Shown: one piece after another, positions 1 through 32,076 of the stretch
Layout of the letters: each line of letters begins with the position of its first letter
How positions within the stretch are numbered: position 1 is the stretch's first letter
Assembly (NCBI GenBank): GCA_031263025.1
Contig: JAISGO010000040.1
Span: 1-32,076, forward strand
DNA length: 32,076 bases
Reading direction: 5' to 3'
Source: Coriobacteriales bacterium
GTDB taxonomy: Bacteria; Actinomycetota; Coriobacteriia; Coriobacteriales; UBA8131
Program-made: the position numbers and the translations under genes
Notes under the pieces: model-generated
Databases searched by the model: none
The model's input: the letters and a program-made list of their open reading frames with translations, nothing else
What the model was told of the DNA's origin: nothing

Positions 1-1017
1 TGCGAGGCGGAGATCGCCCTAGCCGCCGAGATCTGCAAGCTGGTGCCCAGCGCCGAGCAAGTGCGCATGGTCTCCTCTGGCACCGAGGCCACCATGAGTG
101 CGATCCGCTTGGCCAGAGGTTTTACCGGGCGGCCCAAGTTCATCAAGTTCGCCGGCAACTACCATGGCCACTCCGATGCACTCTTGGTTGCCGCCGGTAG
201 TGGCGTGGCCACCCTGGGTATCCCTGATACGCCAGGTGTGACGCCGGGCGCGACCTGCGACACCGTTGTCTGCCCCTATAACGATCTCGGAGCGGTCGCA
301 GAGGCCTTCAAAAGCTATCCAGACCAGGTCGCCGCGATCATCGTCGAGCCGATTGCCGGCAACATGGGAGTGGTGCCGCCCGCACCGGGTTTTCTTGCGG
401 GCCTGAAAGAACTCTGCGAGCAGAACGGCGCCCTGCTCATCTTTGACGAAGTGATCAGCGGTTTTCGGGCAAGCTTGGGTGGCGCCCAAGCGCTCTATGG
501 GGTGACCCCACATCTGACCACCTTGGGCAAGATCATCGGCGGCGGTTTGCCGGTCGGCTGCATTGCCGGTCGCGCCGACATCATGCAGGCCTTCGCTCCG
601 ACTGGCCCGGTTTATCAGGCTGGTACCTTGAGCGGTAACCCCCTGGCGATGGCGGCTGGCCTCGCTACTCTCAAGGAGCTGCAGAAGCCTGGAGTCTACG
701 AGCGTTTGGAGGAGCTTGGTTTCCGTATGCAAAAGGGCATCGAGCAGGCCATCTCAGGCTCCGGAGCCACCGCCCAGGTGCAGCGATCTGGCTCGCTTTT
801 GACCATCTTCTTCAGTGACCGCCCGGTACGTAACTGGGAGGACGCTGCGACTTGCGACACCGAGCGTTTCGCCCGCTACTTCCGTGGCATGCTTGAACGC
901 GGCTACTGGATCGCACCTAGCCAGTATGAGGCGATATTCCTCTCCACTGCCCACACCGAAGCCGAGATTGACTGCTTCTGTAGCGCCGTCGCCGAGGTTC
1001 TAGTAAGCTGCGGCTGA
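1..1017 (+). CDS. hemL: Glutamate-1-semialdehyde 2,1-aminomutase, 3' part
   Basis: PLP enzyme that converts glutamate-1-semialdehyde to 5-aminolevulinate, the last step of the C5 route to tetrapyrroles. The reading frame is open from the first base, so the N-terminus lies outside the window; 338 codons are present against roughly 430 in full-length family members. Visible signatures are the phosphate-binding region SSGTEATMSAIRLAR near the start, the IFDEVISGFR segment holding the Asp that contacts the PLP ring nitrogen, and TTLGKIIGGGLPVG with the Schiff-base Lys. The ending is normal (stop TGA). The toxin-antitoxin promoter begins directly after the stop. Class III aminotransferases are related, but this combination of motifs is typical of HemL. 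Confidence 0.95.
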   Translation, partial: CEAEIALAAEICKLVPSAEQVRMVSSGTEATMSAIRLARGFTGRPKFIKFAGNYHGHSDALLVAAGSGVATLGIPDTPGVTPGATCDTVVCPYNDLGAVAEAFKSYPDQVAAIIVEPIAGNMGVVPPAPGFLAGLKELCEQNGALLIFDEVISGFRASLGGAQALYGVTPHLTTLGKIIGGGLPVGCIAGRADIMQAFAPTGPVYQAGTLSGNPLAMAAGLATLKELQKPGVYERLEELGFRMQKGIEQAISGSGATAQVQRSGSLLTIFFSDRPVRNWEDAATCDTERFARYFRGMLERGYWIAPSQYEAIFLSTAHTEAEIDCFCSAVAEVLVSCG

Positions 1018-1047
1018 TTGACAAGGGGAGCTTTATACTGCTATAAT
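1018..1047 (+). promoter_or_regulatory. Sigma-70 promoter of the toxin-antitoxin pair
   Basis: A consensus -35 box TTGACA (1018-1023), an 18-bp spacer and a consensus -10 box TATAAT (1042-1047), starting immediately after the hemL stop codon. It is the best-matching promoter in the window and faces the AbrB antitoxin gene. Confidence 0.85.
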
Positions 1048-1049
1048 TA

Positions 1050-1064
1050 GTAGGAAATTCCTAC
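1050..1064. promoter_or_regulatory. Palindromic operator at the TA transcription start
   Basis: The 15-nt perfect palindrome GTAGGAAATTCCTAC lies just downstream of the -10 box, over the expected transcription start. AbrB/MazE-type antitoxins usually autoregulate by binding such sites, so this is the probable operator for the downstream antitoxin or the antitoxin-toxin complex. Confidence 0.65.
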
Positions 1065-1080
1065 AAATGAGGAGTTAACC

Positions 1081-1434
1081 ATGTTGGTGGAACTTAGGGA
1101 GAAATCCCAAGTGACGTTGCCTAAAACCTTGGTTAAGCATATGGGCTTAGAAGCGGGTGACTATTTAGACGTGCGCGAATCGGTGGGCGCTATCTGGATC
1201 GTCCCAGTTAAACTTGAGCCAAGGTTTTTCAACTTCGCTGCAGAAGAGCGCGGGCGTCGTCGCGTCCAAGACAGGGCAAGCTCGTCTTTAACCGGGCCGT
1301 TGGACGCTATCTCGAAACCTCATAGGCATGCGCTACAAGGGAGATTCGCCATGCTTGGTCTCTCTGGCGAGGCATTTGCTAAGGCCAAGGCTGAAGAGAG
1401 GGAATACGAAGATGCCCACCTCGTACGTCCTTGA
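1081..1434 (+). CDS. AbrB/MazE-type antitoxin
   Basis: A 117-residue protein with an N-terminal swapped-hairpin AbrB (SpoVT-AbrB) domain: residues 1-45 follow the pattern ELREKSQVTLPKTLVKHMGLEAGDYLDV, typical of the DNA-binding half of VapB/MazE antitoxins. The longer C-terminal part (about 46-117) is charged and probably wraps the toxin. The start is set by the Shine-Dalgarno sequence GAGGAG 6 nt before the ATG. The 3' end overlaps the PIN toxin gene by 23 nt in another frame, so the two are probably translationally coupled. The promoter and palindromic operator upstream fit autoregulation. The type II TA assignment is firm from the pairing; the subfamily is inferred. Confidence 0.85.
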   Translation: MLVELREKSQVTLPKTLVKHMGLEAGDYLDVRESVGAIWIVPVKLEPRFFNFAAEERGRRRVQDRASSSLTGPLDAISKPHRHALQGRFAMLGLSGEAFAKAKAEEREYEDAHLVRP

Positions 1435-1828
1435 TGCCTGCGCGCTGATAGCCTTACTTGCTGATGAAGTAGGGGCTGAGGTGGTGGGCAACGTTTTGAT
1501 TGCGGCAGATGAGGGCCGCACGAAAGTCTACATCCACGAGATCAATCTGTTAGAAGTATATTATGATGTTATTAAAGTCGCAGGCAGCGATGTTGCTGCG
1601 ACCTTGCTCTCTGATGTTGCCGCCTCTTCTATTGAGGTCATTCACAGTTTAAGCGACCAGGTTTTTCGCCTGGCAGGTCGGCTTAAGGCCCAATACCGTA
1701 TTTCTTTGGCTGATGCCATTGCGCTTTCGGTCACACACAACTTGGGCGCATGCCTGCTCAGCTCGGATCATCACGAGTTTGAGCCATTGCAGGAGGCACG
1801 CGAAGCCGAAATCCGTTGGATTCGCTGA
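1412..1828 (+). CDS. PIN-domain ribonuclease toxin (VapC-like)
   Basis: A 138-residue PIN-domain protein, the usual length of VapC toxins, which cleave RNA (often tRNA or rRNA) using Mg2+ held by acidic residues. The expected acids are visible: Asp in YVLDACALIALL near the N-terminus, Glu in INLLEVYYDV, Asp in ISLADAIALSV and Asp in LLSSDHHEFE. The start is the ATG inside the end of the antitoxin gene; a longer in-frame start at 1328 would add residues unrelated to PIN domains and was not used. The catalytic set is complete, so the toxin is probably active and held by the AbrB-type partner. Confidence 0.87.
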   Translation: MPTSYVLDACALIALLADEVGAEVVGNVLIAADEGRTKVYIHEINLLEVYYDVIKVAGSDVAATLLSDVAASSIEVIHSLSDQVFRLAGRLKAQYRISLADAIALSVTHNLGACLLSSDHHEFEPLQEAREAEIRWIR

Positions 1829-1875
1829 AGCGCTCTGACTTCCATTCCAGATTAGGATCACCGCTCAAAGGAAAA

Positions 1876-1950
1876 TGGTGTCCCCAGAAGGATTCGAATC
1901 TCCGTTTCCGACTTGAGGGCCGGCGTCCTTGGCCGCTAGACGATGGGGAC
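1876..1950 (-). tRNA. tRNA-Glu(CTC)-like gene, structurally degenerate
   Basis: The minus strand folds as a tRNA: a perfect 7-bp acceptor stem (GTCCCCA with TGGGGAC), an encoded CCA end followed by TTTT, and a D arm GTCT...GGAC typical of tRNA-Glu. The anticodon arm reads CCGGC-CCTCAA-GTCGG, so the loop has only 6 nt and the base matching U33 is missing before the apparent CTC anticodon. The variable region is 4 nt, and the T stem carries an A53-C61 mismatch where G-C is almost universal. These defects suggest a decaying tRNA-Glu copy; a specialised function or a sequence error cannot be excluded. Confidence 0.6.
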
Positions 1951-2002
1951 ACCTCATTATAGCTTCAATAAGTCAGCATTGGCGCCGTACCCTGCGAGAT
2001 GT

Positions 2003-3517
2003 CTAGGATAGGCCCTCTTGGCGCGTTGCCCGGTACTGCTCTATCCGGATCGTCAGGTATTGCCAGACCAAGAGCAGCATCAGGATGGCCATCACGATCA
2101 AATAACCGGTCACCGCGCCGGCAAGGCCGGTCATCGGCACCAAGAGCAGGAGCACCAAGAGCGAGAAAGCGAAAGTGACCAGGTAGAGCTTGGTCACTTT
2201 GCGTTGTTCGCGCAGCACCGCGATCACCTGGTAGAGCAGGTCGCAGATGCCGGTCACACCGCCGGCCGCCACCATGATCAGAGTCATCGTGGACATCCCG
2301 GGCACGCCCCCGAAATCTACCCCATATAGCCAGCTGAAGACCGGTATCCCAATCCAACCCATCACCAGTATCCCGATCACCGTGATCGCCACGATCGCCG
2401 CGACCAGTAAGATGATGCGCAGGTCAAAGCGGCCGTGACGAGAGCGCTGAGCCCAGTCTGCGGCCATTCTGCCTAGCATCGGTTTGTAGATGAAGCCCCC
2501 AGTGAGGAGGATGGCTTGGGCGGGGAAGTAGAGGGCGTTGAAGAAGAGCTGGTTGGTGTAGGCAGCCGGGCCGCCCACTCCGTCGATCACGAATTTCGGC
2601 AGGTTGTCGACTAGGGTATAGAGGAAGAGCGCGGCGAAAAGGGGAAAACAGGCCCGCAGCAGGGCCAGCGTACCGCCGTGTTGCGGGCCGCCGGTTTGGC
2701 CTGGAGCCGACTTGGGGGTTTCCAGGAGGGCCAGCGGTAGGGTCACGCCGGCGAAGCTTAAAGCTGCGGCTACTGCCATGGCATAGCTGGCCGCGACCAG
2801 GTTGTGGCTGACCACCAAGGTGAGCGTCGCCACCATGAAGACCAGAACCGAGCGCAAAGTCTGGGAGATGCCGCCCAGATACAGCTTGTCGCACTGTTGC
2901 AAGCGCCCCTCATAGACGTCGGCCCAGGCGTCAAACAGTTTGTAGAGGGTGACGCCGCAGCAGACCTGCCAGAGGTCGCCGCTGTAGCCGCGCAGCCAAA
3001 ACCAGACCAGGGCCACCACCAACATCAACCCACAGCAGAGCAAACGGCTGCTCTGATAGCTGGAAAAACGGTAGTGCTGGGCGATGTCCGAGACCTGGAA
3101 AGGGCGCATCCCGAAGTTGCCGACGATCATCAAGAGGCTGGCGGTGATGAAGGCCAAGGAGAACACCCCGGCCAAATCGGGGCCGACTAGCTGCGAGACC
3201 ACGATGGTGAGCAGCGGAAAGACCAGGCCCCAGCTGGCGAAGCCAGCGGTGTTCCAGATATAGTCCTTAGTGGTGCGATGGGCGGCGAACTGGGCCTCTT
3301 TCTGCTCTCCCCAGGTGCGCTCCAGGGCTGCCCCCAGCACTCGTTTGGGCCAAGACAGCACGGTTTCCGGTAAAGTCGGCTCAGCGGCGGCGCTTTGATC
3401 CTCAGGGGCTGCCTCGGCGCGCTCTTCGCCATGGCCCCGGGAAACCCCCGCAGTGCGGCGCCTACGCTTGCCCGCGCCCTGCTCGAGCGAGCCGCCCTTG
3501 TCATGCCGGAAAAACAT
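2003..3517 (-). CDS. Polysaccharide flippase-like membrane protein (MOP superfamily)
   Basis: A 504-residue integral membrane protein. After a charged N-terminal cytoplasmic stretch of about 85 residues there are around a dozen hydrophobic segments arranged as in Wzx/MurJ/MATE-type exporters of the MOP superfamily, for example GLVFPLLTIVVSQLVGPDLAG, the first helix pair, where membership is usually seen. Such proteins flip lipid-linked oligosaccharides across the membrane; the substrate here cannot be told. The first ATG lacks a good Shine-Dalgarno sequence, so the true start may be slightly downstream. It is transcribed away from terC and is not in an operon. There are no glycosyltransferase neighbours to indicate a pathway. 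Confidence 0.7.
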   Translation of the reverse strand: MFFRHDKGGSLEQGAGKRRRRTAGVSRGHGEERAEAAPEDQSAAAEPTLPETVLSWPKRVLGAALERTWGEQKEAQFAAHRTTKDYIWNTAGFASWGLVFPLLTIVVSQLVGPDLAGVFSLAFITASLLMIVGNFGMRPFQVSDIAQHYRFSSYQSSRLLCCGLMLVVALVWFWLRGYSGDLWQVCCGVTLYKLFDAWADVYEGRLQQCDKLYLGGISQTLRSVLVFMVATLTLVVSHNLVAASYAMAVAAALSFAGVTLPLALLETPKSAPGQTGGPQHGGTLALLRACFPLFAALFLYTLVDNLPKFVIDGVGGPAAYTNQLFFNALYFPAQAILLTGGFIYKPMLGRMAADWAQRSRHGRFDLRIILLVAAIVAITVIGILVMGWIGIPVFSWLYGVDFGGVPGMSTMTLIMVAAGGVTGICDLLYQVIAVLREQRKVTKLYLVTFAFSLLVLLLLVPMTGLAGAVTGYLIVMAILMLLLVWQYLTIRIEQYRATRQEGLS

Positions 3518-3551
3518 AAGGGATAGTGTAGCGCGAAGCGTTGCCGGCCTG

Positions 3552-3581
3552 TTATTAGCCCTGACATGCTTAGGTTAAAAT
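3552..3581 (+). promoter_or_regulatory. Possible promoter giving a leaderless terC transcript
   Basis: A -10-like TAAAAT at 3576-3581 ends only 6 nt before the terC ATG (3588), preceded at 18-bp spacing by a weak -35 TTATTA. No Shine-Dalgarno sequence precedes the ATG. If the -10 box is real, transcription starts at or next to the A of the ATG, which would give a leaderless mRNA, a common arrangement in actinobacteria. Confidence 0.4.
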
Positions 3582-3587
3582 AACAGC

Positions 3588-4478
3588 ATGGATTTTAATA
3601 TCTTCCTCAGTGCCAACACCTGGGTGACCATGTTGATCTTGATTTTCTTGGAGTTGGTCTTAGGGATTGACAACCTCGTCTTCATTGCTATCACCACTGC
3701 GCGCCTGCCCCAGGGCAAGCGTCATATCGGTCGACGCCTCGGGCTGCTCGGCGCCCTGGCGATGCGTATCGTCTTCCTCTGTTTCGCGGCTTTCATCGCC
3801 CATATCCAGACCACCCTCTTCACTCTGCCCCTGCCTCACGAACCTTTCTTCGATCCGGCTATCTCCGGCAAGGACCTGCTCTTGCTGGTCGGCGGCGCCT
3901 ACTTGGTCTGGAAAGGCGTTGACGAGCTTTTCAAGAAGGTTACCCTCAAAGAGGAGCGGGCCGAGTACGCGGTCGAACAAGGCCAGCGTCCGCCCACCCA
4001 CAAGCAGGAGCGCGCCGCCGCCCGGGCCTCGCACCAGATCGGGCTGGGGCGGGCCATCGGCACCATCATGGTGATGGACGTCGTCTTCTCTATCGACTCG
4101 GTGATCACCGCTGTCGGCATGTCCGGCCAACTGATCGTGATGATCATCGCGGTCATCTTGGCAGTGTTGATCATGATCATCTTCGCCGACCCGATCTCCG
4201 AGTTCATCAACCGCAACCCCGAGATCACCCTTTTGGCCCTGGCCTTCATTACTTTGGTGGGGATCAAGCTGGTCAGTGAGTCCCTTGGCATCGAGGCCTG
4301 CGTGGCCGGCTCGGACGTCCAGGTGGTCGACGTCGGACTGTACAGCGCGATGGCGGTTTCCTTGATCGTGACCGTGCTGCAGATGCTCTACCGCCGCCGC
4401 CAGCAGGCCTTTAGCGCCACCCATCCGCTTAAGCAGGAAGAAGAAGATGCAGACGCCGCCGCGCTACCTCAAGACTGA
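3588..4478 (+). CDS. TerC/Alx-family membrane protein
   Basis: A 296-residue polytopic membrane protein of the TerC family, which includes the tellurite-resistance protein TerC and the Mn2+ exporters Alx/MeeF/MeeY. Two internally related family signatures are present: LELVLGIDNLVFI (residues 21-33) and VMDVVFSIDSVITAVG (162-177), each with the conserved membrane-embedded acidic residues thought to bind metal. A charged cytoplasmic loop (about 113-152) separates the two halves, and a hydrophilic Glu/Asp-rich tail ends the protein. The gene overlaps rnd by 32 nt. Known members help metallate exported enzymes with Mn2+; that role here is inferred. Confidence 0.85.
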   Translation: MDFNIFLSANTWVTMLILIFLELVLGIDNLVFIAITTARLPQGKRHIGRRLGLLGALAMRIVFLCFAAFIAHIQTTLFTLPLPHEPFFDPAISGKDLLLLVGGAYLVWKGVDELFKKVTLKEERAEYAVEQGQRPPTHKQERAAARASHQIGLGRAIGTIMVMDVVFSIDSVITAVGMSGQLIVMIIAVILAVLIMIIFADPISEFINRNPEITLLALAFITLVGIKLVSESLGIEACVAGSDVQVVDVGLYSAMAVSLIVTVLQMLYRRRQQAFSATHPLKQEEEDADAAALPQD

Positions 4479-5634
4479 GGCAGATCTCATCCAATACTGC
4501 GCCGAGCTCCAAGATTTTGCCGCGCGCTCTGCCGACGCCCCGACCGTGCTTGCCGTCGATACCGAGTTCGTGCGCGAGAAGACCTACTATGCCCAGCTCT
4601 GCCTGGTGCAGCTGGCCACCGATCAGCAGGTCACGCTGGTCGACCCTCTGGCCCTCAGCGACCTCTCACCTTTAGCCGACCTGATGGCCGACCCCCATAT
4701 CGTCAAGGTCTTCCATGCCGGCAGCCAGGACCTGGAGATCTGTTGGCAGCTCTTCAAGCACCTGCCGGCGCCTTTCTTCGACACCCAGGTGGCAGCGGCC
4801 TTAGACGGGGGGCAGTTCCAGATGGGCTTGGCCAAGTTGGTCGACAAATACGCAGATGTGCGCCTGGCTAAGGGCGAGTCTTTGACCGACTGGGCGGCTC
4901 GGCCGCTCACGGCCGAGCAACTCCGCTATGCTGCCGACGACGTCGCTTATCTGCCGGGCATCTACCGCCAGTTGCAGGACAACCTCGCCGCCAAGGGCCG
5001 TCTCGCCTGGCTTGCCGACGAGCAGTGCGAGCTGCTTGACCCGGCCAGCTATGACCTCCAGCCCGAGCAGGCCTACAAGAAGGTCCGCCACTACGCCCAG
5101 CTCTACCCCCGCCAGCTCAGCGTCCTCAAGGCCGTCGCTGCCGAGCGCGAGCGCCAGGCCCAACAGCTCAACCTCCCCCGCAAGTGGATCATCAACGACG
5201 ACCAGCTGCTGGCCATCGCCCGCAAGATGCCCGAGTCGGTCGACGACCTCTCCCGTATCCGTGGCGTCCGCAACAAGCTCAAGCGTCAGGCTGCTGAGCG
5301 CTTCGTCGCCGAGGTCCAAGCCGCCAAACAGCTGCCTGTCCCACCCCGTGCCAAGCGCCAGGCTCCAAGCGCCCCCAATCTCGATAAGTCGGTCTACAAC
5401 CTCATGTTGGTCATCCTCCAGGTCGTGGCTGAGCGCGCGCAGGTCGCGGCCGAGGTGCTGGCCCACCACAGCGACCTAGTGCATCTTTTCGTCGCCCCAG
5501 ACGAGCCCAACCCCCTGCTCCAGGGCTGGCGCTACGACTTGCTCGGCCGCCACCTGCTAAGCCTTCTGGCTGGCCAGCTCACTATCAGCATCTCTGACAA
5601 AAGGATCGTCATCAATGACAAAGCCGCCAAATAA
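4447..5634 (+). CDS. rnd: Ribonuclease D-type 3'-5' exonuclease with HRDC domain
   Basis: A 395-residue DEDDy exonuclease of the RNase D family, which trims 3' ends of tRNA precursors and other small RNAs. The catalytic set is complete: D38 and E40 in AVDTEFVRE (ExoI), D95 in HAGSQDLEI (ExoII), and Y161 and D165 in YAADDVAYL (ExoIII). A helical HRDC domain follows at about residues 210-290, including [20 protein letters not shown], and a second, weaker helical C-terminal region may be another HRDC-like unit. The Shine-Dalgarno sequence GGAAGAAG lies inside the terC 3' end. Overlaps with the genes on both sides imply translational coupling. Confidence 0.9.
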
Positions 5635-7594
5635 GCCCAGCTCTCAGGCTCCGCTCGCGTCCGTCACCCTGCACCTGGGCATCGACGTCGGCTCGACTAC
5701 CGTCAAGTGCGCCGTACTCGACCAAGACGGCCGTCTGGTCTACGCCGACTACCAGCGCCACCACGCCGACGTTCGCGCTACCGTGGCCCAGATCCTTGAG
5801 GGGGCGGCGGCAGCGGTCGGCGCGGCGCCGTTGACTGTGGCGATTACCGGCTCCGGTGGTTTGCTCCTGGCCAAGTGGCTGGATCTTGACTTCGTCCAAG
5901 AGGTGGTCGCGCTCAAGACCGCAGTCGAGACTTTTGAGCCCGCCACCGACGTAGCCATCGAGCTGGGTGGCGAGGACGCCAAGATAGTCTTCTTCGACCA
6001 GACCATAGAGCAGCGCATGAACGGTACCTGCGCTGGCGGCACCGGTAGTTTCATCGACCAGATGTCCGTCTTGCTCGACACCGACGCCGCCGGCCTCAAC
6101 GAGCTTGCCAAAGACGCCCAAACCATCCATCCGATCGCCTCGCGTTGCGGTGTCTTCGCCAAAAGCGACGTTCAGCCCCTGCTCAACGAGGGCGCCCGTA
6201 AGGAGGACATCGCGGCCTCCATCTTCCAGAGCGTGGTTACCCAGACCATCTCCGGCCTGGCCTGCGGTCGGCCGGTGCGTGGTAACATCGCTTTTTTGGG
6301 TGGCCCCCTGCAGTACCTTTCCGAGCTGGAGCAGCGCTTTGTGGTCACCCTCAATCTCAAGCCAGAGAACATCATCAAGCCCGCCGATGCCCATCTCTTC
6401 GTCGCCAAGGGGGCGGCCCTGGCCGGCGCCAAGGACGCCGCCGCCAAGGCCTCGGCGCCCCGACCAGAGGCCGACCAGGCGCAAATTACCACGCTGCGCG
6501 CCGACCGCGACCCCGACCAGCCCTATGACGACCAAGTCAGCCTCGACCCCGACCCCGACGCCTTGCCGGTGGCGCCAGCGCAGCCGGACGCCCAGCAGTC
6601 CCTGCAAGCGATTCCCCAGATCATCGCGCGGCTACGTGCGCTCGGTGACGTTCAGGGCTCCGAGGTCCAACGTCTCGATCCCCTTTTCGCCGACGCGGCC
6701 GACTACCAGGCTTTTGCCAAGCGCCATGCCAAGGCCACGATTCAGACCGTGGAGGGCTACCAGGGCGACGCCTTCCTCGGCATCGACGCTGGCTCCACCA
6801 CCTTCAAGGCCGTCCTGATCAACCCGGCCAAGCAGATCGTCTGGCGCTATTACGCCAATAACAAAGGTGACGTCTTCGCTGCTGCCAAGAAGGCCCTGCT
6901 CCAGATGTACCAGCATTTCACTGACCCCACAAGCGGCCAGCTGATGGTCGATATTCACCACACTACGGTGACCGGTTATGGCGAGGGCCTGCTCAAGACC
7001 GCGCTCGGCGCTGACAGCGGCGAGATCGAGACCGTCGCCCATCTGCGTGGCGCTAAGGAGCTCCTGCCCGAGGTCGACTTCGTGCTCGACATCGGTGGCC
7101 AGGACATGAAGTGCCTACGCATCCATGACGGGGTGATCGAGCACATCATGCTCAACGAGGCTTGTTCCAGCGGCTGTGGCAGCTTCATCGAGAGCTTCGC
7201 CACCTCGATGGATCTCAGCGTGGAGGAGTTCGCGGCAGCGGCCTGCCGGGCCACATCCCCGGTCGACCTCGGCCAGCGCTGCACCGTCTTCATGAACTCC
7301 CGGGTCAAACAAGCCCAGAAAGAAGGCGCCAGCGTCGGTGACATCTCAGCTGGCCTTTCCTACAGCGTAATCAAGAACGCCCTCTTCAAGGTGATCAAAT
7401 TGCGCGATGCCGCCGATGTCGGCGAGCACGCCATCGTCCAGGGGGGCACCTTCTTAAACGACGCGGTTCTGCGGGCCTTCGAGAAGCTCTCCGGGCACGA
7501 GGCCGTCCGTCCCAACATCGCTGGGCTGATGGGCGCTTACGGCGCCGCCTTATTAGCCATGGACCGTGTTGGCACAACCTCGGGGGCACTCTAA
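5615..7594 (+). CDS. Tandem-ASKHA acyl-CoA dehydratase activase (BcrAD/BadFG family), probably truncated
   Basis: A 659-residue protein with two BcrAD_BadFG ATPase domains. Each has an ATP-binding motif ([11 protein letters not shown] near residue 21, [11 protein letters not shown] near 388) and the cysteine pair that holds a [4Fe-4S] cluster at the dimer interface of HgdC-type activators (C139 and C178; about C517 and C556). Family members use ATP to inject an electron into radical 2-hydroxyacyl-CoA dehydratases or benzoyl-CoA reductases. Long homologues of about 1,400 residues continue with DUF2229 and dehydratase-like domains; this one stops at the end of the second ASKHA domain, in a GGGGNCA repeat that supplies the last codons and the stop. 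No dehydratase subunits are in the window. It overlaps rnd by 20 nt. Confidence 0.83.
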
Positions 7595-7608
7595 AGCGTC
7601 TTGTCCCC
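7582..7608. repeat. GGGG(G/A)CA...TGTCCCC short palindromic repeat
   Basis: GGGGGCACTCTAAA...TTGTCCCC, a short member of the repeat family seen across the window. Its left end matches the inner sequence of the 14.9-kb element (GGGGACACTCTAAAT on the minus strand) at all but one of the first 14 bases. It encodes the last residues and stop codon of the activase. Confidence 0.6.
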
Positions 7609-7631
7609 GTAGGGGGGTGTGTGCAGAACTT

Positions 7632-7657
7632 GAGGGATACTCTATATGGTGTCCCTC
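7632..7657. repeat. Degenerate GAGGGA...TCCCTC palindrome
   Basis: An inverted repeat GAGGGATAC / GGTGTCCCTC around TCTATAT in the 114-bp gap between the activase and the convergent Fic gene. It resembles the 24-nt palindromes at 22.0 and 24.8 kb and could act as a bidirectional terminator, although no long T tract follows. Confidence 0.45.
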
Positions 7658-7708
7658 GAAAATCCTCTTTTATCGTGAGAGGTAGGGGAGGTAATCCCGA
7701 AATCTTGT

Positions 7709-8968
7709 TCAGGACGACGAAGCCGGTGCTACTTTGCGCTTGCGATAGAACTCGTCGCGTACGATTGGCTGTTCCGGCAGTAAGGATTCTAGGATGTTGC
7801 GCAGCGCTGCGACCGCTTCGGGCGCCTCGAACATGCGGTCATGCTTAAAAGATCGGCCGGGCTGCAGGATCCGGAAATCCAATAAGGTCTTGATGGCGTC
7901 ATTGACCGAGGAAAAGCTCTTCTGGGTTACCTGCATGGCCGAGCGCACGCTGATCACTGGCATCCCTGGCAAGGCCCAGAGCAGACGTTCAAGGGTCGAG
8001 TCGCGCCCGATCCGCCCGATCCGGTCACGCCAACTCTCTTCGAGCCCTTCGACTACGTCTATGCAGACCGCGACCACCTCGGCCGAGAGCATCGCGCAGG
8101 CCGCGCAGTAATCCACGAACTTGTCCTGTACCATGAAGAGACGCACGTTCTCGACGGTCACGCCCAGGTTGTAGGGCATCAGGGCGCGCACGTGTTCGCG
8201 CGTGTGCATGGCTGGCAGGAGTCCCAAGGGCAGAGCCACCGACTTGAGGGTCTCCCGGCGGAAGTAGATAGCATGGCTCATCAGCCGGTCGATCCGGTCC
8301 ATCTTGTTCTCGAAAGGTTTGATCGCCTCGAGCTGGAAATGGGAGAGGGCCGCCTGGGCGGTGGGGGTGAAAGTGTCCTTGCTCACGAAGTCGCAGTAAT
8401 CCCTGACCAGATGCAAGAGCTCGTCGGGGTGGGGTGGTTGGTAGATGTCTTCTGCGACGTTGTCGTCGGCGATGCTGAACTCATGGGTGCGGTAGGCGAG
8501 CTTCTCGGCCGGGTCGATACTGTCTGGCCCCACCAGGCAGAGCCGCCTGATGCGGAGCAGGAGCTCCGGCGTGATCACGCTCTTGCGGTCAAAGGTGCGC
8601 CCCATCCACTCAAAAGTACGCATATAGCGGTAGCTTTCGAGCACGGCCTGGGGGTCGGCGCAGCCGTCATTGGCCAAGGTCTCGCGAATCTGTTGGTTAG
8701 ACCATTCCATGATCGTACCGTGCAGGGAGACGATGTTCTCCAGGCGTAGCAAGCCGATCAGGTCAGGTTTGTCTCCGTCGACCCAGGACGAGGAGACGGT
8801 CTCGATGTGGGCCAGCATCTGGCTCAGACTAAAACGATAAGGGCTGTTTAGGATGGTGTGCTCGGCCCGGATCATCTCCCGTTCACACTCGTACAGCTCG
8901 GCTGCAGTGTCGTCGCGTAAGAGGAACCTGCTGGTCTCGATCGGTTGGGGTTGGTAGACTGCGCTCAT
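7709..8968 (-). CDS. Fic-fold protein with degenerate active site
   Basis: A 419-residue protein whose layout matches large Fic-domain proteins: an N-terminal helical region with LLRLENIVSLHG (around residues 73-84, the position of the inhibitory-helix region), a Fic core, and a C-terminal winged-helix-like segment (about 325-395). Fic enzymes usually AMPylate targets using HPFx(D/N)GNGR. Here the motif at 217-225 reads KPFENKMDR: the catalytic His is Lys and the anion-hole Gly-Asn-Gly is Lys-Met-Asp. Upstream, FQLEAI fits the helix that normally precedes the motif. AMP transfer is therefore unlikely; a binding or regulatory role, with the winged helix contacting DNA, is more plausible. The frame is intact over its whole length, so it is not simply a pseudogene. 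Confidence 0.72.
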   Translation of the reverse strand: MSAVYQPQPIETSRFLLRDDTAAELYECEREMIRAEHTILNSPYRFSLSQMLAHIETVSSSWVDGDKPDLIGLLRLENIVSLHGTIMEWSNQQIRETLANDGCADPQAVLESYRYMRTFEWMGRTFDRKSVITPELLLRIRRLCLVGPDSIDPAEKLAYRTHEFSIADDNVAEDIYQPPHPDELLHLVRDYCDFVSKDTFTPTAQAALSHFQLEAIKPFENKMDRIDRLMSHAIYFRRETLKSVALPLGLLPAMHTREHVRALMPYNLGVTVENVRLFMVQDKFVDYCAACAMLSAEVVAVCIDVVEGLEESWRDRIGRIGRDSTLERLLWALPGMPVISVRSAMQVTQKSFSSVNDAIKTLLDFRILQPGRSFKHDRMFEAPEAVAALRNILESLLPEQPIVRDEFYRKRKVAPASSS

Positions 8969-9082
8969 CGGTTGTCCTTATCCTGGGTAAGTGTCGCAGA
9001 AAGCTGTATATACGATATTGCGCGCAGCCTGCCGAAGCAGGAATGCGCGCAATCGCTTTCAAGATCGGGCTTTCGCTCGGTC

Positions 9083-9349
9083 TTAGGCACTAGGCGGTTT
9101 GGGCGCTCCTGGTGCCGCCGGAGCGCCGGGCGGTGACTGGGGTGCCCCGGGTTGGCGTGGTGCGAACCCGCCGCCGGAATGACCGGAGGCGCCGAAAGCG
9201 CCTGCCATCGCCTCACCGGCGTGGGGATTGACCGCGTCCTGGGGCAGCTCGGCTCCACATGCGCTGCAATGGGTCGACCCGACTGGGTTCGAGCTCGCGC
9301 ACTTCGGGCACTTGATGTCCGCCTGGACTTGTGCTGGTCTAAAACACAT
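9083..9349 (-). CDS. Small zinc-ribbon protein with Gly/Pro/Ala-rich tail
   Basis: An 88-residue protein with a zinc-ribbon: CPKC at residues 14-17 and CSAC at about 29-32, separated by SSNPVGSTH. The rest is a disordered Gly-, Pro- and Ala-rich tail. Such rubredoxin-like or zinc-ribbon modules mediate protein or nucleic-acid contacts, but no specific role can be assigned. The Shine-Dalgarno sequence AGAGGAGAG lies just before the ATG, which marks it as a real gene. It starts 12 nt after the VOC gene stop and is almost certainly co-transcribed with it from the promoter at 9890-9918. Confidence 0.72.
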   Translation of the reverse strand: MCFRPAQVQADIKCPKCASSNPVGSTHCSACGAELPQDAVNPHAGEAMAGAFGASGHSGGGFAPRQPGAPQSPPGAPAAPGAPKPPSA

Positions 9350-9361
9350 ACGCTCTCCTCT

Positions 9362-9823
9362 CTAGATTCCGCCGATGTTGTCTTGCATCAGTTCGAAACG
9401 CTCACCGGAGGGCCCGCGGAAGAAACCGACCTTCAAGGTCACTCCTTTGTCGTTGCAGGCGGCGTAGACGTCGGCGTTGGCGCCGAGCGGCTGGTCGAAC
9501 TCAAGGGCCGTGTCGAAGGGCTCGGTCTCCATCGCGATGCCGTGGGCCTTCAGGTCGGCCACGACCGCGTCCATGTCTTTGACTCTGAGCGCGATGTGGT
9601 TGCGGTCTTGATTGGCCGCTTCAGAGGACTTATAGCCTTCAAGGCCGAGCAGCTCGATTACGATGCCGCCGGGATGCTTGATCCAGGCCATCGCCAACGG
9701 GATACCCGCCTCGTCCGCGTTCGCACGGAAAAGTACATCGAAACCCAAAACCTCGGTATAGAACTTCACCGAAGCCTCAATGTCATCACAGTAGATGCCA
9801 TAATGTTGGGCACTAATGTCCAT
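9362..9823 (-). CDS. VOC-superfamily (glyoxalase/dioxygenase fold) protein
   Basis: A 153-residue protein with the paired beta-alpha-beta-beta-beta modules of the vicinal oxygen chelate fold. The first module begins HYGIYCDDIEASVKFYTEVLGF and the second includes NHIALRVKDMDAVVADLKAHG. Candidate metal ligands are the His near residue 7, Glu in IVIELLG, His in NHIAL and Glu in ERFELMQ near the end. Family members include glyoxalase I, methylmalonyl-CoA epimerase and ring-cleaving dioxygenases, so the substrate is open. The start is fixed by the Shine-Dalgarno GAAAGGAG; a longer frame exists upstream but runs through the promoter. It is divergent from the molybdoenzyme operon and shares an operator-like element with it. 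Confidence 0.82.
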   Translation of the reverse strand: MDISAQHYGIYCDDIEASVKFYTEVLGFDVLFRANADEAGIPLAMAWIKHPGGIVIELLGLEGYKSSEAANQDRNHIALRVKDMDAVVADLKAHGIAMETEPFDTALEFDQPLGANADVYAACNDKGVTLKVGFFRGPSGERFELMQDNIGGI

Positions 9824-9859
9824 ATGTACTCCTTTCTGTTTTCGGAAAACGGAAAGGAT

Positions 9860-9888
9860 GGGAACCACCCTTACTTGTGTGTGCACAC
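9860..9888. promoter_or_regulatory. Operator-like element, copy 1 (VOC side)
   Basis: GGGAACC (9860-9866), a 5-nt gap, then TACTTGTGTGT (9872-9882), which runs into the perfect palindrome GTGTGCACAC (9879-9888). It sits just downstream of the VOC promoter -10 box. The same two blocks, in the same orientation, recur at 10132-10156 ahead of the molybdoenzyme gene, which suggests one regulator for both transcription units. Confidence 0.5.
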
Positions 9889-9889
9889 T

Positions 9890-9918
9890 AATGTAACACG
9901 CTCCAGTCCTAAAGTCAA
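9890..9918 (-). promoter_or_regulatory. Promoter of the VOC/zinc-ribbon operon
   Basis: On the minus strand: -35 TTGACT (9918-9913), a 17-bp spacer, and -10 TACATT (9895-9890). The palindrome GTGTGCACAC follows within a few bases, over the expected start site, and the VOC ATG lies about 65 bp further on. Confidence 0.65.
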
Positions 9919-9955
9919 CGACGAAAGCTGAGTACAACCTTTTTAGCTATACAGA

Positions 9956-10018
9956 TTGCGGGATATGTAAAATTTCGCAACACAAATCGCGGATTGTAAG
10001 ACTTATAGAATCCCGCAA
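9956..10018. repeat. Inverted repeat in the divergent control region
   Basis: TTGCGGGAT (9956-9964) and ATCCCGCAA (10010-10018) form a perfect 9-bp inverted repeat 45 nt apart, with related half-sites (TTCGCAAC, ATCGCGGAT) between them. It lies in the 369-bp AT-rich gap between the VOC and molybdoenzyme genes and may be a regulator-binding cluster. Its arms are far enough apart that DNA looping or several dimers is more likely than one hairpin. Confidence 0.4.
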
Positions 10019-10090
10019 CGCCCTTTTGCAGCGTGCAATTATACACAACAATAAATAATAGAAAATCCGCCTAGAGCGGCAAAAACGAAC

Positions 10091-10119
10091 TATTCGCATG
10101 CTATAACCCTCCTTACAAT
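10091..10119 (+). promoter_or_regulatory. Candidate promoter of the molybdoenzyme operon
   Basis: A good -10 TACAAT (10114-10119) with a poor -35 (TATTCG, 10091-10096) at 17-bp spacing, followed by the operator-like element at 10132. A weak -35 fits a promoter that needs an activator. Confidence 0.4.
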
Positions 10120-10131
10120 TAGAAGAGAGGA

Positions 10132-10156
10132 GGGAACCTCACTTCTACTTGTGTGT
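10132..10156. promoter_or_regulatory. Operator-like element, copy 2 (molybdoenzyme side)
   Basis: GGGAACC (10132-10138), a 7-nt gap and TACTTGTGTGT (10146-10156), matching the element next to the VOC promoter. It lies in the presumed 5' leader, about 37 bp before the molybdoenzyme ATG. Confidence 0.5.
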
Positions 10157-10192
10157 ATTGTTGCAACCTAATCAACTTAGGAAAGGAGCGAC

Positions 10193-12679
10193 ATGTCTAG
10201 AGAAGAGATCGTAAAAGATCTATCCGACCGCCACGAGGGCGTGCACTACTGCTACACCACCTGCGTCAATAACGGGTGTTGGGACGCTAGCTGCATCCTT
10301 AAATGTGGGATCAAGGACGACAAGGTCGTCACGATTGAGGCCGATGACTCGGTCAACGCCAATGACGCCCGTGAGGACATCGGCGACGACGCTATTAAAA
10401 AGGGTATGATCCAGCTGCGCGCCTGCCCGATGGGCCATGCTTGGCGCCAGGAGCTCTACGCCGAGGATCGCGTGCTCTACCCGATGAAGCGGGTCGGCGC
10501 CAAGGGTGCCGGCAACGGCCACTTCGAGCGGATCAGCTGGGACGAGGCCATCTCGACCATCATCTCAAAGATGAAGGGCATCCAGGACAAATACGGCCAG
10601 GCCTCCATCTTCTACTGCCAGTATGGCGCTTTCGAGCGCTCTGACTTCCCCCTGGCCCCCTGGATGGACACCGGTGTGGCCTGCTGGGGCGACCATTCGA
10701 CCTCTGGCTCCGCGCCGGGCGAGAAGTTCCACCTCGGCGTCGACCTGGTCGATGTCATGTTCAAGGGCACCAGCCAGTCTTTCCCTGGCTTTGAGGCCCC
10801 CGACCTGCTCAACTCCGACCTGATCATCTTATGGGGTCTGGATATGCTGGTCGGTTGGTTTGGCACCGTGCCTTATTATTGCAAGCTCGCCCAGGAGAAG
10901 GGCGCTAAGGTGATCGTGGTCGATCCGCGCTACACCGTGTCAGCCGAGGTCCTGGCCGACCAGTGGATCCCGATCCGCCCCGGCACCGATGTGGCGGCCG
11001 AGCTGGCCATCGCCTATGTCCTCTATACCGAGGACCTCTATGACCACGACTTCGTCAACACCTACGTCGAGCCCGAGGGCTTCGAGAAGTGGCGCAAGTA
11101 CGTAGTCGGCGAGGAGGACGGCGAAGCCAAGACCCCCGAGTGGGCCGAGCCGCTTTGCGGCATCCCCGCTGATACTCTGCGTGAGCTGGCCCGCCTTTAC
11201 GGCAATGCCAAGGCCGTCCACCTGCAGTGCCACTATTCCGTCGGCAAGCGCAACCGCGGCGAGTACGGCACCACCGCCGCCATGCTGCTGCAGGCCATGA
11301 CCGGCAACATCGCCCGTCCCGGTGGCTGCGAGTCCGGCTGCTCTTTGACCACCGTCCCGCATCTGACTACCCCGATGCTGGACTGGGGCCGTGCTGCGGC
11401 CGACTTCGCCACTCCGGTCGTGATGAACAACAACAAACTGACCGAGACCCTGTACTGCCGCCAGAAGTTCGACAAAGGGGAGATGAGCGAGGACGAGTTC
11501 CGTCATCGTATCGGCAATCCTCCAGGATCGATCCTGCCCAACATCCGTATGATGATCATGGACAACAACTACGTCAACAACCAACATGACGTCAACAAGC
11601 GTATGGAAGGCTTCGCCTCTACCGACTTCAACTGGGGTTGGCAATGGCATATGGGCCAACCCTCGAGCGAGTTCCTCGACATCATGCTGCCGGCCCCGAT
11701 CCATCAGTTCGAGACCTTGGACACCTACTTCTTCGGCCAGGAGCGCTACTTCCTCGGCCCCTCCGGTATGCGCAACTACTTCGTCTTCTGCAACAAGGGC
11801 GTCAACCCTCCAGGAGAAGTCCGCGCTAAGGAATGGGTCTGGACCCAGATCGCCAAGGGCCTTGGCATCGGTGAGAAGTACAACCCCAAATTGATCGACG
11901 TCGATGACTACAAGGATTGGGATCAGGCGGTGCTTGACCGCATTTATAAGCCGGCCTACGAGGAGTGGGCCAAGGACTCCGACGGCTATCTTGCCTCCAT
12001 CGGTATCAAGCCGCGTCCCTGGGACGAGTTCCTTAAGTGCCCGGTCGAGCGTGTCCCCATCGACGAGCCTTTCTATCCTTTCAAGAACCTGATCGAGCTG
12101 GGCTACAGCCCCTTCATGACGCCTTCCAACAAGGTCGAGTTCTCCAGCTCCTTCTTGGAGAACATGGATCTGACCGAGACCCGTTGGCGCGGCCACATGG
12201 ACAGCTATCCCAAGTGGAATGTCTCCTACGATGACAATCCGGTCTATGATGGCTATTACCATCCGGACACCAAGGAGTACCCGCTGTCCCTGGTCACCCC
12301 GGTGACCCCTTACCGCCAGCACTCTGCCAACGACCAGAACTACTGGCTGCGCGGCGACTGCTATCGCCATGCGGTCTGGATCTCCCCGGCCGATGCCCAG
12401 GCCCGTGGCATCGTCGACGGTGACCAGTGCCTGATCGAGTCCAAGACCGGCGTGGTCAAGGCCCCGGCCTACGTCACTGAGAAGATCATTCCCGGCACGG
12501 CGGCTATTCACCACGGTACTTGGTTTAAGCCCGGCAAGGACTCCGATCCGCGCGACCCCTATGGCGTAGATGAGAACGGCAACTGCAACATGCTCTTGGA
12601 CGACATCCACCTGCCCCACGCGGTCGGCGCCCTGCTCACCGCAGGTCTGGTCCAAGTCTCGAAGATAGAAGGGAGATAA
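10193..12679 (+). CDS. Cytoplasmic molybdopterin oxidoreductase (DMSO reductase family), catalytic subunit
   Basis: An 828-residue bis-MGD enzyme. The N-terminus carries a Cys-rich Fe-S region (C20, C24, C29, C34, C38 and C78 in LRACPMG), followed by the DMSO-reductase-type segment RVLYPMKRVG...RISWDEAI. ACWGDHSTSG (around 160-169) aligns with the Mo-ligand loop of DmsA, suggesting a Ser ligand. The C-terminal MGD-binding domain includes the HSANDQNYW and SPADAQARGIVDGD regions. There is no twin-arginine signal, so it acts in the cytoplasm. The Shine-Dalgarno GAAAGGAG is ideal. It is co-transcribed with a four-cluster ferredoxin and an MFS porter, without a DmsC-type anchor; this recalls pyrogallol transhydroxylase and soluble catechol dehydroxylases. 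The substrate is unknown. Confidence 0.85.
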   Translation: MSREEIVKDLSDRHEGVHYCYTTCVNNGCWDASCILKCGIKDDKVVTIEADDSVNANDAREDIGDDAIKKGMIQLRACPMGHAWRQELYAEDRVLYPMKRVGAKGAGNGHFERISWDEAISTIISKMKGIQDKYGQASIFYCQYGAFERSDFPLAPWMDTGVACWGDHSTSGSAPGEKFHLGVDLVDVMFKGTSQSFPGFEAPDLLNSDLIILWGLDMLVGWFGTVPYYCKLAQEKGAKVIVVDPRYTVSAEVLADQWIPIRPGTDVAAELAIAYVLYTEDLYDHDFVNTYVEPEGFEKWRKYVVGEEDGEAKTPEWAEPLCGIPADTLRELARLYGNAKAVHLQCHYSVGKRNRGEYGTTAAMLLQAMTGNIARPGGCESGCSLTTVPHLTTPMLDWGRAAADFATPVVMNNNKLTETLYCRQKFDKGEMSEDEFRHRIGNPPGSILPNIRMMIMDNNYVNNQHDVNKRMEGFASTDFNWGWQWHMGQPSSEFLDIMLPAPIHQFETLDTYFFGQERYFLGPSGMRNYFVFCNKGVNPPGEVRAKEWVWTQIAKGLGIGEKYNPKLIDVDDYKDWDQAVLDRIYKPAYEEWAKDSDGYLASIGIKPRPWDEFLKCPVERVPIDEPFYPFKNLIELGYSPFMTPSNKVEFSSSFLENMDLTETRWRGHMDSYPKWNVSYDDNPVYDGYYHPDTKEYPLSLVTPVTPYRQHSANDQNYWLRGDCYRHAVWISPADAQARGIVDGDQCLIESKTGVVKAPAYVTEKIIPGTAAIHHGTWFKPGKDSDPRDPYGVDENGNCNMLLDDIHLPHAVGALLTAGLVQVSKIEGR

Positions 12680-12682
12680 CTC

Positions 12683-13447
12683 ATGGCTCAATACGGATTC
12701 TTTTTCGATCAAAGCCGTTGCTATGGTTGCCAGGCCTGCTCAGTCGCCTGTAAGGACTGGAACGACCTCGAGCCCGGCCCCAAGAAATGGATGAGTGTCT
12801 ATGATTGGGAGACCGGCACCCTACCGGACGTCCGGATCAACATCCTGGCCTTCAACTGCGGCCATTGCGACGACCCGGCCTGCGCTAAAGCCTGTCCCTC
12901 GGGAGCGATCTTCAAAGAGGACAAGTACGGTGCGGTCTTGGTCGACGAGGACAAGTGCACCGGCGCTCGCAAGTGCCTGGACGCCTGCCCCTATGGCTCG
13001 CCCAAGTTCGCCAACGACAACCCCTCCGCCAAGATGTCCAAGTGCACCATGTGCATCGACCGTCTGGAGAAGGGCGAGAAGCCGGTCTGCGTGCTCTCCT
13101 GCCCGATGCGTGCCTTTGACTTCGGGCCCATCGACGAGCTGCGCCAGAAGTACGGTGACTGCGCCCAGTTGGCCGAGATGCCTGATCCCAAGCTGACCCA
13201 CCCCAACGTGGTCTACAAAGCGCATCGCGACCGTCAGCAGTTCGTGCCCCTGGACGGCAAGAAGGTCTTGGAGTTGCAGAAAGACCGTAACGTCGGCCAG
13301 TACAAGGACGCCGGCCTCGACCCCGTCTACACCGACCTCAAGGCTGAGACCGATCCGCCGGCTGGCGAGATCAAGCGTAACAAGCTCGTGATGGTCAACA
13401 AGACGGCCGAAGCCGTAATGGCCGCCACCAGTAACGATTTGGGCTAA
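12683..13447 (+). CDS. DmsB-like four-cluster ferredoxin subunit
   Basis: A 254-residue electron-transfer subunit that starts 3 nt after the molybdoenzyme stop (Shine-Dalgarno AAGGGAG). Four Cys groups are arranged as in DmsB/NrfC: C13-C16-C19-C23; C59-C62-C67-C71; C92-(A95)-C98-C102; and C121-C124-C136-C140. The third group reads CTGARKCLDACPYG, with Ala where the second Cys normally is, so that cluster may be [3Fe-4S] or ligated differently. A C-terminal extension of about 100 residues has no cysteine cluster. There is no signal peptide or membrane segment. It should carry electrons to or from the molybdoenzyme in the cytoplasm; the donor is not encoded in this operon. Confidence 0.88.
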   Translation: MAQYGFFFDQSRCYGCQACSVACKDWNDLEPGPKKWMSVYDWETGTLPDVRINILAFNCGHCDDPACAKACPSGAIFKEDKYGAVLVDEDKCTGARKCLDACPYGSPKFANDNPSAKMSKCTMCIDRLEKGEKPVCVLSCPMRAFDFGPIDELRQKYGDCAQLAEMPDPKLTHPNVVYKAHRDRQQFVPLDGKKVLELQKDRNVGQYKDAGLDPVYTDLKAETDPPAGEIKRNKLVMVNKTAEAVMAATSNDLG

Positions 13448-13461
13448 GGCCTGGATTACTC

Positions 13462-13501
13462 GGATACCGGCCGTGATTTGCTCAAGTCATGGCCGGTATC
13501 C
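13462..13501 (+). terminator. Perfect 11-bp hairpin between ferredoxin and MFS genes
   Basis: GGATACCGGCC (13462-13472) and GGCCGGTATCC (13491-13501) are perfect complements with an 18-nt loop, followed by TTCTT. With the short T run it may be a partial terminator that lowers expression of the downstream transporter, or an mRNA-stabilising structure. Confidence 0.6.
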
Positions 13502-13524
13502 TTCTTACATGATAGGAGGTTATT

Positions 13525-14778
13525 TTGCAGAAATATAAGAATCATGTCCTGATCGCCATTGTGATGCTGCTCTTCGGTACGCTGGTCGCGACCGCGCAGT
13601 ACAAGGTGACGCCTTTCATGAACAACTTCGCCGGGGATCCTTTCAATCTCGGCGGCAATGTCTCTTGGGTGATGTCGATCTTTACCTTCGTCGGCATCAT
13701 CTTGGCGATCCCGACCGGCAACCTGGCAAAGCGTTTCGGGCCCAAGAACATCCTGATCGCGGCCCTTGGCTTCGTGCTGGTCGGCACCATCATCGGCCTG
13801 GTCGCTTTGGCCATGGGCAACGGGGCGATCCTAATCGTCTCCCGCGCGGTCGAGGGTGTGGCAGTTATCTTTACCACCATTTGCGGCCCCTTGGCGGTGC
13901 AGAAGTACGTGGCGCCGGACAAGGTCGGCTCGGCCACCGGTATCTGGGCGCTTTGGGTCTGCCTTGGCTCCGTGGTCGGCGGTACCCTGACCCCGATTAT
14001 TTGGTCGGCTTTCGGCGGCATCGAGGCTGGCTATTCGGCGATCTGGTATATCGCCCCCTGGATCATCTATGCTGTGATCACCATCATCTTCGCTTTGCTG
14101 GTAATGGTGATCGTGAAGATCCCGGGCGAGGTGAAGAAGAAGGCCGCCGACACGGCGGCAGAGGCCGCTGCTGGCCCCCAGGGCCACTACAAGGACCTCT
14201 TCAACGGCAATGCCATCATCTTCTTGATCGGCTGGACCCTCTTCAACCTGTCGATGCTGGCCATGCTCAACTACACCCCGACTTTCCTGCAGGACGCCGG
14301 CTGGGACAAGACCGTCGCCGGTTTCGTCTCCACCCTGCCGATGCTTCTGGCGATCATCTCCTCGCCGCTCTTCGGTTGGCTGACTGATAAGACGGGCAAG
14401 TACAAGGTCTTGGTCTTCATCGCCTTTATCGTGATCGGCCCCTGCACCTGGGTGATGCTCACCCAGTCTGGCCCCATCATCTGGGTCGCGGCCGTGATCT
14501 ACGGCGTGGTCGGGATGGGCGCTCCGGTTATGTTCATCAACTGCTGGAACTTCGTGGTAGGTAAGCCTGAGCTGATGGCCATCGGCATGGGCGTCTTGAT
14601 GTTGGTGCAGAGCCTGGGGCAGTTCCTCGGCACTTTCGTCTCTCCATTCTTCCTGGGGCCGAACATGAAGGATCCGGGCAACTTCGGCGTCCTCGCCATC
14701 GCCATGTTGATTCTCGCTGTGATCGGGTCCATCTGCGTCTTGATCACCAGCTACAAGTCTGGCAAGGAGAACGCCTAG
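13525..14778 (+). CDS. MFS transporter
   Basis: A 417-residue major facilitator with about 12 hydrophobic segments in two halves and a central cytoplasmic loop rich in Lys, Glu and Ala (about residues 205-230). The first-half loop GNLAKRFGPKNILIA and the second-half loop GWLTDKTGKYKVL are the family's conserved inter-helix 2-3 motifs. The start is TTG, chosen because AGGAGG lies 5 nt upstream and the first helix follows at once. Its place behind the molybdoenzyme and ferredoxin suggests uptake of that enzyme's substrate or export of its product, as with the MFS genes next to catechol dehydroxylases. The substrate cannot be read from sequence. Confidence 0.85.
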   Translation: MQKYKNHVLIAIVMLLFGTLVATAQYKVTPFMNNFAGDPFNLGGNVSWVMSIFTFVGIILAIPTGNLAKRFGPKNILIAALGFVLVGTIIGLVALAMGNGAILIVSRAVEGVAVIFTTICGPLAVQKYVAPDKVGSATGIWALWVCLGSVVGGTLTPIIWSAFGGIEAGYSAIWYIAPWIIYAVITIIFALLVMVIVKIPGEVKKKAADTAAEAAAGPQGHYKDLFNGNAIIFLIGWTLFNLSMLAMLNYTPTFLQDAGWDKTVAGFVSTLPMLLAIISSPLFGWLTDKTGKYKVLVFIAFIVIGPCTWVMLTQSGPIIWVAAVIYGVVGMGAPVMFINCWNFVVGKPELMAIGMGVLMLVQSLGQFLGTFVSPFFLGPNMKDPGNFGVLAIAMLILAVIGSICVLITSYKSGKENA

Positions 14779-14838
14779 ACAGCTATCTTTCACACTCTTT
14801 ACTTGTAGCCCAACTCAGCAGAGCTACAGGGTGCAGTG

Positions 14839-14874
14839 AAGGGGAAAGGCGGACTTGCGTCCGCCTTTCCCCTT
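14839..14874. terminator. Strong bidirectional terminator hairpin
   Basis: AAGGGGAAAGGCGGAC (14839-14854), loop TTGC, then the perfect complement ending in CCCCTT (14859-14874): a 16-bp stem with A and T ends on both sides. It lies between the MFS gene and the convergent redox operon and probably terminates the MFS transcript. Confidence 0.85.
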
Positions 14875-14889
14875 GTGACGAGCATTCCC

Positions 14890-14965
14890 CCGGGGACATT
14901 TTAAATAGTCTAGTTTCGACTCACAAGTCCGTGACCCTATCCGAGGCTATTTAGAGTGTCCCCGG
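14890..14965. repeat. 76-bp palindromic element with CCGGGGACA ends
   Basis: The ends CCGGGGACA (14890-14898) and TGTCCCCGG (14957-14965) are perfect inverted repeats; inside them AAATAG and CTATTT (near 14903 and 14948) form a second stem. It is a small MITE- or REP-like element. Its right side overlaps the 3' end of the NuoG-like gene and supplies that gene's stop codon. Confidence 0.7.
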
Positions 14966-15825
14966 TAGGGGGTGAGGCCATTCAAGGTGTCCCCGATAGA
15001 TTTGCTAGATTCCAAGTGTTCTCGTGCGAGCTGCTCTTGGCGATGGCGGGGGCAGAGCCGGGGGATGTCTAAGGCCACATCACGTGCTGGCACGTTTATC
15101 TGCGCTTGCTGCTCAGATAGGCCCTCTGGCTCGGCCTTGGCGGCGGCGTAAGCGAGAGCCTGTTCGGCGCCGAGAATCTCGCCACAGGTCTCGCAGCGCG
15201 CAAGTTCAAACTCCTGCCCCCAGATCAGGCGTTTGCCAGCCTTAAGGTCGTCCTCGCAGCTTATCGCCCCGGTCGGGCAGAGGGCGGCGCAGCTGGCGCA
15301 GCCGATGCAGGCCTTGGGAGAAGCCATCTCGATGTGGCGTTTGGGCCCCAGGCCGGCGGCTTTGAGTGCGCCGGGGCCGATCAAGGCGCAGCTGCGCAGG
15401 CAGCTGCCGCAGTTGACACAGGCAGATGACGGGCATACCTTATAAGGCGCCACCGTTTCCTTTTTGAGGGGCGGCAGCTGCGGCAGGTCGTAGCCTTTCG
15501 CCAGGTTCTGTAAGGTCTGGCTGTCTGGGGCCCGTCTCAGCATCAATGCCAAGAGCAGACCCCGCCAGTCTTCGATGTCTGGCGGGCGCGTCTCCACGCT
15601 GCAGTCCTCGTCGAGGCTATAGGCGCAAGCCGCCACTACTTTACTGCGCCCCCTACTGTGTATGCGCACGCTGCAGAGATGGCAGCAGGCCTGGCCGCGT
15701 AGAGCCGGGTTGGCGCCGCAGAGTAGCGGCAGTTCAAAACCGTTTTCGACAATCAATTCGGCCAGGTTGTCGCCTTTCTGGGCGTTCACGGCGCAGCCGT
15801 CTATCTTTACCGTCAACCCTGGCAT
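14947..15825 (-). CDS. NuoG/HydA-N-like iron-sulfur protein (2Fe-2S plus two 4Fe-4S)
   Basis: A 292-residue protein. Residues 1-80 form a [2Fe-2S] domain with C36, C48, C51 and C67 (spacing as in NuoG and the N-terminus of [FeFe] hydrogenases). A 2[4Fe-4S] ferredoxin follows (C136-C139-C142-C146 and C173-C176-C179-C183), then a C-terminal CETC plus CPRH pattern that may bind another metal. The catalytic domains of NuoG and hydrogenase are absent, so it is only an electron wire. The start was placed at MPGLTVKIDG, inside the NuoF-like gene (13-nt overlap); the longer frame upstream is unrelated. About the last 17 residues are encoded by GGGGACAC repeats. Confidence 0.8.
   Translation of the reverse strand: MPGLTVKIDGCAVNAQKGDNLAELIVENGFELPLLCGANPALRGQACCHLCSVRIHSRGRSKVVAACAYSLDEDCSVETRPPDIEDWRGLLLALMLRRAPDSQTLQNLAKGYDLPQLPPLKKETVAPYKVCPSSACVNCGSCLRSCALIGPGALKAAGLGPKRHIEMASPKACIGCASCAALCPTGAISCEDDLKAGKRLIWGQEFELARCETCGEILGAEQALAYAAAKAEPEGLSEQQAQINVPARDVALDIPRLCPRHRQEQLAREHLESSKSIGDTLNGLTPYRGHSK
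14986..14999. repeat. GGTGTCCCCGATAG repeat half
   Basis: A single half-element next to the 76-bp palindrome, nearly identical to the half-element that lies right of the IS110-type element (GGTGTCCCCGATGG, 28314-28327). It is read in frame by the NuoG-like gene. Confidence 0.5.
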
Positions 15826-17075
15826 AGCCCCAGCCTTTCCGGAAAGCGCACGACTAAGCTCTCCAACGAGGTACCGGCGCTGCTGCCCAGACCGCAGGTA
15901 GAGAGGTTGCGCATCAGCGCGATTGTCTGCTTGAGTAGCTTGAGGTCGGCCTGGGGCTTGGAGCTGCCGCTGGCCAGGCCGCGTAAGAGTTGCTCCAAGA
16001 GCGGCAGGCCCTCCCGGCAGGGCAGGCACTGGCCGCAGCTCTCGCTCACCAAGAAAGCGAGATTGTCCAGGACGACCTGGACGAGGTCGCAGTCCTCAGC
16101 GAGGAAGCTGACCCCGCCGGCGTGGATACTGGCTCCGCTACGCTCAGGCAGGTCGTAGTCGAGCTGCCAGTCTAGCGCTTCTGGGCCACAAAGGCTGCCG
16201 CTGGGGCCACCGAGTAATACTGCTTGTAGCGTAGCGCCCGGAGCCAATCCGCCGCTGGCCTCGAGGAGCTGGCCTAGAGTGGATCCCATCCGTAGTTCGT
16301 AGAGTCCGGGACGCGCGACACAGCCAGCCACGCTGAAGAGCTTGCTGCCGCCGTTGTGGGGGCTGCCCAGGGCGGCGAACTGCGTTCCGCCAAGCTCGAT
16401 GATAGCAGGCAGACAGGCCAAGGTCTCGACGTTGAGGAGCAAGGTGGGCCGCCCCCAGAGGCCGCTACTGGCGAGATGGCGGCCGTAGCGCACCTCAGGC
16501 TCGGGCGGTCGCCCCTCGATGGTGTTGACCACGGCGCCGCTGTCGCCGCGCACGAACAGCCCGTCACTCTCCACTATATCTATGCAGAGGTTCCAGCCGC
16601 TGCCGCAGATGTCCTGTCCGAGCAGGCCCCGCTCGTGGGCGGCGGCCAGGGCGGCGTTGAGGGGTTGGCGGCATTCGGGGTGCTTGCCGCCGAGGTAGAT
16701 GTAAGCTTGCTCGGCCTGGACTGCCCAGGCCGCGATTAGCATCCCCTCGATCACCCGTTCGGGCACGCGACTGAGCAAGGTCGAGTCTTTATAGACGCTG
16801 GGGTCGCCCTCGTCGGCGTTAGCGATCAGGTAACGTGGCCCGGCTCCGGCGGCGGTAGCCGACAGCTTGTGCGCCGTGGGGTAGCCGGCACCGCCTCGGC
16901 CGCGCAGCTGGGCAGCCTCGACTTCGGCGATGAGGGCTTGCGGAGACATGCCAAGGGCTTGCCTGAGAGTAGGGTAGCCGCCGCCTGCCGGACAGCTCGT
17001 AACACCCTGCGAGCTAGCCTGACTTATCCCGCCAAACAGCAGGTCAAGACGGGGTGAGCGGTCAGGCTTAGGCAT
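15813..17075 (-). CDS. NuoF/HydB-like FMN and Fe-S subunit
   Basis: A 420-residue homologue of the NADH-oxidising subunit of complex I and of bifurcating hydrogenases. The FMN/NADH fold is visible in GRGGAGYPTAHK (59-70), ANADEGDPSVYKD (86-98), YIYLGGKHPE and NVETLACLPAI. The SLBB domain is at about 245-325, and the C-terminal [4Fe-4S] site uses C347, C350, C353 and C394 (ESCGQCLPCREG...STCG). The usual GEET segment that contacts NADH reads GDSG (177-180) and DEGEP reads DEGDP, so nucleotide specificity may differ. No NuoE-type thioredoxin-fold subunit is adjacent. The start MPKPDRSP is set by domain boundaries and overlaps the ferredoxin gene by 8 nt. Confidence 0.87.
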   Translation of the reverse strand: MPKPDRSPRLDLLFGGISQASSQGVTSCPAGGGYPTLRQALGMSPQALIAEVEAAQLRGRGGAGYPTAHKLSATAAGAGPRYLIANADEGDPSVYKDSTLLSRVPERVIEGMLIAAWAVQAEQAYIYLGGKHPECRQPLNAALAAAHERGLLGQDICGSGWNLCIDIVESDGLFVRGDSGAVVNTIEGRPPEPEVRYGRHLASSGLWGRPTLLLNVETLACLPAIIELGGTQFAALGSPHNGGSKLFSVAGCVARPGLYELRMGSTLGQLLEASGGLAPGATLQAVLLGGPSGSLCGPEALDWQLDYDLPERSGASIHAGGVSFLAEDCDLVQVVLDNLAFLVSESCGQCLPCREGLPLLEQLLRGLASGSSKPQADLKLLKQTIALMRNLSTCGLGSSAGTSLESLVVRFPERLGLCQG

Positions 17076-17619
17076 CGACGACCTCCAGGTCGCCGATCGG
17101 ATCAACGCGACATAGTAGTAGCGCCCTGGATGGACACGCTTGGACACAGCGAGGGTAGCAGGCGTTGGCGTCGCTGGCGTCGCCGTAGCCGCAGAGGTCG
17201 CATTTGATGATGGCGGCTTGGCCCTGCGTCGGCTCTGAGGAGCGTGGGCGGTCTGGCCTGGGGCCCTTCTCCGGGCTGTCCGGCGCTTCTGATAGGCTAA
17301 CCTCTGCATAGTCGATATTGCCAAAGGAGCAGGCCTGTACGCAGAGCTGACAGTGCAGGCAGCGCTGCTCGTTGTGGCGCACCACCTGGTCAGGTGTGCG
17401 GTAGTTGGCCTGGGCCGGGCATACGCGCACACAGGCCGCGTCTGCGCATTGGGGGCAAAGCACTGGCGTGGCGCCGGTACTTCTCCAGACCAGCCGCAGC
17501 GCCGGGTATGGCACGGCCCCCTCTGGCCTGCCCCGCTCGGCGCAGGCCCTGACACAATCGCCGCAGCCGTTGCAGAGGCTCGGCTTTACTACAATCTGTA
17601 AGCGCTTGGTATTCGTCAT
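17068..17619 (-). CDS. HycB-like four-cluster ferredoxin
   Basis: A 183-residue Fe-S protein with four Cys groups: C16-C19-C22-C26 (CNGCGDCVRAC), CPQCADAACVRVCP, CLHCQLCVQACSFG, and a split group CDLCG...CYPRCVQACP. This is the HycB/CooF/DmsB-type arrangement used to link dehydrogenases or reductases to other carriers. The start MTNTKRLQ lies 2 nt after the HdrD-like stop (a TGA-GC-ATG junction), and the 3' end overlaps the NuoF-like gene, so it is the second cistron of a tightly coupled operon. A Pro/Asp/Glu-rich linker separates clusters three and four. Confidence 0.83.
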   Translation of the reverse strand: MTNTKRLQIVVKPSLCNGCGDCVRACAERGRPEGAVPYPALRLVWRSTGATPVLCPQCADAACVRVCPAQANYRTPDQVVRHNEQRCLHCQLCVQACSFGNIDYAEVSLSEAPDSPEKGPRPDRPRSSEPTQGQAAIIKCDLCGYGDASDANACYPRCVQACPSRALLLCRVDPIGDLEVVDA

Positions 17620-17621
17620 GC

Positions 17622-19097
17622 TCACCCCAGCTGCTCTGCCACCCAGGCCGCGTATTGGCCCGTCCACATCCCGCCCAGCTGGGCGAAGACCTTGTCCCAG
17701 TCGACTCGCTGCCGGCAGAAGACTTCCAGGTAATGTTTGCACTGCACGCGTTTGAAGACGCTCTCCGCTGGGGCCTCCAGGGCATACTGCGCCATCGTAT
17801 AAGCGCAGGTCGGGCAGGTGGTGATGAGCGTACCTGCGCCCCGCTCGGCCGCCGCCGAGAGGATCGTCTCGGCCCGCTCGCGGCAAAGCGTCGGGTCGTA
17901 GGCCGCCACGGCGCCGCCGGCGCCACAGCAGGCAGTGTTGCGGCAGCTATGCTCGAGCTCGCGCAGCTGTCCCAGGCCTCCTGCCTCGAGCAGCGCACGC
18001 AGGGGCGCCCCGCTCGTCTGCGCGCGGTCATGGCAGGAGTCGTGGATCGCATAGATGATATCCCGGACACCACCTGCGTCATCCTGAACTTGATTCAGGA
18101 TCTCCCTCTCTGCCTGCGAACCACCTGGCAGGTTTCCGCCCAGTTCGCACATCAGCTGGGGTAGGCTGACTATCTCTACCGCCCCGCCAAAGACCGCGCC
18201 CAGCTCCTCGGCGCAGCCCGAGCAGACCGTGACCACCCGGCGCACCCCGGCGGCCAGGCACTCTGCAAGGATACGCTGACGTAGCGCCAGCGAACGTTCG
18301 GCCAGGCCGGCGCTGACCAAGGGACTGCCACAGCAGTCCAAGCAGAGCGCCCAATGTAGCCCCGCCTCGTCCAGCCAGCGCCCGACCGCCCGGGTCAGCT
18401 CCGGCGCGTAGCTTACCAGCGAGCATCCGGGGAAGAACACCGTGTCCACCGTCTCCGGCGCCACCGTCGCCAGGTCGGGCCATTCCGGGTAGCTGATGCC
18501 CCAGACCGCCCGGTAGACACTGAAGATATGCCAGGGCTGGTCGACCAGCACGCTCTGTGATTCGCGCGCGTCCAGCACCCCGGCTGCCGCCATCACCCGT
18601 CGCCAGGCCTTGACCGTGGCAGTGGTCGCAAGCCCGCTGGGACACCAGGCAGTGCAGTGGTCGCAGAGGCAGCAGCGCCGTAGATAGTGGTAGAGCTCGC
18701 CCTCCTTGGCCAAGAACTCCCGCACGCCCTGCGCGAGCGCCTCCGGCACGAGCTGGTTCCACCGTGCCCCTGCAGGAGCAGCCTGCCCTGCAGGGGCATG
18801 GCCTTCGCCATTTTCACAGAACCCCTCCAGCATTCGCAGACCGGCCGCCGCCGCGAAGCTCTGGCCAATCTGGCCTGCGCCTTCTTGGTCATAGATGGGG
18901 CAACGCGCAGCGCAGCGTCCACACAGCGCACAGTCCCTGAGCGCGCGCTGCCACAGCGCTTCGGCCGCCCTCAAGGCGGCCTTAATCGCGCTCTGCTCTG
19001 GTCTCTGCTCCTTCAAGCCCACGTCTACTTTCTCGCCCTCCCCCAGGGTTGGATCCGTTGCCATTATTGTACTGTAAGGCTGCTCTCCTAGTGCCAT
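17622..19097 (-). CDS. HdrD/GlpC-like CCG-domain iron-sulfur protein
   Basis: A 491-residue protein: an N-terminal two-cluster ferredoxin (C56-C59-C62-C66 and CCLCDHCTAWCP at about 142-152) followed by two CCG domains (FPGC at 221-224 with CLDCCG at 251-256; HDSC at 351-354 with CRNTACCG at 384-391). CCG domains hold the unusual [4Fe-4S] clusters of heterodisulfide reductases and also occur in GlpC, LldE/LutA and succinate dehydrogenase SdhE. It is the first gene of a four-cistron redox operon. A second ATG at residue 12 (19064) is an alternative start; neither has ideal SD spacing. Two palindromes are inserted in frame (18081-18101 and 18765-18798), encoding linker residues. The electron acceptor or disulfide substrate is unknown. 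Confidence 0.82.
   Translation of the reverse strand: MALGEQPYSTIMATDPTLGEGEKVDVGLKEQRPEQSAIKAALRAAEALWQRALRDCALCGRCAARCPIYDQEGAGQIGQSFAAAAGLRMLEGFCENGEGHAPAGQAAPAGARWNQLVPEALAQGVREFLAKEGELYHYLRRCCLCDHCTAWCPSGLATTATVKAWRRVMAAAGVLDARESQSVLVDQPWHIFSVYRAVWGISYPEWPDLATVAPETVDTVFFPGCSLVSYAPELTRAVGRWLDEAGLHWALCLDCCGSPLVSAGLAERSLALRQRILAECLAAGVRRVVTVCSGCAEELGAVFGGAVEIVSLPQLMCELGGNLPGGSQAEREILNQVQDDAGGVRDIIYAIHDSCHDRAQTSGAPLRALLEAGGLGQLRELEHSCRNTACCGAGGAVAAYDPTLCRERAETILSAAAERGAGTLITTCPTCAYTMAQYALEAPAESVFKRVQCKHYLEVFCRQRVDWDKVFAQLGGMWTGQYAAWVAEQLG
18081..18101. repeat. ATCCTGAA/TTCAGGAT palindrome inside the HdrD-like gene
   Basis: An 8-bp perfect inverted repeat with a 5-nt loop inside coding sequence, encoding the ILNQVQDD stretch (about residues 332-339) in the linker between the two CCG domains. 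The sequence resembles dispersed palindromic repeats (ATCCTGAACTTG...CAGGAT type) known from many unrelated bacterial genomes. Confidence 0.6.
18765..18798. repeat. 12-bp inverted repeat TGCCCCTGCAGG inside the HdrD-like gene
   Basis: TGCCCCTGCAGG (18765-18776) and its exact complement (18787-18798) are separated by 10 nt. They encode the symmetrical Ala/Pro/Gly linker HAPAGQAAPAGA between the first and second Fe-S groups, which looks like an in-frame palindrome insertion. Confidence 0.55.
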
Positions 19098-19120
19098 CTA
19101 AACCCATGTATTGACATTAG

Positions 19121-19273
19121 GCACACAAATATCGACGTATCAACATCCGCATGACGGAGAACGATTACCGCGGCATCAAATACCGCGCGGCAGACGAGGG
19201 ACTGCCTTACCAGTCACTGATCTCCAGCATCATCCACCGTTACCTTACAGGGCAGCTGATAAGCGCAGCCTAG
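19121..19273 (+). pseudogene. Remnant of a CopG/RHH-type antitoxin (C-terminal half)
   Basis: Directly after an in-frame TAG, the frame reads RRINIRMTENDYRGIKYRA and then DEGLPYQSLISSIIHRYLTG, ending at TAG 19271. This is the C-terminal half of CopG-type antitoxins (consensus RhNIRlsekDlxxIKxxAxxEGlPYQtLIsSxxHkYxxGxL). The N-terminal part and any partner toxin are missing. The only in-frame ATG (19151) would give 40 residues without a Shine-Dalgarno sequence. The rest of the gap to the surface-protein gene (19274-19507) holds AT-rich DNA and a promoter. Confidence 0.7.
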
Positions 19274-19429
19274 CAAAAGGCGTCATCGAGGATCTGTGCG
19301 TTTTTTGGTCGTGTCCAAGCTTTTTTGACATACGAGCCTGGATTACTGACAGTTTGTAAAGATTTCCTGTTTTTCCCTACAACAAAAGACAACAACTTTC
19401 AATATCGCACAACATCAGCGCCAGAAGAT

Positions 19430-19438
19430 TGTTATAAT
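19430..19438 (+). promoter_or_regulatory. Extended -10 promoter of the surface-protein gene
   Basis: TGTTATAAT, a perfect extended -10 element (TGn plus TATAAT), about 70 bp before the surface-protein start. No convincing -35 box lies at 16-18 bp, as is usual for extended -10 promoters. Confidence 0.55.
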
Positions 19439-19507
19439 CAGCTTGAATTTATTAAACGGCTTGGAGAGATCCAGGGGAGCAGGCCATAGATGAGAGGGGG
19501 TGTGCGT

Positions 19508-21922
19508 ATGCACAGCCACAAGTCTAGTGCCGCGCTCAAGAGCTACGCCACTACCGCTGTCGCGGTATTGGTGTCTTTGATCATGGCCTGTAATTTCATG
19601 TTCTTGGCTAAGCCCAAGGCGGCTTTCGCCGACGATTCGGCGCCCAAGGACATCGCTGTCACCGTCACCGACGCCCAGCCGACGACAAACGTGCCTATCA
19701 CCAGCAGTCTGAAGATCGGTTTTGCCGCTACCGATAAAGCTACGGTCTGGTCAGACCAGGAGACCGCGGATCAGGAAAAAAACAAAGACAGCATCATCAC
19801 CGTGGCCAAAGGCAGCGTGCCGGCCAATGCCACCTATATCTACTTCAGCAGCGTCTCCAAGGCCGACTATAAGACCCTCAAGGCGGGCGTCTACTCCACC
19901 AAGCTTGAAGTGAAGATCAACGGTAACCACCTTACGGATGCTAATGCCGCGAACGCTTTCGGCAATTGCCTCGACGGCCAAGATCAACCTGGTTTCAACG
20001 TGCAGTACCCGCCGTCCGTGATCGACCAGGCTGCGACGGATTGTGCCGCTGGCAAGACGACCAACTACTTCCCGGAGCACCTGTCTGCGCCAACGTCTAT
20101 TGCGATGTCTGATATCCAAAATATGGCAAAGCATGTTCTTAACATCGATACGATCACCTCGTTTGGCCTTACCCTGACCAATGCTACCGCCAAGACTTTC
20201 TCATATGATATGACCTATTGCGACAATAGTGGTGTGGCATATAATCCGGATAAACTTAGCGGCGCCGCCGATTCTCAGACCAAACTGCCGAGTCCCCGTG
20301 ATCTGGAGCTGAAGGGTAAGTATTTCCGTGGCTGGGCCACTCAGAGCAATTCTCAGACGGTCGTCTATCACGCTGGTGACTTGATTGACAGCGTTTTCAA
20401 GAGCTATGGTGACACCTCTGGTTTTAAGAACACTAAGTCTTGGAATGCTGAGCCTAATGATCTTTCCCAGACCCTCTATGCCGTATACGTCGCCAAGATC
20501 AGCCTCACCGTCAAGCCCTCCACTGCCTATGGCCTGACCCAGAACCTGGTCATCGGCACTGCTTCCAATAACCAGCCCGCGAGCGAGGACAAGGACACCG
20601 CCGCCGCTAGCGTGCCCCAGATCCTCACCGGCACCACCGCCGCTGACGGGAGCACCACCTATCAGATCTGGGCAGACGAGCCCTACCTGACCTTTGCCGG
20701 CATCGGCACTGGTACTTTCGGCACCGGCGCTAATGACCTCAAGGCCGGCGTCTATCCGACCGAGTTCGCCATGTCTGCGACCGCCATCGGTGACAAGACG
20801 CCTACGCCTGCCACTGCTGCTGTCGCCGACCAGATCGGCTCTGTCTACAGTGCCCCCTCCATGCAGGGCGCCAACACTATCGTGACCGGCTGGAACACCA
20901 AGGTCACCCCGATGCTCGCGGCCAAGGGTGGCGCTTATACCAACCAAGCCAAGGTGCCCACCTATGTAGACCTGTCTGCAACCCAGTATGGACTTGCTAA
21001 TTGTTACACTTCGGCCACCATCACCCTGACCAACTATGCCCCTGCTGTCTATAGCTATGGCGTGAGCTACCTGGCAAACGACGGCAGCGCCCTCGCTGGC
21101 GCCCCGGCTGCCCAGGCCTCCCAGACCGCCCTCTACAACCCTGGCAACAAGGCCGACGGTGAGGTCTTCAACGGCTGGGCCACCGAGAAGGGCGGCGCGG
21201 TCAAGTACGCCGCCGACAGCCTGCCCCTGATTGACAGCTTCTTCCCCAACGCTGGCGACGAGAGGGCCTTCGTGGTGACCAAGGATAGTGGCCTGGAGAG
21301 CGCGACCCAGACGACCGGCAAGGATGCCTTGGTCGTCCCGACCGCCCTCTATGCCGTCTATGGTGCCGCCCCGGTGCCGACCCCGGTGCTCCCGACCCTC
21401 AAGGCCACCGACTTCGTCTATGACAGCACCGATACCTTCAACGGCAAGGGCCAGATCGCCAATATCCTGGCTGCTCCCGCCGGTGCCGCCTATAGCATCT
21501 ACTACCAGGTGCCCGGTGACGCCGCCTGGACCGCGACCAAGCCGGTCGCTGCCGGCCGTTACAACGTCGCCATCGACGTGACCGCTCCTGGCTACCAGCC
21601 GGCCACCAAGCTCTTCCTGGGTGTGTACACCATGAAGGTGCACACGGTCTCCAAGGTCAAGCTGGCCTCGGCCAAGAAGAAGCTCACCGTCTCCTGGGCC
21701 AAGAACGCCTACACCTCCGCTGCCAACGCCTCCTACTACGTGGTCTCCTACAAGGTCGCCGGTGGCAAGTGGAAGACCGTCAAGGTCACTTCTGCCAAGA
21801 AGGTCGCCCTCAAGCACCTCAAGAGCGGCAAGAAGTACTCGGTCAAGGTGACTGCCTACAAGTCTGTCGCCAACGGTGACCTGCACGCTATCTCTGCCAC
21901 CAAGAAGGCCAAGGTTAAATAA
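19508..21922 (+). CDS. Secreted repeat protein with InlB-like repeats and C-terminal Fn3-like domain
   Basis: An 804-residue exported protein. A signal peptide with a long hydrophobic stretch ends at an AFA-DD site. Two related units of about 290 residues follow, each containing LKAGVY, a TLTN...YSY segment, an InlB-repeat-like GWAT motif (FRGWATQSN; FNGWATEKGG) and YAVY. After a Pro-rich linker (PVPTPVLP) come an MBG-like beta domain and a Lys-rich fibronectin-III-like domain (LTVSWAKN...GKKYSVKVTAYKS). No LPxTG signal or C-terminal membrane anchor is present, so it is not an obvious sortase substrate; the basic C-terminus may bind the wall. The start at 19508 follows GAGGGGGTG; an ATG at 19490 is an alternative. 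Adhesion or carbohydrate binding is a guess. Confidence 0.8.
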   Translation: MHSHKSSAALKSYATTAVAVLVSLIMACNFMFLAKPKAAFADDSAPKDIAVTVTDAQPTTNVPITSSLKIGFAATDKATVWSDQETADQEKNKDSIITVAKGSVPANATYIYFSSVSKADYKTLKAGVYSTKLEVKINGNHLTDANAANAFGNCLDGQDQPGFNVQYPPSVIDQAATDCAAGKTTNYFPEHLSAPTSIAMSDIQNMAKHVLNIDTITSFGLTLTNATAKTFSYDMTYCDNSGVAYNPDKLSGAADSQTKLPSPRDLELKGKYFRGWATQSNSQTVVYHAGDLIDSVFKSYGDTSGFKNTKSWNAEPNDLSQTLYAVYVAKISLTVKPSTAYGLTQNLVIGTASNNQPASEDKDTAAASVPQILTGTTAADGSTTYQIWADEPYLTFAGIGTGTFGTGANDLKAGVYPTEFAMSATAIGDKTPTPATAAVADQIGSVYSAPSMQGANTIVTGWNTKVTPMLAAKGGAYTNQAKVPTYVDLSATQYGLANCYTSATITLTNYAPAVYSYGVSYLANDGSALAGAPAAQASQTALYNPGNKADGEVFNGWATEKGGAVKYAADSLPLIDSFFPNAGDERAFVVTKDSGLESATQTTGKDALVVPTALYAVYGAAPVPTPVLPTLKATDFVYDSTDTFNGKGQIANILAAPAGAAYSIYYQVPGDAAWTATKPVAAGRYNVAIDVTAPGYQPATKLFLGVYTMKVHTVSKVKLASAKKKLTVSWAKNAYTSAANASYYVVSYKVAGGKWKTVKVTSAKKVALKHLKSGKKYSVKVTAYKSVANGDLHAISATKKAKVK

Positions 21923-21956
21923 CCTTAAGCCTTCGGCACGGATCGAGCAACAATGC

Positions 21957-21988
21957 AGAGGGGCAAGCTTAGGCTTGCCCCTCTTTTT
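21957..21988 (+). terminator. Rho-independent terminator of the surface-protein gene
   Basis: AGAGGGGCAAGC (21957-21968), loop TTAG, the exact complement GCTTGCCCCTCT (21973-21984) and a T run. This is an ideal intrinsic terminator 35 bp after the stop codon. Confidence 0.93.
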
Positions 21989-22044
21989 GTTGCTTCCTAC
22001 CCCCCCATTCCCGTTATTACCCGGCCATCGCTCCATCGCGTTAT

Positions 22045-22068
22045 GGGGACACCTTATAAGGTGTCCCC
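22045..22068. repeat. 24-nt perfect palindrome GGGGACACC-TTATAA-GGTGTCCCC
   Basis: A perfect palindrome of 24 nt between the surface-protein terminator and the small membrane peptide gene. It differs from the one at 24819-24842 only by a compensated T-A to C-G pair (positions 10 and 15), which indicates selection for self-complementarity or recent common origin. Confidence 0.75.
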
Positions 22069-22115
22069 GGTAGTTCGGTTACAATAAGCTAAGCGAGTGC
22101 AAAGGAGAGAAAAGC

Positions 22116-22292
22116 ATGGGCGACAGCAACATCGGTTGGATTCAACAGATCACCGGCTTGGCCATCCCGGACTGGGTGGCCTGGATTGTCTTGGCTGTCA
22201 TCGTAGTCGTCGCGGTCATCCTTGTGGTCTATGGTTTCGTCTCTTATAAGCCAGGCGAAGACAGCGACAAGAAAGACGACGACGAAGACTGA
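22116..22292 (+). CDS. 58-residue single-pass membrane peptide with acidic tail
   Basis: A short gene with a clear Shine-Dalgarno sequence (AAAGGAGAG, 6 nt before the ATG). The product has an amphipathic start (MGDSNIGWIQQITG), one transmembrane helix of about 22 residues rich in Val, Ile and Leu (about 20-42), then SYKPGEDSDKK and a run of Asp and Glu at the C-terminus. It ends 10 nt before the most likely sortase start and is probably co-transcribed. No family was recognised. The position suggests a sortase partner or a small membrane regulator, but this is inference only. Confidence 0.7.
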   Translation: MGDSNIGWIQQITGLAIPDWVAWIVLAVIVVVAVILVVYGFVSYKPGEDSDKKDDDED

Positions 22293-22302
22293 AAAGCCAA
22301 AA

Positions 22303-23190
22303 ATGCCAAAAGGGGACAGGTCCAGTTTGGCAATGCCAAAAGGGGACAGGTCCCATTTGGCAGGCGCCCAAATGCCAAAAGGGGACAGGTCTCTTTTGGC
22401 AACCGCTCACGCGGGCAACGATAAAGACGCCAAGCGCCGCGCCGCCAAGGCGGGCGCCGGGGTAGACGACAAGCCGCGTCGGGGCAAGTTCAGCAAGCTC
22501 TTACTGATCATCGGCATCCTGCTGATCCTGGCGGCGGCAGCGATTGTGGGATGGTTGTTCTGGCAGCACTGGCAAAACCAACAAGACTACCAATCCGTCC
22601 AAGCCGTGGCCGGCGCCAATCAGCCAGTCGCAGGTTCGACCGCCGCCAAGGGCAAATGGAACCTCGACAAGACCATCAACTGGACAGCCCTGCGCAAGCG
22701 TAATCCCGAGGTGGTTGGCTGGGTGGTGGTGCCCGGCACCAAGATCAACTATCCGGTCGTGCAGAGCAAAAACAACCAAGACTACCTACATCAGAACTTC
22801 GACAAACAGTCCAGCGTCTACGGCTGCGTTTTCAACGACTACCAGGGTGACCCCCGCTTGGCCGGACAGGTCAACATCATCTACGGCCACGATATGCGTG
22901 ACGGTTCGATGTTCGCCGGCCTCAATAAATTCACCGACGCCAGCTACTTGGCTAAACATCGGACCATCTGGCTCTTCACCCCTTGGATGACCTATCAGCT
23001 GCAGGCCAACAAATGCAAGAAAGTCTACGGCAGCAGCACCTCCTTCCGCTCCCGCCTGGCTGACCCGCTCGACCCGGGCAAGCCCAAGGAATACGATTTT
23101 GTCACCTGTTGGGCACCTGATGACTCCTACCGGGTTGCTATAATAAGTACTGTGATCAATCAGAAAGTCCCCAGTAATTATGTTGGATAG
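22303..23190 (+). CDS. Class B-type sortase with repeat-derived N-terminus
   Basis: A membrane-anchored cysteine transpeptidase, 295 residues from this start. One transmembrane helix (about 65-84) precedes an extracellular sortase domain with catalytic H196 (IIYGHDMRDGSMF), C269 (DFVTCW) and R277 (DSYRVAI), the class B order and spacing. Residues 1-33 are three copies of MPKGDRS(S/H/L)LA encoded by TGCCAAA palindromes. The true start is uncertain: 22303, the later repeat ATGs, and 22222 (overlapping the small peptide gene) are all possible, and none has a good Shine-Dalgarno sequence; coupling to the upstream peptide gene is likely. The gene overlaps purF by 11 nt. No LPxTG/NPxTN substrate is visible in the window. 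Confidence 0.82.
   Translation: MPKGDRSSLAMPKGDRSHLAGAQMPKGDRSLLATAHAGNDKDAKRRAAKAGAGVDDKPRRGKFSKLLLIIGILLILAAAAIVGWLFWQHWQNQQDYQSVQAVAGANQPVAGSTAAKGKWNLDKTINWTALRKRNPEVVGWVVVPGTKINYPVVQSKNNQDYLHQNFDKQSSVYGCVFNDYQGDPRLAGQVNIIYGHDMRDGSMFAGLNKFTDASYLAKHRTIWLFTPWMTYQLQANKCKKVYGSSTSFRSRLADPLDPGKPKEYDFVTCWAPDDSYRVAIISTVINQKVPSNYVG
22304..22401. repeat. Three TGCCAAA...TTTGGCA palindromes in frame with the sortase
   Basis: Three 29-nt copies at 22304-22332, 22334-22362 and 22373-22401, each TGCCAAAAGGGGACAGGTC followed by a variable 3 nt and TTTGGCA. Start-to-start spacings of 30 and 39 nt are multiples of three, so the sortase frame stays open and every copy encodes MPKGDRS(x)LA. Single, more diverged copies lie at 26403-26452 and 28785-28814. 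Confidence 0.85.
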
Positions 23191-24796
23191 GCCTGCCACA
23201 GACGACAGCTTAGGGCTCGCTTCAGGGGCGTGTTCTGCACGGGGGCGCGGCCCGGCCTCCGATCCTGCCGAGGCCGACACCCTGCACGAGGAATGTGCGG
23301 TCTTCGGCGTCTATGCGCCAGAGGAAGACGTCGCCCGTCTCACTTATTTTGGCTTACAAGCCCTGCAGCATCGCGGTCAAGAGAGCGCCGGTATCGCGGT
23401 CGCCGACGGCGAAAGCATCGTGGTCAGCAAGGACATGGGGCTGGTCACCCAGGTCTTCGACGAGGCCAAGCTCTCGGCTCTGTCTGGCCATGTAGCGATC
23501 GGCCACACCCGTTACTCCACCGCCGGGGGAGCCGACTCCTGGGAGGCGGCCCAGCCCCATCTTTCCACGGTTGGCGAGCAGATCGTCGCCCTCGCCCACA
23601 ACGGCACCCTCACCAATACCGCCGAGCTGCGCTCCCGCCTGGTCGACGCCGGCGTGCCTTTCCGCAGCCCGGCCGACAGCGAAGTCGCGGCCAAGCTGAT
23701 CGGCGCTGGTACCGTGCGCACCAACAGCATGCGTGCCGGGATCAAGAAGGCGATGCAACTGATGCAGGGCGCTTATTCTATGGTGTTGATCAGCTACCAG
23801 GCGCTGTACGCATTCCGCGATCCCTATGGCATCCGCCCCCTCTGCATCGGAGTGCTGCCCAACCAAGGTGGTTATGTGGTGGCCAGCGAGACCTGCGGCC
23901 TGGACATCCTCGGCGCCACCTATCTACGTGACGTGCGCCCCGGGGAGATCGTCAAGATCGACGGCGTGCACAGCCACAACCTGCGCAGCATGCAGGCGGT
24001 GCCAGCGCGCAGCCAGGCCTCCTGTATCTTCGAATACGTCTACTTCGCTCGCCCGGACAGCATCCTCGCTGGTCAGAGCGTTTACCAGGCGCGTGAGCAC
24101 ATGGGTAAGAACCTCGCAGTCGAGGCCCCGGCTCCAGACGCCGACCTGGTAATCGGGGTACCGGACAGCGGCGTGCCCTCGGCGATCGGCTTCGCCAAGC
24201 AGGCCGGCATTCCCTACCGCGAGGGCATCGTGAAAAACCGCTACGTCGGCCGCACTTTCATCCAGCCCACCCAGCGCCTGCGCCAGCTGGGCATCCGCCT
24301 CAAGCTCAACCCCCTCCCCGAGACCATCCGGGGCAAGCGGCTGGCCGTGATCGACGACTCGATCGTGCGCGGCAACACCTCGAAGCAGCTCGTCCAGATG
24401 CTGCGCGAGGCTGGCGCTGCCGAGGTGCACCTGCGCATCGTCTCGCCCAAGATAGTGTGGCCCTGTTTCTATGGTATTGACACCGACATACAGTCAGAGC
24501 TGATCGCCGCCCAAAAGTCAGTCGAGCAGATTTGCCAGTTCGTGCAGGCGGACTCCCTGGCATTTCTTTCGGTGGAGGGCATGACTGCCGCCGTCACCGG
24601 CCTGCACCCCGAGGAGGTGCGCGCCCGGAGCGCGGCCGACCCCCAGCACAGCTGCGGCTACTGCACGGCTTGTTTTACCGGGGAATACCCCATCCGCATC
24701 TCCGAGGCGATGCAAGAGCGCTCTTTCTGCGGCGACTTGGAGCCGACTTTTTGGCCGGAGACCGACGAGTCCGGCACCATGCCCTTGCCGCTCTAA
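23180..24796 (+). CDS. purF: Amidophosphoribosyltransferase
   Basis: A 538-residue enzyme that catalyses the first committed step of purine synthesis (PRPP + glutamine to phosphoribosylamine). The Ntn-type glutaminase domain starts at C39 ([11 protein letters not shown]); the residues before it are a propeptide that should be removed to expose the catalytic Cys. This is longer than the 11-residue Bacillus subtilis propeptide, so an internal start is possible. RHTR-type contacts appear in [11 protein letters not shown], the PRPP loop is [16 protein letters not shown], and the C-terminal CGYC...ACFTGEYP fits the Fe-S ligands of the Bacillus-type enzyme. It overlaps the sortase gene. Its last 49 bp are duplicated downstream at 26454-26502. 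Confidence 0.95.
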
Positions 24797-24797
24797 G
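24749..24797 (+). repeat. purF 3'-end direct repeat, copy 1 (native)
   Basis: The last 48 bp of purF including the stop codon plus one base, matching 26454-26502 at 48 of 49 positions (the single difference is T at 24785 versus C at 26490). It marks the left border of the segment carrying the DUF4143 ATPase gene. Confidence 0.85.
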
Positions 24798-24818
24798 GGC
24801 GAGAGGCGTTTCACTAAC

Positions 24819-24842
24819 GGGGACACCCTATAGGGTGTCCCC
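24819..24842. repeat. 24-nt perfect palindrome GGGGACACC-CTATAG-GGTGTCCCC
   Basis: A perfect palindrome 22 bp after the purF stop, a covariant twin of the one at 22045-22068. It may double as the purF transcript end, but no T tract follows. Confidence 0.75.
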
Positions 24843-24910
24843 TAGGTCAGACTGTTCCTGTAGGGTTTCTCACCTGGGACGACAGCCAAACCAAACATAA
24901 TAAGAACCTT

Positions 24911-24967
24911 AAATTGTAAAAAAACACAAAAAAAGGAAGCTAAAATTGTAAAAAATAACAAAAAACA
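24911..24967. repeat. AT-rich direct repeats upstream of the ATPase gene
   Basis: AAATTGTAAAAAAACACAAA (from 24911) and AAATTGTAAAAAATAACAAA (from 24943) are repeated with a 32-bp period, about three helical turns, in very AT-rich DNA 60-120 bp before the DUF4143 gene. The phasing suggests a protein-binding or curved-DNA control region. The rest of the 234-bp gap holds the palindrome and a weak TATACT box near 25000. Confidence 0.45.
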
Positions 24968-25030
24968 GAATGAATTTCCAAGATTGGGCTGATTTTATGT
25001 TATACTTCTCCCAAAGAGAACGGAGCCCGA

Positions 25031-26380
25031 ATGGAGCGGACAATATTCAAACAGCTGATTGAATGGCAGAAAAGCGCTGTACGCAAACCGCTGATCATCA
25101 GAGGTGCGCGCCAAGTCGGGAAAACTTGGGTGATGCAGCATTTCGGGGAGTGCTTCTATCAGGAGAGCGTCTATCTGAATTTCGATCGGGAGAAGGCGCT
25201 TGCGGGGTTGTTCGAGGACAGTATGGATCCCCGATTGTTGATCCGTCGGATTGGCACACTGCGTGGGACGCGCATTGAACCTGGGAAGACCCTGCTCATT
25301 CTCGACGAGATACAAGAGGCCCCCCGAGCTTTGGCCGCCCTGAAATATCTTTACGAAGAGACGCCCGAATATCATGTTATGGCGGCCGGCTCCTTGCTTG
25401 GGGTCGCGCTGCATGAGAACACCTCTTTTCCAGTCGGTCAGGTTGATGCGTTGGACTTGCGGCCGATGGATTTCCTCGAGTTCCTCCGCGCTATGGAACG
25501 CGATGACTTGCGACAGGTGCTGATGTCTGGGGATTTCTCCTTGATCAAGGTAGCACGCGCCGAGCTGGACGACCTCTTGCGGCAGCACCTCTTTTGTGGA
25601 GGGATGCCAGAAGTGGTCAAGGCCTTTGCAGGTGGCGCTGGTTTCCAAGAGGTACAGCGCCTGCAGGAAAACCTTGTCTTCGCCTATCGCAATGACGTGT
25701 CCAAGCATGCGCCCGAACGGCAGGTTCCGCGCATTTTCCAGGTCTTGGACAGCACACCTGGACAGCTCGCGCGCGAGAATAAGAAATTCGTCTATGGTCA
25801 GGTGAAAAATGGCGCACGCGGCCATGATTATGAGGCAGCCTTGCTTTGGCTGGAAGGCGCGGGGATCATTCGGCGTTTATGCCGGGCGGCGGCGAAGTGC
25901 CCTTTGAAAAACTACCGCGACGATTCCGCGTTCAAGGTCTTCTTGGTAGACAGCGGCCTTCTAGCTAGTATGAGCGGCGCGAGCGCTGATATGCTGGTTG
26001 TCGGTGACGTCCTGTTGACCGAGTTCCGTGGTGCCTTGACTGAGCAATATGCGCTGCAAGAACTGGTGGCCGCTGGTTGCGATCCTTATTATTGGACTAA
26101 TGCTGCAGGTAAGTCTGAGGTTGATTTTCTGATTCAGGCGCAGGTGGGTGGGCGCACACAGGTCGTTCCGCTTGAGGCCAAGGCGGGCATTAACCTGCGG
26201 GCCAAGAGCCTTAAGACTTTCATGGAGAAATACCGTACGCCAATCGCCCTACGTCTTTCGATGGCGGACTATCACGTTTCAGAAGTGCCGTATGGAGATG
26301 GTAGCTCGGGGCGCATCATCGATCTTCCGCTCTTCGCTATTGGTTTGCTCAAGACGATCCTTGCTCAGATAGGACAATGA
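25031..26380 (+). CDS. AAA-family ATPase with DUF4143 domain
   Basis: A 449-residue protein of the common AAA_14-DUF4143 family. The Walker A motif is GARQVGKT (25-32) and Walker B is LLILDEIQ (88-95), followed by the sensor region MAAGSLLG. The C-terminal half contains the DUF4143 region with a nuclease-like core: SEVDFLIQ (about 363-370) and VPLEAKAG (about 379-386), the D...ExK pattern of PD-(D/E)XK folds. These ATPases are abundant in anaerobes, often on genomic islands; their role is unproven. Here the gene stands alone between two copies of the purF 3' end, in AT-richer surroundings, which suggests acquisition or rearrangement. Confidence 0.87.
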   Translation: MERTIFKQLIEWQKSAVRKPLIIRGARQVGKTWVMQHFGECFYQESVYLNFDREKALAGLFEDSMDPRLLIRRIGTLRGTRIEPGKTLLILDEIQEAPRALAALKYLYEETPEYHVMAAGSLLGVALHENTSFPVGQVDALDLRPMDFLEFLRAMERDDLRQVLMSGDFSLIKVARAELDDLLRQHLFCGGMPEVVKAFAGGAGFQEVQRLQENLVFAYRNDVSKHAPERQVPRIFQVLDSTPGQLARENKKFVYGQVKNGARGHDYEAALLWLEGAGIIRRLCRAAAKCPLKNYRDDSAFKVFLVDSGLLASMSGASADMLVVGDVLLTEFRGALTEQYALQELVAAGCDPYYWTNAAGKSEVDFLIQAQVGGRTQVVPLEAKAGINLRAKSLKTFMEKYRTPIALRLSMADYHVSEVPYGDGSSGRIIDLPLFAIGLLKTILAQIGQ

Positions 26381-26402
26381 TGCCCCCTATCCAGAATGTC
26401 AA

Positions 26403-26452
26403 CGCCAAACGGTACCTGTCCCCAATTAGGCATCCCTGTCCCCGATTTGGCA
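26403..26452. repeat. Rearranged TGCCAAA/GGGGACAGG element
   Basis: Two overlapping pieces of the TGCCAAA-GGGGACAGG family in reverse orientation: GCCAAACGGTACCTGTCCCC followed by AATTAGGCATCCCTGTCCCC and GATTTGGCA. It directly abuts the duplicated purF end (26454), so the repeat may have mediated the rearrangement. Confidence 0.6.
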
Positions 26453-26453
26453 C

Positions 26454-26502
26454 TTTTGGCCGGAGACCGACGAGTCCGGCACCATGCCCCTGCCGCTCTA
26501 AG
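26454..26502 (+). repeat. purF 3'-end direct repeat, copy 2 (duplicate)
   Basis: A 49-bp copy of the end of purF including the stop codon, with no purF sequence upstream of it. It closes the segment opened by the native copy at 24749-24797. No integrase gene lies between the two copies. Confidence 0.85.
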
Positions 26503-26633
26503 TTGCCTTGTCCCTGAGATAGAGGGTCGGCAATTTTAAGTGTCTCCGGGTCTGTGAGAGTTATCGCCCTGAATGATTGCAGAGTCTGTAGTATAATGCA
26601 ATACAAAACGTAATACAGAAAAGGCGGTTATTG

Positions 26634-26939
26634 ATGTCTGCACCGACCACACAAAAGAAACGCCACAGTGCTTACCAACGTACCAAAACGACGCATACGC
26701 TTAGTCTGCGAGTCAATGATGCGCAGTATCAGATGATTAACCAGCTGGCAGACCATTACCACACTACGCGCACCAACGTTATTCTGACTGCGATCATGTA
26801 TGAATACCAAGACCAAAAAGAGTTCTTCAACCAAGAGACGGTTGAGGCGATGTGCGAAGCTGACCAGATTGCCGAGGGCAATCTCGAATCGAAGGTCTAT
26901 GCAAACGCCGATGAGCTCTTTGCCGAGATAGAGAAATGA
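26634..26939 (+). CDS. Ribbon-helix-helix antitoxin (RelB/DinJ-like)
   Basis: A 101-residue protein. Residues 20-58 form a ribbon-helix-helix domain (THTLSLRVNDAQYQMINQLA, then a second helix), and the acidic C-terminus (ADQIAEGNLES...ADELFAEIE) resembles the toxin-neutralising tail of RelB/DinJ antitoxins. The ATG follows the Shine-Dalgarno AAGGCGG, and TATAAT at 26592-26597 is a likely -10 box with repeated GTAT/ATAC blocks that could be an operator. Its stop overlaps the toxin start (ATGA). Since the partner toxin is frameshifted, the antitoxin may persist without its target. Confidence 0.8.
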   Translation: MSAPTTQKKRHSAYQRTKTTHTLSLRVNDAQYQMINQLADHYHTTRTNVILTAIMYEYQDQKEFFNQETVEAMCEADQIAEGNLESKVYANADELFAEIEK

Positions 26940-27216
26940 TGTGTTCTATCCAGCAGACTGCAAAATTCAAAAAAGATCTTAAGCGCGTTAAAATGCGAGG
27001 TTACGATCTGTCTTTGCTTAAAGAAATAATTGAACTGTTGCAGAAGAAGAACATCTTCCAGAACGTTTTTCTGACCATGAGCTCCATGGTGATTTTATCG
27101 GTCATCGTGAATGTCATGTTCAGCCGGATTGGCTGCTCGTCTACCGGTATTCTCCGAACAAACTTATTCTCATTCTGACACGTACCGGGTCACATGCAGA
27201 TTTATTCAAAAAATAG
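26936..27216 (+). pseudogene. YafQ-type mRNA interferase toxin, frameshifted
   Basis: The first 38 codons read QTAKFKKDLKRVKMRGYDLS then an LLKEIIELLQKK helix, typical of YafQ/RelE toxins. Near 27050 the frame shifts; the other frame continues LPERFSDHELHGDFIGHREC, then HVQPDWLLVY and LTRTGSHADLFKK to a TAG at 27214, the C-terminal half of YafQ with its His, Asp and catalytic His (GSHADLF) intact. One lost base in the A-rich AAGAAGAAC stretch explains this. As sequenced, the first frame ends at 27178 with an unrelated tail and would be inactive. A sequencing error in the A-rich tract is possible. Confidence 0.85.
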
Positions 27217-27222
27217 CGATTT

Positions 27223-27231
27223 CCGGGGACA
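27223..27231. repeat. CCGGGGACA half-element left of the IS110-type element
   Basis: The left end of the GGGGACA family (CCGGGGACATTTAAGA), identical in its first 12 bases to the 14.9-kb element. Together with the right half at 28314-28327 it brackets the IS110-type element, consistent with insertion into a pre-existing repeat. Confidence 0.55.
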
Positions 27232-27394
27232 TTTAAGACAATATGACCCATGGCATTGTCAAGGCTCCTTACGTATCTATTGAAATGCCCTTAATGGCTA
27301 CGTGAGTTCAGGCTTTGCATGATGCTCCACAATACATTCGTAGAGGTTTGTGGTAAGCCCTATCACAAACAGAGGAAACGAAAGGAGCCTTGTT

Positions 27395-28089
27395 ATGGGT
27401 TATTGTACCGCTATAGGATTGGACGTCCACGCTCGTTCGATTAAGGCATGCGCGCTTGATACCGCAACCGGGGAGCTTGTGCAGCGAACATTTCCGTACG
27501 ACGGTGAGGTTGTCGGCAAATGGGCGCAGGGATTCAAGGCGCCAGTGGGGCTGGTTTACGAATCCGGCTGTATGGGTTTCGGGCTTTCACGTACGTTGAA
27601 TGCCTGCGACAACCTCAAGTGCATAGTCGGAGCTGTATCAAAGATGTATAAACCACCTGCCGACCGCAAAGGCAAGACCGATAAGCGTGATGCCACCTTC
27701 TTAGCGAGGCTTTTGGCATCTGGCAACATCACGCCTGTGTACGTGCCCACCGAGCATGTGGAGACCTTACGCGACCTATCACGTGCGAGGGCCGACGCTT
27801 TAAGCTGCCTTAAACACTCGATACAACAACTATCGGGGTTCCTCATGCGACACGGTATGGTCTGGAAAGAGCGTACGCCCAAAGGCAAGCTGAAGAAAGC
27901 TTGGTACGTTCCTCCATCACCAAAAGCGGCAACTCTCATCTGCGCAAACTCCTCTGTGAGGTGTCATGGTGCTATGCAAGAGCTAGTCGCAAGGACAAGG
28001 AACCTGCGACGGGCAGTATCGTAACACCGGAGATGCAAAGGCTCGCCAGGAAAGCCACCCGCAGATTGCGTGGGCTTTGGAGCGAATAG
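27395..28089 (+). pseudogene. IS110-family DEDD transposase, internally deleted and frameshifted
   Basis: The start has a good Shine-Dalgarno sequence (AAAGGAG). The N-terminal RuvC-like DEDD domain is recognisable: Asp in IGLDVHARS, Glu in VYESGCMG and the DxxD in KTDKRDATFLARLL. After KGKLKK (about 27900) the sequence jumps to a different frame reading SITKSGNSHLRKLLCEVSW, the conserved C-terminal Transposase_20 segment, and ends at TAG 28087. Most of the C-terminal catalytic Ser domain is missing, so an internal deletion with frame loss is inferred. The protein cannot be active; the element would need a transposase from another copy. Confidence 0.82.
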
Positions 28090-28193
28090 ATGAAATGCGT
28101 TAACCAACACGCGGATATGAAACTGCAGGGAACTGCGATGGGTAAAAGCTAAAACATGGCTTTTATGGACAGAACAAGATGAAAGATATAACC

Positions 28194-28232
28194 AAGCCAG
28201 CTTAGATGCCACAAGGCATACTAGGCTGGCTT
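28194..28232 (+). ncRNA. Hairpin in the right non-coding end, possible seek/bridge RNA part
   Basis: AAGCCAGC (28194-28201) pairs with GCTGGCTT (28225-28232), and inside ATGCC pairs with GGCAT, giving a long interrupted hairpin. In IS1111-type elements the guide (bridge/seek) RNA is encoded in the non-coding end, so this is the likely position. It could equally be the transposase terminator, since TTTT follows. Confidence 0.35.
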
Positions 28233-28313
28233 TTCATTGTCGTTTGACAATGCCATGGGTCATATGAAATAGCCTAGCTACCATCCACTTATGCGTGGGG
28301 CATTTCAAGGCTA

Positions 28314-28327
28314 GGTGTCCCCGATGG
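28314..28327. repeat. GGTGTCCCCGATGG half-element right of the IS110-type element
   Basis: The right half of the GGGGACA family. The 48 bp before it (AAATAGCCTAGC...AAGGCTAG) has the same inner stem layout as the 76-bp element at 14.9 kb (AAATAGTCTAG...GAGGCTATTT), so this is probably the remaining part of the element that the IS110-type insertion split. Confidence 0.5.
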
Positions 28328-28352
28328 TTGGTATAGCGGCCTTTAAGGGCTT

Positions 28353-28380
28353 CTTATGTTTTTCTTAAGGAAAAAGTAAG
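28353..28380. terminator. AT-rich hairpin upstream of the small toxin-like gene
   Basis: CTTATGTTTTTCTTAAGG and AAAAAGTAAG form a hairpin of about 13 pairs (CTTA with TAAG, TTTTTC with GAAAAA). It may end transcripts from the IS side and insulate the small gene downstream. Probably bidirectional. Confidence 0.4.
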
Positions 28381-28492
28381 AGTGAATTAAGACCGCCTGG
28401 GTATAAAAAAGTCCGGCCCCATGTGCCCAGATGTGTGGGTATGCCTCTTTAGTCTTACCTGGGAGCGATCCTGCTCTCCTTTGATTTTAGGC

Positions 28493-28506
28493 AAAGGAGG
28501 TGATCC
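28493..28506 (+). promoter_or_regulatory. Full-length anti-SD-matching ribosome binding site
   Basis: AAAGGAGGTGATCC is complementary over 14 nt to the conserved 3' end of bacterial 16S rRNA (GGATCACCTCCTTT). It lies 1 nt before the ATG of the 39-codon gene, with the core GGAGG about 7 nt away. Such over-strong sites are typical of structured, translationally silenced toxin mRNAs. Confidence 0.8.
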
Positions 28507-28507
28507 C

Positions 28508-28627
28508 ATGGGCTTAGTAACAATGCTAGAGCTAGCGGTTAGAGTACTTGCGACCCTAGTCAAGGCGGCGCGAACAGCCACCAGCATCTGGCAGTTATGC
28601 CAGGATAGACGAAAACGCCGGCATTAG
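28508..28627 (+). CDS. 39-residue hydrophobic peptide with basic tail (type I toxin-like)
   Basis: The product begins MGLVTMLELAVRVLATLVKA, continues with a short Thr/Ser/Trp segment and ends in a strongly basic tail (QDRRKRRH). One amphipathic or membrane-inserted helix plus a charged tail is the general build of small membrane toxins of type I systems (Fst/TxpA/holin-like). The 14-nt ribosome site, the 12-bp complementarity between the two transcript ends, and the hairpin over the stop codon all support a regulated small gene. No antisense RNA gene could be identified with certainty. Family membership is not recognised by sequence; the assignment rests on architecture. Confidence 0.6.
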   Translation: MGLVTMLELAVRVLATLVKAARTATSIWQLCQDRRKRRH

Positions 28628-28638
28628 CCGACGTTTTC
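28611..28638 (+). terminator. Hairpin overlapping the stop codon of the small peptide gene
   Basis: GAAAACGCCGGC (28611-28622), loop ATTA, GCCGACGTTTTC (28627-28638): 11 of 12 pairs. The stop codon spans loop and stem. It could be a terminator or a structure that stabilises the mRNA; a further small hairpin (ACCGT/ACGGT, 28660-28673) follows. Confidence 0.6.
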
Positions 28639-28661
28639 CAACAATCTTTAGGCATACCCAC

Positions 28662-29008
28662 CGTCTGATACGGTGCGTGGAACCTTCGCTCTTATTCTAC
28701 CTTAATTAAATGCCAAACCAGGGTTATAGGACAAAATGTGTCTCCGTGAGGGTGTAGTCGCTCGGCACGGCTTGGTCAACAAAATACCAAATGGGGCCTG
28801 TCCCCAATTTGGCATTGTCGCTCTGATGTAGCTGCCAAGGCTTGAGTGCGGTAGCGCAACAAAAAAGTTGTTTCACAACCAAAACTTTCCAAAGTGCGTT
28901 ACAATGACCCTCTATAAAGGGGGAGAAGCCTTTGTTGGGCAGCGGTAACCTTACAGTATGTCGCACCTATCGGGTTTCTCTACCGCGATAGTGAAGCGAG
29001 GGAAGAAA
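28662..29008. other. Intergenic region ahead of the giant surface protein
   Basis: No gene is supported here. It holds one TGCCAAA-type repeat (28785-28814), a short GTTGT/ACAAC hairpin near 28868-28880, a possible -10 TACAAT (28900-28905) without a clear -35, and a leader with CTATCG/CGATAG complementarity (about 28969-28991) just before the Shine-Dalgarno GAGGG. No known riboswitch class was recognised. Confidence 0.5.
28785..28814 (-). repeat. TGCCAAA...TTTGGTA palindrome (single copy)
   Basis: On the minus strand TGCCAAATTGGGGACAGG, then CCCCATTTGGTA: a diverged relative of the three copies in the sortase gene, here in intergenic DNA. It shows that the family is dispersed and not specific to the sortase. 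Confidence 0.75.
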
Positions 29009-32000
29009 ATGCGAGTACTCAAAAAAGCGATCGCCGTCCTGCTCAGCCTGATGATGGCCTGGATGTTAGCGGCGGTCGGTACAGCCTATTTTAGTAGTGC
29101 GACCGGGGCGACCAAGCAGGCCTATGCTGCTAACGAGGGTCCGAAAGGCGGTCCCGATTCCGGCAATTCCGAAGGTGACGCGCTTTATAAATATATGAAT
29201 ACTAATAGTGATAGTGAATATAACTATCTGCTCAAAGAGAACAGCGGCCTCAAGGGCAATATTGTTCCCCGTAAGGATCTCGACAACATCTGGCCTGGCC
29301 TCGGGACGGTTAGTCCTGTTTCTGCAAGTTCATATATTGCCTCTGACAAGGATTATCCAGGGTTGAACACGTATACTATGGACACTTCGACTGAAAGTTA
29401 TGATTTTGACTTTTCAAACGACAATAGCGACACTACCGATTCCAGTATAGAGGTCACGAACTTTGGCCAGTATATGAAAGGCGAGACCAAGAACTGGGAG
29501 AACTACCTCTGGCCCCTCTCTGAGCAAGAATACTGGGCTCTGATGCATAATAGTGGCAGCGATGCGGGTCTCAAAGTGGGCGCAACCCCGGCCTATTTGC
29601 CGACTTATTGGACAACCCTTGGCCAACAGACCGGCGCGTATTGGTTGCGTACCGGATTTTGGAACAACATAGCAAAGACTTCGACTTCCACTGACGCCCA
29701 AGTGGCCTATGCCATGAAGGTCAACGCCCACTACGGCACCATTGACTTGAGCAACGATGCCAATGCCGCCAAGGTTGGACACGCTCGTCCGGCGATGCTC
29801 CTGAAGGACAGCGACCTATCAAGCTATCTTTCAAGCAGTACGGTTACCTCTTTGAAGAATAATGCCAAGAACGCTTATGGCCTGACTAGCAGCGGCAGCC
29901 CGGTCACGGTTGCCAACGCCACTACCGTGACGATCGGCGGGGTCGACTGGGCCATCGTCGGCATGGACGGCTGGGGCATCGGCCAGCAGTCAATCGGTGA
30001 CTACAGTGCCTCCCGTGGTAGCGCGATGGGCACTTCTGCGATCGGGTCACAAGGTAGCGCCAGTGGCTATGTGGCCAACACGACCACCCTTTTCCAGATG
30101 ACTTTTAATACTGAGTTCAATGGGGCTATTGATAGTTCGACAAGTGGCGTGATTGGCACCACACCATTTTCCGACGACAACAGCTACTACGTCGACGCCG
30201 TCTATCCTGGTGGCGGCACTGGCGACTACACCCCTTCCACCTATGGCAGCTTCAAGGTCGAGAGCTACTACAATTCGACTACCAATCTGAAACAGCCCAC
30301 CGATGAGGGCGAGTTCGGCCTTTTCGCGAACGACGACTCAAGTGCGCCCTCGGGTACGTCGACTACGACGGCGCCGACTTATACGGCGACCATATCTTCT
30401 GGCGGCGTGGCGGATTTCGGCGATTCGACGGTCGCGGTCGATGACGCAGGCTATGAAGTGTGGTATAAGCCGTCCGATAGCAGCACCTGGTATGACACCA
30501 AGGTGAGCAGCGCTACCGATATGTCTCCCGATGGCGGTATCACCTATGTCCCGACCTACCAGGTTAGCTATAATTCGACCAAGGACACCACCGATAGCGA
30601 CCCAACGACCGCCTATGTGGTCAACCACGCCCCCCACACCCTGGCGACCAATAACTACAAGGCCGATGGCTTTAACCCCGACGGCTGGGCGGCAGGACAG
30701 ACGGAGGATTCGGTCGGCTATGCTGGAGTCTCCACCGCCGATCAATATAGCTCAGGGCAGAGCTGGACGCCAGACGGCGCCGACCTCTCCCTGTTAGCCA
30801 ACTGGACAGCCACCACGCCCACTACCGCCGACGTCACGGTCGACTTACACCTCGACGGCAACAGCTATACCACAGACACCAAATCCTATTGTGTGACCAC
30901 GACCGCCACCGCCACGACTGCGACCGCTAGCGCTACCGCCAGCGGCGGCAGTGTCACTTTTGACAACCTGCCGGACGGTGACACCTACTACATTTGGGAG
31001 GGCGCCAGCCCCAGTGGCGGTACCAATACCGGCGTCTCCTTTACCCTCTCCAGCACGGGTACGGTGAGCAGCATCACCGGTAGTGCCGCGACTAGCGGTA
31101 ACCCGATCGTGAGCTATTACACCATTAACACTGCGGTATCTCCCGCAAACTCCGGCACCGTCAGCGCTCCTACCAGCGGCGGCGTTCATCTCCAGGGCAC
31201 CAGCGTGACCCTTAGCGCCACGGCAGCGTCCAACTACAACTTCCAGGATTGGACCGCCGCCCAGGGCACGCCTGCGACCGACATCAGCAGCGACATCAGT
31301 AGTGCGACCTCGGCCACAGCGGCCAGCTTTACCGTGCCCATCAGCGGCAGCGGTCAGATCACGGTCACGGCCAACTTCAGCCACGGTAAGGCCAATGTCG
31401 AGGTCGACCTGCACCTCGACGGCAGCAGCTATACCGCCGATACCAAGAACTACAGCTTGGCCACCAGCACGACCAACCCTACGGCTGTGGCGACGGGCAC
31501 GGCCAGCAATGGTAAAGTCACTTTTAGCTCCCTGGACGACGGCACCTACTACATCTACGAGGGAGCATCGCCCGCGACTGGGGTCAACACCGGCGTCTCC
31601 TTTACTGTGACCGATGGCACGGTGACCAACATCTCCGGCAGCGCGGCCAGCTCCACGGACACGGTGCCGATCGTGAGTTATTACACCATCAATACTGCGG
31701 TATCTCCCGCCAACTCCGGCACCGTCAGCGATCCTACCAGCGGCGGCGTGCATCTTCAGGGCACCAGTGTGGCCCTTAGCGCCACGGCTGCGAATGGTTA
31801 CACTTTTGATGATTGGACCGCCGCCCAGGGTACAGCTGCGACCGACCTGAGCAGTGACATCAGCAGCCCGACTTCGGCCACAGCGGCTAGCTTCGCCGTG
31901 CCTATCAGCGGCAACGGTCAGATCACGGTCACGGCCAACTTCACGGTGGCGACTCCTACCTCGGTAGAGATCGATACCGTCTACGGCAGCTCCAAGACCC

Positions 32001-32076
32001 TGACCAAGCCCACCCCCAATGCCGGTTACTTCCTGATCAGCGACGAGACCGCAGAGGCCGGTGATATAGGCACCCA
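29009..32076 (+). CDS. Giant secreted repeat protein, 3' end outside the window
   Basis: An uninterrupted frame of 1,022 codons, still open at the window edge. It starts after GCGAGGG with a signal peptide (MRVLKKAIAVLLSLMMAW... cleavage near AYA-AN). Residues of about 150-275 resemble the DUF6273-type domain of clostridial surface proteins (LSEQEYWALM, YWLRTGFW, HARPAMLL). Then come Ser/Thr-rich beta regions, an InlB-repeat-like GWAAGQ unit, and two tandem units of about 180 residues starting at residues 611 and 799, each with VDLHLDG, YYIxEGASP, an SYYTINTAVSPANSGTVS segment and a xDWTAAQGT turn. It is probably a wall-associated adhesin or stalk. Any anchoring signal would lie beyond the window. 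Confidence 0.82.
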   Translation, partial: MRVLKKAIAVLLSLMMAWMLAAVGTAYFSSATGATKQAYAANEGPKGGPDSGNSEGDALYKYMNTNSDSEYNYLLKENSGLKGNIVPRKDLDNIWPGLGTVSPVSASSYIASDKDYPGLNTYTMDTSTESYDFDFSNDNSDTTDSSIEVTNFGQYMKGETKNWENYLWPLSEQEYWALMHNSGSDAGLKVGATPAYLPTYWTTLGQQTGAYWLRTGFWNNIAKTSTSTDAQVAYAMKVNAHYGTIDLSNDANAAKVGHARPAMLLKDSDLSSYLSSSTVTSLKNNAKNAYGLTSSGSPVTVANATTVTIGGVDWAIVGMDGWGIGQQSIGDYSASRGSAMGTSAIGSQGSASGYVANTTTLFQMTFNTEFNGAIDSSTSGVIGTTPFSDDNSYYVDAVYPGGGTGDYTPSTYGSFKVESYYNSTTNLKQPTDEGEFGLFANDDSSAPSGTSTTTAPTYTATISSGGVADFGDSTVAVDDAGYEVWYKPSDSSTWYDTKVSSATDMSPDGGITYVPTYQVSYNSTKDTTDSDPTTAYVVNHAPHTLATNNYKADGFNPDGWAAGQTEDSVGYAGVSTADQYSSGQSWTPDGADLSLLANWTATTPTTADVTVDLHLDGNSYTTDTKSYCVTTTATATTATASATASGGSVTFDNLPDGDTYYIWEGASPSGGTNTGVSFTLSSTGTVSSITGSAATSGNPIVSYYTINTAVSPANSGTVSAPTSGGVHLQGTSVTLSATAASNYNFQDWTAAQGTPATDISSDISSATSATAASFTVPISGSGQITVTANFSHGKANVEVDLHLDGSSYTADTKNYSLATSTTNPTAVATGTASNGKVTFSSLDDGTYYIYEGASPATGVNTGVSFTVTDGTVTNISGSAASSTDTVPIVSYYTINTAVSPANSGTVSDPTSGGVHLQGTSVALSATAANGYTFDDWTAAQGTAATDLSSDISSPTSATAASFAVPISGNGQITVTANFTVATPTSVEIDTVYGSSKTLTKPTPNAGYFLISDETAEAGDIGT
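30839..31379 (+). repeat. Surface-protein tandem repeat, unit 1
   Basis: The first of two in-frame units that recur with a 564-bp (188-codon) period. Conservation is strongest at the nucleotide level around the SYYTINTAVSP and SGGVHLQGTS segments, where the two copies are nearly identical, which points to recent duplication or gene conversion. Confidence 0.8.
31403..31942 (+). repeat. Surface-protein tandem repeat, unit 2
   Basis: The second copy of the 188-codon unit. It differs mainly in the segment after the VDLHLDG motif and in scattered substitutions. The sequence after it (VEIDTVYGSSKTLTKP) begins a different region before the window ends. Confidence 0.8.

Follow-up and report, generated by a model that had tools for sequence, protein, structure and literature searches.

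The window, a stretch of 32,076 nt from a Coriobacteriales bacterium, carries on its minus strand a four-gene redox operon (g1 to g4) that probably encodes a soluble, non-bifurcating electron-transfer complex, made of a reduced Type 2 Bfu complex and an HdrD-like CCG protein. The HycB-NuoF-NuoG-N part of the operon (g2-g4) descends, judging from its sequences, from Type 2 Bfu complexes of the AOR-, XDH- or CODH-linked kinds. This ancestry is recorded together with a conserved gene order, the loss of domains and the full retention of Fe-S ligands along one linear path.

The operon and its leading CCG protein

The window is contig C4 of a MAG of 1.39 Mb in 58 contigs, which is 89% complete. The first-pass annotation had placed four redox genes in one operon here, and the open reading frames and Pfam matches bear this out: the order on the minus strand is g1 (CCG), g2 (HycB-like), g3 (NuoF-like) and g4 (NuoG-N-like). 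The tight spacing it reported was recovered by direct reading of the sequence, with a gap of 2 nt between g1 and g2, and overlaps of 8 nt between g2 and g3 and of 13 nt between g3 and g4. As it had also stated, no hydrogenase, formate dehydrogenase or HdrA is present within the operon. The product of g2 (17068..17619, 183 aa) is a HycB/WorS-like ferredoxin with four 4Fe-4S clusters, identified by Pfam (Fer4_6, 2.3e-12), PDB sequence matches and a check of its cysteines. According to Pfam (Complex1_51K, 4.2e-32, plus NADH_4Fe-4S and SLBB), alignments, a tree and the predicted fold, g3 (15813..17075, 420 aa) corresponds to the core only of NuoF/BfuB. Its natural start is an ATG with GGAGG six bases 5' of it, which gives the 420-aa protein; the 580-aa ORF listed for this gene begins upstream, inside g2, and was rejected. 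Finally, g4 (14947..15825, 292 aa) was classed as a Type 2 BfuA, or NuoG-N-like, protein by its Pfam matches (Fer2_4 and Fer4_7) and the alignment of its cysteines.

The adjoining transcription unit (10193-14778) is convergent and encodes a molybdopterin reductase, a DmsB-like protein and an MFS transporter. Its reductase has no obvious Tat signal and is one of eight molybdopterin enzymes in the 1.4-Mb genome. Between the MFS gene and g4 lies a hairpin, a probable terminator, at about 14839-14874 (fold of 14826-14885, -36.2 kcal/mol). A repeat search showed that a copy of a genome-specific dispersed palindrome (14896..14968) overlaps the 3' end of g4 and provides its final codons and stop. A chimeric MAG is unlikely, since this repeat sits inside the end of g4. 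The palindrome, GGGGACACYCTATARRGTGTCCCC, is intergenic and has other copies in the window (14987, 22046-22067, 24820-24841 and 28313) and genome-wide. One half of it, TAGAGTGTCCCC, has 44 exact matches in the 1.39-Mb genome, where the reversed control has 0. The palindrome exists in a compact form and in one with long arms, which lie about 60 bp apart, and is nearly absent from related genomes.

The first gene, g1 (17622..19097, 491 aa), encodes an HdrD/EtfD-like CCG protein (Pfam CCG, 6.5e-18). Alignment and motifs reveal two 4Fe-4S sites (C56-C59-C62-C66 and C142/143-C145-C148-C152) and two complete CCG noncubane-type sites (C225..CC255/256..C292xxC295 and C355..CC390/391..C428xxC431). The two complete CX(29-39)CC..CXXC sites of HdrB/HdrD-type proteins are thus found at 225-295 and 355-431, and are invariant in 17 rows. 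The AlphaFold model (pLDDT 78.6, pTM 0.81) was matched by Foldseek to EtfD, HdrB and LutA. The protein shares this fold and both complete CCG motifs with HdrB/HdrD, EtfD and LutA, but is only about 16-21% identical to them and has no HdrE, HdrA or ETF partner. Hydropathy predicted no transmembrane helix in g1 (maximum KD19 1.51), and the operon contains no gene for an HdrDE-type membrane cytochrome subunit or anchor. Within the order, orthologues with 37-44% full-length identity occur both in the family of the window genome and outside it. The gene is widespread there as an orphan with varied neighbours, and no constant partner emerged from the neighbours in 20 loci. Here it leads an operon, from which we infer its physical association with g2-g4. 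The genome has one other CCG protein only (C53, 316 aa).

The first-pass annotation had proposed a search for this exact four-gene order in other genomes; run with g3, it returned none among samples of 400 genomes of the class and about 400 of the phylum. The short NuoFs inspected in the phylum sample were in complex I, hydrogenase or formate dehydrogenase loci, and a scan of genome contigs gave three remote loci only. The arrangement is known from this one MAG, with no sister species carrying the operon.

Descent from Type 2 Bfu complexes

Homologues of g3 and g4 were searched in relatives, in the class and in the phylum, and their surrounding genes were retrieved. The NuoF gene of the family and order is usually about 600-650 aa long, and homologous operons of the family, order and class follow three layouts: HycB-AOR-NuoE-NuoF-NuoG-N (14 loci), HycB-CooS-NuoE-NuoF-NuoG-N (six loci, of which one ends at a contig end and another, L041, is without a separate NuoE), and HycB-XDH-CCG flavoprotein-NuoE-NuoF-NuoG-N (three loci, L034, L038 and L039). 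These are the layouts of Type 2 Bfu (Schut et al. 2022, PMC9304861), and they agree with the SLCBA order of Class IV WORs (PMC13328260). The order HycB, NuoF, NuoG-N of the homologous operons is retained in g2, g3 and g4. Chains E, B and A of PDB 9MQX, an electron-bifurcating tungsten aldehyde oxidoreductase, match g2, g3 and g4, respectively, and its chain D, an AOR, matches the AOR from one of the AOR-linked operons. The window operon therefore reads as S-(L)-(C)-B-A from which L and C have gone. No paper on 9MQX, or on a CCG-NuoF complex in this class, was found in the literature.

The phylogeny of g3 depends on the rows included. With the other long rows omitted, it joins the Type 2 set, apart from hydrogenase/Fdh-type NuoF, at 100/100; with these rows kept, the tree does not put it there. 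Its divergence is extreme: the branch measures 5-7 changes per site, where the median is 0.2. Common descent of the B and A subunits with those of Wor/Codh/XDH-Bfu is supported by the grouping obtained without the other long branches and by gene order, the placement being unsure when those branches are present. The affinities of g2 count against a Type 2 origin: it is at least as near to HycB of FHL/HDCR as to WorS, its PDB sequence matches being HycB3 of HDCR (3e-26), HycB of FHL (4e-21) and 9MQX chain E (1.6e-15).

The first-pass annotation had suggested a relay of an undescribed kind, and had held that known catalytic subunits beside homologous operons would make it a known complex. Such neighbours are largely what we found: in the same class, AOR, CODH, XDH and NuoE are encoded between the HycB and NuoF genes, so the parts of the window operon are best seen as derived from the known family of Type 2 Bfu complexes and not as an unrelated, new assembly. 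What stands is the more specific suggestion for this genome, which has no AOR, XDH or NuoE and whose PF03063 protein is not a CODH.

The closest Type 2 Bfu complexes are the Wor-Bfu, or Class IV WOR, of Acetomicrobium mobile (PDB 9MQX) and Codh-Bfu (PMC9304861; PMC13328260). Here g2 is homologous to WorS, g3 to WorB (BfuB core) and g4 to WorA (BfuA with A1, A2 and A4), in the S..B-A order of SLCBA operons, whereas g1-g4 lack WorL or any other catalytic subunit, BfuC and B2-B5, and have a CCG protein in front. The Bam-Bfu of Geobacter (class II benzoyl-CoA reductase, BamBCDEFGHI) has the same kinds of subunits, namely BamD (Hdr-like), BamC (HycB-like), BamH (NuoF) and BamI (NuoG-N), g1 being set beside BamD by kind and not by sequence comparison; BamD and BamE are homologous to Hdr subunits (PMC13328260). 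Unlike Bam-Bfu, g1-g4 are without BamB (AOR), the HdrA-type BamE, BamF and BamG (NuoE). The XDH-linked operons also combine HycB, a CCG-containing protein, NuoF and NuoG-N, but their CCG protein is a flavoprotein fusion of 800-920 aa (NF045663, diclust_near_Sec) beside a molybdenum hydroxylase and NuoE, whereas g1 is of another family and has no flavin domain. In these three loci an XDH-like molybdenum hydroxylase, the NF045663-type flavoprotein and a complete Bfu core share one operon; the text of PMC9304861 has no match for Xdh or xanthine. A second reduced Bfu operon occurs in L041 (genome G044, 8260-13264), where CooS is followed directly by a full NuoF, and the NuoG-N (175 aa) has no 4Fe-4S domain.

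Clusters lost and clusters retained

The third-substrate catalytic subunit of Type 2 Bfu is missing. Family-by-family queries of the recovered genome (89% complete) gave no AOR and no XDH, and its only PF03063 (prismane/CODH) protein, considered as a CODH candidate, is a hydroxylamine reductase. Likewise, NuoE (PF01257) had no match in the recovered genome. The NuoF-like subunit is itself truncated relative to the AOR-linked NuoF: its residue 1 aligns to residue 137, so that it starts 136 residues later, and it ends 82 residues before the end. The cysteines of both ends are gone, and with them B5, in the N-terminal 2Fe-2S domain, and B3 and B4, in the C-terminal 2x4Fe-4S domain. The ligands of B2 are also absent, C438 being replaced by D330 and H525, C531 and C536 falling past the end of g3. 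Where a BfuB has FMN and B1-B5, g3 thus retains the FMN motif and B1 alone. These losses remove the ferredoxin/bifurcation branch from the predicted complex.

The clusters assigned to the ferredoxin branch (B2-B5 and C1) are all missing, so a plain NAD(H) relay would fit better than the NAD(H)/ferredoxin relay implied by the first-pass annotation. The published criterion assigns to BfuB homologues without B2-B5 the binding of NADH but no interaction with ferredoxin. Residues A202 and M204 of NiFe-Bfu, in the flavin/NADH region, are associated with bifurcation (PMC9304861); these two, which could be mapped, correspond to V94 and K96 in g3. A Lys at the M204 position also occurs in the short NuoFs of L023 and L025, and in L019 and L041; the NuoF of L041 also has Lys and Leu at the positions that are changed in g3. 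With FMN and B1 only, and without the bifurcation-associated residues, g3 has the features of non-bifurcating NuoF/HydB-type subunits, except for their NuoE partner or fused NuoE domain. It resembles in this the NuoF of the non-bifurcating, NADH-dependent HydAB/HydABC of Syntrophus and Syntrophomonas (PMC7311640) and of complex I NuoEF, with FMN, a single B1/N3 cluster and a Lys for the bifurcation-linked Met. In those systems NuoE is present, on its own or fused, together with a quinone or hydrogenase module, whereas g1-g4 have neither.

The rest of the cofactor path is intact. All 32 ligand cysteines are retained (four of B1 in g3, 12 of BfuA in g4 and 16 of HycB in g2), whereas 89 of the 226 other positions conserved at >=95% have changed (39%) and 137 are kept (Fisher p = 5e-7). 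From this excess, g2-g4 look selected as an electron path and not decaying. The clusters of g4 are A1 (2Fe-2S), A2 and A4 (4Fe-4S), with 12 of 12 ligand cysteines when aligned with 29 relatives. It carries a zinc-ribbon-like CxxC..CxxH and, according to Pfam, no NADH-G_4Fe-4S_3 domain; A1, A2 and A4 without A3 and A5 is the Type 2 BfuA pattern. AlphaFold predicts for g3 the usual fold of a NuoF (pLDDT 83.8; TM 0.87 over the query to 9MQX_B), and the FMN-site residues are retained (GRGGAG, K70, N86, D88, E89 and N215). Seven near-invariant residues around the flavin/NAD pocket have changed (F65Y, G68A, W71L, R129G, Y132H, E178D and N214L). Given these losses and the extreme divergence of g3, its predicted binding of NAD(H) is not assured. 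A preference for NADPH was considered, as the second Glu is missing from the NuoF GEE motif, and was rejected, Ser being normal at that position in this BfuB group.

A putative electron route and its competitors

In the reading that we favour, a Type 2 Bfu ancestor would have lost its catalytic subunit, NuoE (BfuC) and all ferredoxin-branch clusters, and an HdrD-like CCG gene, an orphan elsewhere, would have been placed ahead of HycB-NuoF-NuoG-N. The electron route that we infer would run from NAD(P)H to FMN and B1 in g3, from B1 to A1-A2-A4 of g4, from there to the four clusters of g2, and from these to g1, with its two 4Fe-4S and two noncubane-type sites. From g1 the electrons would pass to an acceptor of higher potential, most likely a disulfide or a redox partner whose gene lies elsewhere, and they could also flow in the reverse direction. 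Electron transfer from NADH to a disulfide runs downhill, and this would account for how the complex could do without its ferredoxin branch. The NuoE cluster of complex I is off the main path, so the loss of NuoE need not break the chain. The relay ending in the CCG subunit that the first-pass annotation had outlined is partly supported: there are four compatible redox modules and no catalytic subunit in the operon, and a relay is the simplest account. We tentatively consider that g1-g4 may form an NADH-dependent reductase for a disulfide or another HdrD-type acceptor, with a secondarily non-bifurcating NuoF/NuoG-N/HycB input and the CCG protein as terminal catalytic subunit.

If the favoured reading is right, the operon would be a natural deletion experiment on a bifurcating enzyme, in which BfuC, B2-B5 and two signature residues near the flavin were removed together and every cluster of the linear path was kept. 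This would give independent support to the cofactor assignment proposed in the Bfu mechanism. It would also provide a minimal complex for studying NAD(H)-FMN-B1-A1 transfer without the ferredoxin branch and, in an anaerobe, a further possible end point that is HdrD-like and linked to NADH.

The main rival of a linear relay is that g2-g4, with or without g1, are a shared NADH input module for a catalytic enzyme encoded in trans, as HycB serves formate dehydrogenase in FHL and HDCR. We regard this as unlikely. Candidates include the convergent cytosolic molybdopterin reductase (10193-12679) and a lone Mo enzyme on contig C23. Two of the eight molybdopterin enzymes of the genome (C23) have no recognisable adjoining Fe-S subunit gene, and the best solved relatives of g2 are HycB proteins that dock such enzymes. 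Moreover, homologues of the C23 enzyme at L116:5270-7564 adjoin a CCG gene in four other genomes (L074, L080, L082 and L083; 43-48% identity). Yet the CCG protein in question belongs to a different subfamily, with 31-34% identity to g1. The convergent unit encodes a DmsB-like subunit for itself and is set apart by the hairpin, and no operon joins any of these Mo enzymes to g1-g4. In those four loci the CCG protein, of about 320-340 aa, is encoded directly upstream of a formate-dehydrogenase/PhsA-like Mo enzyme; the homologous enzyme of the window genome has no CCG gene beside it.

A decaying remnant of a Wor/Codh-type Bfu operon, without current function, would account for the lost subunits and domains, the very long branch, the many changed near-invariant NuoF residues and the repeat that overran the end of g4. 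It is nonetheless very improbable, as the four frames are open with tight overlaps, g3 has a good Shine-Dalgarno sequence, g1 keeps all its clusters and family motifs, and none of the 32 ligand cysteines of the linear path was lost. It is hardly credible that bifurcation persists in a new type of Bfu, in which the CCG protein would be the third-substrate site and NuoE and a ferredoxin branch would come from unbinned genes or from proteins of another kind: NuoE could fall in the missing part of an 89% complete genome, but B2-B5 are absent from g3 itself, where a missing contig cannot supply them, and the A202 and M204 signatures are lost.

Other redox loci of note are a NuoH/B/C/D/I-like membrane module without NuoEFG (L115:13748-17083), and an FeFe hydrogenase adjoining a flavoprotein with NuoF-N3-domain and GltD-like features (L119:1-3140).
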